Shown in pieces: positions 1-64,000 of a stretch of DNA of 64,000 nucleotides (position 1 is its first letter; every line of letters starts with the position of its first letter). Position numbers and translations under genes: made by a program. This DNA is from Pelagihabitans pacificus (GTDB lineage Bacteria > Bacteroidota > Bacteroidia > Flavobacteriales > Flavobacteriaceae): the NCBI RefSeq assembly GCF_009371985.2, contig NZ_VIKU02000001.1, forward strand, positions 992,001-1,056,000. The letters are read 5' to 3'. Under the pieces are notes generated by a model. It searched no databases and was not told the DNA's origin. It saw only the letters and a list, made by a program, of their open reading frames with translations.

Positions 1-1067
1 GAAACAATCCGGTCGGAAGCGAACAAGGCGTTCGCCTTGCCCAAATTACCATCGAAAGAGGTACTATCGTTCGCTAAAATGGCATCGTAACTCTGGAGAC
101 TCGTTTTAAAATCCCCCGTGTACATGCCCAAAGTCGCTCTTAAGGCCAAGACCCAGTTACGTCCGGAATGGGTGACAGACAGGCTATCGATCTGCTGCCG
201 TGCCTTGCCGAACTTGCGGTTCCATATCAAGGCCTGCACATGGCGTTCATAGGTTCGCTCGATAAGCTCGGTGTCTTTGAAGGTTCTTACTTTTATTTTC
301 GCACTTTCGGCCACCCGCTGGGCTTCCCTATTGTGCGCCCCGATATGTTCCGCAAGGGCGATACCGTTCAAAGCGGTAATCGAATCCTTTGGCGTAGTGG
401 CATAACGCCGGTAGGCAGCTTTGGCACTGTCCGTTTCCTTTGTGATCAAATATACATTGGCCAAGTTGAGCAACGCATCCTTATCTTCGGGAAAATCCGT
501 AAAGATTTCCTTCAACATTTCCTTTCCCCGAGGGTAGTCTTGCTTGTTCACAAAAGTGTTCGCATATCCAAGACGTATGTACTTTCGGGAGACTTTGGCG
601 CTTTCGTTCCCGGGCTGTAGTGCCAACGCCTTCTCGATCCACTCTAGGGCCACTGTGTACTCTTTTAGGTTGCCCAAGGTATTGGCATAGCCCAACAACG
701 CCCCGAAATTCTCTGGATACCGGGCTACCAACTCTGCATAAAGGGGCTTGGCCTTATCGTATTCCCCTCCCCATAGGAACGATTCGTTGTAATTGATCCG
801 TATCTCAAAATCATCGGGATAGGTTTTCAGAAGGCCGGCGAACAAACTCGTGGCCTTTTGGGGCTCACCACTAAGCCCTACTGCCCGACCATAACAGATT
901 TGGGCGGTCTTGTTATCGGGGTCAGATCGTAGGTACGTGCCAAAAAAAGATTCGGCCTGTTCAAAACGTCCCTTTTCCAAAAGGGTAAAGCCATTCTCCA
1001 AAGGGGCCTGCGCCGAAGTAAAAAGCGAGGACATCAATAAGGTGTAAACAAGTGCTGTTCGTAACAT
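1..1067 (-). CDS. Secreted TPR-repeat protein, 3' end outside window
   Basis: Read on the minus strand from ATG at 1067-1065, the frame stays open to position 1, giving at least 355 residues; the C-terminus lies outside the window. It begins with a signal peptide (MLRTALVYTLLMSSLFTSAQ) and continues as tandem TPR-like helices with recurring patterns such as G-x-A...L-x-x-Y-P-D/E-(N/D) and A-L-x-L-x-P-G-N. It is divergent from the STAS/flippase operon and shares its promoter region. By analogy with TPR proteins of exopolysaccharide secretion systems (PelB, BcsC, PgaA, AlgK) it may be a periplasmic or outer-membrane scaffold for polymer export. That role is inferred from context only, and no C-terminal barrel can be checked. 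Confidence 0.75.
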   Translation of the reverse strand, partial: MLRTALVYTLLMSSLFTSAQAPLENGFTLLEKGRFEQAESFFGTYLRSDPDNKTAQICYGRAVGLSGEPQKATSLFAGLLKTYPDDFEIRINYNESFLWGGEYDKAKPLYAELVARYPENFGALLGYANTLGNLKEYTVALEWIEKALALQPGNESAKVSRKYIRLGYANTFVNKQDYPRGKEMLKEIFTDFPEDKDALLNLANVYLITKETDSAKAAYRRYATTPKDSITALNGIALAEHIGAHNREAQRVAESAKIKVRTFKDTELIERTYERHVQALIWNRKFGKARQQIDSLSVTHSGRNWVLALRATLGMYTGDFKTSLQSYDAILANDSTSFDGNLGKANALFASDRIV

Positions 1068-1181
1068 CGGTCAAGTAGGTTTTGCTACGGGAAAAACAGA
1101 AAAAAAGAACCTGGTTTGCCCGTATGATTTAGGTGATATAAAGGTACGGCAGGCCTTCCCGCACCGGAAGTGTGAAATCTA

Positions 1182-1251
1182 CCATTGACCTACAGTAAAT
1201 CGCCATCCGTCGAAATCCATCCCAATAGAGCGTCAAATCGGTGGATATTTG
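1182..1251 (+). promoter_or_regulatory. Putative LytTR/AlgR-like activator site A plus -7 box
   Basis: Two 9-bp direct repeats, CCATTGACC (1182-1190) and CCATCCGTC (1203-1211), start 21 bp apart. The block CTACAG-N-AA-N4-CCATC begins at 1190. A GATATTTG box (1244-1251), one mismatch from TAnnTTTG, begins exactly 54 bp after the CTACAG start. The same architecture and spacing recur at 3000-3069 and 10465-10534. No -33 TTTG is seen, which fits an activator-dependent promoter. The two 9-mers with 12-bp spacing match the known layout of LytTR-domain binding sites; the regulator identity is inferred. Confidence 0.6.
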
Positions 1252-1294
1252 CCAGCATAAACCCAAATCATACGTAACCTAAAACAAAATCAGT

Positions 1295-1597
1295 ATGGCT
1301 TTACAAATCACAGAAACCCATGGCATGTTCCAAGTACTGGGTTCGCTAAGTGCCGAGACCTCGCGCACCTTGCACTCGCACATCCTACGATACCTGCACG
1401 AACGCAGCCAAATCATCCTCAACCTGGAAAAAATTAAGGATATGGACGCTTCTGCCGCCTATATGCTACAGCGGTTGTATCGCTATGCCATGCGCAACAA
1501 CTGCATTCTCATAATCATCGGGCAGGAAAACGAACGTATTCTTCCAGCGATGCACAAAACACGAACCTCTTATATCTTGAGCCATGACCGTGTTTAA
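1295..1597 (+). CDS. STAS-domain protein
   Basis: A 100-residue stand-alone STAS-like protein of the anti-sigma-factor-antagonist/MlaB type. It has the alternating strand/helix pattern, with the predicted loop DMDASAAYMLQRL (about residues 48-60) where STAS proteins carry their D-S/T-phosphoacceptor-helix motif. Here the usual serine is part of DASAA, so phosphorylation at Ser is possible but not certain. It is the first gene after site A and overlaps the flippase by 14 bp, so the two are translationally coupled. In polysaccharide loci, STAS proteins usually act as switch partners of kinases or phosphatases; such a partner is not in the window. Function in this locus is inference. Confidence 0.7.
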   Translation: MALQITETHGMFQVLGSLSAETSRTLHSHILRYLHERSQIILNLEKIKDMDASAAYMLQRLYRYAMRNNCILIIIGQENERILPAMHKTRTSYILSHDRV

Positions 1598-2816
1598 TAT
1601 CGCACAAAAAAAACTGTCGCCCGAACGCTTGTTCATGGGGAGTGTACTGTTGGTGAACGGGGGCAACTATCTGTACAACCTGGTCCTGGGTCGCCTTTTG
1701 GGACCTGAAGCCTTTGCCGATGCCGCTTTGATGGTTACATTATTACTGGTACTTTCCTTTGTCGGGATGACCTTTCAATTGACCACCGCCAAATTTGCCG
1801 TATTGTTCTCACATGATCAATGGCAGGCCTTTCAGCAAATCATGTACCGGTATGCGCTGATCATTGGTTGTTTTGCGGGTGCTTTGTTGGTCTTTTTTGC
1901 GGGCGAACTGCAAGTCGTGTTCAACACCGCTACCCCCAGCATGTTCATCATTTTCGGCCTGGGTGTGCCATTATACTTTTTGATGTCGGTCAACAGGGGT
2001 TCCTATCAAGGCCGGCAGCTCTTCACCAAGCTTTCAATTACCTACCAGACTGAAATGTGGAGCCGCTTGTTGCTCACGTTGGCCTTGTTGTTCGTGGCTC
2101 CCATGCACCCGTCCTTATTGGTTGCTTTGGGTATTGCATTTTCCTGCCTGTTCGGATTGATTCCTTCCGACATCAAAAACCTTCAGTGGCACCAAACCAA
2201 ACACTTGACCCCTGAAAATCTGGAACTCGTATCCCGATTCATAGTATTGACGGCTTGTTATGAGCTTACCCAAATCATGATTAACAACAGCGATATCTTA
2301 CTGGTAAAGCATTTTTTCGACCCTACGGAAGCCGGCCTGTATGCCTCGCTGGCCCTCATCGGGCGCGTAGTGTACTTTGTAGCCTGGATGTTCGTTATGT
2401 TGCTCTTGCCAGCGGTGGTGCAAAAACACAAAGATGGGGAGGCTACCACCCCCGTTCTCTTTAAATATGTGGGCTATGTGTCGCTTTTATCTACGACCAT
2501 CGTGATGGCCAGTTATCTCTTTCCTGAAACGATCATTGAACTTTTGTTCGGGGAGGATTATATCGACATGGCCGGACTTCTATGGCAGTACGCCCTGGCC
2601 ACCTCGCTCTTTGCCATCTCGAACATTTTTGCCTATTACTTTTTGTCTCTCGACCAATACGTTCCGGTAATCCTATCGGGTGTGCTGGGCGTTTCCCAAA
2701 TTATATTGATCGTATATTTTCACGATAGCCTACTAGAGGTCGTTCAAGCACAGATCATTGCGATGGTCGCCTTGTTGATTACACAACTGATCTACTTCGC
2801 CAAAAAGACCTTATAG
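1584..2816 (+). CDS. Polysaccharide flippase-like membrane protein (Wzx/MATE fold)
   Basis: A 410-residue polytopic membrane protein with about 12 hydrophobic segments. The N-terminus (GSVLLVNGGNYLYNLVLGRL, about residues 19-38) is typical of the oligosaccharide flippase/PST family (RfbX, PelG-like). Such proteins move lipid-linked or nascent polysaccharide units across the inner membrane. Length fits the family. It overlaps the STAS gene and is followed 33 bp later by a strong hairpin with a T-rich tail, so the STAS-flippase pair looks like a complete two-gene operon. Together with the GT4, GT-C-like and GT2 genes nearby it defines a surface or extracellular polysaccharide locus. The exact substrate cannot be told. 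Confidence 0.8.
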   Translation: MTVFNIAQKKLSPERLFMGSVLLVNGGNYLYNLVLGRLLGPEAFADAALMVTLLLVLSFVGMTFQLTTAKFAVLFSHDQWQAFQQIMYRYALIIGCFAGALLVFFAGELQVVFNTATPSMFIIFGLGVPLYFLMSVNRGSYQGRQLFTKLSITYQTEMWSRLLLTLALLFVAPMHPSLLVALGIAFSCLFGLIPSDIKNLQWHQTKHLTPENLELVSRFIVLTACYELTQIMINNSDILLVKHFFDPTEAGLYASLALIGRVVYFVAWMFVMLLLPAVVQKHKDGEATTPVLFKYVGYVSLLSTTIVMASYLFPETIIELLFGEDYIDMAGLLWQYALATSLFAISNIFAYYFLSLDQYVPVILSGVLGVSQIILIVYFHDSLLEVVQAQIIAMVALLITQLIYFAKKTL

Positions 2817-2849
2817 TTTACCTGCTTTTATGGTGGCCAACATGGCCTG

Positions 2850-2892
2850 GCCGGAAACACCTCCAACCTGTTTCCGGCTTTCTGTTTTTCCT
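2850..2892 (+). terminator. Rho-independent terminator after flippase
   Basis: Perfect 9-bp inverted repeat GCCGGAAAC (2850-2858) / GTTTCCGGC (2870-2878) with an 11-nt loop, followed by a T-rich stretch TTTCTGTTTTTCC. It lies 33 bp after the flippase stop codon and separates this operon from the GT4 gene, which has its own promoter (site B). Confidence 0.7.
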
Positions 2893-2931
2893 ATTTCTGC
2901 AGGGATTCCAACATACCATAAAGCGATTGGA

Positions 2932-2966
2932 TACAACCCGGAACGTAAAAACCCGGATGGGTTGTA
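2932..2966. repeat. Short inverted repeat upstream of GT4 promoter
   Basis: TACAACCC (2932-2939) and GGGTTGTA (2959-2966) form a perfect 8-bp inverted repeat with a 19-nt loop in the gap between flippase and GT4. No clean T-run follows. It could be a second terminator or a binding site; the sequence does not decide. Confidence 0.35.
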
Positions 2967-2999
2967 ACCGTTGATTTTTGCCTTATCGATACTACTTTC

Positions 3000-3069
3000 C
3001 CATTCGTCTACAGCAACCCCCCATCCATCCCAAACCATCTACAAAAACAAGGCTTAAAACGGATATTTG
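3000..3069 (+). promoter_or_regulatory. Putative LytTR/AlgR-like activator site B plus -7 box
   Basis: Direct repeats CCATTCGTC (3000-3008) and CCATCCATC (3021-3029) start 21 bp apart. CTACAG begins at 3008, and the GATATTTG box is at 3062-3069, again exactly 54 bp from the CTACAG start. It drives the GT4 gene, whose ATG is 41 bp downstream of the box. See sites A and C for the same layout. Confidence 0.6.
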
Positions 3070-3109
3070 TAGCTGAATTTCAACCCAATATCCATTAAAA
3101 CCTATCCTT

Positions 3110-4345
3110 ATGAAATTAGCCATCGTAACCGCTTATCCACCGAGCAAAGTAACCCTGACGGAGTACGGGTACCATTTGGTAAAACACTTTCGATTACAAA
3201 AGGAAGTATCCGAAATAGTTTTGATCACCGACCGTACAGAAGGTGAAAAAGACCTCTCCTTTGAGGAAGACGGTTGCAAGATCACCGTAAGGGAATGCTG
3301 GCGCTTCAACAGCTATCTGAATAGTATCAACATTTCCAAAACAATTTTGGAGACCCGACCCGATGCCATCTTGTTCAACCTACAGTTCCTGAAGTTCGGG
3401 GATAAAAAAATCCCTGCAGCCCTGGGTCTGATGCTTCCGTTGATATGCAGACTCAAAGGCATCCCGACCATCTCCTTACTCCATAACATATTGGAACAGG
3501 TAGATTTGGAGAATGCAGGGATCACTCAAAATAAGTGGTTACAAAAGGCCTATAATTTCATCGGAAGCACCCTCACCCGATTCGTTTTGGCCTCCGATGT
3601 GCTGGCCGTGACCATCAGCAAATACAAAACCATTCTTGAAAATAAATACAAGGCCCGTAATGTCGCCTTGGTACCCCATGGAGCATTTGAAACACCCCCC
3701 GAGCCCGATTATCGCCTCCCTTCAGGTCCCAAGCAAGTGATGGCCTTCGGTAAATTCGGTACCTACAAAAAAGTGGAAATCCTGATAGAAGCGGTCGAGC
3801 TGATCCGCGAACGGACCAAAGAAGATATCGAAATCGTCATTGCCGGAACCGATAGTCCCAACACTCCGGGCTATTTGGACAGAATGAAAGAACAGTATCA
3901 ATATGTATCTCAGCTTCGGTTTACGGGATATGTAGCGGAGGAAGAAGTGCCGGATATCTTTGGTCAAAGTGCGGTAGTGGTTTTTCCGTACACATCGACG
4001 ACCGGAAGTTCCGGGGTACTGCACCAGGCAGGAAGCTATGGAAAGGCCGTAGCCCTTCCCGATTTGGGTGACCTGGGCATTTTGGTCAAAGAGGAAGGAT
4101 ACCTAGGGGAATTCTTTGATCCCGGGAGCACCGAATCGCTGGCAGATGCCATCCAGAATATTCTGGCCCATGATGCCTATCGCGTACATCTTGGAATGAC
4201 CAATTACAAAGCGGCCTGTTCCCTACCCATGTCGGAAATCACGGAACGTTACATCGATTACTTTAAGGGCATACAATTTGCCAAATCGACCGGATTCGAT
4301 GTCAACCTCACTATTAAGAAAGAACAACCCACAAACACTCTTTAA
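3110..4345 (+). CDS. GT4-family glycosyltransferase
   Basis: A 411-residue GT-B fold transferase. The N-terminal acceptor domain starts MKLAIVTAYPPSKVTLTEYG. The C-terminal nucleotide-sugar domain contains GKFGTYKKVEILIEAVELI (about residue 210), the GYVAEEEVPDIFGQSAVVVFPY stretch (shown here only as its start and end motifs GYV...PDIF and VVVFPY), and TTGSSGVLHQAGSYGKAV, the retaining GT4 E-x7-E region in degenerate form with SSGVLHQA in place of the first Glu segment. It would add a sugar to a lipid-linked or nascent glycan on the cytoplasmic face. It is a single-gene unit between its own LytTR-like promoter and paired hairpins. Donor and acceptor are unknown. Confidence 0.8.
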   Translation: MKLAIVTAYPPSKVTLTEYGYHLVKHFRLQKEVSEIVLITDRTEGEKDLSFEEDGCKITVRECWRFNSYLNSINISKTILETRPDAILFNLQFLKFGDKKIPAALGLMLPLICRLKGIPTISLLHNILEQVDLENAGITQNKWLQKAYNFIGSTLTRFVLASDVLAVTISKYKTILENKYKARNVALVPHGAFETPPEPDYRLPSGPKQVMAFGKFGTYKKVEILIEAVELIRERTKEDIEIVIAGTDSPNTPGYLDRMKEQYQYVSQLRFTGYVAEEEVPDIFGQSAVVVFPYTSTTGSSGVLHQAGSYGKAVALPDLGDLGILVKEEGYLGEFFDPGSTESLADAIQNILAHDAYRVHLGMTNYKAACSLPMSEITERYIDYFKGIQFAKSTGFDVNLTIKKEQPTNTL

Positions 4346-4400
4346 AGCGCACACTTGTTTTCCGGACAGATAATGACCTATAGGTCGGCATTAAGAACAG

Positions 4401-4467
4401 ACCCCGACCGAAAGCGGCGGGGTTCAATACCCATCGAATTTCAAGGCGCCCAAGCTTTTGAAATTCG
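4401..4467. terminator. Paired hairpins between convergent genes
   Basis: Two stems lie between the convergent GT4 and hydrolase genes. The first is ACCCCG (4401-4406)/CGGGGT (4418-4423), extended by CCG (4408-4410)/CGG (4415-4417) around an AAAG loop. The second is a perfect 10-bp repeat CGAATTTCAA (4435-4444)/TTGAAATTCG (4458-4467). Neither has a clear T-run, so a bidirectional terminator role is inferred from position. Confidence 0.5.
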
Positions 4468-4539
4468 GGTCTCAAGAATGATTTTAGGTTAGGTTAAGTA
4501 GAAGAGGGGAATGGCTTGGTTAGCTGTTTCCCTTTTTGT

Positions 4540-6075
4540 TTAACGGCAATCGAAACAGAGGTAATTGTACGCAGCTTTTGGGGTCCCTTTTGAGTCGAGG
4601 ATCCCAAAATGTTTCTGCCGCTCCGTACGCCAGGGCAATCGCCCCACCACGGAAGAGGGTACTTCCTCAAAATCGTACAAAGTCCATAATAAAAAGGGAA
4701 TGTTCTCGGCTTGCAGCAACGGTTGTATCTCCGCATAGTAAGCTGCTTGCTCTTCCTCTGATCCCGTATATGCATTCCAAAGTCCATCATAGGAAGAAAA
4801 ACCATATTCCTGCAAGACCAGTGGCTTGTTCGGAACAGCATCGCGCAAACGGGTATACGCCTTCGGAAATTGTACCGCTTCCCGATAGTAATGAAACGAT
4901 ATCATATCGACTTCCCCGGAAAGATAGACCGCCGCCTCGGGACTGGACCAACCGATGGTCATCGGATGTTCCGAGTCCCACCGGCGCATTTCAATCATCA
5001 GCTGCCGCAACCATTTTAGTACCCGCTCCCTTCCCCTCGACTCGAAGTCCAGGTCCGGCTCATTCTTTAAGTCCCATGCTAACAGGGCTTTGGATTCTTT
5101 TAAAGTATTGACGATTTGTTCGGCATATCGGTGGGTCAAGGTCCAATCATACAAGGAATAATCCCCGTAAAAATCAAAAAGTGTCACAACTACCTTCAAA
5201 TCGTTTGCTTCGGCCAACACTAAGGTTTGTTTCAACCGCTCCAATTTTTCAGCATCTGGCTTCGCCTTTCCAAAAGCTGTGTACGGAACAAAAATACGGA
5301 TGGTATTCAATCCCATGTCCCGAATTTTCTTAAAATCGCTTTGGATAATACGGTCGTTGAAATTTGTCCCGAACATATTCCAAGGGGTTTGTTGGGGATA
5401 GTAATTGATTCCTTTGATTTGTTGGATGGCCTCTTCCTCCCCTAGGGAAGGTTCGGTGATTGAAGTCTTCGAATCCGGTTCCGAAGTTATTTCCTGCCAA
5501 TGACGCACACGCCAGAAACCATCCTCCAGCAATAGCAAGATCTGATAGCTTCGTATACTACGGCGCTTTGCTACCAATAACTTATTCCGGTAGACCTCTT
5601 CATAGGTTCGAACCTGATAATCGGTCAGAACCACCATTTTGCCGTCGGCACTGTAAAAATCAAGCCGCGGGTGATGTTCCAAAGTAGTGACCTTCACATG
5701 GGTTCCTTGCTGCCTGTTGAAATCCAGAATCTTATAAAGTTTGGTACGGGCACTATCGGTAAAATAGTCGGCCAGGCCTTCTGCTGAATTGGTCTCCAAA
5801 GCCCGGTTGCGAATGTACCAGGCACTGAGATAATCCCGTTCTATTTCTTGAAGTGTTGGTGATTCCATCGGCCGGCCCTCGACCTGCAAGGAATCCCAGA
5901 CCATTTTGGGCAGGTAGGCCTGATCAAGTGCTTTGGGCAAATGCAAGATCGAGGTGCGGTCCGCCCCGGTATTAAGATACGACCAAACCGAGCCGATACC
6001 GGCTAAAATGGCCGCATTCAATCCTAAAAAGGAGAGCAGTAGCACAATGCGGTATGTGGTCTTGTTTCCCCTCAT
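4540..6075 (-). CDS. Membrane-anchored clan GH-A (GH5-like) glycoside hydrolase with NTF2-like domain
   Basis: A 511-residue protein; I chose ATG at 6075-6073 because it overlaps the upstream stop as ATGA and starts right before a membrane anchor (MRGNKTTYRIVLLLSFLGL). An NTF2/SnoaL-like domain follows the anchor (about residues 85-205), then a TIM barrel. The barrel carries the acid/base Glu in DLKNEPDL (about residue 337) and the nucleophile Glu in LVLQEYGFSS (about residue 422), with FHYY between, as in the cellulase family. It is the last gene of a three-gene operon with a lipoprotein and a giant GT-C-like membrane protein. Hydrolases in such loci (BcsZ, PelA, PslG) trim or release polymer; that role is inferred here. 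Confidence 0.75.
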   Translation of the reverse strand: MRGNKTTYRIVLLLSFLGLNAAILAGIGSVWSYLNTGADRTSILHLPKALDQAYLPKMVWDSLQVEGRPMESPTLQEIERDYLSAWYIRNRALETNSAEGLADYFTDSARTKLYKILDFNRQQGTHVKVTTLEHHPRLDFYSADGKMVVLTDYQVRTYEEVYRNKLLVAKRRSIRSYQILLLLEDGFWRVRHWQEITSEPDSKTSITEPSLGEEEAIQQIKGINYYPQQTPWNMFGTNFNDRIIQSDFKKIRDMGLNTIRIFVPYTAFGKAKPDAEKLERLKQTLVLAEANDLKVVVTLFDFYGDYSLYDWTLTHRYAEQIVNTLKESKALLAWDLKNEPDLDFESRGRERVLKWLRQLMIEMRRWDSEHPMTIGWSSPEAAVYLSGEVDMISFHYYREAVQFPKAYTRLRDAVPNKPLVLQEYGFSSYDGLWNAYTGSEEEQAAYYAEIQPLLQAENIPFLLWTLYDFEEVPSSVVGRLPWRTERQKHFGILDSKGTPKAAYNYLCFDCR

Positions 6076-7295
6076 GGCAAATCGATGGTTTTGACCTTTC
6101 GTATGCCCGCTGTCTCGACCTGCAATTGATAAGTTCCCTCGGACCAAAAACCTGCCGAAAAATCGAAAATACCCAAACCGTTTCGGCTGGTCGTTCGTAA
6201 GTGCTTGACCAAATCGCCTTTGTCGTTGGTAATGGTAAGCTTTATAGGCATTCCGTCGGGAACCAGCTGCCCCATAAAGCTCTTCAATGGACCAATGGTC
6301 AGGGTTCGCGAGTCGTTGGAAAACAACACCTGATAGTCCAACACCGCCGATTCAAATTCTACCTTTAACGTATTACTCTTTGCCGCACCGGCAATGTAGG
6401 CGGTTATTTTCCAATGGGTACGTTGCATAGGATGCAGTAATCGGGCTTGCGCGATTCCGTTCAAGCTAGTTCCCGTGGTTTGCAGCCGATGACCTGCCTC
6501 ATCGATCACCTCGAAAGCCACTAAGGTACCGTCGCCGATGGTATTGCCGAAAGCGTCATGAACGCGATCCGTACGGAAGGTAATTACTTGGTTGCCATCG
6601 GCAAAGCCATGATTGCGTTCATAAGCGATTTGAAAATCGACAGGTTTGGCGGCGTACACCTTGCTTGTCAGTTCCTTTGAAATAACGTCGCCACAAGCAG
6701 CGGAAATCAACAATCGTCCTGTCTGGCTTGGAGATGAAAGTGTTGTCCATGCCACCATATGTTGGGTGCGCAGTACTTTTTCGATATATTTTTCCTTAAA
6801 TTGCTTTTTAGCGACCACTAGGGTACTGTCAGGCAACGGATTATCGTAACGGTCGACAGGTACCGATACCAACATGGAATAATCATCGCCCCCCGCACTA
6901 ATACTTCTGGGTCCCAGATAGGTTTCTATCCGTAACTTCTTCCCGATGGCCGGTCGGATGTACAAGGTACCCGATGCCTTGCTGTTTTGTCGGATAAAAA
7001 GTTCCCACTGGCAAGGCCCCGCCTTTTGGACGTAAGGGTCAGGTATCCGAAATCGGAGGGTGTCGTTTTTCGCTTCCGGTGTCAGAATTGAAGTCCCTAT
7101 ACCATTGCGCACGACCAAAAAAGCAGCTGTTCCAAGGTCGGATTCAAACTGTAGTTCGACGGAATCCCCTGCCTTGTAATGGTGTTGTTCCGTAAGCAGT
7201 CGTACCGGCACTTCGGGCTTTCGGGAAACCGTAGTTGTTTCGGTACAGGCTTGAAGCAACGCAAACACGATGATGATGGTTCGAAACGCTTTCAT
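6072..7295 (-). CDS. Lipoprotein with Ig-like beta domains, unknown function
   Basis: A 407-residue predicted lipoprotein: the signal sequence MKAFRTIIIVFALLQAC ends in a lipobox with Cys 17. The rest is beta-rich and looks like several Ig/invasin-like or 'big' domains, for example VPVDRYDNPLPDS and NTIGDGTLVAFEV, phrases typical of Ig-like repeats with D-x-x-G-N-P turns. A C-terminal stretch (GTYQLQVETAGIRK) resembles the carboxy-terminal strand of macroglobulin-type domains. Its ATG directly follows the TAA of the upstream gene and its stop overlaps the hydrolase start, so the three genes form a tightly coupled operon. It probably acts as an envelope partner of the membrane glycosyltransferase; no enzymatic motif is seen. 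Confidence 0.65.
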   Translation of the reverse strand: MKAFRTIIIVFALLQACTETTTVSRKPEVPVRLLTEQHHYKAGDSVELQFESDLGTAAFLVVRNGIGTSILTPEAKNDTLRFRIPDPYVQKAGPCQWELFIRQNSKASGTLYIRPAIGKKLRIETYLGPRSISAGGDDYSMLVSVPVDRYDNPLPDSTLVVAKKQFKEKYIEKVLRTQHMVAWTTLSSPSQTGRLLISAACGDVISKELTSKVYAAKPVDFQIAYERNHGFADGNQVITFRTDRVHDAFGNTIGDGTLVAFEVIDEAGHRLQTTGTSLNGIAQARLLHPMQRTHWKITAYIAGAAKSNTLKVEFESAVLDYQVLFSNDSRTLTIGPLKSFMGQLVPDGMPIKLTITNDKGDLVKHLRTTSRNGLGIFDFSAGFWSEGTYQLQVETAGIRKVKTIDLP

Positions 7296-10200
7296 TTAGT
7301 TGGGGTTTCCGATATAGCTATTGATATCTATTTTGATAAAGGAATACCCTTTTCCTTCCACTGGTTGCAACATTGCTTTCCTGTGCAGCAGGTTACGGTC
7401 CGGAAGCAGTTTGCTCGCAATATCCGTGTTGGGCAAGCCGTTCACGAAACAATTTTTCAGATTGGAGGCTATCACTTTTAACCCTTTCAAATCACTGGGT
7501 TCGTATTCAAATAATTGCTTCCGTTGCACCCGTACGCCCTCTTCCAAAAAGTGATGGTCGACCCATATCAATTCCTTTGCCTCATCGTAATAGGAGATCA
7601 ATAACTGGGGAATCGTCACTTCCTGCACCCCGGAGTTGAAAAGTATGCCATCCATTTTATCGGCAGACAAACGCAATTGCTGGAGGGCCAATTGTTTGTA
7701 AAGGTCCCTGTTGGCAATATTCCCGGCACATTGCAAATTAAACTGCGTCGGCTGCTCCGCCAAAGACACAGGTGTGAACTCGTCCGGGTCAAAGGTCGGT
7801 GGCAAGGTATCCTTAGTGGAGGACCAGGCAATCCCTTCAAAATCGACCTTAAAGGGGGTGGTCTCTTTGGGCATCAGTTTGTGTTTGATATGGTGCTTGG
7901 CCGCATACGTTGCCAGCTCCAGGTGATTGTCGTTATACAAAGTGCCCTTGATGACCGCATCGGCCGGTACGTTGTCGATATTCTGAAGCTCCCCGATAAT
8001 GCTGTACCGCCCTTCATGCTGCACCAATTTGGCGGACAGGATTTCGAGAACGGGTTGTTGTAGTACATCTTCATGATGGGTTTGTTGGGTCGCAATCCGT
8101 CGTCTACCGTGGTTCAAAAATGTCGTACCTGCGTCACTGAAGAGCTGATCAGGTGGTAAATCATTATCGAACTCCTTTGGGACAATGTGCCAAGAGCCAT
8201 CGCGCACGACCAACAGGTGATCATATGCTTTGTGTATTTTTTCCAAAGGGGTAATCCATTGGGTGGTCACTTTGGCCTTTGCCGTGCTCGCTGTGCTGTC
8301 AACAATGGTAACTTTAATGGCATCCAATTTTCCATAAGAGCTTAGAATACCGTCGGTGACAGAGACTTGGAGCATGTACTGCGACAAATCTACTCCACTT
8401 TGCGGGTCTAAATACGAATGGGCCCGTTCGAATTCCTTAAAATCCAAAGCGTCATAATAGGCTTTCACTACATTTTCGGGAGCGATTTGAGCGGTATTTT
8501 TAAGATAAAAATGATAGAGGCCATAGCCCAGACATAGTAAGACTGCCACGGCCCAAAAATGGTTCAGGTTCACCAAGGTCCGGGAAAACCCTTTGTAAGA
8601 TATCGCGTAATTCAGGTAAACGCCATCGGGCAGCGGTCTTGATTTAAGCATGCGGTACCAGACCCACTGAATATTGATCATAAAGGCCAATAGCACGGTC
8701 GACAACGGAATCAGCGCCCACATCATTTTTAGCTCTAAGGGCACTTCTTCCCTGGAGATCAGGGCCGGTAGGGGTGGTACGTTTAGTTTTTCCCATACCA
8801 TGATTCCATTTTCCAGCTGTTGCAGACGTTGCCAACCGCAGAAATAAAGAATGGGGTCGTAAAATTTATCGTTGGAAAAAATATATTTCAAATGGTATTT
8901 TTCGGGAACCGTTAGAAACTGCTGTAAGGAACCGATACCTTCCACCCCTCGGAACTTGGAATTTTCTATCCGTTCAATGGCACGGGTCGTTAGTTCGGGC
9001 AATCTACGGGCCGAATGGTAGTTGCCATCCACCGTCATAGCATTGGTCTGTGCCGACAACCACGCCATCTGATCTCCAAACCCTAGGGGCAGATAACGCC
9101 AATGATCGTGCTGGTCCTGGTTCAAGAAGTTGACGATGGGTAGCATATTGATCTTTTGGGGCTGGGATGGCCGAAAGTATCCTAGGCTCATGGTAAACAG
9201 CACCATGAAGAGCAGCCCCCCTGTTAAAAGTCCGCCTATAATCCGATGGTACACACTGCCAAAACGTTCCTGTAGCTGTGTCCGAAGATCCCCTTCGACC
9301 AATCGATAGGCAAGCTCCCCAAAAATGGGGAGAGCCATAATCGTGGCCCAGAGGGTAAAGCGGTCCAGTGTCAAGATGTTGAACGCGGTTTCTCCAAGTA
9401 GTTTTAAAGGAATCGGGGTGGTACCGCCCGTTCCCAAAAGTGCCAGCATCGAAAAAGAAAGTCCAAAAAAAAGATAACGCTTGCTGAAATACCGATACAA
9501 GAGATAGGGTAATACGAACAACAGTATTCCCCAGGGAATCAAGAAAAAGACCATTCCCGAAGAGGTGACCTCCAAAAAATTATCCCGGGACCCATGGGGA
9601 ATCGGCACCTGTGTAATCGGGTTTTTCTTCGAATTGATCCAATATGGTAAAATACAGACAACAATCAGCAGAAGCGATGAAAAACCAAAGCCCACGATGC
9701 GCCAAAACAACTTTTTAAATTCCCCCAGAAATATCTTGAAGGTTACTGCCTTATACATTTGTACCTGGTCTTTGGCCGCATCCATGATGACCATCCCGAT
9801 CAACGGGAAAATAAAAAAGACCATCCCGAAAATAGGGGTCACATGATGCGAGGTCACGGTAACAGCAATCAAAGAAAGACTGGTAGCCAAATACCGCGGT
9901 GTCCCCGTTTTGATCCATGAATAGATTTCCGGCAGGGCGTGCAATAACACCGAGAGCCCCACGATACTGGGCAGCTGGCCAAAAATATGTAAGGTCTCGA
10001 TAAAGGTCGAGGAAAAAACAGCCAACAGAGCAGTGTAACCCGCAACCCTGCGGTCTCCCGATATCAACAATCCGAAACGATACGCACCTGTGATAAAGAG
10101 TACTATGGCGATCAAGGCGACCGCAAACAATCCGAACTTGAGTCCGCCGATATAGGATAACAAAGCCATTGACTGATGCACCAATGGTGGATAGCCCTGT

Positions 10201-10382
10201 ACCGTAAATCCCGTGTACCACCGATATTCCCACGGCTCGAACCAACTATCGGCATAATGATCGGCAAAAAAAAGATGGATCAGTGCATCATAGGTCGTCT
10301 CCAAGGTGAAAAAGATGCTTGAACCGTGAAAGGCCAGTCCTATGAACAGTGAAATGATCAGTAAAACATTTGTTCGCTGCAT
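7296..10382 (-). CDS. Giant GT-C-like integral membrane protein with NTF2-like and FxLYD-like domains
   Basis: A 1028-residue protein. Residues 1 to about 460 are polytopic with many hydrophobic segments; the first loop has YDALIHLFFADHYAD and WYTGFTVQGYPPLVHQS, the pattern of the family often labelled '6-pyruvoyl-tetrahydropterin synthase-related' membrane proteins, which resemble GT-C glycosyltransferases. Further membrane spans lie near residues 560-580 and 615-635. The C-terminal part is extracytoplasmic: an NTF2/SnoaL-like domain (about 645-765), an FxLYD-like beta domain (SIIGELQNIDNVPADAVIKG, about 800-870) and an unknown tail. It is the first gene of a minus-strand operon divergent from the receiver-GT2 gene. 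A role in polymer assembly across the membrane is inferred. Confidence 0.7.
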   Translation of the reverse strand: MQRTNVLLIISLFIGLAFHGSSIFFTLETTYDALIHLFFADHYADSWFEPWEYRWYTGFTVQGYPPLVHQSMALLSYIGGLKFGLFAVALIAIVLFITGAYRFGLLISGDRRVAGYTALLAVFSSTFIETLHIFGQLPSIVGLSVLLHALPEIYSWIKTGTPRYLATSLSLIAVTVTSHHVTPIFGMVFFIFPLIGMVIMDAAKDQVQMYKAVTFKIFLGEFKKLFWRIVGFGFSSLLLIVVCILPYWINSKKNPITQVPIPHGSRDNFLEVTSSGMVFFLIPWGILLFVLPYLLYRYFSKRYLFFGLSFSMLALLGTGGTTPIPLKLLGETAFNILTLDRFTLWATIMALPIFGELAYRLVEGDLRTQLQERFGSVYHRIIGGLLTGGLLFMVLFTMSLGYFRPSQPQKINMLPIVNFLNQDQHDHWRYLPLGFGDQMAWLSAQTNAMTVDGNYHSARRLPELTTRAIERIENSKFRGVEGIGSLQQFLTVPEKYHLKYIFSNDKFYDPILYFCGWQRLQQLENGIMVWEKLNVPPLPALISREEVPLELKMMWALIPLSTVLLAFMINIQWVWYRMLKSRPLPDGVYLNYAISYKGFSRTLVNLNHFWAVAVLLCLGYGLYHFYLKNTAQIAPENVVKAYYDALDFKEFERAHSYLDPQSGVDLSQYMLQVSVTDGILSSYGKLDAIKVTIVDSTASTAKAKVTTQWITPLEKIHKAYDHLLVVRDGSWHIVPKEFDNDLPPDQLFSDAGTTFLNHGRRRIATQQTHHEDVLQQPVLEILSAKLVQHEGRYSIIGELQNIDNVPADAVIKGTLYNDNHLELATYAAKHHIKHKLMPKETTPFKVDFEGIAWSSTKDTLPPTFDPDEFTPVSLAEQPTQFNLQCAGNIANRDLYKQLALQQLRLSADKMDGILFNSGVQEVTIPQLLISYYDEAKELIWVDHHFLEEGVRVQRKQLFEYEPSDLKGLKVIASNLKNCFVNGLPNTDIASKLLPDRNLLHRKAMLQPVEGKGYSFIKIDINSYIGNPN

Positions 10383-10464
10383 GTCAAAACTGTAGGAAAA
10401 TATAACAGGATAAAGCTAGGAATATTGTGGAGCTTTCCGCTTATCGGCCATCGAACCGAAACGA

Positions 10465-10534
10465 CCGTTCGTCTACAGAAAGCGACCATCGAACTTTTTG
10501 GCCGCGAATCGGCAGTCTATCGAGGATATATTTG
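10465..10534 (+). promoter_or_regulatory. Putative LytTR/AlgR-like activator site C plus -7 box
   Basis: Direct repeats CCGTTCGTC (10465-10473) and CCATCGAAC (10486-10494) start 21 bp apart. CTACAG begins at 10473 and the perfect TAnnTTTG box TATATTTG is at 10527-10534, again a 54-bp offset. The first repeat with its flanking A reads ACCGTTCGTC, which matches the known AlgR recognition core. An extra CCATCGAAC copy is at 10448-10456. The site lies between the divergent GT-C-like operon and the receiver-GT2 gene. Confidence 0.62.
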
Positions 10535-10600
10535 CTTCGGAAATCAGCTAAAACCAATCGATTTCCAAACCCAAATACTTAAAAACCTAAAACTTGACCT

Positions 10601-11743
10601 ATGAAAATTTTAGCTATCGACGATCAACAACTGATTCGTTTATCCGTAGAAAAGAAACTGACCGAAAGGGGCTATGAGGTGCTAACTGCCGAGAGTGGAC
10701 AAGAAGGGACGGTTTTGTTCGATTCGTTTCAACCTGATTTGGTCATCTTGGATATCAATATGCCCGATATGTCCGGACTAGAGGTCGTCAAACACATTCG
10801 AATTACCAAAAACCTTCCAACTCCTATTTTGGTGATGTCGGGCAATACCAACGAAACCGTTATTATGAACGGATTCCATCTAGGCATCGACGACTACATG
10901 AAAAAACCGGTGAGCCTGGATGAAATGGTGGCCCGTGTCGAACGTATTTTGGGTAAACGACCCGATAAAATCCCTGTAAGAAACTCTATTGAAACACAAA
11001 TGCTTCAGAAGTATTGTGTGGGAGTGGTAATTCCCTGTTACAACGAAGAAGAACGGCTTTCAAGCACTGTATTTCAATCCTTTGCACAAAAAAACCTAGG
11101 ATACCATTTGTGCTTCGTCAACGATGGAAGTACCGACAATACGTTAGAGGTCTTGGAAGAACTGCGAAAGGGCAATGAGGCGATGATCAGTATTTACAAC
11201 TGCGAAAAAAATGGCGGGAAGGCAGAGGCGGTGCGGCGGGGAATGTTATATCTCGCCAAGGATTCCCAGCTCGACTATATTGGCTACCTGGATGCCGACC
11301 TTTCGACCGATTTCAGCGACTTTGATGATTTGGTGGCTACCATAGACCGTTCCGAATTCAAAATTGTCAGTGGATCACGTATCAGCCGCATGGGGGCCGA
11401 CATCACTAAGGAATCGGCCCGAAAGGTAATTAGTAAGACCATCAACCTGATTATCCGGAACATCGTAGGGATGCCTTTTAAGGATACCCAATGCGGAGCC
11501 AAGATTATGGAGCGTTCCTTAGTCCCCGTCGTGTTCGAAAAGTCGTTCATTACCCGTTGGCTGTTCGATGTCGAAATCTTCATCCGTATGCGAAAACATT
11601 TCGGAAAAGAACGGGTTCAACAGTTTATTTGTGAACAACCTTTAAGAAGATGGATCCATGCCGACGGTTCGAAGCTCTCGATGACGGATTCCGTAAAAAT
11701 TGTAGGGCAACTGGCCCGGATTGCCATACATTATCAAAAGTGA
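10601..11743 (+). CDS. Response-regulator receiver domain fused to GT2 glycosyltransferase
   Basis: A 380-residue fusion. Residues 1-120 are a complete CheY-like receiver: acidic pair D7-D8, phosphoacceptor D51 in LVILDINMPDMSG, switch residue S80 in LVMSGN, and K102 in DDYMKKP. After a short linker, residues 139-380 are a GT2 domain of the DPM1/ALG5 (polyprenyl-phosphate sugar transferase) type, with VVIPCYNEEERL (142-153), VNDGSTD (173-179), NGGKAEAVRRG (204-214) and the metal-binding DAD (231-233). No membrane segment is seen. All key residues of both halves are present, so phosphorylation could control sugar transfer directly. It has its own LytTR-like promoter. The histidine kinase is not in the window. 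Confidence 0.85.
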   Translation: MKILAIDDQQLIRLSVEKKLTERGYEVLTAESGQEGTVLFDSFQPDLVILDINMPDMSGLEVVKHIRITKNLPTPILVMSGNTNETVIMNGFHLGIDDYMKKPVSLDEMVARVERILGKRPDKIPVRNSIETQMLQKYCVGVVIPCYNEEERLSSTVFQSFAQKNLGYHLCFVNDGSTDNTLEVLEELRKGNEAMISIYNCEKNGGKAEAVRRGMLYLAKDSQLDYIGYLDADLSTDFSDFDDLVATIDRSEFKIVSGSRISRMGADITKESARKVISKTINLIIRNIVGMPFKDTQCGAKIMERSLVPVVFEKSFITRWLFDVEIFIRMRKHFGKERVQQFICEQPLRRWIHADGSKLSMTDSVKIVGQLARIAIHYQK

Positions 11744-11766
11744 TCAATAATCTTAAAATAGACCAA

Positions 11767-11913
11767 ATGAAAACACCAGGAAGAAAAAAAAGAAACAAGG
11801 GATTTATTAGAATGGATGCCACCAAAGAAGTCTATCAAATTTGTGAGGTACACATCAACAAAAAGGAAATTATCCTGAGTGTCCTGACCCCCACCGTCTT
11901 ACAACTCATCTAA
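11767..11913 (+). CDS. Small basic protein, 48 residues, unknown
   Basis: ATG at 11767 opens a 48-residue frame (begins MKTPGRKKRNKGFIRMDATK) 23 bp after the receiver-GT2 stop and just before a good terminator. The N-terminus is strongly basic; the rest (EVYQICEVHINKKEIILSVL) could form a small beta-hairpin and strand. Position between the fusion gene and the terminator suggests it is the second gene of that operon. I recognise no family, and it could be a chance frame. A short leader-size protein that binds RNA or the receiver protein is possible but unsupported. Confidence 0.4.
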   Translation: MKTPGRKKRNKGFIRMDATKEVYQICEVHINKKEIILSVLTPTVLQLI

Positions 11914-11984
11914 CTCAAATAGGCCGGTAGTCGCTCTTGGCACTACCGGTTTTTACTCGATAATCGAGATTTAATACTCCGACG
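11910..11984 (-). repeat. Dispersed intergenic element, copy 1 (contains the terminator hairpin)
   Basis: On the minus strand it reads CGTCGGAGTA (11984-11975), then CTCGATTATCGAG (11968-11956), then the terminator hairpin, then ATTTGAGTTAG (11920-11910). The same three blocks occur in the same order on the plus strand at 52958-53001, but without the roughly 34-bp hairpin between blocks two and three. CTCGATTATCGAG is itself nearly palindromic. The last block overlaps the end of the small gene. Confidence 0.5.
11924..11954 (+). terminator. Rho-independent terminator of receiver-GT2 operon
   Basis: Perfect 8-bp stem CCGGTAGT (11924-11931) / ACTACCGG (11942-11949) with a 10-nt loop, followed by five Ts (11950-11954), starting 10 bp after the small gene's stop codon. 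Confidence 0.75.
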
Positions 11985-12154
11985 CCAAAACGACGGATGT
12001 CAGGTCAGGTCATGCCGACAAACGTTCATGTAGCCCTGCGTGGGAAATTGAATTTTAAATTTCCTTTTAATGCCTTGTGGGCTCGCCACAAGGTAGTATA
12101 CCGCTCTTAGTACATCACGGCATTGATTCATTCCCACATTCGAAAGAACTTTCG

Positions 12155-12179
12155 TATCTTTGGTTAAACGTTTAACCAA
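12155..12179 (+). promoter_or_regulatory. -7 box overlapping a perfect LacI-family operator
   Basis: TATCTTTG (12155-12162) fits the Bacteroidetes TAnnTTTG box. It overlaps a perfect 20-bp palindrome at 12160-12179 with core GGTTAAACGTTTAACC, centred on CG as LacI-family operators are. The start codon begins at 12181, so the operator covers the likely transcription start and the ribosome-binding region. The LacI-type regulator at 25636-26667 is the obvious candidate binder. Confidence 0.8.
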
Positions 12180-12180
12180 C

Positions 12181-14265
12181 ATGAAAACAACGAAGCTTCA
12201 CCTGTTCCTTGTGTCATTGTTCTGTATGATGATCCACCTGCTACAAGCACAATCGCAACGTACTATTGATAATCCAATGCCGACCCGACAGGTGCATCTT
12301 GACTTTCATACCTCCGAGTATATTCCCGATATCGGTACGCGATTTGACAAAAAGCAATTTCAAGAGGCCTTGAAAGTCGGGAATGTGAATCATATCAACA
12401 TCTTTAGCAAAGGCCATCACGGTTGGTCGTACTACCCCACCAAAATCGGAAAAACACACCCAAACCTCGATTTTGATCTGTTGGGTGCCCAATTGGAAGC
12501 CTGTCACGAAATAGGGGTCGAGGCGCCCTTTTATTTTACCATTGGTTGGAGCGAACTTGATGCACGCGAGCATCCCGAATGGACCATTCGCAATGAAGAC
12601 GGTTCTATCAATGCCCCTGGCTATGATTGGGCTGCCACTCCGGATACCGAGCGGCCCACTTATTTATGGAAGCGGCTCGATCCGAGTATCGGTACCCCTT
12701 ATCACGAGCAAATCATGAAACAGGTGGAGGAAATCTGCCAGCGCTATCCCGACCTCGATGGTTTTTGGTTCGATATTTACCATGTGGCCAAAAGAAACTA
12801 CAACTCCTACGCGATGAAGCGCATGAAGAAGGAAGGTATTGATATCAATGATACATTGGCGGTGGAACGCAGCCATGCCCTGGCCTTAAAGGCGCACATG
12901 AAAGCCCTAAGGGAACTCGTAGCAAAATACAAGCCTGAGGCGACCGTCTACTTCAATGCGGTGACCCGTATCGAAGATGTGTTTCTTTTCAAGGAACGAC
13001 TATTTGATATGGACACACATCAAGACCTGGAAGATTTACCGACCACCTGGGGTGGCTACAACAAATTGCCTTTGGATGCCAAATACCATCTGCAACAAGG
13101 AGTGCCCGCGGCAGGGATGAGTGGAAAATTTCATAAAGCGTGGGGTGAGTTTGGCGGATTTAAAAATCCGGATGCCATCAAATACGAGGCGGCTGCCATG
13201 ATCTCGTTCGGGGCCTCCTGCAATTTTGGAGATCAATTACACCCGTCGGGCGAGATGGATATGGAGACCTATAAAAATATCGGCCATGCTTATGAGTACG
13301 TGGAGCAAATAGAGGACTATGGACCGGGAGGTGTTCCTGTTTCCAAATTGGGAATGTGGCTGACCCTCAACGAAGCGGCCGATCATGGGGTAGTAAACAT
13401 GTTGTTGGAAATTCACGAAGACTTTATCGTGGCCGATGAACAAAACTTAGACCAGCTCGAACTGTTGATCATTCCGAGCGAACCGTCCCTGAACGAGAAA
13501 CAGGCCGCAAAAATTGCTACATGGGTGCAGAAGGGTGGGAAGTTGATCGTATTTGCCGACGGTGCCTTGAACCAGGATCGCAGCTCTTTTTTATTGGATG
13601 TCGGGGCCACCTATCTAAAGCCGTCCGACTTCCAATTTGACTATACCGTGGTAAAAAAAGATTTAACCACTAATATCGTTTCCACTCCTTTTCTCAATTA
13701 CGATGCGGGCTTAATGACCCAAACTACCAGTGGCGAGGTGCTCGCCAGCATCCGGGAACCCTATTTCAATCGCACCTATGATAAATTCAACGGACATCGC
13801 GAAACACCCTATCGCTTACAGGATGCCTCCTATCCGGCCATTGTGAAAAATGGCAATGTGCTCTTTTTTGCCCATCCCTTAGACCAGCTCTATTACACCG
13901 ACGGGGTGCTCCTACATCGGCAGTTGGTCAAAAATGCGATTCGACTACTCTATCAAAAACCGCTGTTAAAGGTGTCAAAATTGCCCAGTGCGGGCCGCGT
14001 GAGCCTTTTGAAGCAGGCTGCTAAAAATCGGTATGTGGCACATTTGCTCTACGGGCCGCCGTTGCTGCGGGGCGAAGTAAGTGTTTTGGAGGATTTTTTA
14101 CCGGTTCCGGGAGTGGAACTTTCGCTAGCGGTTCCAGAATCTATCAAGGAAGTCGTTCAAATTCCGGACGGCACACCACTTCCCTTTGCCCAAGAAGGAA
14201 GCACCGTGAAGGTGACCGTACCCACTTTTACGATGCATACCGCCATCGTATTTAAGTACGAGTAA
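12181..14265 (+). CDS. GH151-like putative alpha-L-fucosidase, secreted
   Basis: A 694-residue protein; ATG at 12181 (residues MKTTKLHLFLVSLFCMMIHL) gives a clean signal peptide, while an upstream in-frame TTG would lie inside the operator. The N-terminal half has the phrases RQVHLDFHTSEYIPDIGTRF, KGHHGWSYYPTKIGKTHP and DGFWFDIYH, the signature of the 'hypothetical glycosyl hydrolase 6' TIM barrel found in GH151. The middle (about 410-560) is a beta-galactosidase trimerisation-like domain and the C-terminus is a beta domain. It is closely related to the lipoprotein at 15652-17769. Family assignment is from memory of GH151 motifs; the fucose genes downstream support it. Confidence 0.65.
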   Translation: MKTTKLHLFLVSLFCMMIHLLQAQSQRTIDNPMPTRQVHLDFHTSEYIPDIGTRFDKKQFQEALKVGNVNHINIFSKGHHGWSYYPTKIGKTHPNLDFDLLGAQLEACHEIGVEAPFYFTIGWSELDAREHPEWTIRNEDGSINAPGYDWAATPDTERPTYLWKRLDPSIGTPYHEQIMKQVEEICQRYPDLDGFWFDIYHVAKRNYNSYAMKRMKKEGIDINDTLAVERSHALALKAHMKALRELVAKYKPEATVYFNAVTRIEDVFLFKERLFDMDTHQDLEDLPTTWGGYNKLPLDAKYHLQQGVPAAGMSGKFHKAWGEFGGFKNPDAIKYEAAAMISFGASCNFGDQLHPSGEMDMETYKNIGHAYEYVEQIEDYGPGGVPVSKLGMWLTLNEAADHGVVNMLLEIHEDFIVADEQNLDQLELLIIPSEPSLNEKQAAKIATWVQKGGKLIVFADGALNQDRSSFLLDVGATYLKPSDFQFDYTVVKKDLTTNIVSTPFLNYDAGLMTQTTSGEVLASIREPYFNRTYDKFNGHRETPYRLQDASYPAIVKNGNVLFFAHPLDQLYYTDGVLLHRQLVKNAIRLLYQKPLLKVSKLPSAGRVSLLKQAAKNRYVAHLLYGPPLLRGEVSVLEDFLPVPGVELSLAVPESIKEVVQIPDGTPLPFAQEGSTVKVTVPTFTMHTAIVFKYE

Positions 14266-14271
14266 TACTGC

Positions 14272-15597
14272 CTAGTCGCTGACATTTAAGGACCGAAAGC
14301 TATAAATGGCAACCACTGCCAGACATAGCAAAGGCAAAATAAATGAGAATTTTACCTCGGGGATACTTCCTGCGACCATTACCTCTGAAAAACCGGGACC
14401 ACCCCAGTCCAAAATAGCGGCCTGTAGAGGCGGCATCAAAGCACCGCCGACGATGGCCATGACCAACCCGGCCGAACCCAACTTGGCCTCATCGCCCATC
14501 CCTTTTAAGGCGATGCCGTAGATGGTCGGGAACATCAACGACATGCATGCACTAATGGCGACCAAGGAGTACAGCCCGGCCGTTCCGGGAAGTAAAATTG
14601 TCCCTGCCGCAAACAGGATTCCCGCCAAGGCAAAAAACAACATCAATCTTGGACCTTTGATATATTTCAACAACCAGGTACAAAGCCAACGTCCTGAAAG
14701 GAACAAAGCCATGGCGGCCATGTTATACCAAGTAGCTGTCAACTGTTCGTCGGGGCCACGGGAATCGTTCAAATGGTCTACGTATTGAAAAATGAACGTC
14801 CAACACATGATTTGAGCACCCACATAGAAAGCCTGTGCCAACACCCCTTCATAGTAGCGGCGGTTACGGATCAATTTGGAAAAAGAGGTTTTCAGCGACA
14901 TTTTCGATTCCTCACGAAACAACGGAAACTTAGTTAAAGCAATGACCAACAGGATGATAACCACTAAAATGCCCAAAGCGATGTAGGGGAAACTGATGAT
15001 GTTTAAGTCATTTTCCCGAATCCCGGCTTTTTCCGCTACGCTCAGGGCGGCATAGGCTTCTGCCGAGTAATCGTCCGATTTCAGGGACTGAATCACGAAC
15101 AATTGCGCCACCAGCATGCCCAATAGGGAACCCATGGGATTAAAGGCCTGTGAAAGATTCAACCGCCGTGTGGCGGTCTCCGCATCTCCCATCGAGAGAA
15201 TAAAGGGGTTCGAGGTCGTTTCTAAAAATGCCAATCCAAAAGTAAGGATATACAAGGATGCCAAAAAGAAGCCAAATTCCTCGTAAGCCGCGGCGGGGTA
15301 GAACAGGAATGCGCCCGTGGCGTACAACACCAAACCCAATAAAATCCCTTTTTTGTAACTGTACTTTCGAATAAATAGCGCCGCGGGTATCGCCATCGTG
15401 GCATAGCCCCCATAGAAAGCGAGCTGAACCAGGGCGGCCTCGAAGTTCGATAGTTCCGGCATCACTTTTTTAAAGGCCGATACCATGGGGTTGGTCAAAT
15501 CGTTGGCAATGCCCCAAAGGAAAAAGAGGGAGGTAATGGCAATAAAGGGAAAAAGCAACTGCTTTCGAACAACGGGAATGTGACTTGTTTCAGACAT
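14272..15597 (-). CDS. fucP: FucP-family sugar:H+ symporter (L-fucose permease-like)
   Basis: A 441-residue, 12-segment MFS permease (E. coli FucP has 438). It has FFLWGIANDLTNPMV (about residues 20-34), where FucP carries its functional Asp, and FLETTSNPFILSMG (about 123-136), where it carries its functional Glu. The stop lies only 6 bp from the convergent GH151 stop. It is the last gene of the minus-strand operon that begins with fucose isomerase, which favours L-fucose or a similar deoxysugar as substrate. Related permeases carry glucose/galactose or GlcNAc, so specificity is inferred from neighbours. Confidence 0.8.
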   Translation of the reverse strand: MSETSHIPVVRKQLLFPFIAITSLFFLWGIANDLTNPMVSAFKKVMPELSNFEAALVQLAFYGGYATMAIPAALFIRKYSYKKGILLGLVLYATGAFLFYPAAAYEEFGFFLASLYILTFGLAFLETTSNPFILSMGDAETATRRLNLSQAFNPMGSLLGMLVAQLFVIQSLKSDDYSAEAYAALSVAEKAGIRENDLNIISFPYIALGILVVIILLVIALTKFPLFREESKMSLKTSFSKLIRNRRYYEGVLAQAFYVGAQIMCWTFIFQYVDHLNDSRGPDEQLTATWYNMAAMALFLSGRWLCTWLLKYIKGPRLMLFFALAGILFAAGTILLPGTAGLYSLVAISACMSLMFPTIYGIALKGMGDEAKLGSAGLVMAIVGGALMPPLQAAILDWGGPGFSEVMVAGSIPEVKFSFILPLLCLAVVAIYSFRSLNVSD

Positions 15598-15651
15598 TGA
15601 TGGGATATAGATGGCGATTCGACTCTTTCAAAGTTTCGTTTTTTAGGAAGC

Positions 15652-17769
15652 TCATTTGGCCTCAGGTTGGTCAGATTGATATTCAAATACTATGGCCGCA
15701 TGGCATTCCACAACCGGTACCGTTACCTGCAGGCGGCCGTCAACCTGTTTAAGAGGCAGCAGTTCCCCCGAAGGGATCAAATAGGCTTCATTAATTTGCT
15801 CTGGAACGTTCAGCTTTACCGGAATATCGTACAAGGGCACCAAATCCTCAATGACCCGCACCGACCCTCGTTGGATCGGGGAGGCATATAACAAATGGGC
15901 GACGTACCGTTTCTGTTCTGGCTGATGTAGTAGATTGATGCGCCCCATACTGGGCATATCGGTTTCCAGCATCGGTCGCTCCCGGAGCAATTGAAAGGCA
16001 TTGTAGAACAGGTCTCGATGCATACGTGCCCCTTCCTTGCTGTATTGCCTATCGAGGTCATGAGCGATGTATATGATATTTCCTTTGCGAATGACCGCCG
16101 GATGTTCCGCTCTGTTCAAACGGTTCGGGGTATTGTTGTGCGAGCTGTAGTGTGCCACCCCACGTGAAAAGAACGGTTCCTGTATGGCTGCCAATACCTC
16201 GGTTTCATCTTTGGGCCGTACCTTTAAGGCCGCGTTGTAATTGAGGAAGGGAGAGGTCACCAAACCATCGCCCAAGGTCGGTTCCACAACAGTATAATCA
16301 ATGTCATACCTTGCCTTTCCTAGATAGTCGGCCCCGATATCGATGATGGGTTTTCCCTCTTGGAAGATACCATCTCCCATGGCGATGACCTTTCCGCCTT
16401 TCTGTACAAATTGCTGCAGTTTTGGAACATCGCGTGCCAACACTCCGCCACTGGTAATGACGATAACTTCAATGGGGGACCAATCCTCCAGCGTATTGAC
16501 AACATTAAAGTTTACTTGCCTTTCAAGCAACATGGCCACCGCCCCTTCAATGGCCGGTAAATCTTCCCCGATGTACAATCCGGTGGTCGCCACGTGGTCT
16601 GCACCGATACCGTAATCCTCGATTTTCTCCACATAGTCGTACGCATACCCGATATTCCCATAAGTGGCCATATCCATTTCCCCGTAGGGATGGAGTTGAT
16701 CTCCCATATTACAGGAGGCTCCAAAGGCCACCATGGATGCGGCTTCGTATAGCAGTGCGTCCTTGTGTTTGAAGCCACCGAACTCTCCCCAGGCCTTATG
16801 GAACTTACCGCTCATCGCAACGATATCTTTCCCGGTGTTGGCGAAATATTTGGATCGCCAGGGGAAGATATCATACCCGCCCCAGGCCGTAGGCAAATCC
16901 TCTAAATCATGTTTGGTATTGTATTGAAAAAATCCATGCTTAAAAAGTTTGATATTGTCCGTGTTATAGGTTCTTGTCGTACCATTGTAATAAATGGTGG
17001 CGTCGGGTTTGTGCTTCTTGATGATGGCACCCGTCTTCTGAAAGAATTCCTCATACTTTTCATTGGTGCGTTTCACCACCGCTATGGAATCGTTCACATC
17101 GATGCCCTTGGTGAGATAATCCCGAAGACTCCAGGCATTGTAATTGAGGCTTTCGGGTTGGTGGATGTCGTACCAAATACCATCCAAATCGTAATTTTTA
17201 ATAAGTTCCTCGGTCTGTGCATAGATCAATTCAGCGTAGGGCCCCGAGGGTTCCAAATATTCCCATCCCCGAAAGGGGTCGTCAGGTCCCAAATCCCTTA
17301 GTTGGTCGCGATATTCATTGGAACCATCTTTACGTACCACGGCCCATTCGGGATGGTTTTTGGCATCGTTCGCCGACCAGCCGACCGTAAAATAGGCGAA
17401 TACCTCGACCCCTATTTCACGACAGGCCGCTATCTGTTCCTTTAAGAGGTCAAAGTCGAGCTTCGGATGCATCATCCCGATTTTGGTGGGATAATAGCTC
17501 CAACTGTGATGCCCTTTTGCAAAAACATTGATGGCATTCACCTTACCTGCTTTCAATGCCTGTTGAAACTGTTGCTTGTCGAACTTAAACCCGATGCTGT
17601 CGATGAGTTCGGAAGTATGGAAATCAAGATGGATCTGCCGAGTAGGTTCTTCAAAAACCAGCTTTGGATTTTCACTGAGGTCCTTGAATTTTATGGTATC
17701 CTTTTCTTCTGAAGTACAGGCGCACAGCATTCCAAGAACACTGATATAAAATAATAATTTAGTTCTCAT
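15652..17769 (-). CDS. GH151-like putative alpha-L-fucosidase, lipoprotein
   Basis: A 705-residue paralogue of the protein at 12181-14265. It starts with a lipoprotein signal (MRTKLLFYISVLGMLCAC; Cys 18 in the lipobox). It shares RQIHLDFHTSELIDSIGFKF, KGHHSWSYYPTKIGMMHP, DGIWYDIHQP and the SGKFHKAWGEFGGFK stretch. As a lipoprotein it is likely exported to the periplasmic or cell-surface leaflet, whereas its paralogue looks soluble. It lies between an MFS gene and fucP in the operon. The two copies may differ in linkage specificity or location. Family name carries the same caution as for the paralogue. Confidence 0.65.
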   Translation of the reverse strand: MRTKLLFYISVLGMLCACTSEEKDTIKFKDLSENPKLVFEEPTRQIHLDFHTSELIDSIGFKFDKQQFQQALKAGKVNAINVFAKGHHSWSYYPTKIGMMHPKLDFDLLKEQIAACREIGVEVFAYFTVGWSANDAKNHPEWAVVRKDGSNEYRDQLRDLGPDDPFRGWEYLEPSGPYAELIYAQTEELIKNYDLDGIWYDIHQPESLNYNAWSLRDYLTKGIDVNDSIAVVKRTNEKYEEFFQKTGAIIKKHKPDATIYYNGTTRTYNTDNIKLFKHGFFQYNTKHDLEDLPTAWGGYDIFPWRSKYFANTGKDIVAMSGKFHKAWGEFGGFKHKDALLYEAASMVAFGASCNMGDQLHPYGEMDMATYGNIGYAYDYVEKIEDYGIGADHVATTGLYIGEDLPAIEGAVAMLLERQVNFNVVNTLEDWSPIEVIVITSGGVLARDVPKLQQFVQKGGKVIAMGDGIFQEGKPIIDIGADYLGKARYDIDYTVVEPTLGDGLVTSPFLNYNAALKVRPKDETEVLAAIQEPFFSRGVAHYSSHNNTPNRLNRAEHPAVIRKGNIIYIAHDLDRQYSKEGARMHRDLFYNAFQLLRERPMLETDMPSMGRINLLHQPEQKRYVAHLLYASPIQRGSVRVIEDLVPLYDIPVKLNVPEQINEAYLIPSGELLPLKQVDGRLQVTVPVVECHAAIVFEYQSDQPEAK

Positions 17770-17842
17770 CTTTTCTTTAATTTTCGTCCGTATTCAAATT
17801 AGCTGGGCAACCACCTTCCATCGAAACCTTCAACCGTTTTAT

Positions 17843-19012
17843 TCATTTCAGGACAAATCCGTTTGCCTTCCTTTTTACATAAAAAATATACAACACCAAG
17901 GCCAAAGGAACCATTTGGATAACCGCGGCCACCAAAAACAATTTGGAGGGCTGTTCAAAATAATCGAACAAATAGCCCATCAACATGATGCCCAGATACT
18001 GGCCTACTCCATAGGTTAAGGAATAAAAAATGGTTTGGGAAGTGGTTACCAATTTCCCCGGAACATTCCCCGTAATAAAAGTAACACATGCTAAGGTAAA
18101 GAGGGCGATTTCGGAGTGCAATACCTGTATCCCGATCAATACGGCCGGATTGGACGTATTGGCAATGACCACCCAACGTGTAATGCTAAGGGCAATGGAA
18201 ATCAGAATCAACAGGTCCAGTCCCAACCACTTTTTGAATTTGTCAAAAAAGAACATAAAGACAACTTCAGCCATGGTGCCCACGCCGATGCTGAGTCCTA
18301 CCACCGAAGGCTTGAGCCCCAAATGTTCGATGAGGGGGCCGTAATAGACCAAATAGGCCGACACACTTGCTAAGTTGAGCAGCCCCATGATGTAGAACAA
18401 GACCAAATATTTATTTTGGAACAGCTCCTTGATTTCGCTTAGTGTCGGTCGCTCCTGGTTCTCGGTAGTGGTTTTTTTAAGTCCTAATGAACTGAGGAAC
18501 ATCAATCCAAAGCTCAAAACAAAGGCGATGATGACGGACAAGTCGTTCCAAGATTTACCGCTCAATTCAATATAGTATCCCAGGGCTACGGAACCTACGA
18601 ACCATCCAGCAGGGGCAAACAACCGCATTTTGCCGAAGTCCAATCCTTGTTCCTTGGCCCGTACGGAAGCGATGGAATCCAAAATACCCATGATACCGAT
18701 CGAGAAGAAGGAATACACGAAAAACGTGCTGAAAACAAGCCAGTAGTCTTTCAAAAACAAAAGCGGCAAACTCCCCGCAAACACGCCGAAAGCCAATATC
18801 CTTAGGATTAGTTGGGGCTTCCCGATCCGGTCGGAAATATAGCCCCATAGCATGGGCACCCCAAAGAGGCCACACAAGGCCCCTAACGACATCACCGAAC
18901 TGATCTCCGTACCGGTAAACCCTTCCGTCTTTAAGTAGGTGGGTAGAAAAGCCAAGACACAGCCGAGCCCCACGTGAAATAAAAAATAAAATGCCCGAAT
19001 ACTATTGGTCAT
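17843..19012 (-). CDS. MFS transporter (LacY/PPP-like group)
   Basis: A 389-residue MFS permease with about 12 hydrophobic segments. It starts MTNSIRAFYFLFHVGLGCVL and has the conserved loop WGYISDRIGKP between segments 2 and 3. It resembles the MFS_1-like group that includes LacY and the phenylpropionate or nucleoside permeases. It is 37 bp downstream of GH130, in the same operon, so it probably imports or exports an oligosaccharide or glycoside processed by the neighbouring enzymes. A second permease next to FucP suggests that both a free sugar and a small glycoside are taken up. Confidence 0.7.
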   Translation of the reverse strand: MTNSIRAFYFLFHVGLGCVLAFLPTYLKTEGFTGTEISSVMSLGALCGLFGVPMLWGYISDRIGKPQLILRILAFGVFAGSLPLLFLKDYWLVFSTFFVYSFFSIGIMGILDSIASVRAKEQGLDFGKMRLFAPAGWFVGSVALGYYIELSGKSWNDLSVIIAFVLSFGLMFLSSLGLKKTTTENQERPTLSEIKELFQNKYLVLFYIMGLLNLASVSAYLVYYGPLIEHLGLKPSVVGLSIGVGTMAEVVFMFFFDKFKKWLGLDLLILISIALSITRWVVIANTSNPAVLIGIQVLHSEIALFTLACVTFITGNVPGKLVTTSQTIFYSLTYGVGQYLGIMLMGYLFDYFEQPSKLFLVAAVIQMVPLALVLYIFYVKRKANGFVLK

Positions 19013-19049
19013 AACGGTTGAATTAAATGAAATGAAAGGCTCCTGAACA

Positions 19050-20096
19050 CTATTTCAAATCGTCCAAAATGTCTTGGAGCGCTACCTCGGCATAACCAAT
19101 GTAGGTGTCGGCCGCACCGTAATATATTTTAACGATTCCCTCTTCGACCAATACGCCACAATTGAAGATGACATTGCCAAAGAAACCGTTGATTTCATAG
19201 TCTTCCTCTGGCAGCATGATCGGATTTTCCGATCGGGAAATGACCTTCCAAGGTTCTTCCAAATCGAGCAACACCGCTCCCAGGCAATACACGTTGTCCT
19301 TAGAGGCTCCATGATAGATTTCCAACCAACCAGCTTCGGTACGAAAAGGTACCGCCGAACATCCGATTCGGCCATCGTCCCAATAACCTTCCCGGGTACT
19401 AATCAGAAACCGATGGTTGCCCCAGGCCTCGATGTCGGGAGATTCGGAAATCCAAATATCCTTTAACTTGTATTCTGCCGATATGGGACGGTTTAGCGCA
19501 TAGTACTTTCCATGGATCTTTTCAGGAAAAATTGCTACATCCTTATTGTCGGGCGTAAACATGACCCCTTTTCGCTCAAAATTTTTGAAATCCCTGGTGA
19601 CTGCCAAACAGGTGGTAACGCCGCCGATAGTAGAGCAGGCGCTGTAATTGACCCAATAATCATCCCCTATTTTGGTAATACGGGGGTCCTCGATACCATA
19701 CATTTCGTAGACATTGGCCGCTTCCATACAGGGTTGTTCATCAATATCGAAGTCGATTCCGTTGGTGCTGGTCGCCAAGCGGAAGTGTGACATGGAGGAT
19801 AAGTAAATACGCTCAGGCGTGTAGATGTACCGACTATCGTGCAGGCCGATGCCGGGCATATCCTTTTCGAAGCTTTTGACAGTAATCTTTTCTTGAATAT
19901 GGTCGTAAAAAACCGTCCGGACTTCATTCCCGTGCCTTGCTTTGGGTCGTTCTGCCACACGAAGCATCAAGAGCACTTTTCCTTGAAAACGAATCACCCC
20001 GCAGTTAAAGACACATACTACTTCAAAATCTTCCCTGGACGGTTTTACATCTTTCGGGGCAATAATCGGGTTTTTTACCGAGCGCGTTACTTTCAT
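19050..20096 (-). CDS. GH130 family beta-mannoside phosphorylase/hydrolase
   Basis: A 348-residue protein starting at ATG 20096-20094 (MKVTRSVKNPIIAPKDVKPS); no signal peptide is seen, so it is probably cytoplasmic. It has the five-bladed propeller pattern of GH130, with the catalytic Asp in YGIEDPRITKIGDDYW and phosphate-site-type residues in DVAIFPEKIHGKYYALNRP. GH130 members phosphorolyse or hydrolyse beta-mannosides, often mannosyl-N-acetylglucosamine or beta-1,2-mannan. It starts 13 bp after the GH141-like gene. Pairing with fucose enzymes suggests a mixed mannose/fucose glycan; specificity cannot be read from the sequence alone. Confidence 0.75.
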   Translation of the reverse strand: MKVTRSVKNPIIAPKDVKPSREDFEVVCVFNCGVIRFQGKVLLMLRVAERPKARHGNEVRTVFYDHIQEKITVKSFEKDMPGIGLHDSRYIYTPERIYLSSMSHFRLATSTNGIDFDIDEQPCMEAANVYEMYGIEDPRITKIGDDYWVNYSACSTIGGVTTCLAVTRDFKNFERKGVMFTPDNKDVAIFPEKIHGKYYALNRPISAEYKLKDIWISESPDIEAWGNHRFLISTREGYWDDGRIGCSAVPFRTEAGWLEIYHGASKDNVYCLGAVLLDLEEPWKVISRSENPIMLPEEDYEINGFFGNVIFNCGVLVEEGIVKIYYGAADTYIGYAEVALQDILDDLK

Positions 20097-20109
20097 TGTA
20101 TTGTATGGA

Positions 20110-21972
20110 TTATAGGTTGTTTGTTTCTTTAAGAGGTATCCGTCCTGCGTCGGACACATCTACTTCCTGAATGCCCAATTCGTGGGCTATGGAATTTGGG
20201 GCGAACCGAATCTTTCCTTCCTCATATTCCAAAATCAGAGGGTCCTCATCCGTATTGCCATCAGTGAGCGGTAATTCGAACTCGTCAATCACTTCGTATC
20301 TGTTCAAGGATTTCCCGATTACTTTTCCCGAGCCGGCAAAGAGAATGTTATTGTTAAAATCGGTGCAGGTCGCAGGGTCGTAAAACTCAAAACCGGTTCC
20401 GGTGACCACTACGTTTTTTTCAAAAACATAACCCTCACTGCGTTCCATGGAAAATCGACCCTTCTCCTTCATAAAGAAGAAATTATTGCGAAAGGTGTTG
20501 TTCTTTCCAATGTGATTGTGACTTGCCCGAGGTACATTGATTTCGACATTGCCTTCCACCAGACAGTCAATTGCTTTTTCATCCAAATAATAGGCCGAGG
20601 TACCTGCCCCCGGAGCGTCCTTAATATCTCGGATGAAGTTGTTACGCACCATGGAGTTGGTGCAGAAAGTGATATAGATACCGGCTCCATCGTACAGGTT
20701 CTGCATGGCCCGATATATCAGATTCTTTTCAATGACCAGATTTTTACCACCGGCACAAATGGCCGCATAGGGTACGTCGTGCAGTTCGTTATGAGCAATG
20801 ACACAATCGGTATACGCCTTGCCGGCCTCCCACTCTTCCAGTACATTGGGATCCGTGGCACCTACATAAAGAGCGATGGCACTGGGAAAGGTCTTGCCAA
20901 TGTCATGGATGTAGTTATTGTGGATGTTGGCCCGGGATCCGGTAATCCGAATGGCACCGGCACCGGCATTGTATATTTGGCATGATGTTATGCTGATATC
21001 GTCCCCATCTGCCTTGATTCCATGGGCGCCCACATTCTTAATGGTAAGCCCTTCTAGCTTGCAATTCTTTGCGCCACGCAGGGCTATCGCCCCGTCAAAA
21101 AGTTTGGCCCCAAAGGCACCGCTCATCAAAGGGGCGTTGGAAAGGGCTACCGTGAAATCTTGTAGTTCAATATCCGCTACATCGTTATGATCGTCCCCTT
21201 CAAGTACCAGTACATTTTCGAGCACGGGTGCGTAGATTTCCACTTTGGCCATATCTTCGTTTTCCTGGGGCCAATAAACCAATTCGCCGGCGGCCCTGTC
21301 CAAATACCATTGTCCCGGTTTTTGAAGGCCCTCCCTGGTATTCCATACAACATACCGTTTGTCAAATTGATAATACTTGGCAAACGCCCCCGGCGGCCAG
21401 CCTGCCGGATTTGAAAACATAATGGTGTTCGACCCGCGATCAATTTGTTTGACCCCAACCAAGGACTCGTCCCACATGTGAAATACCGTAAGTTCCGCAT
21501 TTTTAGGCTCAAAACTAGTGGGAATATCCGCCGGCTTGAATTTTAATGTGGTCAGCTCTTCATAGGTAGGCTCCCGCTCAAATCCGCCTTCATAGGTACT
21601 TTTCCAGGTAACGTCAAAGTCGGTCTCGTGAATTAGAAAACCCTTCTGCGGAAAATGGGCACGTTCGGCATAACGATCATTGACCATCAGCATTCGAAAA
21701 TCCCATTTGCCCGCTAGTACCTCGGGAAGTTTGGCACGCCACAGCGTGTCGCCCTTCGGCTCCCAATTCGCGATGCGCTGACCGCCATAGAGCCTTGCAT
21801 CACCGCTTCCCTTGATTACAAGACCCGAATCCATGCCCCCCAATCGAATGGTTTCACCTACAAAGTGATTCCCTTCGGATAAAGTAATTTTTCGTTCCGA
21901 TTTCGGAAGTTGCCTGCATGCGGCGATAGCTTCAAGCAAGGTGGTACCATTGGTGGTTACGGTTATTGGCAT
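20110..21972 (-). CDS. GH141-like right-handed beta-helix protein, apparently cytoplasmic
   Basis: A 620-residue parallel beta-helix protein. After the first coil (ITLSEGNHFVGETIRLGG) comes the insertion typical of GH141-type proteins: WDFRMLMVNDRYAERAHFP (about residues 90-108) and later WNTREGLQKPGQWYLDRAAG. The helix resumes (about 255-560) with repeats such as NCKLEGLTIKNVGAHGIKADG. GH141 includes an alpha-L-fucosidase acting on pectin side chains and also xylanases. The chosen start MPITVTTNGT has no signal peptide, unlike most relatives, so it may act inside the cell together with GH130. Kinase and isomerase genes are just upstream. Confidence 0.6.
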   Translation of the reverse strand: MPITVTTNGTTLLEAIAACRQLPKSERKITLSEGNHFVGETIRLGGMDSGLVIKGSGDARLYGGQRIANWEPKGDTLWRAKLPEVLAGKWDFRMLMVNDRYAERAHFPQKGFLIHETDFDVTWKSTYEGGFEREPTYEELTTLKFKPADIPTSFEPKNAELTVFHMWDESLVGVKQIDRGSNTIMFSNPAGWPPGAFAKYYQFDKRYVVWNTREGLQKPGQWYLDRAAGELVYWPQENEDMAKVEIYAPVLENVLVLEGDDHNDVADIELQDFTVALSNAPLMSGAFGAKLFDGAIALRGAKNCKLEGLTIKNVGAHGIKADGDDISITSCQIYNAGAGAIRITGSRANIHNNYIHDIGKTFPSAIALYVGATDPNVLEEWEAGKAYTDCVIAHNELHDVPYAAICAGGKNLVIEKNLIYRAMQNLYDGAGIYITFCTNSMVRNNFIRDIKDAPGAGTSAYYLDEKAIDCLVEGNVEINVPRASHNHIGKNNTFRNNFFFMKEKGRFSMERSEGYVFEKNVVVTGTGFEFYDPATCTDFNNNILFAGSGKVIGKSLNRYEVIDEFELPLTDGNTDEDPLILEYEEGKIRFAPNSIAHELGIQEVDVSDAGRIPLKETNNL

Positions 21973-21999
21973 TCAGCTAATTTTTTAGAGTGGCTCATT

Positions 22000-23670
22000 T
22001 TATTTTGTATCCGATTCAATGAACGCACATAATTTTTTATATCGGGCATACCGTTCGCGATAGAGCACAGACATTTCCGTATTTGGAAGGTATTCGATTT
22101 CAAATCCCTGGCCCATATGCTGCATGGCGGTTTCTACCCTAGGGTAAATGCCGGCTACGGTCGCAGCGAACATCGCCGCCCCGTAGGCACAGGTTTGCTC
22201 AGATCGGTGTACCCGTATGGGCATTTCAAGCACATCGGCCATCAATTGCATGATGAAAGGCGACTTTTTCGCGACCCCTCCCACCCCGATGATTCCCTTA
22301 ATGGTTACTCCTCGTTCCTGGAAGCGTTCCACGATTTTTTTGGCGCCAAAACAGGTGGCCTCGGCCAACGCCCTGAAAATTCTTGGCGCATCGGAACCCA
22401 GACTTAAATCCGTTACGGCCGCTTTTAACGTCTGGTCGGCATCGGGTGTTCTTCTACCGTTGAGCCAATCGAGTGCCAGTTCGGTGTCAGTATTAGGCTG
22501 AATCGCCGCTGCCGCTGTATTCAATCCTTTCAGGATACCATCCTCGATTTCCTGCAAGAGCTCCACTTGGGATGCTGCGCCCTTTTGGCTCGACCGATAG
22601 TTTTGAAGCGGCCACGCCAACACTTGCTTGAACCAGTCATACACATCGCCAAAAGCCGATTGACCCGCTTCCATCCCGATCATTCCAGGAATTACGGAAC
22701 CGTTCACTTGTCCGCAAATACCATCAATCAAGGTCTCCCCGACCTCCTCAGGGGGCATTGTCAGCATATCACAAGTTGAGGTCCCCATCACCTTACTCAG
22801 ATAGGAGGGGGCTATTTGTCCGCCTACGGCTCCCATGTGGGCATCCATGGCTCCTATACCAATCTTCACATCCGTATTCAAGGCCCATTTTTCGGCCCAT
22901 TCGGCACATAAATTACCAGCACATTCGTCCGCTGTAAAGGTTTTACTGGGCAAACGGTCGGCCCAACCCTCGAGCAGGGGGTCCAAGCCGGTGAAAAAAT
23001 GATCGGGCGGGAACCCGCCCCATTCCCGGGACCAGATTGCCTTATGGCCCGCTGCACATACACCGCGTTTTATTTCTTTGGCACTACTTCCCCCCGTCAA
23101 TAAGAAAGGAATCCAGTCGCAATGCTCCACCCAGGAGTGGGCTGCCTTACGTACTTTTGCATCGTTCCGCAGCATATGCAACAATTTGGCCCAGAACCAC
23201 TCGGAGGAATAAATCCCTCCGACATATTTTAAATAGTCCGTTTTTTGTTTTTTGGCATGTTGGTTGATTTCCTCGGCTTCTTTCAAGGCCGTATGGTCCT
23301 TCCAAAGGAAAAACATCGCATTGGGATTGTCCTTAAATTCAGGATGCAGCGCCAGCGGCATTCCCTTTTCATCGACCGCTACCGGAGTCGAGCCCGTAGT
23401 ATCGACCGAAATGGCCCTGATGTTCTTCCGCACCGCTGTGTCACAGTCGTTCAAGACCTCCGTCACCGATTGTTCCAGGCCCTCTAAATAATCCAGTGGA
23501 TGCTGTCTGAATTGATTGTTGGCGGCATCACAATAGCGCCCTTGGCCGAAACGTTCGTACGTAGTGACCGCGGATGCTTTTTGCTCCCCATTGGCTGCGT
23601 CAACGACAATGGCCCGCACGGAAGCGGTACCAAAATCGACGCCGATCACATAATTTTCCGGTGATGCCAT
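22000..23670 (-). CDS. Ribulokinase-type (AraB) FGGY carbohydrate kinase
   Basis: A 556-residue FGGY kinase (E. coli AraB has 566). N-terminal phosphate loop YVIGVDFGTASVRAIVVD; NNQFRQHPLDYLEGLE, ISVDTTGSTPVAVDEKGMPL and NAMFFLWKDHT are hallmarks of the AraB subgroup rather than of FucK. The C-terminal half has MGTSTCDML and GVGGVAKKSPFIMQLMADVL for nucleotide and hinge contacts. It is 20 bp downstream of fucI. The expected substrate is therefore the ketose made by FucI (L-fuculose or D-ribulose), phosphorylated by an AraB-type rather than a FucK-type enzyme. I leave the symbol blank because the ketose is not certain. Confidence 0.8.
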   Translation of the reverse strand: MASPENYVIGVDFGTASVRAIVVDAANGEQKASAVTTYERFGQGRYCDAANNQFRQHPLDYLEGLEQSVTEVLNDCDTAVRKNIRAISVDTTGSTPVAVDEKGMPLALHPEFKDNPNAMFFLWKDHTALKEAEEINQHAKKQKTDYLKYVGGIYSSEWFWAKLLHMLRNDAKVRKAAHSWVEHCDWIPFLLTGGSSAKEIKRGVCAAGHKAIWSREWGGFPPDHFFTGLDPLLEGWADRLPSKTFTADECAGNLCAEWAEKWALNTDVKIGIGAMDAHMGAVGGQIAPSYLSKVMGTSTCDMLTMPPEEVGETLIDGICGQVNGSVIPGMIGMEAGQSAFGDVYDWFKQVLAWPLQNYRSSQKGAASQVELLQEIEDGILKGLNTAAAAIQPNTDTELALDWLNGRRTPDADQTLKAAVTDLSLGSDAPRIFRALAEATCFGAKKIVERFQERGVTIKGIIGVGGVAKKSPFIMQLMADVLEMPIRVHRSEQTCAYGAAMFAATVAGIYPRVETAMQHMGQGFEIEYLPNTEMSVLYRERYARYKKLCAFIESDTK

Positions 23671-23690
23671 GGTGCAGTAACTTGAACTGG

Positions 23691-25445
23691 TTAGTACAAA
23701 GGTCCGTAGGTGTCGCAGGCCCTGTAATCCTGCCCTTCCTTATCCATTCCAAAGGCGTTCCAGGCCGCTGGCCGAAATACGTTCTCGTCCGGTACGTTGT
23801 GCATACAGACCGGAATGCGCAACATCGAAGCGAGGGTTATCAAATCTTTTCCGATATGGCCATAGCTGATGGCACCGTGATTGGCACCCCAATTATTCAT
23901 GACGGAATAGACATCGGTGAAGGCTCCGCTCCCCGTCAAATTGGGTACGAACCAAGTGGTTGGCCATGTTCTGTTGGTACGCACATCCAAGGTGTGATGC
24001 ACTTTTTCGGGCAGGTCAATACTCCATCCTTCGGCTATCTGTAGTACAGGTCCCAAACCTTTGACCAGATTGATCCGGCACATGGTCAGGGGCATACCTC
24101 CCTGGGTCAAGAAATTGGAGGAGTACCCCCCTCCCCTAAAATAGCCCAAATCTGCAGGGTACCAGGTCGTCGCATCCAGGCAAGCCTGTTTTTCGGCTTC
24201 GGTGATTTCCCAAAAGGGTTTCATGGCAGGACTGCCGTTTTCGCGTTGCTGTCCTGAGCCATCCAAGGTTGCGGAACCGGAATTGATCAAATGAATAAAA
24301 CCATTTTTTGCCTGGCCACTGGGCCTCCAACCAGCGACGCGTTCCACCGCATCCGCACTCCAGTAGGTACGAACGTCGGCAAATATCTGCGCGGTATTGG
24401 TCAATAAATAATTGAACAACATGGAAATACCGTTCAGTGAATCGTTTTCGGTCGCAACCATAAACGGTCTGCGAATGCCATTCCAGTCAAAGGAAGAATT
24501 AAGAATTGCCTCCGAAAAATCCCCGTTGGGGAGAAAGTCGGTCCACTGTCGTTGCCCTTGAAATCCTGAGACCAGGGCGTTATGTCCCAACGACTCCTCC
24601 CCATGGCCCATTTCGGCCAGTTTGGGGTTGCCCTCCATCAAATCCCGGATAATCAGGGTCATTTTAACGACAAATTCCCAGTCTTTGTCTTTCTGCTCAC
24701 GCGAACGCTGTTTGGCGGCTTCGTTAAAATCTTCCCCTTCCTGACAATGGTCTTTGGTCCATTGCAAGGCCTTTACATATTCTTCTTGGTCATAGATTTT
24801 TTGTTCGATCCTACGCATTACTTCCGTGGAATCTACATATTCGTTCCGCATTCCTAAATAGGATTGAAAGAAATCGGATTGAATCTCCGATCCGGCAATT
24901 CCCATGGAAACGGTACCGATGGCGAGGTACGATTTGCCTTTCATGATGGCAACGGCCAAGCCTGCTTTGGCAAAACTCAAGAGTTTTTCGCGTACATCCT
25001 CGGGAATTGCCTCATCACCCAAATCTTGAACGTCCCTACCGTAAATTCCGAAAGAGGGAAGCCCTTTTTGATTGTGTCCTGCCAGGGTAGCTGCCAAATA
25101 AACCGCTCCCGGACGTTCCGTGCCGTTAAAGCCCCAAATGGCTTTTGGGATGGCGGCATCCATATCCATGGTTTCGGTACCATAACACCAACAGGGGGTG
25201 ACCGAAAGGGATACCCCCACGTTTTCCGATTGAAACTTGGTTGCACAGTCGGCTGCTTCCTTGACTCCACCGATACAGCTGTCGGCAATCACACATTGTA
25301 CGGCCGACCCATCGGGATATTTAAGATTTTCGGTATAAAAACGCGCCACATTGCGCGCCATACTCATGGTGGTTTCTTCGAGTGATTCACGTACACCGCC
25401 CAATCGGCCATCGATAATCGGACGAATTCCAATTTTAGGATACAT
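23691..25445 (-). CDS. fucI: L-fucose isomerase (also D-arabinose isomerase)
   Basis: A 584-residue enzyme, close to E. coli FucI (591). Nearly identical signatures include [36 protein letters not shown] (here with SV), [30 protein letters not shown] (metal-binding Glu/Asp region), [15 protein letters not shown] and the C-terminal [19 protein letters not shown]. It converts L-fucose to L-fuculose using Mn2+, and in other bacteria also D-arabinose to D-ribulose. It is the first gene of a seven-gene minus-strand operon ending with fucP. A -7 box and a half-palindromic LacI-type site lie upstream. Confidence 0.95.
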
Positions 25446-25558
25446 AGCTACTGGTTAGTTTGATAATAGAATTAGAAAGTTTGGTTGTAAGGGTTTGTCT
25501 TTTTGTGAGAACCATACGACTACCAAACGTAGCAACGGAATCCCTTTTGCCCTTTTAC

Positions 25559-25581
25559 CAAAGATATGCTTAATCGTTTAA
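25559..25581 (-). promoter_or_regulatory. fucI operon promoter with imperfect LacI-type operator
   Basis: On the minus strand TATCTTTG (25566-25559) matches TAnnTTTG, and its following G gives the same TATCTTTGG as at 12155. Just upstream is TTAAACGATTAA (25581-25570), a one-mismatch version of the CG-centred palindrome in front of the first fucosidase. A TTTG lies 16 nt upstream of the -7 box, closer than the usual -33 spacing. The operator sits inside the promoter spacer here, rather than downstream as at 12160. Confidence 0.55.
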
Positions 25582-25635
25582 ACAAAAAAATCAATGCATT
25601 CAAAATGAATACCATAAAGGTATGGCGGTGTCTTG

Positions 25636-26667
25636 CTATTTGGAGGTCGTGGTGGAGGAAGATTTACGCACCACTACCTCAGCAGATAAACAGATGGCTT
25701 GCTGTGGAATTTTTGGATTCTTGATGCGGTTCGATAAGGATTGTACGGCTGCCTTGCCCATCTCCTCCAAAGGTTGCCTAACGTGGGTCAACGGACAGTA
25801 ATAAAAATCGAAGGCCTCACCCTCATCGAAACTCACCACCGCGATGTCATCGGGTACTTTCTTATTGAGCTTTCCTAAATATTTAAGTCCATGTATGGCC
25901 AAGGTATTGGTGGCGAAAAAAATAGAATCGATAGGTTTGTCACCTGCAAGCATACTGTCAATGGCCGCCTCAATTTCCTTTTTTCCATTGGTATAAGAAA
26001 TCTTTCCCAACCACTCCGGTGCTTCAACGAGTTGATTATCGCTCAAAACGGTTTGATAACCCCGGATTCGTTCCTGCATATGATACAGTCCGTCAGTGTA
26101 GGCCAACATTCCTATTCTACGATGGCCTGAACGTATCAATTCCGCTACCACCCGATACGATGATTCATAGTTGTCTATGATTACATAATCGGTTGAAATA
26201 TTTGGAAAGAACCGATCGATTAGAACTACTGGAATACCCTGCTGTTGTAAGGCATGTATCTGGTCTTCGGAACCCTCTGAGGGAGCGATGATAAAACCAT
26301 CCACTTGCCGACTCGACAAAAAATCGATGAGCTGTTTTGACTTGGTAGCTTTTTCATCCGAGCTTCCGAAAATTACTGTGTAGTTGTACTTGGCTGCTTC
26401 ATCTTCGATGACCCGGGCCAAATTGGCAAAGAAAGGATTCGATATATCGGCCAGGATTAGCCCAATGGTGTTCGTGGTGCCACTTTTGAGACTTTGGGCG
26501 ATGATGTTCGGCTGATAATTGAGTCTTTTTGCCACTTCCCGAATTTTTTCGGACATGGCATCACTGACCCGGCTATCTTTTCCTTTGGAAAGTACATAAG
26601 AAACGGTCGCTATCGAAACCCCTACCTCTTTCGCAATATCTTTGAGGGATACTTGTTTTTTTTTCAT
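25636..26667 (-). CDS. LacI-family transcriptional regulator
   Basis: A 343-residue LacI/GalR protein. The N-terminal helix-turn-helix is VSLKDIAKEVGVSIATVSYV (about residues 6-25), followed by the hinge helix region NIIAQSLKSG. The periplasmic-binding-protein-like core has IGLILADISNPFFANLARVI and the C-terminal VRQPLEEMGKAAVQSL motif. It lies upstream of fucI in the same direction with a 190-bp gap containing the operon promoter. Together with the palindromes at 12160 and 25570 this makes it the likely local repressor of the fucose genes, released by a sugar or sugar phosphate. Ligand is inferred. Confidence 0.9.
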   Translation of the reverse strand: MKKKQVSLKDIAKEVGVSIATVSYVLSKGKDSRVSDAMSEKIREVAKRLNYQPNIIAQSLKSGTTNTIGLILADISNPFFANLARVIEDEAAKYNYTVIFGSSDEKATKSKQLIDFLSSRQVDGFIIAPSEGSEDQIHALQQQGIPVVLIDRFFPNISTDYVIIDNYESSYRVVAELIRSGHRRIGMLAYTDGLYHMQERIRGYQTVLSDNQLVEAPEWLGKISYTNGKKEIEAAIDSMLAGDKPIDSIFFATNTLAIHGLKYLGKLNKKVPDDIAVVSFDEGEAFDFYYCPLTHVRQPLEEMGKAAVQSLSNRIKNPKIPQQAICLSAEVVVRKSSSTTTSK

Positions 26668-26683
26668 GGGCTGGTTCGTGAGG

Positions 26684-26691
26684 CAAAGATA
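26684..26691 (-). promoter_or_regulatory. -7 promoter box of the lacI-type gene
   Basis: TATCTTTG on the minus strand, 16 bp upstream of the ATG at 26667. It is the same octamer as in front of the fucosidase and fucI. No operator palindrome is seen here, so autoregulation is not supported. Confidence 0.5.
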
Positions 26692-26854
26692 TATTAAAAG
26701 CTATAAAGTATCGAATATTAGGGGAGGAAGGGCTTTTTGTAGTTCCTTTTTACCGTGGTTTTACGTACCTTTAAAGTACCCAGCTATTGATTCCAAACTC
26801 TTTGAAAAAAACCTTAGACCTATTATTATAAAAGCATTGCCAAAATAAATTCAT

Positions 26855-27871
26855 GTGAGAATCCTCTATCTCCTTTTACTTAGTGCGACTCCCGTACTGG
26901 GACAATCGCAACCCGAAAACATTCCTAAAATTATCTTTGATACCGATATCGGCGGGGATATCGATGATCTGGGTGCCCTGTACGCCCTACACGTGTATGC
27001 AGATCAGGGTCAATGTACTATCGAAGCCATTATGTCTTCCTGGTCGATGCAGCATCATGTTACCGGTATCGATGCCGTGAATACCTATTTTGGAAGACCT
27101 GATATTCCAATCGGGGCTCACGAAGGTGAAGTGTTTGCCAAGGAGGAATATACCTGGTACCTTGGTGAAAATTATCAAAGCGATCAAACGCATGCCACCT
27201 CTATGAAGGCCACGGAACTGTATCGCCAACTGCTATCCCAAGCTGAAGACCACAGTACCACTATTGTGGTAACAGGGCGGATGAATAACCTTTACAAGCT
27301 GTTCAAGTCACAGCCGGACCGGTTTTCATCCTTAGACGGTGTGGAGCTCGTTTCCAAAAAGGTCGACCGCTTTTTTATCATGGGCGGCATCTACACCGAG
27401 GGATTGGAAAAGGAAGCCAATTTTAAACATGGTGGTCCAGGAGTGAGCAAATATGTTATCGAACACTGTCCGAGACCTATCATATTCAACGGCGGGGAAA
27501 TCGGTGGCTCCCAATTTGGGTACAGTACCGGAACCCGAATCAACGAATGGCCCGATGGGCACATCCTGAAAGCGGGTTATGGTTACTTCTTTCGCAATCC
27601 ACCAAAGTGGACAGGTCTAGCCTCCTCAGACACCATCGCTCCATGGTCTATCTGGGATATTATCACCGTACAAATGGCTGTCACAGGAGCAAAGGATTAT
27701 TTTGATGTGGTTTCGGAGGGATACAACCAGCTCGAAGAAGATGGGACCAACCGATGGCAATCCCAACCTGATAAGCAGCATTCGTACCTCGTAGCCAAAA
27801 TGGATCCAAAGATCTACGCCGATACCATTATTGAACCCTTGTTGATGACAGAGGCCCGGTCGCAGCAGTAA
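26855..27871 (+). CDS. Secreted nucleoside hydrolase-like protein
   Basis: A 338-residue protein of the inosine/uridine-preferring nucleoside hydrolase family. The calcium-binding motif appears as IIFDTDIGGDIDDLGALYAL (about residues 28-47), compared with DTDPGxDD in classical members. The chosen start is GTG at 26855 because it gives a signal peptide (VRILYLLLLSATPVLGQSQ); no suitable ATG is near. Extracytoplasmic members in Bacteroidetes often sit in glycan loci and may cleave N- or O-glycosides other than nucleosides. It is divergent from the LacI gene and followed by the KDG kinase after 254 bp. Substrate unknown. Confidence 0.75.
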   Translation: MRILYLLLLSATPVLGQSQPENIPKIIFDTDIGGDIDDLGALYALHVYADQGQCTIEAIMSSWSMQHHVTGIDAVNTYFGRPDIPIGAHEGEVFAKEEYTWYLGENYQSDQTHATSMKATELYRQLLSQAEDHSTTIVVTGRMNNLYKLFKSQPDRFSSLDGVELVSKKVDRFFIMGGIYTEGLEKEANFKHGGPGVSKYVIEHCPRPIIFNGGEIGGSQFGYSTGTRINEWPDGHILKAGYGYFFRNPPKWTGLASSDTIAPWSIWDIITVQMAVTGAKDYFDVVSEGYNQLEEDGTNRWQSQPDKQHSYLVAKMDPKIYADTIIEPLLMTEARSQQ

Positions 27872-28089
27872 TGGGATCAGTTACAGAGCGGGCCCAAGGA
27901 CCCACCCGCGTCGGATGAAACGGAGCAGCGTGAATGAATTGCTCGTATCTACTACGTCCGGACAGGTCAAATACAAAAGTAGCTCAGCTTCGTCCCGCGC
28001 AGGAGGCAAACGATGTCCGGCATTTCCCATAGGATGCGGTATTGTACGACTGAGCACCCAATATGAACGATTCTCATACCAAAAATTAG

Positions 28090-28097
28090 TAGCTTTG
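28090..28097 (+). promoter_or_regulatory. -7 box upstream of kdgK
   Basis: TAGCTTTG matches TAnnTTTG and lies 28 bp before the kdgK ATG. No clear -33 TTTG is found at normal spacing. Confidence 0.45.
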
Positions 28098-28125
28098 AAC
28101 TCGTCTAATATCTTGAATACCATTT

Positions 28126-29166
28126 ATGAAAAAAGTCGTTACGTTCGGTGAAATTATGCTACGCTTGTCCCCTCCCGGTTTTCTAAGGTTTTCACAAACC
28201 ACTAGTTTTGATGTTGTCTATGGAGGGGGGGAATCGAACGTAGCCGTTTCGTTGGCAAATTATGGGGTGCCGGTTGAGTTCGTGACACGCCTGCCCAAAA
28301 ATGATATTGGGGAATGTGCCTTGATGGAACTCCGAAAACGAAACGTAGGCACCCACCATATTATTTATGGGGGGAACCGTTTGGGCATCTACTTTTTGGA
28401 AACGGGAGCCGTGAGTCGCGGGAGTAAGGTAGTATATGATCGGGCACACTCTGCCATTGCCGAAATAAAAGAAGGGATGATTGACTGGGAAACGGTTTTT
28501 AAGGGGGTGGAGTGGTTTCATTGGACAGGCATCACACCCGCCATTTCCCAAGGAGCCGCCGATGCTTGTTTGGAGGCCGTGAAAGTCGCCAGCAATACGG
28601 GGGTTACCATTTCAACGGACCTTAACTACCGGGCTAAACTTTGGAATTACGATGGTGATCGGGAAGCCATCATGACCGAACTCACTTCCTATTGCGATAT
28701 TATCCTGGGCAATGAAGAGGATGCGGAAAAGCATTTTGGCATCAAGCCTGAGGGGTTGGACATTACCACCCAAGGCGAACACGTAAAGGCCGAAGCCTTT
28801 TTATCGGTATGCCAACAAATGATGAAGAAGTTTCCGCGTGCCAAAAAAGTGATCACCACCTTAAGGGGATCTATCTCGGCGTCCCATAACACTTGGGCAG
28901 GCGTCTTGTACGACGGTAAAACGATGTATGAATCACCCCAATATCAGATTACCGATATTGTAGATCGCGTGGGGGGCGGTGATTCCTTTATGGGCGGATT
29001 GATATACGGGCTCCTTCAATATCCCGATGATGATCAAAATGCCCTGAACTTTGCAGTAGCCGCTTCCTGTTTAAAACACACCATAAAGGGCGATGCCAAT
29101 CTGGTAACCGTCTCGGAAGTAGAAAAATTAATGGGCGGCGATGCCTCGGGTAGGGTAGCTCGATAA
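28126..29166 (+). CDS. kdgK: 2-dehydro-3-deoxygluconokinase
   Basis: A 346-residue PfkB/ribokinase-family kinase starting MKKVVTFGEIMLRLSPPGFL, the usual KdgK opening. It has the GGGESNVAVSLANYG sugar-binding glycine pair (about residues 33-47), GTHHIIYGGNRLGIYFLETG, and the C-terminal DRVGGGDSFMGGLIYGLL signature (about residues 284-301) with catalytic Asp. It phosphorylates 2-keto-3-deoxygluconate to KDPG. The next gene 100 bp downstream is KDPG aldolase, then UxaC, so this is the lower part of uronate catabolism. Confidence 0.93.
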   Translation: MKKVVTFGEIMLRLSPPGFLRFSQTTSFDVVYGGGESNVAVSLANYGVPVEFVTRLPKNDIGECALMELRKRNVGTHHIIYGGNRLGIYFLETGAVSRGSKVVYDRAHSAIAEIKEGMIDWETVFKGVEWFHWTGITPAISQGAADACLEAVKVASNTGVTISTDLNYRAKLWNYDGDREAIMTELTSYCDIILGNEEDAEKHFGIKPEGLDITTQGEHVKAEAFLSVCQQMMKKFPRAKKVITTLRGSISASHNTWAGVLYDGKTMYESPQYQITDIVDRVGGGDSFMGGLIYGLLQYPDDDQNALNFAVAASCLKHTIKGDANLVTVSEVEKLMGGDASGRVAR

Positions 29167-29211
29167 GCTCGTAAACATACTCCATGGAAGATTCCATACA
29201 TTTGGGGATTA

Positions 29212-29225
29212 TGTAAACGCTTTTA
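29212..29225. promoter_or_regulatory. Weak LacI/catabolite-type operator candidate
   Basis: TGTAAACGCTTTTA in the 100-bp gap between kdgK and the aldolase has the CG-centred AAACG core of LacI-family sites but is only partly symmetric. It might allow internal regulation; evidence is thin. Confidence 0.2.
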
Positions 29226-29266
29226 GTAGGTTCCTGCCTTGGCGGGTTGAACATAAACCAATTTAG

Positions 29267-29935
29267 ATGGCACAATATTCAAGAATTGAAGTCGCAACGG
29301 TCATGAGGGAAACCGGGATGGTTCCCTTATTCTACCATCCAGACATCGATCTGGGAAAAAAAGTATTGAACGCCTGTTATCAAGGAGGTGCCCGCTTATT
29401 GGAATTTACCGCCAGAGGCGATTTTGCCTTTGAGGCTTTTTCCGAATTGAATAAATACGCGATCAATGAGCTCCCTGGAATGATTTTGGGCGTGGGTTCG
29501 ATTACCGATGCCGCCGCTGCCAGTCTTTTTCTACAAATGGGCGCCAATTTTGTGGTGACCCCCTCGCTTCGGGAAGATATTGCCATTGTTTGCAACCGCA
29601 GAAAGGTACTTTGGTCCCCAGGCTGTGGTTCGCTGACGGAAATCAATAGGGCCGAGGAACTCGGCTGTGAAATCATCAAACTTTTTCCGGGTGCTACCTA
29701 CGGACCGGGATTTGTAAAAGCCATCCGTGGACCCCAACCGTGGACCAGTATCATGCCAACCGGTGGTGTAAGCACCGAAGAGGCGAATCTTCGGGCTTGG
29801 TTCGATGCCGGGGTTACCTGTGTGGGCATGGGTTCCAAACTGATCAGCAAGGAGTTGTTGGCCCAGCAAGATTTTGACAAGTTGGAGCAACTGGTACGCG
29901 ACACCTTGGCCTTGATACAAACGTTACGCTCGTAA
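29267..29935 (+). CDS. eda: KDPG/KHG aldolase
   Basis: A 222-residue class I aldolase. It has GARLLEFTARGDFAFEAF with the E-x-T-x-R motif (about residues 37-54), VTPSLREDIAIVCNRRKV with the catalytic loop, ELGCEIIKLFPGATYGP with the Schiff-base Lys (about residue 140), and IMPTGGVSTEEANLRAWFDAG for phosphate binding. It splits KDPG to pyruvate and glyceraldehyde-3-phosphate. It is 10 bp upstream of uxaC and forms an operon with it and probably kdgK. Confidence 0.93.
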   Translation: MAQYSRIEVATVMRETGMVPLFYHPDIDLGKKVLNACYQGGARLLEFTARGDFAFEAFSELNKYAINELPGMILGVGSITDAAAASLFLQMGANFVVTPSLREDIAIVCNRRKVLWSPGCGSLTEINRAEELGCEIIKLFPGATYGPGFVKAIRGPQPWTSIMPTGGVSTEEANLRAWFDAGVTCVGMGSKLISKELLAQQDFDKLEQLVRDTLALIQTLRS

Positions 29936-29945
29936 AAGAATAGGG

Positions 29946-31346
29946 ATGAAGACTTTTATCACGGACGATTTTTTATTGCAAAACGCGTTTGCGAAACGGC
30001 TGTACCACGACCATGCCAAAGACCTGCCCATCATCGATTACCACAACCACTTGCCCCCGGCCGAGATTGCACAAAATCGGGTCTTTGAAAATATCAGCCA
30101 GGTCTGGTTGGCGGGCGACCATTACAAATGGCGGGCCATGCGGGCCCTGGGCATTGATGAACACTATATTACGGGTGCCGCGACGGACAAGGAAAAGTTT
30201 TTAAAATGGGCCGAAACGGTGCCTTACACCGTTCGCAACCCGCTCTACCATTGGACCCATCTGGAGCTGCATCGGTATTTTGGCATTGACAGCCTATTAT
30301 CGGCGACCAATGCCGAGGCGGTATATGAAACCACCTCCAACCGACTGCAGGAGGCCTCGCACCACACCGTGGGGCTGTTGCACCAGCATAAAGTGGAATA
30401 CCTCTGTACCACCGATGACCCGACCGATAGCTTGGAACACCATACACGTATTCGGACACAAAAAGGCACTCCCAAGGTCTACCCCACCTTTCGTCCCGAT
30501 AAGGCTTTTGCGGTAGAGGATGCGACTGCCTACAAGGCCTACCTTCAAAAGCTGGAAACCGCGGTAAACAGTACTATTGCCACCTACGCCGATTTGTTGC
30601 AGGCACTGGAAAACCGCATCGACTATTTCCACGAACAGGGCGGCCGACTGGCCGACCATGGCCTGGAACAGCTTTATTATTTTGACGAAAAACGGTACGA
30701 TTGCGAAAAGCTGTTCCAACAGGTGCAAGAAGGCCGGGAATTGACGCCCGATGAGGTAGCCTACTTTAAGGCCAACACCCTTGTTTTTCTCTGTCGTGCC
30801 TACCATGCAAAGGGGTGGACACAACAGTTTCACCTCGGGGCACTTCGAAATAACAACAAACGCCTATTGGGCATTTTGGGGCCGGACACCGGTTTTGACT
30901 CCATGGGCGATTTTTCACAGGCCAAGGCGCTGAGCCGTTTTCTAAACGACCTCGACAGCACCAACCAACTGGCGAAGACCGTACTCTATAATTTGAATCC
31001 GGCTGACGATGAGGTCTTTGCGACCATGGCCGGCAACTTCAACGACGGCAGCATCAAGGGAAAGGTGCAATACGGATCTGCTTGGTGGTTTTTAGATCAA
31101 AAAGACGGCATGGAAAAGCAATTGAACACCCTTTCCAATATGGGATTGCTTAGTTGTTTTGTGGGCATGCTCACCGACTCCCGTAGTTTTCTTTCCTTCC
31201 CCCGACACGAGTACTTTCGGCGGATTCTTTGCAACCTTATCGGCACTGATGTGGAAAACGGGGAACTCCCGGCAGATGAAAAATGGTTGGGGAAAATCGT
31301 TGGGGATATCTGTTACCACAATGCGAAGGGGTATTTTGGATTATAG
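29946..31346 (+). CDS. uxaC: Glucuronate (uronate) isomerase
   Basis: A 466-residue UxaC, the normal length. The N-terminal metal-binding motif is PIIDYHNHLPPAEIAQN (about residues 28-44), then VEYLCTTDDPTDSLEHH (about 156-172), and C-terminal LGALRNNN and GMLTDSRSFLSFPRHEYFRRILC. It converts D-glucuronate to D-fructuronate or D-galacturonate to D-tagaturonate. The downstream mannonate dehydratase is in the minus-strand operon at 38753; a UxuB-type reductase is not seen between. The codon choice here is richer in GC than in the next plus-strand gene. Confidence 0.95.
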   Translation: MKTFITDDFLLQNAFAKRLYHDHAKDLPIIDYHNHLPPAEIAQNRVFENISQVWLAGDHYKWRAMRALGIDEHYITGAATDKEKFLKWAETVPYTVRNPLYHWTHLELHRYFGIDSLLSATNAEAVYETTSNRLQEASHHTVGLLHQHKVEYLCTTDDPTDSLEHHTRIRTQKGTPKVYPTFRPDKAFAVEDATAYKAYLQKLETAVNSTIATYADLLQALENRIDYFHEQGGRLADHGLEQLYYFDEKRYDCEKLFQQVQEGRELTPDEVAYFKANTLVFLCRAYHAKGWTQQFHLGALRNNNKRLLGILGPDTGFDSMGDFSQAKALSRFLNDLDSTNQLAKTVLYNLNPADDEVFATMAGNFNDGSIKGKVQYGSAWWFLDQKDGMEKQLNTLSNMGLLSCFVGMLTDSRSFLSFPRHEYFRRILCNLIGTDVENGELPADEKWLGKIVGDICYHNAKGYFGL

Positions 31347-31946
31347 TACCCACCGCCGTAATGACCCAATTAAACGTGTTTCGTAGGGCAAAGCCATACA
31401 CTATGTCTGTTCGGTCTATTTTGAGCTGGGCATTAGTCATGTCTTCCTTCTAAAAGAGACGGGCATCTTGTATAACGAAGCAGGTATTTTATATATCAGT
31501 CGCTATGGGAACACAAACAATGATATATAAAATGCATGACTAAGAATTTTTTCGTATGCCCCTATTTGTAGGAGATACGAAATAAATACTATCTTGGCAA
31601 GTACCATCACAAATACAGACTTATTTACGTGATGGTGTTGCAGTCGCAGTAGGCGCTAGGTCTACCGGCCGACAACGCCGCGACGGCCTGGGTGCCTTCC
31701 TCTCCCTCTGCTCGTCGGAGGCAAGAACACATCAGGACCCTACCTGCCCGACCGGCAGGCGGGTATGCAATTTATTCATGTCATATTATTTTTTTAAAGG
31801 AATTCATGTGTTCGCTACGCTCGGATGGACCGCACGATTTTATTCCCAATACCGCTGAAAACCCTATCGGGATTTTCGCTATCTTTCCATAAACATCGCG
31901 CGGAGTGCACATAGTGCTGCATTGGCATAGATTTAGATTGGAAACT
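31347..31946. other. 600-bp non-coding stretch with inverted repeats
   Basis: No convincing gene is seen. The stretch holds a perfect 13-bp inverted repeat (31486-31498/31521-31533), an 8-bp one (31605-31612/31629-31636), and a GC-rich patch at 31642-31770. That patch includes CCTGCC/GGCAGG around 31743-31757, a hairpin of the kind often found as a dispersed intergenic repeat in marine flavobacteria (from general memory). The composition is patchy, as in a scar of past rearrangement. Confidence 0.45.
31486..31533. repeat. 13-bp perfect inverted repeat
   Basis: ATTTTATATATCA (31486-31498) and TGATATATAAAAT (31521-31533) with a 22-nt spacer. All-AT arms without a T-run afterwards; could be a binding site, cruciform or terminator of the uxaC operon (140 bp after its stop). 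Confidence 0.45.
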
Positions 31947-33026
31947 ATGAAAATCAAATTATTGGTACCTGTTCTGTTCTTTGCATTTATTTCATGCTCG
32001 AACGATGAACGAAAAACGATCGTAACCATATCCGGGAATCAGTTTTTAATTAATGGAGAGCTCACCTATAAAGAAAGATATTGGAAGGGCAATAAGATTG
32101 AAGGTCTTCTTTTCAATTCCAGAATGGTTCAAGGAATCTTTGATGATTTAAATCCCGATACGCGGGCTCAATTTGCCTACCCCGACACCAAACTTTGGGA
32201 TGCGGACAGAAATACGAATGAATTTGTTTCCAATATGGAAGAATGGCATAAGCATGGCCTACTTTCTTTTACCCTTAATCTTCAAGGAGGGAGTCCCTTG
32301 GGATATGGAAATAAAGATTGGATCAACTCGGCTTTTGATGAGAAAGGTGAATTGAGGTCGGATTATATGGGGAGACTCGAACGTATACTGGACAAAGCTG
32401 ACGAGCTGCAAATGGTTGTAATTCTAGGATATTTTTATTTTGGTCAGGATCAGCATTTAGAAAATGAGCAGGCAGTAATCAATTCAACGGACAATATTAC
32501 CAATTGGATACTAAACAAAGGGTACAAGAACATCTTGATTGAGATAAACAATGAATGCAATGTTAAGTATGATCATGAAATACTACAACCCAAACGAGTT
32601 CATGAGCTGATCAGAAGAGTTCAGCATACAAAAAAGGACGGATACAATCTGCTTGTTAGTACCAGTTATGGGGGTGGTTATGTTCCTGAACCATCTGTTG
32701 TAACCGCCGCAGATTTTATTTTACTACACGGTAATGACGTGGATGAGCCGTCACAAATTACCGGATTAATCGAAGCCACCAGGAATGTTGTTGGGTACAC
32801 GGCAAAACCTCTAGTTTTTAATGAAGACGATCACTACGGTTTCGAGTCCGACTCGTGCAATTTTGTCACTGCAGTTAAAGCATATGCATCCTGGGGTCTC
32901 TTTGACTATAGAATGAAAGATGAAGGATTTGAATCTGGCTTCCAAAGTGTTCCCGTTGATTGGGGTATTAATTCAGAAAGGAAAAGAGCCTTTTTTAAGA
33001 AGCTGAGGGAAATAACTATTAAATAA
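31947..33026 (+). CDS. AT-rich lipoprotein, putative clan GH-A-type hydrolase
   Basis: A 359-residue predicted lipoprotein; ATG at 31947 gives MKIKLLVPVLFFAFISCSND with a lipobox Cys 17. The body looks like a TIM barrel: MVVILGYFYFGQDQ, then ILIEINNECNVKYDH (about residues 190-204) with an N-E motif in the place of the clan-A acid/base, and PLVFNEDDHYGFESD (about 292-306) with a Glu in the place of the nucleophile. I do not recognise a defined GH family. The gene is clearly richer in A and T than its neighbours, is alone between two uronate operons and is preceded by the repeat-rich gap, all hinting at recent acquisition. Confidence 0.6.
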   Translation: MKIKLLVPVLFFAFISCSNDERKTIVTISGNQFLINGELTYKERYWKGNKIEGLLFNSRMVQGIFDDLNPDTRAQFAYPDTKLWDADRNTNEFVSNMEEWHKHGLLSFTLNLQGGSPLGYGNKDWINSAFDEKGELRSDYMGRLERILDKADELQMVVILGYFYFGQDQHLENEQAVINSTDNITNWILNKGYKNILIEINNECNVKYDHEILQPKRVHELIRRVQHTKKDGYNLLVSTSYGGGYVPEPSVVTAADFILLHGNDVDEPSQITGLIEATRNVVGYTAKPLVFNEDDHYGFESDSCNFVTAVKAYASWGLFDYRMKDEGFESGFQSVPVDWGINSERKRAFFKKLREITIK

Positions 33027-33084
33027 AAACATTTGCTGTAAGCTTCTCTATTTTCCTACGGTCTAAAATTCAAATCTCAATCCA

Positions 33085-34380
33085 TCAAAACCCAAACTGC
33101 CGGGGCAGCCACAGGCTTAGTTCGGGGAAATAGGTGACCAAAAAGAGTGCGAAGATCATCGCTATAAAGAGCGGGAGCAAAGGCCGCACCACCTTTTCAA
33201 TGGTGGTTTTGGCAATCCCCACCCCAACGAACAAGACCGAACCTACGGGCGGTGTACACAGGCCGATACACAAATTGAGTACCATAATGATTCCGAAGTG
33301 TACGGGATCTAGGCCGAGCTTGGTAACCACCGGGAGAAAAATCGGGGTGAAGATAAGCACGGCCGGGGTCATGTCCATAAAAACCCCTACAAACAGCAGG
33401 AGCAAATTGATTATCAAAAGGATGATGATGGGATTATCGCTCAGGGCCAATAAGCCTGTACTGATTTCCTGTGGAATGTTTTCGTAACTCATGGCCCATG
33501 ACATGCTCATGGATGCCCCTATCAAAAGCATCACAATGGCCGTAGTGGCCGTGGAATCCAACAAAATTTGAGGTAGCTTTGGGAAAGAAATTTCCCGGTA
33601 AAAAAGCCCCAGTAACAAACTGTAGAGTACTGCAATGGCGGAAGCCTCGGTAGCCGTGAAGATTCCTGTTACTATGCCGCCGATAACAACGACCAGCATG
33701 AACAAACTGGGTAGGGCATCGATAAAGGTTTTAAAAATTTCCTTTAAGCTACTTCGTTTCCCGACCTTGTACCCCTTTTTCTTGGCCCATATGGAGGCAA
33801 CGATCATAAGGAACAAACCGGTAAGGATTCCTGGAATATATCCCGCCAAAAACAAGGCCGCGATTGAGGCGCCACCACTGGCGAGGGAATATACGATCAA
33901 CACGTTGCTGGGCGGAATTACCAATCCGGTAGTCGCCGCAGTGATGTTCACCGCCGCCCCAAATTGTTTGGAATACCCTTCTTTCTCCATTTCAGGACCT
34001 AAAATACTACCCATGGCCGAAGCGGCCGCCATTGCTGATCCTGCGATCGCTCCCATCAACATGGCCGAGATAATATTTATCAAGGCCAAACCACCCGGCA
34101 AGGCACCCACCAAGGTTTTCGCAAAGGCAATCAACCGGTGGGCGATACCTCCCTTATTCATCAACTCGCCAGAGAGTATAAAGAGCGGGATTGCCAAGAG
34201 GGCAAAACTATCGAGCCCGGTTCCCATTCGTTGTGAGACAGTGGTAGCGGCCGGTACAAAAGGTATGCTTACCATTAAAGTCAACAACGAGGAAATAGCG
34301 ATGCTCCATGCCACCGGCGTTCCTATGGCCAACAAGCAGACAAAACTTAACACTAAAACGAGTATTGGTATATATTCCAT
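33085..34380 (-). CDS. dctM: TRAP transporter large permease
   Basis: A 431-residue integral membrane protein of the DctM/SiaM type, with about 12 hydrophobic segments. Recognisable motifs are SFALLAIPLFILSGELMNKGG (opening given as its first 20) and SGSAMAAASAMGSILGPEM, and NLCIGLCTPPVGSVLFVGVG near the C-terminus. It moves a carboxylated solute with Na+ together with the small permease and binding protein just upstream (gap 4 bp to dctQ). The operon context (UxuA, KduI, KduD-like) indicates a uronate or unsaturated uronate as cargo. Confidence 0.92.
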   Translation of the reverse strand: MEYIPILVLVLSFVCLLAIGTPVAWSIAISSLLTLMVSIPFVPAATTVSQRMGTGLDSFALLAIPLFILSGELMNKGGIAHRLIAFAKTLVGALPGGLALINIISAMLMGAIAGSAMAAASAMGSILGPEMEKEGYSKQFGAAVNITAATTGLVIPPSNVLIVYSLASGGASIAALFLAGYIPGILTGLFLMIVASIWAKKKGYKVGKRSSLKEIFKTFIDALPSLFMLVVVIGGIVTGIFTATEASAIAVLYSLLLGLFYREISFPKLPQILLDSTATTAIVMLLIGASMSMSWAMSYENIPQEISTGLLALSDNPIIILLIINLLLLFVGVFMDMTPAVLIFTPIFLPVVTKLGLDPVHFGIIMVLNLCIGLCTPPVGSVLFVGVGIAKTTIEKVVRPLLPLFIAMIFALFLVTYFPELSLWLPRQFGF

Positions 34381-34384
34381 GGGG

Positions 34385-34843
34385 TCAGCTTTCTAAGATG
34401 TCCGATAATTTATAATAGATGATAAGAATACCGCTAATCGGAATGACCACATACACCAAAGACAAAGGAACTTGCAGTGCCGGGGAGTTTTGATCCAATA
34501 CATGGGTGATATATACCAATCGTGACCCTCCGATGACCATGGCACCTAGGCAAAATAGGATAATCAATACCCGTACGATTAGCTTGAGTCGTTTCTGGGT
34601 TTTCCCATTCAGGCGGGAAGGGAGCACATCAATCGCTACATGCATGTTGCGACCCGATACGTAGGCGGCACCCAAAATACCGATCCATATCATAAGGTAG
34701 CGGGCGAGTTCATCGGTAAACGAACTGGGAGCGCCCAATAGATAACGACTGGCAACTTGCCACAATACATTGATGACCATAACGGACATGATGATGATCA
34801 AAAAATTGGCGAGTAGCTTATCGATTGTTTGGCGTAGTTGCAT
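34385..34843 (-). CDS. dctQ: TRAP transporter small permease
   Basis: A 152-residue protein with four hydrophobic segments, the normal size for DctQ. It has WQVASRYLLGAPSSFTDELARYLMIWIG, a family hallmark (first residues WQVASRYLLG, then DELARYLMIW, about residues 29-52). It pairs with the large permease in the membrane. Spacing is 21 bp from the binding protein and 4 bp to dctM, so all three are co-transcribed. Confidence 0.9.
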   Translation of the reverse strand: MQLRQTIDKLLANFLIIIMSVMVINVLWQVASRYLLGAPSSFTDELARYLMIWIGILGAAYVSGRNMHVAIDVLPSRLNGKTQKRLKLIVRVLIILFCLGAMVIGGSRLVYITHVLDQNSPALQVPLSLVYVVIPISGILIIYYKLSDILES

Positions 34844-34864
34844 GGCTTGGTTACTTAAGTGGTA

Positions 34865-35842
34865 TTATTTGGTGGCTTGTATTTCCCGTATCAACTGGTA
34901 CAGTTCCTTGTCTTCCTTGTATTTTTCGAACGAATCCTTGATTTTCTCGGAAAATAGGCTTTTGTTAGGGCGTATGACTTCTACCCCCGCTTTTTTAACA
35001 GCTTCCAAGGCCTCATTTTCTGCCTCGAGCCACAATTTACGCTGGTAAACGACGGAGGTTTGGACCGCTTGCGTTAGCCAGCCCTGTTCCTCTTCCGTGA
35101 GCGTATCCCATAAATGCGTGCCGGCCAAGAGCACATCGGGGATTACCGAGTGTTCGTCCAAGGAGTAATATTTACAAACCTCATAATGTCGTGATAGATA
35201 AAAACTGGGAGGATTGTTCTCTGCCCCGTCAACGACCCCTTGTTGCAAAGCGGTGTACAACTCGCCCCATGAAATAGGGGTTGGGGAACCTCCCAGACCG
35301 CTCACCATATCCATCGCGGTCACACTTTCCATCACCCTTATTTTTTGGCCTTTTAAGTCAGCGGGGCTATTTACAGGTTTGTCTTTCGTATAAAAGCTGC
35401 GGCTTCCGGCATCGTAATAGCCCAAGCCCTTCAACCAATATTTCGTGCCCTCGTCAAGCAATTCCTGTCCGATAGGCCCGTCCAACACACGAAAGGAGTG
35501 TTCTCTATCTCGAAATAAATAAGGAAGGCCCAGCACCTTCATTTTTGGAGCAAAATTTTCAAGCACCCCCACGGAGACCTTGGTCATATCCAAACTTCCA
35601 ATCTGCAATAATTCCAGACATTGACGTTCGGTACCCAATTGCTGACTGGGATAAATCTCTAGTAGTAGTTTTCCGTTGGAAAGTGTTTCCAAATCCTCCC
35701 CCATTCTCACCATGGCCTTATGGACCGGATGGCTTACATCGAGCCCATGTCCCAATCGCAGGGTTTTTGCACCGTCGGTCCGGGAACACGAATTAACAAT
35801 ACCCATTAGAACGATAAACAGTATAAAATTTCTAACCCTCAT
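34865..35842 (-). CDS. dctP: TRAP transporter substrate-binding lipoprotein
   Basis: A 325-residue DctP-type binding protein. The signal MRVRNFILFIVLMGIVNSC ends in a lipobox Cys 19, so it is membrane-tethered. It has LGHGLDVSHPVHKAMVRMGE, SFYTKDKPVNSPADLKGQKIRV (first part about residue 147), the carboxylate-binding Arg in IRVMES, and VDGAENNPPSFY (about 206-217). DctP proteins of this subgroup bind sugar acids. The position between DUF4861 and the permeases in a KduI/UxuA operon supports a uronate ligand. Confidence 0.9.
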   Translation of the reverse strand: MRVRNFILFIVLMGIVNSCSRTDGAKTLRLGHGLDVSHPVHKAMVRMGEDLETLSNGKLLLEIYPSQQLGTERQCLELLQIGSLDMTKVSVGVLENFAPKMKVLGLPYLFRDREHSFRVLDGPIGQELLDEGTKYWLKGLGYYDAGSRSFYTKDKPVNSPADLKGQKIRVMESVTAMDMVSGLGGSPTPISWGELYTALQQGVVDGAENNPPSFYLSRHYEVCKYYSLDEHSVIPDVLLAGTHLWDTLTEEEQGWLTQAVQTSVVYQRKLWLEAENEALEAVKKAGVEVIRPNKSLFSEKIKDSFEKYKEDKELYQLIREIQATK

Positions 35843-35866
35843 AACTGATCGTTTGGTTATACATCA

Positions 35867-37045
35867 CTACCTCACCGTTACCTCCAAAGGATTTTTCAAC
35901 CGTTCCGCAAAGCGGTCGATATAGGCTTCCCATTCGGCCTTATTGACGAATTGGCCGCTTTTTTTCCACCCAAAACCAGCATAATAAACGGCCTTCCCAT
36001 CATTTGTTCCCAGATGGGCGTACAGGTTACTTTCGTCTTTTCTATCGGTCCTGTAGTGCTCATGGCCCACCATCCTATTTCCCGGCACTACAATCGCCGT
36101 TCCCAATTCCGAATCCTCGTGGGGTTCCCAATAACTGATCCAGCCATTTTGCTGGTTGACCCCTATTTCACCATCCTTTTCGTGCAGGGTGAGTCCGGCG
36201 GAAATGGTGTCGGTGCCTTTTAATGTAATCTCGAATTTGGAAAGATTGCTTCCATAATCCAATGAAATCTTTTTTTCTTCGGAGAGGACCTTACCGGCAG
36301 CATCCCAATCGGCATAAGTTAGCACAAAACTTGTTCGCACTGGTCCATTGGTCAATGTTTTCCAAGAGACGAAGTTTTTTGAAATATGATAAGTGGTATC
36401 CACTTTTTTAGCGATACCTCCTACCCCACGACTCATGCCCACATGAAAATTGTCAAGACCCTCCCCGGTATCCTCGTGGTAACTGCCATCGGTTTCCAAT
36501 TCTTTTTTGTACCATTTATCGATGATGGGGTAATCGACCCGTTTCAACCAAGCATCGATACCACTGGATAACGTACCCTCCGGTATGCCATCCTCCTTCA
36601 TTTTTTGGGCGGTTGGCCCATAGGTCCGAAAGGCAACCCGGTTATTTTCCCAAGCATAGTCGTCGGTTCTTTCCGGAACAAATCTCGAATAGCAAGCTGG
36701 GACACTGTCTTTTTCTTTTTTTTGATCAGTAACCGTTACCTCATATATCTTTTCAGTGCTTGGTCCGATTTCCGGCTGAAATAAAATAGCGTCCATCTTT
36801 CCATCACCATCCGAATCGATTTCTTGAGACACTACCTCGGCCTGGGTGGCAGCATCCCTCAGAACGATTCCGCCATTGGTATTATCAAGGTCGAGGGATG
36901 CGATATCCACGGAAACCGTTTCAAATGCACGATTGGCGTCCATGGTGTTTTTTACCACGATTTGTTTATTGGTTTTAGTCTCTTCCCCACAGGATATCAC
37001 GAGTATTGCGGAGAAGAGCATTAGGAAAAGGTTGGCTCCTTGCAT
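35867..37045 (-). CDS. DUF4861 lipoprotein of uronate operon
   Basis: A 392-residue lipoprotein (MQGANLFLMLFSAILVISCG, lipobox Cys 19) of the DUF4861 type seen in pectin and alginate utilisation loci. A beta-rich body contains YAWENNRVAFRTYGPTAQ (about residue 124), DNFHVGMSRGVGG (about 199-211) and near the C-terminus LYAHLGTNDGKAVYYAGFGW. The fold is probably a galactose-mutarotase-like beta sandwich. No catalytic residues are established. It is 13 bp after the SDR gene and 24 bp before dctP. Its function is unknown; uronide binding or mutarotation is a guess from context. Confidence 0.75.
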   Translation of the reverse strand: MQGANLFLMLFSAILVISCGEETKTNKQIVVKNTMDANRAFETVSVDIASLDLDNTNGGIVLRDAATQAEVVSQEIDSDGDGKMDAILFQPEIGPSTEKIYEVTVTDQKKEKDSVPACYSRFVPERTDDYAWENNRVAFRTYGPTAQKMKEDGIPEGTLSSGIDAWLKRVDYPIIDKWYKKELETDGSYHEDTGEGLDNFHVGMSRGVGGIAKKVDTTYHISKNFVSWKTLTNGPVRTSFVLTYADWDAAGKVLSEEKKISLDYGSNLSKFEITLKGTDTISAGLTLHEKDGEIGVNQQNGWISYWEPHEDSELGTAIVVPGNRMVGHEHYRTDRKDESNLYAHLGTNDGKAVYYAGFGWKKSGQFVNKAEWEAYIDRFAERLKNPLEVTVR

Positions 37046-37058
37046 GATTATTTAAATT

Positions 37059-37853
37059 TCAATTTTCGTTGGAGGGCTTTCCGATCGTTGCCAAGATACC
37101 CCCGTCTACGTATAAAATATGTCCGTTTACAAAATCACTGGCCCGTGATGCCAAAAAAATCGCAGCCCCTGCCAAATCATCCGGATCCCCCCATTTGGCG
37201 GCAGGAGTTCGATTCACGATAAATTCATTGAACGGATGCCCATCGACCCGAATGGGGGCGGTTTGGGAAGTGGCAAAATAACCAGGTCCGATACCGTTGA
37301 TCTGTATGTTATATTTGGCCCATTCCGTTGCCATATTCCGAGTCAACATCTTGAGTCCACCCTTGGCGGCCGCATAGGCACCCACCGTATTTCTACCTAG
37401 CTCGCTCATCATAGAGCAGATATTGATAATTTTTCCCTGCTTGCGTGCCATCATGCTCTTTACTACATGCTTTGACATGATAAACGGACTTACCAAATCG
37501 ATGTCGATGACCTCCTTGAAGTCGGCCACTTCCATCTCCTCAAGGGGGGTTCTTTTAATAATTCCGGCATTGTTGACAAGGATATCGATGGGGCCTACTT
37601 CACTCTGAATCTTGTTTACTGCATCGATTACCTGTGCTTCATCTGCCACATTAAATTTGTATCCGACCGCTTTGATACCTTCCCGCTCATAATGCAACAC
37701 GGCGTCGTTTATTTTTTGTTGGGAGGAGTTCCCGTTGACGACGATGGTGGCACCGGCTTTTCCCAATCCTTTTGCCATGGCCATTCCCAGTCCGTGGGTG
37801 CTACCCGTCACCAGCGCTACTTTTCCTTTTAAACTAAATAGTTCCATAGCCAT
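37059..37853 (-). CDS. kduD: KduD/gluconate-5-dehydrogenase-type SDR oxidoreductase
   Basis: A 264-residue short-chain dehydrogenase. It has the NAD(P) motif VTGSTHGLGMAMAKGLGKAG (TGxxxGxG, about residues 16-35), NNAGI (about 92-96), catalytic Ser in INICSMMSE (Ser about 145), and Y-x3-K in GAYAAAKGG (about 158-166). It is 3 bp downstream of kduI, the usual order for the pathway in which 2,5-diketo-3-deoxygluconate is reduced or interconverted with KDG. Since no UxuB is seen, it might also reduce fructuronate to mannonate; both assignments are by context and family. Confidence 0.8.
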   Translation of the reverse strand: MAMELFSLKGKVALVTGSTHGLGMAMAKGLGKAGATIVVNGNSSQQKINDAVLHYEREGIKAVGYKFNVADEAQVIDAVNKIQSEVGPIDILVNNAGIIKRTPLEEMEVADFKEVIDIDLVSPFIMSKHVVKSMMARKQGKIINICSMMSELGRNTVGAYAAAKGGLKMLTRNMATEWAKYNIQINGIGPGYFATSQTAPIRVDGHPFNEFIVNRTPAAKWGDPDDLAGAAIFLASRASDFVNGHILYVDGGILATIGKPSNEN

Positions 37854-37856
37854 ACT

Positions 37857-38696
37857 TTATCTCAAGTCGGTTATTTTGGCGACATCCATATCACTGTAAT
37901 CCAAATTTTCACCGGCCATGCCCCAAATAAAGGTATAGTTCGAGGTACCGGACCCACAATGAATCGACCAGGGCGGAGAGATAACCGCTTGATGGTTTTG
38001 CATCCAGATATGACGTGTTTCCTGGGGTTGCCCCATAAAATGACAAACCGATTGCCCCTCTGGGACATCCAGATAAAAATATACTTCCATACGCCGGTCA
38101 TGTACATGTGCGGGCATCGTATTCCAAACGCTTCCCGTTTTCAGTTCGGTCATGCCCATCTGCAATTGACAAGTGGTGACGATTCCTCCAATAATCATTT
38201 GGCTTACCGTGCGATGGTTGGCGGTTTCCAAAGAACCCAACTCCAACTTATTGGCCTCGGCCAAACCTACTTTTTTGGTGGGGTGACTTGTGTGCGCAGG
38301 AGCCGAATTCAAATAGAATTTGGCCGGTGTACTCCCATTGTCGCTTTTAAACACGATTTCTTTGGCACCCCTGCCCACGTACAAGGCATCCTTGCGATTC
38401 AACGCGTATGAGGTTCCGTCGACTTCTACCGATCCACTATCACCAACATTGATGATTCCCAGTTCGCGGCGTTCCAAAAAGAATTCGGCCTTCAACGGGT
38501 CGATGGGTTCTAACTTCAACGGACCTTCGGGAACCGCCGAACCTGCGATATAGCGGTCATAGTGCGTATAGGTCAGATTGATTTTTCCCTTTTGCATTAA
38601 ATTATCGATGAGAAATTCATCACGCAATTCGGTAGTGTCGTATTTTTTTACGGCTTCGGGGCTTGAAGCATAGCGCGTTTCGTAAGTTGTTGCCAT
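37857..38696 (-). CDS. kduI: 5-dehydro-4-deoxy-D-glucuronate isomerase
   Basis: A 279-residue cupin-fold isomerase, the usual KduI length. It opens MATTYETRYASSPEAVKKYD and contains HTSHPTKKVGLAEANKLELG (about residues 135-154), MPAHVHDRRMEVYFYLDVPE with the metal-binding His/Glu set (about 194-213), and SPPWSIHCGSGTSNYTFIWG with a further His (about 240-259). It converts the ring-opened product of unsaturated uronates into 2,5-diketo-3-deoxygluconate, linking the GH88 enzyme encoded divergently to KDG. Confidence 0.95.
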   Translation of the reverse strand: MATTYETRYASSPEAVKKYDTTELRDEFLIDNLMQKGKINLTYTHYDRYIAGSAVPEGPLKLEPIDPLKAEFFLERRELGIINVGDSGSVEVDGTSYALNRKDALYVGRGAKEIVFKSDNGSTPAKFYLNSAPAHTSHPTKKVGLAEANKLELGSLETANHRTVSQMIIGGIVTTCQLQMGMTELKTGSVWNTMPAHVHDRRMEVYFYLDVPEGQSVCHFMGQPQETRHIWMQNHQAVISPPWSIHCGSGTSNYTFIWGMAGENLDYSDMDVAKITDLR

Positions 38697-38752
38697 TTTA
38701 AATATTAGAAGTTAGATAATAAATTTTAAATTTTCCGATAGCGTTTGGTTCC

Positions 38753-39946
38753 TTAGGTAAACAGCGCTCTACGGATTCCCATTTCAAGGCCTCTCAGTTC
38801 GGCCAAGCCTCGCAAACGGCCGATGGCGGAATAGCCTGGATTGGTCTTTTTATGAAGGTCATCGAGCATCTTGTGCCCGTGATCGGGGCGCATCGGCATG
38901 CGAAAATCTGCCCTTCCCTCCTTCTTACGTTTCCCTTGTTCGGCGACCAATGCTTTCATCACTGCGTACATGTCCACATCGCCCTCCAGGTGATTGGCCT
39001 CATGAAAATTACCTTCCGAATCCCGTTGTGTACTACGGAGATGGATGAAATGGATACGATGGCCCAAACGTTCTACCATCCCCGGTAAATCATTATCCGG
39101 TCTTACCCCAAAGGAACCCGTGCAGAAAGTAAGCCCGTTATGGGGGCTATCCACGGCCGAATACAAGTCCATGATGTCCTGTTCGGTGCTTACCACCCTG
39201 GGTAGTCCCAAAATCGGAAACGGCGGATCATCGGGATGGATGCAAAGCAACACGCCTGCTTTTTCGGCTGCGGGAACAACTTGTTCCAAAAACTCGAACA
39301 AGTGCCTTTTCAACTTGGTACGCCCGATTCCCTCGTAAGTAGCCAGAATGTCATTGAAACGATCCAGGGAGTAGCCTTCTTCAGCTCCTGGAAGTCCGGC
39401 GATAATAGTATCGGCAAGCTGCTGTTTTTCGCTATCGGATAAACCTTCAAAATAATTTTTTGCCGCTTCTTTCTGTTGGTCCGTATAGGCTTCGGCAGCC
39501 CCCGGGAGTTTTAACAGGAACAACTCAAAGGCCGCCATTGCCACAGCTTCGAATCGCAAGGCTGTAGATCCATCCGTTACCTCATAATCGAGGTGGGTGC
39601 GTGTCCAGTCTAACACCGGCATAAAATTGTAACACACTATATTGATGCCACATGCTCCTAAATTGGTAAGGGTGGCTTTGTAATTTTCGAGATATTGTCG
39701 ATACCCATCGGCCTGGGTTTTGATGGCCTCATGAATGGGTACACTTTCCACGACCGACCAAGTGAGTCCGGCCGTCTCGATGATTTCCTTTCTTTTTTTG
39801 ATTTCCGAAACGGGCCATACGTCGCCATTTGGAATATGGTGCAACGCCGATACCACCCCGGTCGCCCCGGCCTGACGTATATCCGCCAGGGATACCGGGT
39901 CATCCGGCCCGTACCACCGCCATGTTTGTTCTAATCCAGAAACCAT
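38753..39946 (-). CDS. uxuA: D-mannonate dehydratase
   Basis: A 397-residue UxuA (E. coli 394). The ATG at 39946 gives [20 protein letters not shown]; a longer frame starting at 40009 adds 21 residues without family support. It has [55 protein letters not shown] (metal-binding His/Asp) and [11 protein letters not shown]. It dehydrates D-mannonate to KDG. It is the first gene of a seven-gene minus-strand operon ending with the TRAP transporter. Confidence 0.94.
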
Positions 39947-40285
39947 TTTTAAAGGCACTACGTATTTTAGGATATTAAAAGATAAGGTTGACCAGAGATT
40001 CGGGGCCATTTTTCCCTCTGTTGGTTAAGATAATACTTCCTCGGCTATTACACTAGTTCCATGGATTTTTTTGATAAGGTACCGACCTGGTTACTGTGTC
40101 AACGGGAATATTTAGTGATGGATAAATCTGTTTGCACAGTTATTCCGATATGCGTAACATTGTTTGACCTTATCAACATATCATCAACAACGATTTGATT
40201 TCCAGAAATTTGACCCTTTATACCGAACCGAAAGGTCGGAAAAAACTAAATCCATCGGAAATAAAAGGTTGCAAATACCATAGTT
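39947..40285. promoter_or_regulatory. Divergent uronate promoter region with ACCTTATC motifs
   Basis: This 339-bp gap separates uxuA (minus) from the GH88 gene (plus). TTGATAAGGT (40071-40080) recurs as its exact reverse complement ACCTTATCAA at 40167-40176. A third copy of the 8-bp core, GATAAGGT, is at 39981-39988. Three copies of one 8-mer in one promoter region suggest operator half-sites for a shared regulator that is not encoded in the window. No gene is seen here. Confidence 0.5.
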
Positions 40286-41512
40286 ATGAATAACGATAAA
40301 AGTACTTTCCTATCTGTCAGGGATAGAGCCCACCGATTGACTTGGGTCATTGCCCTGGGCTTATGTTCATTTTTTATGATTGCCTGCAATCAAACAAAAA
40401 AAGCCGGGACAGGAGCGGAAACCCTTTCAATCGACTCTGTTTTACAAATACGCTACCAGAAACTTTTGGAGTATCCACTCGATTCCACCAAAATTCCTAG
40501 AAGTTACACGAAGTCCGCTAGCGTGGTGCGCGGTGTGCCTTCCAAAGACTGGACCAGTGGTTTCTTCGCAGGGAACTTATGGCATCTATACCGGCTTACT
40601 GGCGATGATAACTTTAAAAATAGGGCCATGAGATGGACCACATTCATCGAAAAAGAAAAGTTCAATGACGGCACCCATGACATGGGGTTTAAGATTTTTT
40701 GCAGTTTTGGTGAGGGATTAAAAGTAGAGGACAACCAAGTTTATAAAGATATCATCTTGCAAAGTGCGAAAACCTTGTCGACCCGCTTTAACGAAAATGT
40801 AGGCAGCCTTCGCTCTTGGGATTTTAATAAGGATGTCTGGGAATTTCCCGTCATCGTCGACAATATGATGAACCTGGAATTGCTTTTCATAGCTACCCGT
40901 ATGTCAGGGGATAGTACCTTTCACGAAATAGCTGTCCAACATGCCAATACAACCCTCAAAAATCATTTTCGGGACGACCACAGTAGTGTGCATGTAGTGG
41001 TATACGATACCATTTCAGGGGCCGTAAAGGAAAAAGTGACCCATCAGGGATTCAATGCCGAGTCTGCATGGGCACGCGGACAAGCCTGGGGAATTTATGG
41101 CTTTACCATGTGCTATCGATACACCCGAGATCCAGCGTATTTGGCTCAAGCGGAAGCAAGCGCCCAATTCTTTATCGACCATCCCAATTTACCGGAAGAT
41201 GGCGTTCCGTATTGGGATTTCAACGACCCTGCAATTCCAGAAGCCCCTAGGGATGTATCTGCCGCTGCCATCGTGGCGTCGGCACTGCTTGAGTTGTCCA
41301 AATACACGGAAAATTCGGCCTACCAGAAATACTCTGAAAAGGTATTGGAAAGCTTGCGATCGGATAAATATGTACTAGAACCTTCTTTGGAAATACCGTT
41401 CATTCTTGACCATAGTACGGGCAACTGGCCCGCTAATGATGAAATCGACGTGCCTATTGTATATGCCGATTATTACTTTTTGGAAGCCATGATACGGCGA
41501 AATGAAAAATAG
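40286..41512 (+). CDS. GH88 unsaturated glucuronyl hydrolase, lipoprotein
   Basis: A 408-residue protein with an N-terminal signal ending in FFMIACNQ (lipobox Cys about residue 34) and an (alpha/alpha)6-barrel body. GH88 features: KDWTSGFFAGNLWHLY (about residues 89-104), DGTHDMGFKIFCSFG with the first conserved Asp (about 130-144), FPVIVDNMMNLELLF with the catalytic Asp (about 189-203), and HQGFNAESAWARGQAWG (about 252-268). It releases the terminal unsaturated uronate made by polysaccharide lyases. The products feed KduI. It is divergent from the uxuA operon and shares its control region. Confidence 0.9.
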   Translation: MNNDKSTFLSVRDRAHRLTWVIALGLCSFFMIACNQTKKAGTGAETLSIDSVLQIRYQKLLEYPLDSTKIPRSYTKSASVVRGVPSKDWTSGFFAGNLWHLYRLTGDDNFKNRAMRWTTFIEKEKFNDGTHDMGFKIFCSFGEGLKVEDNQVYKDIILQSAKTLSTRFNENVGSLRSWDFNKDVWEFPVIVDNMMNLELLFIATRMSGDSTFHEIAVQHANTTLKNHFRDDHSSVHVVVYDTISGAVKEKVTHQGFNAESAWARGQAWGIYGFTMCYRYTRDPAYLAQAEASAQFFIDHPNLPEDGVPYWDFNDPAIPEAPRDVSAAAIVASALLELSKYTENSAYQKYSEKVLESLRSDKYVLEPSLEIPFILDHSTGNWPANDEIDVPIVYADYYFLEAMIRRNEK

Positions 41513-41573
41513 CGAAAAAGAATGGCCAAATTTAGTTTTTACTAAAAGACCTATAAGTTTCTCCATACGATTG

Positions 41574-41885
41574 CTAATCTACCAGACGATAGCCATACCC
41601 GGGACCATAGTATAGGAGATAGCTTCCATTGTAAAGCTCTTTATCGCTCAGAATTCTTAGGTTTTCTACTGGTGATGCTACGCAACTTTGGAAAAGATGG
41701 CTCTCGTAGGTGAAGCTAAGCTCAAAAAAAGCTCCCTGCTCCAATTCCTTTTATAGGTAGTCTCCCCCAGCGGTACTAGTGCCGTCGTTATAGATTCTTC
41801 TCTTAATGAAAGTACTATCCTGGAAAAACTCGATGAATTCGTTGAAATCCAAATTTGCATTTACGTTTAATACTATTCTGAAAAA
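41574..41885 (-). pseudogene. Degraded gene remnant with in-frame stop (DUF4348-like)
   Basis: On the minus strand one frame is open from after a TAA at 41888-41886 down to a TAG at 41576-41574, broken only by a TAA at 41753-41751. The translation looks like real protein: NANLDFNEFIEFFQDSTFIK, then after the stop FFELSFTYESHLFQS and ILSDKELYNGSYLLYYGPGY. The opening resembles DUF4348-type proteins (F-x-x-F...F-x-x-DS-x-F). There is no start codon. This suggests a gene that has lost its 5' end and gained a nonsense codon. Confidence 0.5.
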
Positions 41886-42072
41886 TTAAGGTTGACCTTT
41901 TTACGACAGCAATGATGGCCCATATGGCGAACACCATTATTGAATTAATTATATAGTTTAGTTTAAAAAATAATAGAGGATATATGTTATTTTAAAAAAC
42001 TTAAAATTGAATTGAAAGTATAAGAAGTTTCATAAATCAAGGGCACCTAGGTTTTGATTTAAAATATCTAAA
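41886..42072. other. AT-rich intergenic stretch
   Basis: About 190 bp, strongly A+T-rich, between the remnant gene and the small secreted protein at 42073. It probably carries the promoter of that gene, but no box matching TAnnTTTG is clear. Just after the GH88 gene, TTTAGT/ACTAAA (41531-41536/41541-41546) could be a weak terminator. Confidence 0.3.
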
Positions 42073-42519
42073 ATGAAGATGAAAAAATGGATAGCATTGG
42101 CACTACTAACCCTGATTACCCACTATGCCAGTTCCCAAGAACCCTCAAAAATTGAAAGAGCCAAAAATATAGTTATAGCTGTTAATCAAAAGGATGCGAA
42201 CCTATATGTAGAAAACTTCTCCAAGGATGTCAAGGTTTACATGTATAACGAAAACCAGAAGTTTGAACTCCGTATTGACGGTCTCGAGGCCTTACTTAAT
42301 AATAGGTCGGATCATTTTAAAAGGTACCCCAATGTCCGAAACGAAATCCAACATTTGGCCGAAATAGACAATCGGGTGATCATGCATGATAAGGTGTGGT
42401 TGAATCCAACGGTTGTGGAAGGTAGTGATATTGTCGAGATTTTTACATTCAATGATCTTGGTAAAATTTCGAGAGTTGATGTGATACAGCAAAAGGAACT
42501 TTTCAACCAACAAGACTAA
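42073..42519 (+). CDS. Small secreted NTF2/SnoaL-like protein
   Basis: A 148-residue protein with a signal peptide (MKMKKWIALALLTLITHYAS) and one SnoaL/NTF2-like alpha+beta domain: VIAVNQKDANLYVENFSKDV as the first helix-strand part, and the end IVEIFTFNDLGKISRVDVIQ typical of the final strands. Such domains serve as small-ligand binding or as enzymes of many types. It stands alone upstream of the broken DinB gene, with a related-fold protein at 43378. No active-site residues are assignable. Confidence 0.7.
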   Translation: MKMKKWIALALLTLITHYASSQEPSKIERAKNIVIAVNQKDANLYVENFSKDVKVYMYNENQKFELRIDGLEALLNNRSDHFKRYPNVRNEIQHLAEIDNRVIMHDKVWLNPTVVEGSDIVEIFTFNDLGKISRVDVIQQKELFNQQD

Positions 42520-42683
42520 AAAACCGGAACTTCAAAACACCATAACACCTTAATCCCTGATACGAAAAAAGCACTAGTCCCGTCTGATTTTTAGCTTGTT
42601 ACGGCCAATTTGCCGACCTTCTCTTCTCGGTTTTAGTTTTGATGGATACATTTATCACATATGCAATCCTTAAAAGCGTCAAC

Positions 42684-43177
42684 ATGACGCGAAGGTTACT
42701 TGTAAGTCTCATCGGACTCGCTCCCCTAACACTCATTTCTTCCAAAATTCCAACGGATCGTTCCATCCCGGATACGCTTATAAAAAGGTGGAAAAAGTCC
42801 AAGGAATACACCATGGCGGTATTCGAGGCTATGCCAGCAGATCAAATGGAGTTTACACCCTCAAGGGATCAGATGAGTTTTGCCCAGCACTTTATGCATT
42901 TGAGTTTTGTAAATAGTTCTTACATCGGAATAATAGTGGATTCCAAAACGTATCCGGATTTTTACGCGCTCATGGAAGCCGAATTCCTGATGCAGCCTCC
43001 AGACCAAATCAACTCGTTCCAACCGGATTACTTAAAAAAAAGAAATCCAAAAACTAATAAAGCGTTGGTATCGAAATATGATGCCGATCGTTTGATTATG
43101 TGATCTCCAGTTCAGGCAACCTAAGCGATAAAATGTTGACCGAAGGGGAAAACAAAGAAAAACCGGAATATTTATAG
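42684..43177 (+). pseudogene. DinB-family gene broken by a frameshift
   Basis: From ATG at 42684 the frame gives a DinB/YfiT-type four-helix protein: signal-like start MTRRLLVSLIGLAPLTLISS, then FTPSRDQMSFAQHFMHLSFV, the usual first metal-binding His region. It stops at 43101-43103. Adding one T in the TTT run at 43091-43093 restores FDYVISSSGNLSDKML, a normal DinB continuation, until a TAG at 43175-43177. Even then the last helix (with the H-x3-H motif) is missing. So the gene carries a one-base deletion and a truncated 3' end. Confidence 0.65.
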
Positions 43178-43377
43178 GTCCACACCAATTTAGATTAATT
43201 TTGCGGGGAGCGAGTCATACGGCACATCACAGAGCCCAAGCTATATCCTGTTAACGAATGAACGACGTAATGCCCCCTGGATATTCGCTCTACAATAGGT
43301 TTTAATTCGACAAGGTTGAATTGAACTAGTCCATAGACCATAACCGGTCAATGGAAATGACCTGAAAAAATTCGAGT

Positions 43378-43893
43378 ATGTCATATAAAAAGGTAGCATT
43401 GCTAGTGTTTTCAACCTTGCTTTTTGCAATAAATTGCCGCGAGGTACATAAAGAAGAGCTGAAGGAAACCACAAATATAGCCGTAAGCCATGAAGCTGAG
43501 AAGAGCGCTATCCTGCAAACCTTGAACGATGAAACGAAAGCCGCATTTCAAAGGGACTATGAAGGGTGGAAGGAAAAATGGGTGCACGACCCTACTATCT
43601 CCAAGACCTACATCAACTTTGCCGATAGCAGTTTTACCGAGGCCATCGGATGGCAAGAGATCAGCGGTTTTGTAAAAAACTTTTTTAAAGAACATCCCGA
43701 ACCGGAACCGCTTCCAGCATTGCTTGATGATATAGAGGTACGCCTTTACGGGAATGGAGCATGGGTAACCTATGAACAAAAAGATTCGTTAAGGGGCTTA
43801 AAACGAGAAACAAGGCTCATGGAGAAAGTAGATGGGACATGGAAAATTGCCAGTATGCAAACGACTATCTATGGCTTCAAAAGGGAAGAATAA
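43378..43893 (+). CDS. Small NTF2/SnoaL-like lipoprotein
   Basis: A 171-residue predicted lipoprotein: MSYKKVALLVFSTLLFAINC ends in a lipobox Cys 20. After a polar linker comes a SnoaL/DUF4440-like domain: ILQTLNDETKAAFQRDYEGW as first helix and the end WVTYEQKDSLRGLKRETRLM plus VDGTWKIASMQTTIYGF as the typical last strands. It resembles the protein at 42073 in fold but not in sequence. It ends 73 bp before the convergent sigma factor gene. Function unknown. Confidence 0.7.
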   Translation: MSYKKVALLVFSTLLFAINCREVHKEELKETTNIAVSHEAEKSAILQTLNDETKAAFQRDYEGWKEKWVHDPTISKTYINFADSSFTEAIGWQEISGFVKNFFKEHPEPEPLPALLDDIEVRLYGNGAWVTYEQKDSLRGLKRETRLMEKVDGTWKIASMQTTIYGFKREE

Positions 43894-43966
43894 ACCTTTC
43901 AAAATTGCTTTACAAGACCCCCACGTAAGATTTTGAGCATCGCTTCCTACAAGATCTACTCCTGCT

Positions 43967-44566
43967 TTATCCGTTTCCCGTCATAGCTATTTTGCGACCG
44001 TGAAGCAAAAACATCAGTATCATCTCATATTTATCGCCCAGCTTTCTGCGCAAGATGAGAAACGCCTTGGTAATCTGGGCCTCAACCGTCTTAATAGAGA
44101 CGTTCAAATGCTCGGAGATTTCGACATTGGTGAGTCCTTCTTTTTTACTTAGCATAAATACACGCTTACATTTGGGAGGCAAATTTTGAATTTCTTGGTT
44201 TACGATGGCGATCATTCGATTTAGTGCCGATTCGTCGGTCGCTTCTACCACCGCTTCCAAAGATTCCAGATATTTTTTTTGCAGTAGCATCATCGATTTA
44301 TCTTTCTGGTACTTGTTCACGAACTCGTTGTACACCGATTTGTACAAAAAACTGCTGATCGGATACTCGCTTTTGAGCTTTTTCCGAAACTGCCACGTTC
44401 GTAGAAAAACGTTCTGTACGATGTCTTGCGCCATGGCCCCATCTCCGATCAACGAGAGGGCATATGCATTGAGCCTTCGGTGGTAGGTATCCAGCAAAAA
44501 AATAAAAGCCTTTTCCTCCCCCTTCCGTAGATGCGCTACTAAAACCTCGTTGTTCCTATAATCCAT
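43967..44566 (-). CDS. ECF RNA polymerase sigma factor
   Basis: A 199-residue sigma-70-family ECF factor of the type paired with FecR in Bacteroidetes. ATG at 44566 gives MDYRNNEVLVAHLRKGEEKA; a TTG two codons earlier is less likely. Region 2: DIVQNVFLRTWQFRKKL (about residues 48-64); region 4: LPPKCKRVFMLSKKEGLTNV and the helix-turn-helix ISEHLNVSIKTVEAQITKAF (about 152-171). It is divergent from the FecR gene and should direct transcription of the susC/susD operon when the outer-membrane transporter senses its glycan. Confidence 0.92.
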   Translation of the reverse strand: MDYRNNEVLVAHLRKGEEKAFIFLLDTYHRRLNAYALSLIGDGAMAQDIVQNVFLRTWQFRKKLKSEYPISSFLYKSVYNEFVNKYQKDKSMMLLQKKYLESLEAVVEATDESALNRMIAIVNQEIQNLPPKCKRVFMLSKKEGLTNVEISEHLNVSIKTVEAQITKAFLILRRKLGDKYEMILMFLLHGRKIAMTGNG

Positions 44567-44685
44567 TAGCAATATGAATACTCAAATTATTGCGTAAATA
44601 TAATAGGAATATGAAAAAAAAGTAATTAAAAAGTTAGGGTGTTGTCAATTGGCTCTGTAATAACTAATACAAGACCGAACCACCA

Positions 44686-45831
44686 ATGGCACCGAATATC
44701 GAAAATCATATCATTAAATTTTTGACCAAGTCTGCGGATGCCAATGACCTTGATATCCTTGATAAATGGATTCAAAAACCAAGAAATGAGGAGGTTTTCA
44801 AAGACTATGTCAATACCTATTTTGCGATAGAACTAGCCATGAACGAACCTGAAAAAGAACAGATCAAAGAGCGATTATTACAGGAAATCAGAAAGGAAAA
44901 AAACCTTTACCATCGCCTTAAAAGAAATTCATTTTTGAAGTATGCCGCGATGGCCCTTTTATTTATGGGAGTGGGTTATTTTTTGAGCCAATCGCTTTTC
45001 GACCAATCGCCCAGCGTGGTTCCCAAAGACGATGATATTACGCTCCAGTTGCAGGATGGCAAGATGAAAATCGTCGGCAAGGACAAAAACACGCGTTTGG
45101 TCGATTCCGAAGGAGACCTCATCGGTGTACAGGAAGGGGATACCCTCATTTACAAGAGTACTGCTGCCAAAAACGAATTGGTGTTCAATACGCTCAAAGT
45201 ACCCTTTGGCAAGCGGTTCGCGATAAAGCTTTCCGATGGTACCAAGGTATTCCTGAATTCTGGAAGCTCTATGAGATTTCCAGTGGCCTTCGTGGAGGGC
45301 CACGACCGAACTGTTTTTTTAGAGGGAGAGGCCTTTTTCGACGTAACGCATGACAAAAAACATCCATTCATAGTAGTGTCCGAGGAACTACAGGTCGAGG
45401 TTTTGGGAACCACCTTCAATCTTTCCAATTATCCAGAGGAAATCGATACCGAAGTGGTGCTGCTCGAGGGTGTCGTGGAATTATCCACTGCCAAAGACTC
45501 CACGGATACCGTTCTTTTAGATCCAGGCTTTAAGGGAAGCTATCACAAATTGAATCGCGGCATCACCCTTAAAAAAGTGAATACCGCCTCTTATGTTTCC
45601 TGGATGGACGGAAGCGTCGTTTTCCGCAATGAATCCTTTGGGAATATTATCCTAAAGCTGGAACGCATCTACAATGTTGAAATTTTCAATAGCAACAAGG
45701 AACTGGCCAAGGAAACATTTTCCGCTACGCTCGAGACAAACTACGATACGATCGAGGAAGTACTGGGTTATTTTAACAAGGTACATCAAATAGAATACAC
45801 CATTATCGAGAACAAAATTATCATCAACTAA
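44686..45831 (+). CDS. FecR-type anti-sigma factor
   Basis: A 381-residue inner-membrane anti-sigma factor. The cytoplasmic N-terminus (about residues 1-85) is followed by one membrane span (YAAMALLFMGVGYFLSQSLF, about 86-105) and the periplasmic FecR domain: LKVPFGKRFAIKLSDGTKVF, LNSGSSMRFPVAF, FLEGEAFFDVTHDKKHPFIV and VEVLGTTFNLSNYPEEIDTE. The C-terminal DUF4974-type domain ends the protein (NVEIFNSNKELAKETFSATL). It transmits the signal from the STN domain of the SusC protein to the sigma factor encoded divergently. Confidence 0.92.
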   Translation: MAPNIENHIIKFLTKSADANDLDILDKWIQKPRNEEVFKDYVNTYFAIELAMNEPEKEQIKERLLQEIRKEKNLYHRLKRNSFLKYAAMALLFMGVGYFLSQSLFDQSPSVVPKDDDITLQLQDGKMKIVGKDKNTRLVDSEGDLIGVQEGDTLIYKSTAAKNELVFNTLKVPFGKRFAIKLSDGTKVFLNSGSSMRFPVAFVEGHDRTVFLEGEAFFDVTHDKKHPFIVVSEELQVEVLGTTFNLSNYPEEIDTEVVLLEGVVELSTAKDSTDTVLLDPGFKGSYHKLNRGITLKKVNTASYVSWMDGSVVFRNESFGNIILKLERIYNVEIFNSNKELAKETFSATLETNYDTIEEVLGYFNKVHQIEYTIIENKIIIN

Positions 45832-45900
45832 ACCGGCATGCCCATGAAATGAACAACACCTGAAAATCACTTGGTCCACTCCTCGAAACCAAAGAGAAAA

Positions 45901-45967
45901 AAATCGGAAAATGCTGGCACATTTCCCGATTTAGGATGAAGTGATTAAACCAAAACGAGTAATCACT
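45901..45967. other. Two hairpins in the fecR-susC gap
   Basis: A 13-bp arm AAATCGGAAAATG (45901-45913) pairs with CATTTCCCGATTT (45920-45932) with one mismatch and a 6-nt loop. An 8-bp repeat AGTGATTA (45940-45947)/TAATCACT (45960-45967) follows. Neither has a T-run. They lie 16-80 bp before the susC start and could be an mRNA processing or stability element, or an operator. Confidence 0.45.
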
Positions 45968-45983
45968 AGCAAAATTCAAAATT

Positions 45984-48900
45984 ATGAAAAAACAACTAGA
46001 GTCCGGGACTTCCCGTGCCATGGACTTCAATTTTGATTGGAAAATGAAAATTTCGCTTCTACTGGTTCTTTTCATGTCCTTTGCCTTACAAGCAAATTCT
46101 ACCTATGGCCAGCGGACCAAGATTTCCCTGAACATGAACAATGTCACCGTGGAAGAGGTCATGGACGAAATCGAGGCAAGAACCGAGTTTCGATTCATTT
46201 TCAATACCAAAGCGGTAGATCTGGAACGCAGAGTATTCATACGCGTGGCAAAAAGCCCGGTCGCCGATGTTCTGAAACTCCTTTTTCAAAATGTGGACAC
46301 CGCTTTTGAAATTGACGACCGAAAAATTCTTTTAAAAAGAAGCGAGAAGAAAAAAGCCGAAACTACGAGCCCTGACGTAGCTACGACAATTACCGTAACA
46401 CAAGACCAAACGGTGACTGGAACGGTAACCGATACCGATGGGGTACCACTTTCAGGGGCCAATATTGTTGAAAAAGGGACGGTCAACGGAGTCAATGCCG
46501 ATTTTGACGGTAATTTCTCTTTGAGCTTGACCACTGAAAATCCGGTTTTGGTAGTTTCCTATCTCGGTTTTGCCACCCAGGAAATCGCGGTTGGCGACCA
46601 AACCGAAATAACGGTGCAACTTAGAGAATCTGCCGCAAGTCTTGATGAGGTCGTGATCATTGGCTACGGAACCCGGAACCGAGCCGATCTTACCGGAGCA
46701 GTATCAACGGTACAGGCCGAAGGTATTTCCGAATTGCCGGTAACTACTTTCGAACAAGCGCTCTCGGGGCAGGTATCTGGGGTACAGTTGCGCCAAAACG
46801 GTGCCCCCGGTGGTGGGCCGGAAGTATTAATTCGCGGGGTTGCCTCCACCGGGGATAATAATGCGCCGCTTTACGTGGTCGACGGTATACCTCTGGGCAA
46901 TGTCAACAGTCAGCGCGATAATTTTGTGCTGAGTTCAATCGACCCTTCTTCCATCGAATCGATCAGTATCTTAAAAGATGCTTCTTCAAAAGCTATTTAC
47001 GGGTCGCGGGCATCGAACGGAGTGGTCGTCATCACCACCAAACGGGGGAAGACCGGGAAACCCCGAATTACCTTTGGTGTATCGACCGGTTTTCAATCGA
47101 TTCCATCCTTTGAAGAACCCAATGTTTTAAATGCAGAGGAATTACGACGGTACAGAATAGAGTTTTTTGAAGACCAACGTTTTGCGACAGGTACTTTAGG
47201 ACAAGGAGAGATAGCCGAGTTAGACCGTTTGATCAATTTAGGTAATCAAGGGGTTGGCACGAACTGGTTTGATGAAATTACCCGACAAGCCCCCCTATCC
47301 CAATATAATGTGGGCGTAAGTGGCGGTACCGAGAATGTGCGTTATAGCATTCAGGGGAATTACACCAATCAAGACGGTACCTTGATCAATACCAATTTTA
47401 AGCGGTACAGCGTCAGGGCCAATATTGATGTAGATGTGAGCGATAAAATTCGTTTCGGTCTGAACCTAGCACCTACCCAAACCATCGCTACCGGAGGTAG
47501 AACCGATGCCGGAGGCCAAAATTTCAACATTTTCGCGGCGGTACCCCTCTCGCGGTGGACCGATCCTTCGGCCCCTGTCTTTGATGGGAACGGTGAACTG
47601 ACCAACGTTGCCCTAGGTAATGTGATACCCTTTTATAATGTAAATCCGGTTTATCTATTGAAAGGTCGGGTCGATAATCGGCGTACCAATCAAGTATTGG
47701 CAGGATCTTTTTTAGAGGTTGATATTTTAAAGGGACTCACTGCCAAAACCTTTGGGTCCATACAGTATATCGACCGTAGAAACAATTCGTTCGAACCTTC
47801 TGATTTCCCCGGTGATGCAGCCTTACAACCCAACTTGGAAGGTACGCGTCAAGCTCGTGCGGGCATTGACGAGTTTACCAATTTCAATTGGATTTGGGAA
47901 AACACGCTCCGTTATTCCATTACCTTGGGTGAAAACCATCGTATCGAGGCATTGGCCGGTTTTACCATGGAAAATCGTCGCGCTGACAATACCGTCATCA
48001 ACGCCCGAAACCTGATCGATGAATCTAGAATCATTCCTGATTCCGATAATGTCGACCCGGCCGATCCTGACAATTTCACTGGGCGTGGGCAGGCTGATGA
48101 GAATAGTCTAGTTTCACTCATCGGTAGGCTTGATTACTCGTTTAAAAACAAATACTACCTAACCGGTACCATTCGTCGTGATGGCTCTTCCCGCTTTGGG
48201 GTTGATACCCGTTACGGAAACTTCCCCTCGGTGGCCGCGGCATGGCGGGTATCGAACGAACCTTTTTGGGAAGGTATTCGCAACCTAATCTCGGATTTTA
48301 AATTAGAAGGGGGATACGGTATCAGTGGTAGTAATGCCAATATCGGAAACTTTCAGGCCCAAGGGCGAATCAATCCGGCAAACCCCAGGGACCCTAACCC
48401 AGATTATATCTTTGGGGGACAATTTGCAGCCGGTAGTGCCGTAACCGTACTGCCCAACACGCTGGTTACCTGGGAAGAGGCCAAGGAAACCAACTTTGGA
48501 GTGGATCTCGGGTTTTTGGACAACCGTTTGGCTCTAAGCGTTGATTATTACAATATTGAAACCGACGGATTTTTGTCGGGATTGCCATTGCCAAGATCTT
48601 CTGGATTTTCTGAAGTTTTGACGAACTTAGGAAGTATCCAAAACGAGGGTTTTGAAGTAGAATTGCAATTCAACAATGTATTCAATAGCAACGATTTCAT
48701 TTATAACGCCACTTTCAATTTTACTCGAAATCGCAGTGAAGTATTAGACCTGGCCGCCGAAGCGGGCTTTATTCGCCGTGGTGCCATTGCCCGTCAGTTT
48801 ACCGAAACCCGCATCGGGGAAGAAGTGGGTCTGTATCGTGGGTTCAACGTTACCGGACTCTTCACACAAGAAGATTTGGACGATCCCAACGTACCCAAGT

Positions 48901-49511
48901 ACAATGATAATTCACAGGTGGTAGGCTCTTTAAAATATGAAGATGGCAATGGCGATGGTATTTTGGGCGACGAGGAAGACTTTGTAATCATCGGGAACCC
49001 TAATCCGGATTTTCTATACGGTATGGTTCACAATTTTGCCTATAAAAATCTCGATTTGAGTTTGGTTTTTGCCGGGTCTGTCGGGGAACAAGTGTTCAAT
49101 GGCACCAATCAGTACAATGGCAACCAGGATGGGGTGTTCAATGTTGACCGAAGACAGCTTGATCGCTGGCGACCCGGTGATGACCCCAACTTCGCGGTGA
49201 TACCCGGTACCGCAAGTTCAACCAGCCGTCAACGTTTTCGCTTGCCCAATTCCCTTTCCGTCGACGATGCCAGTTATCTATGGGTGAGAAATATTACCCT
49301 AGGCTATAGCCTGCCTGGGAGTATGGTCAATAATGTCGTTTCGAACATACGGTTGTACACCAGTATTCAAAATCCGTTCTTATTTACCGAGTACGAAAAT
49401 GGGAATCCCGAAGTAAACCGCTCGGCCGACACCGCATTGGTGCGAAACGTAAATTACGGGGCTTATCCGATTGCTCGGGTATTTACTTTGGGTGTTAATG
49501 TTTCTTTTTAA
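45984..49511 (+). CDS. SusC/RagA-family TonB-dependent transporter with STN signalling domain
   Basis: A 1175-residue outer-membrane transporter. After the signal (membrane part MKISLLLVLFMSFALQANST) comes an STN domain (about residues 44-113: KISLNMNNVTVEEVMDEIEA), which contacts FecR. Then a carboxypeptidase-D-like domain (about 139-218: VTGTVTDTDGVPLSGANIVE), the SusC hallmark DEVVIIGYGTRNRADLTGAV (about 221-240), a TonB plug (LYVVDGIPLGNVNS, VVVITTKRGKTGKPRITFGV) and a long barrel ending in an aromatic residue (ARVFTLGVNVSF). It imports glycan fragments with the SusD partner 3 bp downstream. The substrate is not readable from sequence. Confidence 0.96.
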   Translation: MKKQLESGTSRAMDFNFDWKMKISLLLVLFMSFALQANSTYGQRTKISLNMNNVTVEEVMDEIEARTEFRFIFNTKAVDLERRVFIRVAKSPVADVLKLLFQNVDTAFEIDDRKILLKRSEKKKAETTSPDVATTITVTQDQTVTGTVTDTDGVPLSGANIVEKGTVNGVNADFDGNFSLSLTTENPVLVVSYLGFATQEIAVGDQTEITVQLRESAASLDEVVIIGYGTRNRADLTGAVSTVQAEGISELPVTTFEQALSGQVSGVQLRQNGAPGGGPEVLIRGVASTGDNNAPLYVVDGIPLGNVNSQRDNFVLSSIDPSSIESISILKDASSKAIYGSRASNGVVVITTKRGKTGKPRITFGVSTGFQSIPSFEEPNVLNAEELRRYRIEFFEDQRFATGTLGQGEIAELDRLINLGNQGVGTNWFDEITRQAPLSQYNVGVSGGTENVRYSIQGNYTNQDGTLINTNFKRYSVRANIDVDVSDKIRFGLNLAPTQTIATGGRTDAGGQNFNIFAAVPLSRWTDPSAPVFDGNGELTNVALGNVIPFYNVNPVYLLKGRVDNRRTNQVLAGSFLEVDILKGLTAKTFGSIQYIDRRNNSFEPSDFPGDAALQPNLEGTRQARAGIDEFTNFNWIWENTLRYSITLGENHRIEALAGFTMENRRADNTVINARNLIDESRIIPDSDNVDPADPDNFTGRGQADENSLVSLIGRLDYSFKNKYYLTGTIRRDGSSRFGVDTRYGNFPSVAAAWRVSNEPFWEGIRNLISDFKLEGGYGISGSNANIGNFQAQGRINPANPRDPNPDYIFGGQFAAGSAVTVLPNTLVTWEEAKETNFGVDLGFLDNRLALSVDYYNIETDGFLSGLPLPRSSGFSEVLTNLGSIQNEGFEVELQFNNVFNSNDFIYNATFNFTRNRSEVLDLAAEAGFIRRGAIARQFTETRIGEEVGLYRGFNVTGLFTQEDLDDPNVPKYNDNSQVVGSLKYEDGNGDGILGDEEDFVIIGNPNPDFLYGMVHNFAYKNLDLSLVFAGSVGEQVFNGTNQYNGNQDGVFNVDRRQLDRWRPGDDPNFAVIPGTASSTSRQRFRLPNSLSVDDASYLWVRNITLGYSLPGSMVNNVVSNIRLYTSIQNPFLFTEYENGNPEVNRSADTALVRNVNYGAYPIARVFTLGVNVSF

Positions 49512-49514
49512 ACT

Positions 49515-50996
49515 ATGAAGATGAAAACGCAAAACTATATTATTTTATCGATTGCCTTTATACTCCTCTGGTCTTGTGATGATTTCTTGGACCAAAGTCC
49601 TGAAACCTTTCAAACCCCGACCAATTTCTTTAAGACCGAGGCGCAAATTGATGAGGCGGTGGCTGCTATTTACAATACGAATCGCGCTTTAAATAACGAT
49701 GAGCACTGGCGCTTTGGTGAAAATCGATCCGACAACACTTCTTTTCAATACAACGTGAACGACAGAGGTGGTGAACTTAATGATGAACCAGTTGATTTGT
49801 TTTTAATGTTGACGGCCAATGACAATCTTAGCGGCTACTGGAACAGATCTTACACGGGTATTTCCAGGGCTAATTTTGCCCTGGCCAATATCGATGCCGT
49901 AGAATTTAGCGATGAAGATATTCGCGATGCCCGTAAGGGAGAAATTTTGTTCCTGCGCAGTTGGTTTTATTTTAATTTGGTGCAGCTTTATGGTGATGTG
50001 CCCCTGGTCACTTCCCCCGGCACCTCACCGGAGGTTATTTTAACCGATGAATTTTTACAAAGGGCGCCCGCTGAAGAAGTCTACAATTTTATCATCGAGG
50101 AGGTTGGGCAAGCGATAGACTTGTTACCCACGCAAGCCAATACCGCCACCGGTAGGGCCAGTCGGGGGGCCGCCTTGATGTTACTCGCCAAAATTCAAAT
50201 GGTACGTCAAAACTTTCAGGCAGCCCGAGCGGCGCTTGAAACGCTACAAACCATGGGGTATTCCCTGCAAGAGAATTACGCTAGCGTATTTGACCCAGAC
50301 CCGGCGAACAATGAGGGTAGTGAGTCAATTTTTGAAATTCAATACGATTTTAGCCTAGGTCAAGGGTCTGATTTTGTTTCGCGTTTTGTGCCCTTTAATA
50401 GCGGCAATGATATTTTAGGGGAAAACGGACCGGCAAATTCAAGGGCCGGGCAAAACCAACCTACCCAAAGTTTAATTGATCTGTATGACCCTGAAGATGT
50501 CCGGTTTCAGCATAATATTGGCTTTTACACAGGTACTAACGGCGTGGTCGAACCCTGGATGAGTAAATTCAATTTTGGTTTTGAAGCATTGGGTCCCAAC
50601 ACCCAAAGTGTAAACTTTCCCATGTTTCGATATGCCGATGCCCTATTGATGTTGGCCGAAGTATATAATGAAGTTGGCGGGGGTGATCCGGTGGCCTTGG
50701 TAGAGCAAGTGCGTTCACGCTCGCTGGCCGATGGAAGTCTAAGTGCGGCCGAACTAGCCGATCTCGATCAAACCATTGCCGACGAACGCCGAAGGGAATT
50801 GGCTTTCGAAAATCATCGTTATTTCGATTTGCTACGCCGTGGTGAGTTGGTCGAGGTGATGACCGCCCATGGTATCGACCAAAAAGCGCAAAAATCCAAC
50901 GTCCCTGCCGAAGCTTATACCAACATTAGAACCCTACTGGGCATTCCTCTGGGTCAAGTGCAGGAATTTGGTTTTACGCAAAATGAAGGCTGGTAG
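49515..50996 (+). CDS. SusD/RagB-family glycan-binding lipoprotein
   Basis: A 493-residue lipoprotein (MKMKTQNYIILSIAFILLWS, then CDDFLDQSPETF with lipobox Cys 21). It has the SusD opening TPTNFFKTEAQIDEAVAAIY, the TPR region ILFLRSWFYFNLVQLYGDVP (about 136-155), and the C-terminal block MFRYADALLMLAEVYNEVGG followed by RRRELAFENHRYFDLLRRGE (about residues 434-453). It forms the lid of the SusC barrel. It begins 3 bp after susC. Confidence 0.96.
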   Translation: MKMKTQNYIILSIAFILLWSCDDFLDQSPETFQTPTNFFKTEAQIDEAVAAIYNTNRALNNDEHWRFGENRSDNTSFQYNVNDRGGELNDEPVDLFLMLTANDNLSGYWNRSYTGISRANFALANIDAVEFSDEDIRDARKGEILFLRSWFYFNLVQLYGDVPLVTSPGTSPEVILTDEFLQRAPAEEVYNFIIEEVGQAIDLLPTQANTATGRASRGAALMLLAKIQMVRQNFQAARAALETLQTMGYSLQENYASVFDPDPANNEGSESIFEIQYDFSLGQGSDFVSRFVPFNSGNDILGENGPANSRAGQNQPTQSLIDLYDPEDVRFQHNIGFYTGTNGVVEPWMSKFNFGFEALGPNTQSVNFPMFRYADALLMLAEVYNEVGGGDPVALVEQVRSRSLADGSLSAAELADLDQTIADERRRELAFENHRYFDLLRRGELVEVMTAHGIDQKAQKSNVPAEAYTNIRTLLGIPLGQVQEFGFTQNEGW

Positions 50997-51049
50997 TGCA
51001 TCTTGCTTACCAAATTATGATTATCAATAAATTAAAAAAATGAGACGAT

Positions 51050-52840
51050 ATGAAGACCAAACTTAATTCGGCGCTGATTCCTCTCTCGTTCCTATTCTTT
51101 GTTATTTTAATAGGGTGCGAGGAGGACGATCCAACCGCAGATGCGCCATACACCTTATTTACGTTTGAAGTGGCTGATCTTACAGTCGCCTTTAGAAATG
51201 GATCAACGGATAATCCCGAGAGTTACAATTGGGATTTTGGCGATGGGCAAACCTCCACCGAAGTAAATCCCACCCATACCTATCAAGAAGGGGGTACCTA
51301 CACGGTTGTTCTAACGGCTAGTAATGGTTCAGGAGAAGACCAATTTGAAAGGACAGTTTCGGTTACGGAACCTGAAGAACCGCTACCACCGGTAGTTTTT
51401 GAATCCTTCGATAGTTATACCGCCGATGCTACGGTAGAAGGACAAGGTGGTGCCTCGGACGGTTGGGCAGGTGCGTGGACAAAATTGACCGGGGATGACC
51501 TCAATGTGGTATCTAAAGTTATTATCAACAACGACATTGCTGTGGTGACCTCAGGAAATTCACTAGTACTCGATGCCAGTGGTACCAACACGCGCTACAA
51601 ACGTAATTTCGCAACGCCGTATGTGGACAATGGAAATACGTACTGGTTCGCTTTCCATGCCGAGTTTGCCAATGCTGATATTGATGGTGGTGAAGTACAG
51701 GTCATGTTGGTCGATAACGATGCAGAAGCTTTTGGAGCTGGTGGAGGCGATGGCCAATTTTTGGGCATCGGTAAGACCATCACTCCTGGTGCCCTAGGTA
51801 TCATGACCTTCGGCCCGTTCAATAATGTAGAGGCAACAACAGCGACGGCGGATGGCCCGTTATGGTTGGTAGCCAAAATTGAAACCAATGGCACCGAAGA
51901 TCCCGATGTGGTCCGATTGTTCGTCAATCCTACTCCAGGCGTAGAACCTGCGCAGGGAACAGAGGTAGTTACCTTTAACGCGCCTGAACTGAACGGTGGC
52001 TGGCAGGGTATCGGTTTTAAATATGCTGGTGGCAATGCTTCCTCGGTGACCATCGATGACATTTATGTAGGCAACACCTACCAAGATGTGACGCCCCTCA
52101 ATTATGTAGACCTTCCACCACCGATTTTTGAAACCTTCGATAGCTATACCGCTGACGCTACCGTGGCGGGACAAGGTACCGCAGCGGATGGGTGGGCCGG
52201 TCCGTGGACACAATTATCCGGGGGTGCCGTAAATGTGGTTTCAGGCGGCGTTAGCAATGGCACGCTGTCAGTAGAAACAACGGGGAATTCCCTATTGCTC
52301 GATGCAACGGTCGGTGCTTCTCGCTATAAAAGAGGGCTATCGGAAGCCTTTTTGGATGATGGCCGTACGTACTGGTTTGCCTTCCAGGCAGAGTTTGACG
52401 GTGCAACCGAAGACACTGGGGAATTAGTGGTCATGCTGGTCGATAATGATGCGGAGACCTTCGGCGGGGGTGGAGGAAATGGCCAATTTTTGGGCATCGG
52501 CAAAACCATTACCCCAGGTGCTCCTCTTGGCATCATGACCTTTGGCCCTTTTAATAACATAGACGCGACAGATGTAAGCGTAGAGGATGGACCGCTATGG
52601 GTGGTGGCCAAGATCGAAACCAATGGAACCGCTGAGCCTGACCTGGTACGGGTGTTTGTCAATCCTACCCCAGGTACCGCACCTGCGGACGGGACAGAGG
52701 TAGTATCCTTTGCCGCCCCTGAACTGAACGGAGGCTGGCAGGGTATCGGTTTTAAATTTAATGGAGGTGCCACCACCGCGAAAATTGATGACATTTACCT
52801 GGGATATCGCTTTGCGGATGTTACCCCTGAAAATTATTAA
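51050..52840 (+). CDS. PKD-domain lipoprotein with a duplicated lectin-like module
   Basis: A 596-residue predicted surface glycan-binding lipoprotein in the SusE/F position. The signal ends LIGCEEDD (Cys 23). A PKD domain follows (about residues 35-107: SYNWDFGDGQTSTEVNPTHT). Then come two copies of a roughly 240-residue module (about 115-357 and 358-596), each opening FxxFDSYTADATV-G-GQG-A-DGWAG-WT and containing YWFAF-AEF, VMLVDNDAE-FG-GGG-GQFLGIGKTITPGA and ELNGGWQGIGFK. The module looks like a jelly-roll concanavalin/laminin-G-like fold. It ends each time with D-VTP-NY, a natural linker. I know no family name for the module. Confidence 0.8.
   Translation: MKTKLNSALIPLSFLFFVILIGCEEDDPTADAPYTLFTFEVADLTVAFRNGSTDNPESYNWDFGDGQTSTEVNPTHTYQEGGTYTVVLTASNGSGEDQFERTVSVTEPEEPLPPVVFESFDSYTADATVEGQGGASDGWAGAWTKLTGDDLNVVSKVIINNDIAVVTSGNSLVLDASGTNTRYKRNFATPYVDNGNTYWFAFHAEFANADIDGGEVQVMLVDNDAEAFGAGGGDGQFLGIGKTITPGALGIMTFGPFNNVEATTATADGPLWLVAKIETNGTEDPDVVRLFVNPTPGVEPAQGTEVVTFNAPELNGGWQGIGFKYAGGNASSVTIDDIYVGNTYQDVTPLNYVDLPPPIFETFDSYTADATVAGQGTAADGWAGPWTQLSGGAVNVVSGGVSNGTLSVETTGNSLLLDATVGASRYKRGLSEAFLDDGRTYWFAFQAEFDGATEDTGELVVMLVDNDAETFGGGGGNGQFLGIGKTITPGAPLGIMTFGPFNNIDATDVSVEDGPLWVVAKIETNGTAEPDLVRVFVNPTPGTAPADGTEVVSFAAPELNGGWQGIGFKFNGGATTAKIDDIYLGYRFADVTPENY
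51392..52840 (+). repeat. Tandem in-gene duplication of a ~720-bp module
   Basis: Copy 1 covers about 51392-52120 and copy 2 about 52121-52840. They align along their whole length at protein level and share long identical DNA runs, for example around 51746-51765 and 52466-52485 (GGCCAATTTTTGGGCATCGG). The high DNA similarity indicates a fairly recent duplication or gene conversion. Confidence 0.85.
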
Positions 52841-52957
52841 GAAACGAACAGAATCCAGGTCGGTAATCAAATACCGAATCATTAAAAGCGGGCAGACAAT
52901 CTTGGGATAAGTCTATGAGACGACGAAAAGAAAGTCAACATTTCATTTCGAAGCAAA

Positions 52958-53001
52958 CGTCGGAGTACCTACATCTCGATTATCGAGTTAATTTGAGTTA
53001 G
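52958..53001 (+). repeat. Dispersed intergenic element, copy 2
   Basis: CGTCGGAGTA (52958-52967), CTCGATTATCGAG (52975-52987) and ATTTGAGTTAG (52991-53001). The same three blocks in the same order are found on the minus strand at 11984-11910, where a 34-bp hairpin separates the last two. Both copies lie within 90 bp of an intrinsic terminator. Confidence 0.5.
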
Positions 53002-53019
53002 TTTAGTTTGGTTAGTTTG

Positions 53020-53057
53020 GCGGTATAATCCGCATCTTGGGTTATGCCGCTTTTTTT
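53020..53057 (+). terminator. Strong rho-independent terminator just before the sulfatase gene
   Basis: Stem GCGGTATAA (53020-53028) / TTATGCCGC (53042-53050), nine pairs with one G-T wobble and a 13-nt loop, followed by seven Ts (53051-53057). Only 14 bp separate the T-run from the sulfatase start at 53072. It ends susC-susD-PKD transcripts, or attenuates read-through into the enzyme genes. Confidence 0.8.
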
Positions 53058-53071
53058 CTAATCCCGAAACA

Positions 53072-54487
53072 ATGAAATATCAGTATCTTCTACTCTATCT
53101 AACCTTGTTTTCTTTCGCTTGCAAGAACGACACGAAGAATGTAAGGCAGGCAAGCGACGGGAACGAACCGCCGAACATCCTTTTCCTATTGACCGACGAC
53201 CAGCGTTTTAACGCATTGGGTTTTGCGGGAAACACCATCCTAAAAACACCCCATTTGGATTCTTTGGCAAGGAATGGGGTTTACTTTAACAATGCCTTTG
53301 TTACGACTTCCATCTGTGCGGTAAGCAGGGCCAGCATCTTAACAGGACAATACGCCCGCCGGCATGGCATTTGGGGTTTTGACAAGAATCTGTCCGAAGA
53401 ACAATTCGCAAACACCTATCCGATGCTCCTTAAAAAAGCAGGGTACACCGTGGGTTTTATCGGTAAATATGGGGTCGGCAACAAAATGCCGAAGGAAGCC
53501 TTTAACTATTGGCGGGGCTTTCCGGGGCAAGGTACCTTCAAAGCCGTTGATGACAAAGGCGATTCGGTACACCTGACCCAAAAAATGGGAAAGCAGGCGA
53601 TACAATTTATTACTGGCCAACAAACACGCGACACCCCTTTTTGCCTATCGATCAGCTTTAAGGCGCCCCATGTGGATGAGAGTTACGGTCCCGGATTTTT
53701 CCTGTTCGACAAAGCCTACCATAGCGAATATGCCAGCGATACCATCCCCGTTCCGATAACGTCGAGCGAAACCTATTTTGACTATTTCCCTGAAACATTT
53801 ACCGCCAACAACGTCGCCCGAAATCGATGGGAGCAACGTTTCAAGACTCTGGGGATGCAACAGGAATCCATCAAGGGCTATTACCGTTTGATTCACGGAG
53901 TCGATGTAGTGGTCGGCCAAATTCTGGAAACTTTGAAAGAAACCGGCAAGGATCAGAACACCGTTATCGTGTTTACCAGTGATAATGGCTTTTATTTGGG
54001 GGAATACGGTTTTGCCGGCAAGTGGTACGGCAGTGAACCTTCGATTCGGGTGCCTATGCTCATCTATGATCCCCGACCCAAGGCGGTAAAAGGGAAACTG
54101 GTTGACCACAAGGTATTGAATATCGATATAGCGCCGACTATTTTATCCTTCGCAGGAGTCCCCATACCTTCCACTATGCAAGGAAGCGATTTGACCGAGC
54201 TGATTCAAAATCCAGAAAGGGAGTGGCGGGATTCCTTCTTCTACGAACATTTATGGCAGTCTTCGGACCAATACTATATTCCCAGCACCGAAGGGGTTGT
54301 TTCCGGGGATAAAAAATACATGAAGTATTTTATGAACAGGGATACGACCCATATCATTTTTGAGGAACTATATGATTTGGGGCAAGATCCGCTCGAAATC
54401 AATAATCTATCGGGACAGTGGGAAGCGGCCGAACTGGAAGCAAGTCTGAGACAAAAGTATGTAGAACTCAAAAAATCGGCGGAATAG
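53072..54487 (+). CDS. Formylglycine-dependent sulfatase (S1 family), lipoprotein
   Basis: A 471-residue S1-type sulfatase with a lipoprotein signal (MKYQYLLLYLTLFSFACKND, Cys 17). The N-terminal metal site is NILFLLTDDQRFNALGF (about residues 35-51). The formylglycine motif is SICAVSRASILTGQYARRHG (about 79-98): C-A-V-S-R with Cys as the residue converted to formylglycine by a maturase. Later sites are VIFTSDNGFYLGEYGFAGKW (as VFTSDNGF, about 302-320) and the C-terminal LYDLGQDPLEINNL. It removes sulfate esters from an algal-type glycan. GH78 follows 65 bp downstream. Confidence 0.93.
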   Translation: MKYQYLLLYLTLFSFACKNDTKNVRQASDGNEPPNILFLLTDDQRFNALGFAGNTILKTPHLDSLARNGVYFNNAFVTTSICAVSRASILTGQYARRHGIWGFDKNLSEEQFANTYPMLLKKAGYTVGFIGKYGVGNKMPKEAFNYWRGFPGQGTFKAVDDKGDSVHLTQKMGKQAIQFITGQQTRDTPFCLSISFKAPHVDESYGPGFFLFDKAYHSEYASDTIPVPITSSETYFDYFPETFTANNVARNRWEQRFKTLGMQQESIKGYYRLIHGVDVVVGQILETLKETGKDQNTVIVFTSDNGFYLGEYGFAGKWYGSEPSIRVPMLIYDPRPKAVKGKLVDHKVLNIDIAPTILSFAGVPIPSTMQGSDLTELIQNPEREWRDSFFYEHLWQSSDQYYIPSTEGVVSGDKKYMKYFMNRDTTHIIFEELYDLGQDPLEINNLSGQWEAAELEASLRQKYVELKKSAE

Positions 54488-54552
54488 CCGAAGATGCTTC
54501 GTCATGGGCGCCCATCTTCATCTCAATCCAATTAACCAGATAATATCCTAAC

Positions 54553-56871
54553 ATGGCGTTCAAACAGCTTTTTTTTGGAGGATTCATCATGATCCTCCTG
54601 GCATGTCAGAGTAGTCCTGAGGACCGTAGTGCGGCCTTTCCTCTTGAAGGGTCCGCAATAGGAGGTTCTTGGAAAGCCGATTGGATCACCGCGCAGGATA
54701 GTCTTCCCGAAAAAAATGCGTGGATCGCCTATCGACAAAGCTTTATCAATAAAAACATAACCGATTCCGTCAAGCTCCGTATAGCCGTAGATTCCAAATA
54801 TTGGCTGTATCTGAATGGCGAACTTGTCGTCTTCGAAGGTGGCCTAAAACGAGGGCCAACACCGGAAGATACCTATTACGATGAGGTAGACCTCACCGGA
54901 AAACTGAAACAGGGGCAAAATACCTTGGCCATACTGGTATGGTATTTTGGTAAGGAAGGCATGAGTCATAAGTCGAGCGGCAGGGCAGCGTTGATTGCCG
55001 AGCTGTGGCAAGGAAACCGTTTGGTCACGCAGACCGATACCGGTTGGAAAGCCATTCCACATCCTGCCTATGCATCGGAAAGTGCAGGTCCCCAACCCAA
55101 TTGGCGCCTTCCGGAATCGAATATTGTCTTCGATGCCCGAAAAGACATTCCCAATTGGGAACTTCCAAATTTTGATGATACCGATTGGCCCTCGGCCAAA
55201 ACCATTGGAAAGGCTGGTTCGGAACCCTGGAACAACCTGGTGAAAAGACCGATTCCGTTTTGGAAAGATTATGGGTATCGTGCCTACGAAAACAACCTGT
55301 CATTTCCCTTCATGAGTACCGGGGACACCCTTTCCTGTAAACTTCCACACAATGCGCAGGTCACCCCTTACCTGAAGGTCAGGGCCGCTCCTGGTCATCG
55401 GATCACGATGCTTACCGACCATTATCAAGGCGGATCGGCCTACAATATGCGCTCGGAATATATCACCGGTGATGGGGAGCAGGCCTACGAATCGCTCGGA
55501 TGGATCAACGGGGAAATGATGTACTACGTGATTCCAAAAGGGGTCGAAGTGCTGGACCTACAATTTAGGGAAACAGGTTATAACACCGAGTTTTTAGGTA
55601 GCTTTGAGTGCGACGATGTTTTCTACAATCGATTATGGCAAAAGGCCTTGCGGACACTCTATGTAACCATGCGCGATAATTATATGGATTGCCCCGATAG
55701 GGAACGTGCCCAATGGTGGGGCGATGAGGTATTGGAAAGTGGTGAGGCCTTCTACGCATTGGACCGTAAATCCGATTTATTGGTGCGAAAGGGCATCTTG
55801 GAACTGATGTATTGGCAACGGGCCGATAGTACCATTTTTTCGCCGTTGCCGACCGGCAATTGGGACAAGGAACTGCCGGGACAAATGTTGGCGAGCGTCG
55901 GGTACTACGGCTTTTGGAATTACTATTGGCATACCGGTGATCTGGAGACCCTGAGGAAAATCTACGACCCGGTCAAGAACTATATGGGCGTGTGGAAGGT
56001 AAAAAGCGACGGCACCGTAATGCTTCGCGAAGGTGGTTGGACATGGGGAGACTGGGGGAAAAACAAGGATGTTCCTTTGTTGATGAATACCCAGTACTAT
56101 ATGGCTTTAAAGGGACAACAATTGATGGCGGAAGCCTTGGGAAAGGCTACCGAAGCAGAAACTTTGAAGGCCAAAATGAAAACCTTCAAAGTAGCCTTTA
56201 ACAAAACCTTCTGGCAACACGACCACTATCGCTCGCGAGATTATAAAGGTAAGACCGATGACCGCTCGCAGGGCTTGGCGGTAGTAGCGGGATTAGCCGA
56301 CCCGGACAAATTTGAGGCCATCTATCACACACTCCAAACGCAAATGCATGCGAGTCCGTATATGGAAAAATACATTCTAGAAGCCTTGTTTCAAATGGGG
56401 TATGCCGATTTTGCATTGCACCGGATGAAAAAGCGTTTTGAAAAGATGGTCGAACACCCCGAAATGACCACCCTATGGGAAGGTTGGGGTATCGGTGCCG
56501 AGGGCTTCGGGGGCGGCACTACCAATCACGCCTGGTCGGGCGGGGGCCTCACCCTGCTCTCCCAGTACGTCGCCGGCATCTATCCGACCGATCCGGGGTA
56601 CGAAACCTTTCAGATACGACCGCAGCTGGGCTTTTTAAAAAATGTACAGGCCACGGTTCCCTCGATAAGGGGCAAAATTAGGGTAACCATTCAGCAAGAC
56701 GATACATTTAGAATGAGTATTACCGTGCCCCAGGAAACCACTGCAACCGTATTTATTCCCTCCAAATACAAGAAAATCGAACAAAACGGACGAGAAACCC
56801 CGGCAACCCTTTATGGTGAATACTTCAAGATAGAAGTTGCTTCGGGTGAGCATGTGTTCAAGGCAAGATAA
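54553..56871 (+). CDS. GH78 alpha-L-rhamnosidase, lipoprotein
   Basis: A 772-residue GH78 enzyme, with lipoprotein signal MAFKQLFFGGFIMILLACQS (Cys 18). N-terminal beta domains (about residues 40-330: WKADWITAQD, RIAVDSKYWLYLNGELVVFE) precede the (alpha/alpha)6 barrel. The catalytic region reads YMDCPDRERAQWWGDEVLES (about 377-396), with the general-acid Glu, and the C-terminal part MTTLWEGWGIGAEGF and NHAWSGG (about 636-665). A final beta domain closes the chain. It releases L-rhamnose. With the sulfatase and the GH88 it fits an ulvan-like or other sulfated rhamnose/uronate polymer; that substrate is inferred. Confidence 0.93.
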   Translation: MAFKQLFFGGFIMILLACQSSPEDRSAAFPLEGSAIGGSWKADWITAQDSLPEKNAWIAYRQSFINKNITDSVKLRIAVDSKYWLYLNGELVVFEGGLKRGPTPEDTYYDEVDLTGKLKQGQNTLAILVWYFGKEGMSHKSSGRAALIAELWQGNRLVTQTDTGWKAIPHPAYASESAGPQPNWRLPESNIVFDARKDIPNWELPNFDDTDWPSAKTIGKAGSEPWNNLVKRPIPFWKDYGYRAYENNLSFPFMSTGDTLSCKLPHNAQVTPYLKVRAAPGHRITMLTDHYQGGSAYNMRSEYITGDGEQAYESLGWINGEMMYYVIPKGVEVLDLQFRETGYNTEFLGSFECDDVFYNRLWQKALRTLYVTMRDNYMDCPDRERAQWWGDEVLESGEAFYALDRKSDLLVRKGILELMYWQRADSTIFSPLPTGNWDKELPGQMLASVGYYGFWNYYWHTGDLETLRKIYDPVKNYMGVWKVKSDGTVMLREGGWTWGDWGKNKDVPLLMNTQYYMALKGQQLMAEALGKATEAETLKAKMKTFKVAFNKTFWQHDHYRSRDYKGKTDDRSQGLAVVAGLADPDKFEAIYHTLQTQMHASPYMEKYILEALFQMGYADFALHRMKKRFEKMVEHPEMTTLWEGWGIGAEGFGGGTTNHAWSGGGLTLLSQYVAGIYPTDPGYETFQIRPQLGFLKNVQATVPSIRGKIRVTIQQDDTFRMSITVPQETTATVFIPSKYKKIEQNGRETPATLYGEYFKIEVASGEHVFKAR

Positions 56872-57018
56872 AGTTATCGGGCGTTTGTTTACTTTGGATT
56901 ATTCCCGATATACCTGATAGATTTGGTATCTTGGTCGTATCATGTCGATACGATTTATGAAACAACTCTATAGCAACCAAATGTCTGAAAAGCACCCTAA
57001 ACCCGAACAACACATCGC

Positions 57019-57825
57019 GTGAACCCCAAAGTTGACAAATACCCCGAAAACGTCGACCGCTGGCAAACTGAGTTAAAAAAACTGCGAACAATCATTCTGG
57101 ATTGCGGTTTGACGGAAGAATTTAAATGGATGCATCCTTGCTACACCTATCAAAAGAAGAATATCGTTTTGATTCACGGGTTTAAGGCATATTGTGCCGT
57201 GCTATTCCACAAAGGCGCTCTGTTGAAAGACACGAATCATCTCTTGGTACAACAAACCGAAAATGTGCAAGCTGCGCGGCAATTGCGTTTCACCAATGCA
57301 ATTGAAATCGAAAAACTGGAACCAACCCTCAAAAGGTACATCTTCGAGGCGATCGGGATTGAAAAAGCAGGACTCCAGGTAAAGATAAAGGAGGCATCTG
57401 ATTTCTGTATCCCGGATGAACTACAACAAAAATTCGAAAAGAACCCTGATTTTCAGGATGCCTTTGAAGCGCTGACACCAGGACGACAAAAAGGATATAT
57501 ACTTTATTTTTCAAAACCGAAACAATCCAAAACCCGTATTGCAAGAATCGACCAATATACGGAAAGGGTTATGAACGGTAAGGGATTGCGCGATTGTATC
57601 TGTGATCATTCAAAGCGAATGCCGAATTGTGATGGGTCGCACAGGTATATTGGGAAACACCATCAAAAAGAGAACTCAGCGTATAGCGTAAAAATGGATT
57701 TACAACCCACCTTGGAAAACGAACGGGTAAAAATTAGACCTTTGGGACATCAGGACTTGGAACCCTTGTATGAAGTTGCCAAGGACCCGAAAATATGGGA
57801 ACAACACCCGAGCAAACGATACTAA
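57019..57825 (+). CDS. YdeI-type protein with C-terminal CDGSH iron-sulfur motif, fused to start of a GNAT
   Basis: Read from GTG at 57019, residues 1-115 are a DUF1801 domain (WQTELKKLRTIILDCGLTEE, MHPCYTYQKKNIVLI), 120-190 the YdeI C-terminal domain (FQDAFEALTPGRQKGYILYF, RIARIDQYTERVMNGKGLRD), and 195-210 the full CDGSH signature C-x-C-x2-S-x3-P-x-C-D-G-S-H for a 2Fe-2S cluster. No stop follows; the frame runs straight into a GNAT sequence (from residue 226, MDLQPTLENERVKIRPLGHQ) and ends at TAA 57823-57825. So the protein as encoded carries 43 extra residues. Either its own stop was lost, or this was once a fused protein. Confidence 0.7.
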   Translation: MNPKVDKYPENVDRWQTELKKLRTIILDCGLTEEFKWMHPCYTYQKKNIVLIHGFKAYCAVLFHKGALLKDTNHLLVQQTENVQAARQLRFTNAIEIEKLEPTLKRYIFEAIGIEKAGLQVKIKEASDFCIPDELQQKFEKNPDFQDAFEALTPGRQKGYILYFSKPKQSKTRIARIDQYTERVMNGKGLRDCICDHSKRMPNCDGSHRYIGKHHQKENSAYSVKMDLQPTLENERVKIRPLGHQDLEPLYEVAKDPKIWEQHPSKRY

Positions 57826-58209
57826 AGAAAGGAGTTTGAAAAATTCTTTGCGGAATCCATCACGTCAAAAGGTGCTTTGGCCATTTTGGATAAATTAACC
57901 GAAAATATCATCGGAAGTTCCCAATTTAACACAGTTGAAGGACGTCCAAATGCGATTGAAATTGGCTGGACCTTTCTTGGCCGAAACTATTGGGGAGGAA
58001 CCTGTAACAAAGAGGTCAAAGGCTTAATGATGACATATGCCTTCAACTACGTGCAAAATGTCATCTTCTATGTAGACAAACAAAATATTCGTTCTCAAAA
58101 GGCAGTCGAAAAAATTAACGGTCGAAAATTATCGGAGTCCGAACGGGCCATGATGCCTAAAAAAAGTAAGGAGAACGAAACGTATATCATCGAAAAAAGC
58201 GCCCAATAG
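57694..58209 (+). pseudogene. GNAT acetyltransferase gene interrupted by an in-frame TAA
   Basis: From ATG 57694 the frame encodes a GNAT of the RimJ/RimL type: ERVKIRPLGHQDLEPLYEVA, KIWEQHPSKRY, then TAA at 57823-57825, then in the same frame KEFEKFFAESITSKGALAIL, IGWTFLGRNYWGGTCNKEVK and VDKQNIRSQKAVEKINGRKL to a TAG stop at 58207-58209. A single codon breaks an otherwise complete 171-residue domain. No frameshift is needed. It is therefore a recent pseudogene, or a sequencing difference. Confidence 0.75.
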
Positions 58210-58412
58210 TGATAATAATGAATAACGCAACATCAAGATGGTAAAAATTGGCGTCAGGTAGCTTTCCATACCATAAATTTGAGACAAAAAGCTAACTTTA
58301 CGGTTTAGTATTTTAAAAACTATTTTGTCGCCTGTAGACCCATCAACCACAACTTAGGGATAATCCCGCATTTTGTTCAAAATCTTTGATAACCAAACCG
58401 CTAACCGCAGAT

Positions 58413-59261
58413 ATGCAATTTAACGCAGAACAGTTGGTAAATGCCAAAACAAGAAAAGACCTGCTTGCCTTTGCAAAAAAAAATGATATTGCCATTTCAA
58501 AAACGCTTGATAAGCTAAGGTACGAAGCTGAACTCGCACTGCTCCAATCCGAGTTTGTTAACCTCCAAAAGTGGATTGCACAAAACAAGATGCGGGTCGC
58601 CATTATTTTTGAAGGTCGGGATGCGGCCGGGAAAGGAGGTTCCATCAAACGATTTAAAGAGCATTTAAATCCCCGCTCCTCGAGGGTAGTTGCATTAACG
58701 AAACCCACCGAGGTCGAGAAGGGGCAATGGTATTTTAGACGTTATATCAAGGTGCTACCCAACCCAGGGGAAATTGTTTTTTTTGATAGAAGTTGGTATA
58801 ACCGGGCCGTGGTAGAACCTGTTATGGGGTTTTGTTCCAAGGAACAGTACGACAAATTCATAGTACAAGTCCCGGAATTTGAACACCTGCTCTATGAGGA
58901 CAACCTGAAAATCATCAAATTTTGGTTTTCCATCTCCAAAGAGGAACAACAAAAACGCTTCGAGGCCCGACTGAACAATCCTTTAAAACGTTGGAAATTT
59001 AGTCCGGTCGATATGAAGGGACAGGAATTATGGGACGATTACACCCACTATAAAGAACAGATGTTCAGTAAAACCCATACCAACTTCAGCCCTTGGATCA
59101 TTGTAAAGACAAACGATAAGAAACAAGCACGCCTAGAAAGCATTCGATACGTGCTTTCACAATTCGACTATGACGGGAAAGGGGAGTCGAACATTTCGCT
59201 CTTACCGGATCCCAACGTAATTATGAGATACCATCGAAGTGTGATACAAATCGATATTTAA
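58413..59261 (+). CDS. ppk2: PPK2-family polyphosphate kinase (first copy)
   Basis: A 282-residue PPK2. ATG at 58413 (MQFNAEQLVNAKTRKDLLAF) is preferred over an upstream TTG. Walker A is FEGRDAAGKGGSIKRFKEHL (about residues 66-85); the lid/Walker B region is GEIVFFDRSWYNRAVVEPVM (about 118-137). LKRWKFSPVDMKGQELWDDY is the family's C-terminal signature. It transfers phosphate between polyphosphate and nucleotides. A second PPK2 follows after 10 bp. Confidence 0.92.
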   Translation: MQFNAEQLVNAKTRKDLLAFAKKNDIAISKTLDKLRYEAELALLQSEFVNLQKWIAQNKMRVAIIFEGRDAAGKGGSIKRFKEHLNPRSSRVVALTKPTEVEKGQWYFRRYIKVLPNPGEIVFFDRSWYNRAVVEPVMGFCSKEQYDKFIVQVPEFEHLLYEDNLKIIKFWFSISKEEQQKRFEARLNNPLKRWKFSPVDMKGQELWDDYTHYKEQMFSKTHTNFSPWIIVKTNDKKQARLESIRYVLSQFDYDGKGESNISLLPDPNVIMRYHRSVIQIDI

Positions 59262-59271
59262 TGACCCGACC

Positions 59272-60045
59272 ATGACCAACATGAAACTAACGGACGAAGA
59301 TGTAGCCCTCCTGAATTCCAAAGTGGGGCTTCACGCACTGTTGAGAAACAAAAAGGTGAATCTGAAAAGTGCCCTGAAAGAGGCCCGATACCTAACCCAG
59401 TTACGAAAAAAACAGGAGGAGCTTATAAAGCTTCAGAATTGGGTAATAGAAAATGACCAAAAAGTGGTCATTCTTTTCGAAGGTCGGGATGCCGCAGGAA
59501 AGGGTGGCGCGATTCGCAGATTAACCGAATATATCAACCCACGGCATTTTCGCATCGTTGCCCTTGACATCCCCTCGGATGATGAACGAAAGCAATGGTT
59601 TTTTCAACGTTATATCAACCAGCTTCCCAAACCGGGGGAAATCGTATTTTTTGATAGAAGTTGGTACAATCGGGCCGTGGTAGAACCCGTGAACAAATTC
59701 TGCACGGAAAAGGAATACAACATCTTCATGTCGCATGTAAACGATTTTGAAAAAATGTTGATCGAGTCGGACACCCACCTTATCAAGTTTTATTTCTCCA
59801 TCAATAAAAAGGAGCAGGCAAAACGGTTTAAGGAGATAAAAAAGAACCCTTTAAAACGCTGGAAGATGACCCCGGTAGATGAGAAGGCCCAAGACCTTTG
59901 GGACGATTATAGCAGGTACAAAGAGAAAATGTTCGAGCAAACCAACACCGCTCATGCCCCATGGGTGATTGTGGATGCCAACGAAAAGACACAGGCACGC
60001 TTGAATGCCGTTTCCCACGTACTCAAAACAATACTTTATCACTAA
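59272..60045 (+). CDS. ppk2: PPK2-family polyphosphate kinase (second copy)
   Basis: A 257-residue PPK2 paralogue. Walker A FEGRDAAGKGGAIRRLTEYI (about residues 67-86), GEIVFFDRSWYNRAVVEPVN (about 122-141), and LKRWKMTPVDEKAQDLWDDY. It has the same domain plan as the upstream copy but lacks the latter's final 20-30 residues. Tandem divergent PPK2s often differ in nucleotide preference (ADP, AMP, GDP), which cannot be read here. The two genes look co-transcribed. Confidence 0.92.
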   Translation: MTNMKLTDEDVALLNSKVGLHALLRNKKVNLKSALKEARYLTQLRKKQEELIKLQNWVIENDQKVVILFEGRDAAGKGGAIRRLTEYINPRHFRIVALDIPSDDERKQWFFQRYINQLPKPGEIVFFDRSWYNRAVVEPVNKFCTEKEYNIFMSHVNDFEKMLIESDTHLIKFYFSINKKEQAKRFKEIKKNPLKRWKMTPVDEKAQDLWDDYSRYKEKMFEQTNTAHAPWVIVDANEKTQARLNAVSHVLKTILYH

Positions 60046-60136
60046 GTCATAGGGTCTATCATAAACCGCTATTTCCTTACCGCAGTACATCCGCTGCCCA
60101 CTGATCGAAAAAAGATTTGAACCTTGAGCCCAAACG

Positions 60137-61627
60137 ATGAAGCGTTATCTCCCTATCATTCTACCGCTTGCCATTATTAAATTGACAATCCAGTTTTTTG
60201 GCAATCGCAATTATGGTTTTCATCGCGACGAGCTGCTTCATTTGTCCGTGAGCGAGCATTTGGATTGGGGATTTATGGAATTCCCCCCCTTTATTGGGTT
60301 TCTGGGTAAAATAGCATTTTGGATTTTTGACTACTCCCTCTTTGGGGTTCGATTGTTTCCGACCTTGGCCGGGGTAGCGATTCTGGTGCTATGCTGTTCG
60401 ATCGCCAAAGCACTGGGCGGAAGGTCAAAGGCGCTATTGATCGCTGGAATCTGTGTGCTGGCCTTTCTTCCGTTTTACCGAAACCATACCTTGTTCCAAC
60501 CTGTGGCTTTCGACCAATTTTTCTGGACGCTCGGCTTTTATTTTGTCATCCGCTGGATCAACTCACAAAACAAAAAGTGGCTGTTCTTCCTGGGAATAAC
60601 CTTAGGCTTAGGTCTATTAAATAAATATACCATGCTGGTCTGGGCGTTCGGCCTCTTGGTAGGCTTGTTTTTCCATGAAAAAGGGAAGGTATATAAAAAC
60701 AAATGGTTCTATCTTTCCGGACTCTTGGCGTTGTTGATTTTCCTGCCCAATATCATCTGGCAGTTCCAAAACGATTTTCCACTTCTGAGACACCTTCAAG
60801 CATTGAATAAAAACCAGCTTGAAGCGATTGGTCCCTGGGATTTTGTTTTGCAACAACTCGAACTTCCTTTTACATTGGCAGTAAGTCTGCTTGGCGTTTA
60901 CGCATTTCTGTTCGATAATACTTTGCAAAAATATAGGACCGTTGGTGTAGCGGCCTTGGTAATCTTCGGCACTCTCTGGATCTTAAAGTCCAAGGCCTAC
61001 TATGTATATGCCATCTATCCTGTCTTGTTTGCCGGGGGGGCGGTAAAAATCGAGGCGTTGCTTGCCAAGAAACCGGTATGGACCTATATAATAGCGGGTA
61101 TTATAGTATTACCATCCCTCTATTTTATTCCCGAGGCGACCCCGGTATTGCCCATCCGTAAATTCGAGAAATACTGGGGTCTGGAAGAAAACGAGGAGGG
61201 GCGTATTGAACTTACGGGGGATTATGCCGACATGTTCGGTTGGGAAGAACAGGTGAAACTGGTCGATAGTGTATACCAATCGCTACCTCCCGAGGAGAGA
61301 AACAATTGCATTTTATGGGCCGAAAACTATGGGGAGGCGGGTGCCCTCAAGATACTTGGAAAGAAATACGGCCTCCCGAATCCGATTAGCAGACACGGTA
61401 GTTTTTGGAGCTGGGGGTACGGCAACAAAGAGGCAGCCGTCTGGATCAGCTTGGGGAACGAGACACCCACGGTCGAACAGGTGTTCGAAGAGATTTCACT
61501 GGTGAAAGTAATCTATCACAAATACGCCATCGGGGAGGAAAATGGGATTCCCCTATATATCTGTAGAAAACCTAAAATCGACATTAAAACCTGGTGGGGC
61601 GACTATGAGGAACATATATTCGATTGA
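60137..61627 (+). CDS. GT39/ArnT-like membrane glycosyltransferase
   Basis: A 496-residue polytopic membrane protein of the PMT/ArnT superfamily (GT-C fold). It opens with a membrane span followed by FGNRNYGFHRDELLHLSVSE, the first periplasmic loop with the conserved acidic pair (about residues 21-40). About ten further hydrophobic segments extend to residue 350, then a soluble C-terminal domain (VDSVYQSLPPEERNNCILWA, GYGNKEAAVWISLG). Members transfer a sugar from a polyprenyl-phosphate donor to protein or lipid. A GNAT gene follows. Confidence 0.85.
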   Translation: MKRYLPIILPLAIIKLTIQFFGNRNYGFHRDELLHLSVSEHLDWGFMEFPPFIGFLGKIAFWIFDYSLFGVRLFPTLAGVAILVLCCSIAKALGGRSKALLIAGICVLAFLPFYRNHTLFQPVAFDQFFWTLGFYFVIRWINSQNKKWLFFLGITLGLGLLNKYTMLVWAFGLLVGLFFHEKGKVYKNKWFYLSGLLALLIFLPNIIWQFQNDFPLLRHLQALNKNQLEAIGPWDFVLQQLELPFTLAVSLLGVYAFLFDNTLQKYRTVGVAALVIFGTLWILKSKAYYVYAIYPVLFAGGAVKIEALLAKKPVWTYIIAGIIVLPSLYFIPEATPVLPIRKFEKYWGLEENEEGRIELTGDYADMFGWEEQVKLVDSVYQSLPPEERNNCILWAENYGEAGALKILGKKYGLPNPISRHGSFWSWGYGNKEAAVWISLGNETPTVEQVFEEISLVKVIYHKYAIGEENGIPLYICRKPKIDIKTWWGDYEEHIFD

Positions 61628-61641
61628 ATCAAAGACAGCAT

Positions 61642-62163
61642 ATGGCTGAAATTTCATTCAGAAAAGCAATACCATCCGATTCGTTGCGAATATCCGTTTT
61701 ATTGAAAACGGTCTATGTTCAAACATACGCGGTGGAGGGGGTTACATTCGAGTTTGCCAATTTTATCACGAATCGATTCGCTGCATCACTGATTGAAAAG
61801 AATATTAGAGCGCATCCCGACCGAGTGCTTTTGGCCTGTTTTAATGAAAATCCGGTCGGAGTCGCGGAAATCATTTACGAGAGCAACTGTCCTATAAGAA
61901 ACATTTCTGTACCCGAATTAAGCAAGCTATATCTGCTCGAACGCTTTTATGGAAAGGGAATGGGATACGGCTTGTTGAAGGAAGTGGAAAAGCAGCTAGC
62001 CTTACGAGGACATAAAGAATTGAACCTCGAAGTTTATGTCCACAACGACAGGGCGATTTCATTTTACAAAAGACAAGGCTATACCACCCTAGGGATGGTA
62101 GACTTCCCGATGGAATCGAATACCTACAAAAACTGGGTAATGAGCAAAAAGCTAGACCAATGA
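61642..62163 (+). CDS. GNAT-family N-acetyltransferase
   Basis: A 173-residue GNAT. ATG at 61642 gives MAEISFRKAIPSDSLRISVL, a normal start for the fold. The acetyl-CoA loop is LYLLERFYGKGMGYGLLKEV (about residues 94-113, R/Q-x-x-G-x-G/A), and AISFYKRQGYTTLG (about 136-149) is the conserved final part. It starts 14 bp after the GT39 stop. The substrate is unknown; the intact protein is unrelated in detail to the broken GNAT at 57694. Confidence 0.88.
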   Translation: MAEISFRKAIPSDSLRISVLLKTVYVQTYAVEGVTFEFANFITNRFAASLIEKNIRAHPDRVLLACFNENPVGVAEIIYESNCPIRNISVPELSKLYLLERFYGKGMGYGLLKEVEKQLALRGHKELNLEVYVHNDRAISFYKRQGYTTLGMVDFPMESNTYKNWVMSKKLDQ

Positions 62164-62404
62164 CTTTTCGTAAAACCATAGGAAGAAAACAGTTTTATAC
62201 TTTCTATTCTACCCTTCACTCGGAAGAAGTCCTAAAACTTACTGAGACCAAAAAAAACCAAAGAAAGCGATAGGCTCCCGAAATACTAAGTGACCCTAGT
62301 TCGGCAAGTGGGAGGGAAACTCCCTTAGCCCCGTTCAAAATAGTTGATTTATAGCTATTGCTCCCTTCTTTTTCTGTAACTTAACCCTAAAATAACACAT
62401 TACA
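62164..62404. other. Intergenic region before molybdenum hydroxylase genes
   Basis: No gene is seen. A small hairpin GGGAG (62310-62314)/CTCCC (62320-62324) lies about 80 bp before the Fe-S subunit gene and may belong to its leader. Confidence 0.25.
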
Positions 62405-62878
62405 ATGGCCACTTACACGCTAGATATTAACAATATCAAACATGAGGTCGACGTTTCGGAGGGCACCTCCCTGCTTTGGGTACTCCGTGAACATCTGGGC
62501 CTTACGGGCACTAAATATGGCTGTGGTATCGCCCAATGTGGGTCCTGTACCATCCATGTAGACGATACCCCCATGAAAGCATGCATCCTGCAGGTTGATA
62601 CTGTTGCCGAAGGACAAAAAATCAAAACCATCGAGGGGCTGTCCGATGATGGGGACCATCCTGTCCAAAAGGCATGGATCGAGGCCCAAGCGCCACAATG
62701 TGGTTATTGCCAGTCCGGTCAGATCATGCAGGCAGTTGCCCTGTTGAAAGAAAATCCCAATCCGACACGGGAAGAAATCAAAACATACATGAACGGTATC
62801 CTCTGCCGTTGTGGTACCTATCTCCGCATCTTGGAAGCGATTGAACTAGCGGCTGGAGCAAAAATCCCGACAAACTAA
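62405..62878 (+). CDS. 2Fe-2S subunit of an aldehyde/isoquinoline-type molybdenum hydroxylase
   Basis: A 157-residue small subunit of the xanthine oxidase family (IorA/CoxS type). Plant-ferredoxin-like first cluster: GTKYGCGIAQCGSCTIHVDD with a further Cys in MKAC (about residues 36-62). Second cluster in the four-helix domain: CGYCQSGQIMQAVALLKENP and GILCRCGTYLRILEAIELA (about 99-150). It passes electrons between the Mo cofactor of the large subunit, encoded 18 bp downstream, and an outside acceptor. No FAD subunit lies in the window, as in IorAB-type enzymes. Confidence 0.93.
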   Translation: MATYTLDINNIKHEVDVSEGTSLLWVLREHLGLTGTKYGCGIAQCGSCTIHVDDTPMKACILQVDTVAEGQKIKTIEGLSDDGDHPVQKAWIEAQAPQCGYCQSGQIMQAVALLKENPNPTREEIKTYMNGILCRCGTYLRILEAIELAAGAKIPTN

Positions 62879-62896
62879 TCCTTATAAAGAAACGTT

Positions 62897-64000
62897 ATGT
62901 CAATTACTTCAAAGCGCATCGACCGTCGGCAGTTTTTAAAATCCTCCAGTGGCGTGGCCCTTTTTATTGGGGTTTCCGGCATTTTACCTCAGTTGATTTC
63001 CTGTAAGGAACCAAAAAAACTTGCGGAACAGTTGGAGAAACATCGGCTGACCGCATGGGTGCAATTGACCGAAGCGGGAGAGCTGACCATTTACAATCCC
63101 GCCGCTGAAATGGGACAAGGGTCTATGACGTCCCTTCCGTTGATTTTTGCCGAAGAGATGGATGCCGACTGGTCTAAGGTAAAAGTCGAATTTTCACCGC
63201 AGGAGGCGGAAATCTATGGCGGTGAGGGATGGAGACCGGGCAGCAAACTTATGTTTACCGTAGGTAGTCGCACCACCAATAGTTATTATTCGACAATGCG
63301 AAAAGCAGGGGCACAGGCGCGTTATGTTCTGTTGACCGCCGCCGCCGATCACTGGGATGTTCCCCTTTCGGAATTGAGCGCTACCAACGGCCAAGTCGTT
63401 CATCAAAAAACAAATCGCGAAATAGGTTATGGCGCATTGGTCCCTTTTTTGAAGATGCCCGAGACCCTGCCCGATTTCGCGGAGGACCAGTTGAAAAATC
63501 CAAAGGATTTTCGATTGATCGGAAAAGAAATTGCCAGAACGGAAATCCCTGCAAAGGTAGATGGTACCGCCCAATTCGCTTGTGATATCCGTTTGCCCGA
63601 AATGGTTTACGGGGTGTTGGAACGTGGAAACCTTCACGGTGCCAAACCCGACTTGACCAATGAGGAGGAAATCCTGGCTATGGACGGCGTCTTGAAAATT
63701 GTCCCTTTCGATTATGCCATTGGTGTCATCGCCAAGACCCTCGAACAGGCCTTGGACGCCAAAAAACAGCTGCGAATCGATTGGAGCAAATCCCAAGCGT
63801 CGGGTTACAATTCCCAGCAAATCTACGCTGAATATCAAAAAATAGCAGACCGGCGACAAAAAGGTGAGGTCACGGTCGAAATCGGGGATGTGGGGAACGC
63901 GCTGCGCTCCGCGTCAAAAACCTATATGATCGATTTTAAAAACGACTATGTGTACCACGCGCAAATGGAACCACTAAATGCCGTAGTCCAAGTGGCAGAA
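62897..64000 (+). CDS. Molybdopterin-binding large subunit (IorB-type), 3' end outside window
   Basis: From ATG 62897 the frame is open to the window end (368 codons seen; full family length is about 700-750). N-terminal Tat-type signal RIDRRQFLKSSSGVALFIGV with twin Arg; the hydrophobic stretch ends in LISC-K, so a lipoprotein anchor is also possible. The body starts with the family's VQLTEAGELTIYNPAAEMGQ and SLPLIFAEEMDADWSK. Next comes the aldehyde-oxidase hammerhead domain KVDGTAQFACDIRLPEMVYG (about residues 219-238). It would be exported folded with its cofactor to the periplasm. Substrate unknown. Confidence 0.92.
   Translation, partial: MSITSKRIDRRQFLKSSSGVALFIGVSGILPQLISCKEPKKLAEQLEKHRLTAWVQLTEAGELTIYNPAAEMGQGSMTSLPLIFAEEMDADWSKVKVEFSPQEAEIYGGEGWRPGSKLMFTVGSRTTNSYYSTMRKAGAQARYVLLTAAADHWDVPLSELSATNGQVVHQKTNREIGYGALVPFLKMPETLPDFAEDQLKNPKDFRLIGKEIARTEIPAKVDGTAQFACDIRLPEMVYGVLERGNLHGAKPDLTNEEEILAMDGVLKIVPFDYAIGVIAKTLEQALDAKKQLRIDWSKSQASGYNSQQIYAEYQKIADRRQKGEVTVEIGDVGNALRSASKTYMIDFKNDYVYHAQMEPLNAVVQVAE

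Follow-up and report, generated by a model that had tools for sequence, protein, structure and literature searches.

A putative LytTR regulon with phased direct repeats at polysaccharide genes and at an H-NOX operon in Pelagihabitans pacificus

LytTR proteins are described, in the excerpted text of PMC6193735, as using repeats spaced by 12 bp close to the -35 region and as regulating their own expression, and excerpts of PMC4227749 give a conserved FhRhHRS motif of the LytTR domain. An H-NOX gene adjoining a histidine kinase or a c-di-GMP enzyme is a feature of H-NOX operons (PMC6769237, in part), and the H-NOX pathways described in the excerpted reviews belong to Proteobacteria (PMC6769237, PMC8738867). 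Here we analyzed a stretch of 64,000 nucleotides from P. pacificus (the window), in which repeats of the LytTR type precede polysaccharide genes, together with an H-NOX operon lying just upstream and ending in a LytTR gene. A single regulator, encoded beside a likely nitric-oxide sensor, appears to turn on slime-polysaccharide genes in a large group of marine bacteria, by way of a repeated DNA word placed at a constant distance from each gene's start. No earlier description of such a regulon was found in the open-licence literature, as judged mostly by listings.

Repeats and genes in the window

The first-pass annotation had noted three promoters with pairs of 9-mers at a 21-bp period and a fixed distance of 54 bp from CTACAG to an xATATTTG box. 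On re-checking the window, we found all three pairs where it had placed them and the same 54-bp distance at each site, with boxes at 1244, 3062 and 10527. A flavobacterial -7 box spans -12 to -5 (PMC9723704, in part). The features are as follows, in window coordinates.

1..1067 (whole gene L018:11007-13067), - strand: TPR protein with an outer-membrane-porin-like match, divergent from site 1; a locus member and only a putative target
1182..1211, + strand: LytTR-type direct repeat 1, CCATTGACC-N12-CCATCCGTC, of the STAS/flippase promoter; units at 1182 and 1203; promoter-model E 7.8e-15; among the model's 70 promoters
1244..1251, + strand: -7 box of site 1, GATATTTG, 54 bp after CTACAG (1190); start predicted at ~1256
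1295..1597, + strand: STAS-domain protein (Pfam STAS), first gene after site 1
1584..2816, + strand: polysaccharide flippase-like protein (Polysacc_synt_3)
3000..3029, + strand: direct repeat 2, CCATTCGTC-N12-CCATCCATC, of the glycosyltransferase promoter; units at 3000 and 3021; E 3.6e-16; among the model's 70 promoters
3062..3069, + strand: -7 box of site 2, GATATTTG, with CTACAG at 3008; start predicted at ~3074
3110..4345, + strand: glycosyltransferase, Pfam 'group 1' ("GT4" is our own label)
10465..10494, + strand: direct repeat 3, CCGTTCGTC-N12-CCATCGAAC, of the REC-GT2 promoter; units at 10465 and 10486; E 4.7e-8; outside the model's 70 promoters
10527..10534, + strand: -7 box of site 3, TATATTTG, with CTACAG at 10473; start predicted at ~10539
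10601..11743, + strand: receiver domain fused to a family-2 glycosyltransferase (REC-GT2)

Not every repeat unit is perfect: relative to CCATTCGTC, there are 3 mismatches in the first unit of site 1 and 4 in the second of site 3. The pattern CTACAG-N-AA-N4-CCATC, which had been called invariant, is so in the three window sites and not in relatives, where 178 promoters showed T for C in 21%, C for G in 30% and T for A in 24%. A 1028-aa protein of the locus gave no Pfam or NCBIfam match, and one full-length relative was found.

The annotation had also judged a chance origin of the identical spacing unlikely, and shuffles and a genome search bore this out. When the window was shuffled 200 times with dinucleotide content preserved, CTACAG-N-AA-N4-CCATC never occurred (observed 3) and CTACAG-N49-ATATTTG occurred at most once per shuffle (mean 0.005; observed 3). 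Exact matches to the former in the 4.56-Mb genome numbered three, all of them the window sites. A scan of the genome for this pattern returned 16 matches, 13 of them with one mismatch, and among these 13 both repeat units were present only at C1:985198; the other 12 had 5-8 mismatches in the first unit and no TATTTG inside 200 bp. With 3 mismatches allowed, a two-unit pattern matched the genome nine times, two matches being the perfect site described below and site 2 and a third overlapping the perfect site, compared with 1 + 2 matches for the reversed-pattern control over the whole genome. Because this pattern was too loose genome-wide, we turned 70 promoters (the flippase and GT4-group promoters, chosen out of 147 non-redundant ones) into a sequence model of 98 positions. 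In the 4.56-Mb genome it placed six promoters below E 0.1, the next match having E 4.8. All six lie on the + strand inside C1:985173-1002537 (17.4 kb), and four of them were not part of the training set; the motif is thus clustered, not scattered at random over the genome. Chance as the source of the repeats was rejected on the exact-match scan, the model search and the shuffles. Of 1663 first-look candidates in the own genome, the search went on to score 150, and weak members may therefore have escaped it; for the family and the order, ~20 candidates per genome were scored.

The H-NOX operon and the REC-LytTR gene

The LytTR-type response regulator that the annotation had postulated as unseen has a counterpart in a REC-LytTR gene outside the window, and its operon carries the best copy of the motif.

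C1:985190-985219: fourth, perfect repeat, CCATTCGTC-N12-CCATTCGTC, 6.8 kb upstream of the window in the sensor-operon promoter, with GCATATTG in box register; start predicted at C1 ~985264
C1:988973-989683: REC-LytTR response regulator gene (Pfam Response_reg 69 bits, LytTR 70.9 bits), 2.3 kb before the window

The operon reads REC / H-NOX (HNOB) / PAS-histidine kinase / HPt-like / REC-LytTR, with the regulator gene last. Two further sites, the putatively autoregulatory fourth site and the sensor genes all fall beyond the window. The H-NOX domain matches PF07700 at 123 bits, and its proximal His104 and its YSSSR (YxSxR) align with solved H-NOX chains, e.g. 6bde and 4u99. Directly after the H-NOX gene lies the gene of the kinase, which has several PAS domains, and no c-di-GMP enzyme was found among the domain matches of the operon. 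For the HPt-like protein, the five best PDB chains (three entries) were all HPt proteins with TM 0.70-0.77, none with an E below 0.05. The LytTR domain is 79-94% identical in 32 aligned relatives and gave a single weak match in a PDB profile search (3d6w, E 8.4e-5). Its FhRhHRS position reads FLQIHRS, with H, R and S kept and Q where R is expected. A peptide of 37 aa is encoded just behind the regulator, as is, in relatives, a DUF4114 protein secreted by the T9SS.

Conservation of the promoter geometry

Related loci were gathered through the regulator (80, and with the own locus 81), and all contain LytTR by construction; their agreement therefore speaks for conservation of the motif and is not alone proof of the reader protein. 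With the threshold set at the fifth-best score in reversed sequence, a two-unit matrix matched the + strand 433 times and the - strand 20 times, and matches were absent from five of the 81 loci (L063, L072, L076, L090, L094), all contigs <5 kb. Of 238 strong half-sites, 66 had a second unit at distance 21; no other distance between 9 and 45 was represented more than 11 times. TTTG, which was not part of the matrix used for anchoring, fell at the predicted offset of 66 in 113 of 179 anchored sites and at 87, one repeat further, in 28; in register it was missing from 57 of 235 site clusters. All 74 loci with sufficient sequence had a site before the sensor operon, and the motif is kept in related loci, as the annotation would have it. 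No site preceded the flippase gene in 11 of 66 loci, the STAS gene in 11 of 33 or the group-1 glycosyltransferase gene in 17 of 62. REC-GT2, there often placed after other locus genes, had none inside 350 bp in 20 of 25 loci, and a site followed LytTR within 650 bp in only 29 of 77.

The promoter logo added a weak third half-site, in phase and one period further upstream. Nothing beyond a weak A/T tract was conserved in the -33 region, the first T of the box was usually G, and the first half-site was slightly worse in sensor promoters than in target promoters. Sigma-54 promoters carry -24/-12 elements; among 178 promoters (selected for TTTG), no logo column exceeded 0.3 bits at offsets 46 to 61, so there is no conserved element 12 bp above the box.

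The view that the three operons form one regulon gained support from 199 genomes of the family, in which the motif tracked the regulator. At E<=1e-4 for the motif, 67 genomes had both motif and LytTR orthologue, 0 the motif only, 15 LytTR only and 117 neither, with orthologues in 82 of the 199 sampled species. At E<=0.01, 12 of the 199 had the motif and no orthologue at E<=1e-60, and in 4 an orthologue stood without the motif; H-NOX was present in four of those 12 (G049, G066, G106, G180). At the order level (196 genomes, many of them from the same family), 15 had the motif at E<=1e-3; five of these came from other families with one match each (E 5.8e-5 to 9.5e-4), which we treated as noise.

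A proposed mechanism and its relation to known systems

Overall, we consider it very probable that an H-NOX phosphorelay, with H-NOX as a probable NO sensor, and a REC-LytTR activator control their own operon and polysaccharide and linked genes through the repeats. The REC-LytTR protein (C1:988973-989683) would bind the repeats just upstream of the -33 region. Counted from the predicted start, the half-sites would span about -74 to -66 and -53 to -45, and a weak third one lies one period up. The targets of the regulator would be its own operon (REC / H-NOX / PAS kinase / HPt-like / REC-LytTR), by positive autoregulation, the STAS-flippase genes, the group-1 glycosyltransferase gene and REC-GT2, and, just behind the regulator, the genes of the 37-aa peptide and, in relatives, of the T9SS-secreted DUF4114 protein. 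Phosphate would most likely pass from kinase to REC to HPt to LytTR, governed by gas binding (probably NO) at H-NOX, and the presumed product would be an exopolysaccharide.

The nature of the input leaves the most room for another reading. It is possible, though clearly the less favored view, that the regulon is real and answers oxygen or redox, or that H-NOX merely tunes a kinase answering another signal. The several PAS domains of the kinase are consistent with this, as is the absence of H-NOX from 10 of 82 LytTR genomes; since LytTR occurs without H-NOX in these 10 and H-NOX without LytTR in 6, gas sensing is not obligatory. Against it, of the 72 genomes that have both genes, 67 carry H-NOX upstream of LytTR, on one strand with it and no more than 10 kb away, and the aligned proximal His and YxSxR of H-NOX are kept. 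The sign of control is less in doubt: that LytTR acts as a repressor, or by looping between sites, seems unlikely. Three phased half-sites would allow oligomers, and the H-NOX-linked HnoC of Shewanella is a repressor (PMC8738867, in part), but a fixed site upstream of the core promoter fits the need for an activator, and the weak -33 A/T tract and the usual G at the first T of the box fit a weak, activator-dependent core promoter.

The genome encodes 22 LytTR domains, so cross-binding is possible, and shortly upstream there is a TPR kinase / NarL-type pair (L018:182-2813). Another LytTR protein or the NarL-type regulator might therefore read the repeats, the linked REC-LytTR being incidental. 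We regard this as improbable, for the motif tracks the linked orthologue over the 199 genomes, a site precedes that regulator's operon in every one of the 74 loci, and just 3 of 81 loci gave a match to the NarL neighbor. To our knowledge, no sigma-factor element takes the form of a 21-bp direct repeat 33 to 62 bp above the box. That the 54-bp block is a sigma-factor signature (e.g. of an ECF or sigma-54 promoter) and no activator site is highly improbable: the box does deviate from TAnnTTTG at its first base, but the TTTG core of the flavobacterial sigma-A box is retained (PMC9723704, in part) and the repeats co-occur with the LytTR gene.

The H-NOX-linked LytTR activator would tie H-NOX to LytTR output. 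For the exopolysaccharide genes of 82 of the 199 species sampled, this would supply a regulator, a fixed-geometry promoter code and a probable signal (the motif itself being present in 67 at E<=1e-4). By this code the regulon could be read off further genomes, and a small protein (37 aa) and a surface protein are named as likely, predicted members. We speculate, with the case for and against evenly balanced, that this is a Flavobacteriaceae-wide NO-response regulon, in which LytTR, as the output of a four-step His-Asp relay governed by H-NOX, would switch on an exopolysaccharide machine together with its own operon, a conserved membrane peptide of 37 aa and a DUF4114 surface protein secreted by the T9SS, the receiver of REC-GT2 letting the relay also act on the enzyme itself.

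Similar to the LytTR regulators AgrA, VirR and PlnC/D, as excerpted sources present them, the locus combines a REC-LytTR protein with direct repeats 12 bp apart just above the core promoter; it differs in its flavobacterial promoter with the GATATTTG box, its weak third phased half-site, FLQIHRS as a partial match to FhRhHRS, and a phosphorelay with H-NOX as input. Repeats on the regulator's own operon are shared with Streptococcus LytTR systems (excerpts of PMC6193735 and PMC4064291). The LytTR Regulatory Systems (LRS) of Streptococcus mutans likewise have 12-bp spaced repeats and autoregulation; there LytTR is paired with a cognate membrane protein (PMC6193735, in part), whereas the operon here encodes a phosphorelay, a distinction drawn from domain matches. 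With AlgR of Pseudomonas aeruginosa, the comparison shows the site 3 half-site CCGTTCGTC to be identical to the AlgR core, and exopolysaccharide is served in both; yet AlgR sites, as far as the excerpts of PMC4064291 go, are not necessarily 12-bp-spaced repeats, with two of the three algD sites located 394 and 470 bp upstream. The HnoC network of Shewanella also has an H-NOX-linked transcription factor and a transcriptional feedback loop (PMC8738867, in part), but HnoC represses, and the operon here has no matched c-di-GMP enzyme. In Vibrio fischeri, H-NOX, HahK and the HPt of SypF control syp, so that H-NOX, kinase and HPt lead to an exopolysaccharide regulon as they may here (PMC8738867, in part). 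In contrast, the likely output regulator here is a LytTR protein, and sensor, relay and regulator lie in one operon, in Flavobacteriaceae.

Repeats and boxes in the genome

Re-examination of the window reproduced exactly the positions that the first-pass annotation had given for three pairs of direct repeats (sites 1, 2 and 3, at 1182, 3000 and 10465), their CTACAG words and their boxes. The pattern CTACAG-N40-60-ATATTTG occurred three times in the window, with identical spacing each time, and not at all on its opposite strand. The same three sites were the only exact matches to CTACAG-N-AA-N4-CCATC in the 4.56-Mb genome, and this word occurred in none of 200 dinucleotide-preserving shuffles of the window. 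When one mismatch was allowed, the genome yielded 16 matches, 13 of them inexact, and only the one at C1:985198 (coordinates of the contig) carried both repeat units. It belongs to a fourth site:

C1:985190-985219, CCATTCGTC-TACAGCAAATTT-CCATTCGTC, 6.8 kb upstream of the window; the box position is occupied by GCATATTG

We also searched the genome with a sequence-only model of 70 flippase and glycosyltransferase promoters, including sites 1 and 2. Random scatter of the motif across the genome, against which the first-pass annotation had staked its proposal, was not seen: the six places with E <0.1 were all on the + strand and all in C1:985173-1002537 (weakest match, E 0.07; next match, E 4.8). 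Four of the six lay outside the training set, among them site 3 and the perfect site at C1:985190-985219. A second conserved word, approximately CGGAAGTnCGA, lies just 5′ of the repeats at about window 1163-1176, and likewise in many relatives' flippase promoters; it may go with the divergent TPR gene.

The sensor operon and its regulator

The LytTR-type regulator that had been postulated as unseen is encoded by a REC-LytTR gene ending 2.3 kb before the window; the whole genome has 22 LytTR domains. Five genes on the same strand follow the fourth site (L018, the locus of this genome):

L018:5285-5686, REC, first gene of the sensor operon
L018:5764-6306, HNOB/H-NOX (PF07700, 123 bits)
L018:6284-8653, PAS histidine kinase
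L018:8656-8976, 106-aa HPt-like protein
L018:8973-9683, REC-LytTR (LytTR, 70.9 bits)

The 106-aa protein had no Pfam match. Its residues V55, H56, K57, H60 and K61 were invariant in 35 sequences, its predicted structure was all-helical and confident (mean pLDDT 94), and the five PDB chains (three entries) closest to the model were HPt proteins (TM 0.70-0.77, probability 1.00, best E 0.05). The H-NOX protein aligns with solved chains at its proximal His and YxSxR, which we take to have functional roles. The closest of these were 6bde (E 1.3e-58) and 6bdd (E 8.2e-58), the latter being the Kordia algicida H-NOX according to PMC7356049. A TPR histidine kinase and a NarL-type regulator lie just upstream of the operon (L018:182-2813); of the 81 loci, only 3 gave a match to the NarL-type gene.

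Conservation and promoter geometry

A search with the regulator provided related loci, of which the best 80 of 513 were kept, with named records including Maribacter, Arenibacter, Muriicola, Cellulophaga, Zobellia and Eudoraea; all 81 loci (these 80 and our own) contain LytTR by construction. With up to three mismatches allowed, the 80 loci contained 73 copies of the repeat on the + strand and one on the − strand, compared with 11 in the reversed-sequence control (both strands). A 45-position matrix, with its threshold taken from reversed sequence and refined on the same loci that it scored, gave 433 + strand and 20 − strand matches. Matches 21 bp apart often represent one site, and the matches grouped into 235 clusters over 76 loci; the five loci without a match are short contigs. 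The repeats proved to be conserved in related loci, preceding the sensor operon in all 74 loci with enough sequence. Sites also preceded STAS (22/33 loci), the flippase (within 700 bp; 55/66), the group-1 glycosyltransferase (45/62) and REC-GT2, a fusion of a receiver domain with a family-2 glycosyltransferase (within 350 bp; 5/25), and lay within 650 bp 3′ of LytTR in 29 of 77 loci.

Which protein reads the motif is suggested by four loci (L089, L104, L112 and L115) in which REC and LytTR were matched and the motif was kept before REC, with no match to H-NOX, the own-type kinase or the HPt-like protein. Since Pfam gives no DNA-binding domain for our own copy of the REC protein, these loci fit LytTR as the reader. 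Across 199 genomes of the family, a LytTR orthologue (E<=1e-60) was present in 82. The motif at E<=1e-4 occurred in 67 genomes, all 67 with the orthologue (15 LytTR only, 117 neither); at E<=0.01, 78 genomes had both, 12 the motif only, 4 LytTR only and 105 neither. H-NOX was found in 78 genomes, in 72 together with LytTR, and in 67 of these 72 it lay upstream of LytTR, at most 10 kb away and on the same strand. Among the 10 genomes with LytTR and no H-NOX, the motif was present in 8 at E<=0.01 and 6 at E<=1e-4; the 6 with H-NOX and no LytTR gave 4 and 0, respectively. Stronger motif matches thus go with LytTR and not with H-NOX, in small numbers of genomes (10 versus 6).

The fixed repeat-to-box distance, originally read from three sites, recurred at most of the anchored sites in these loci. 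We anchored 179 of the 235 clusters (score >=25, 160 bp available); the box lies outside the anchoring matrix, and its position is therefore an independent test. TTTG stood at offset 66, equal to the 54 bp CTACAG-to-box spacing, in 113 of the 179 sites, and one period further, at 87, in 28, with a mean of 2.1 per offset over offsets 30-129, peaks included. A second unit stood at distance 21 in 66 of 238 strong half-sites, every other distance from 9 to 45 having at most 11. The logo, built from the 178 promoters whose TTTG was in register (the 57 clusters without it being left out), comprised a main half-site CCATTCGTCTACAGTAAA, a weaker CCATCCACCTA 21 bp downstream, a weak half-site 21 bp upstream of CCATTCGTCTACAGTAAA, a faint A/T tract and then the box GATATTTG. 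Because the Flavobacterium sigma-A box TAnnTTTG is placed at -12 to -5 in PMC9723704, the half-sites would lie at about -74 to -66 and -53 to -45. PMC6193735 gives 10 bp above -35 as the commonest end point of the repeats in LytTR systems. The first T of the box was usually G, and the logo promoters had no conserved -33 element except the A/T tract, which suggests that the core promoter depends on an activator.

Sensor and polysaccharide promoters were compared at sites with a good box only (53/76 and 107/119, respectively), kinship among sites being ignored. The second half-site had fewer mismatches in sensor promoters (2.3 versus 3.8; Mann-Whitney p 1.3e-7, kinship ignored), as did the upstream half-site (4.6 versus 5.8), whereas the first was slightly worse (1.4 versus 0.9; p 0.018, kinship ignored). 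Judged from these half-sites, binding may be stronger at the regulator's own operon.

Proposed regulon members and relay

The genes behind the motif copies are as follows:

Window, behind site 1: STAS and flippase
Window, behind site 2: group-1 glycosyltransferase
Window 10601-11743, behind site 3: REC-GT2
Outside the window: the sensor operon and, behind LytTR, two further genes
L018:9822-9935 (C1:989822-989935), directly behind LytTR with its own motif copy at L018:9710: 36-37-residue hydrophobic peptide, here MKALSVLHTALKTLITGLMGVLSCVAIATTFSLVGLI
L018:10149-10355 (C1:990149-990355), behind the motif copy at L018:10054: 68-codon reading frame

REC-GT2, a polysaccharide enzyme, may itself accept phosphate from a relay. 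Of the 80 other loci, 12 had a match to the peptide immediately after LytTR (tblastn E<=0.01). In eight loci, the second gene behind LytTR encodes an 820-949-aa protein, with DUF4114 and a T9SS type A sorting domain in all four that were scanned (L057, L061, L096 and L122). Our 68-codon frame has no Pfam or NCBIfam family match; since it resembles both ends of this secreted protein, it looks like a shrunken remnant of that gene with its promoter kept. A 1028-aa protein without a Pfam or NCBIfam match (window 7296-10382, − strand) lies beside GH5 and Ig-like genes in many related loci. Fucose-/glucuronate-type catabolic genes adjoin the polysaccharide locus:

Window 12160-41512: fucose isomerase, FGGY kinase, UxaC, UxuA and TRAP transporter

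We consider a relay from H-NOX to LytTR the most likely mechanism. NO bound by H-NOX would alter the kinase, phosphate would pass from the kinase through REC and HPt to REC-LytTR, and phosphorylated LytTR would bind and activate its own operon and the polysaccharide genes. The NO effect on the kinase could have either sign; inhibition by NO-bound H-NOX is the case described for Vibrio and Shewanella in PMC6769237.

LytTR proteins are already known for direct repeats with 12 bp between them, for autoregulation and for the half-site CCGTTCGTC. Searches of the open-licence literature yielded neither an H-NOX relay with LytTR as its output nor this family-wide regulon. H-NOX and LytTR are both named in a Geobacter chemotaxis paper and in a review on NO and quorum sensing, and the LytTR passage of the review concerns AgrA. 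The nearest analogue of the proposed relay is that of Vibrio fischeri, in which, according to PMC8738867, the HPt domain of SypF likely links HahK to the syp polysaccharide genes, a route that is inhibited by H-NOX in an NO-dependent manner.
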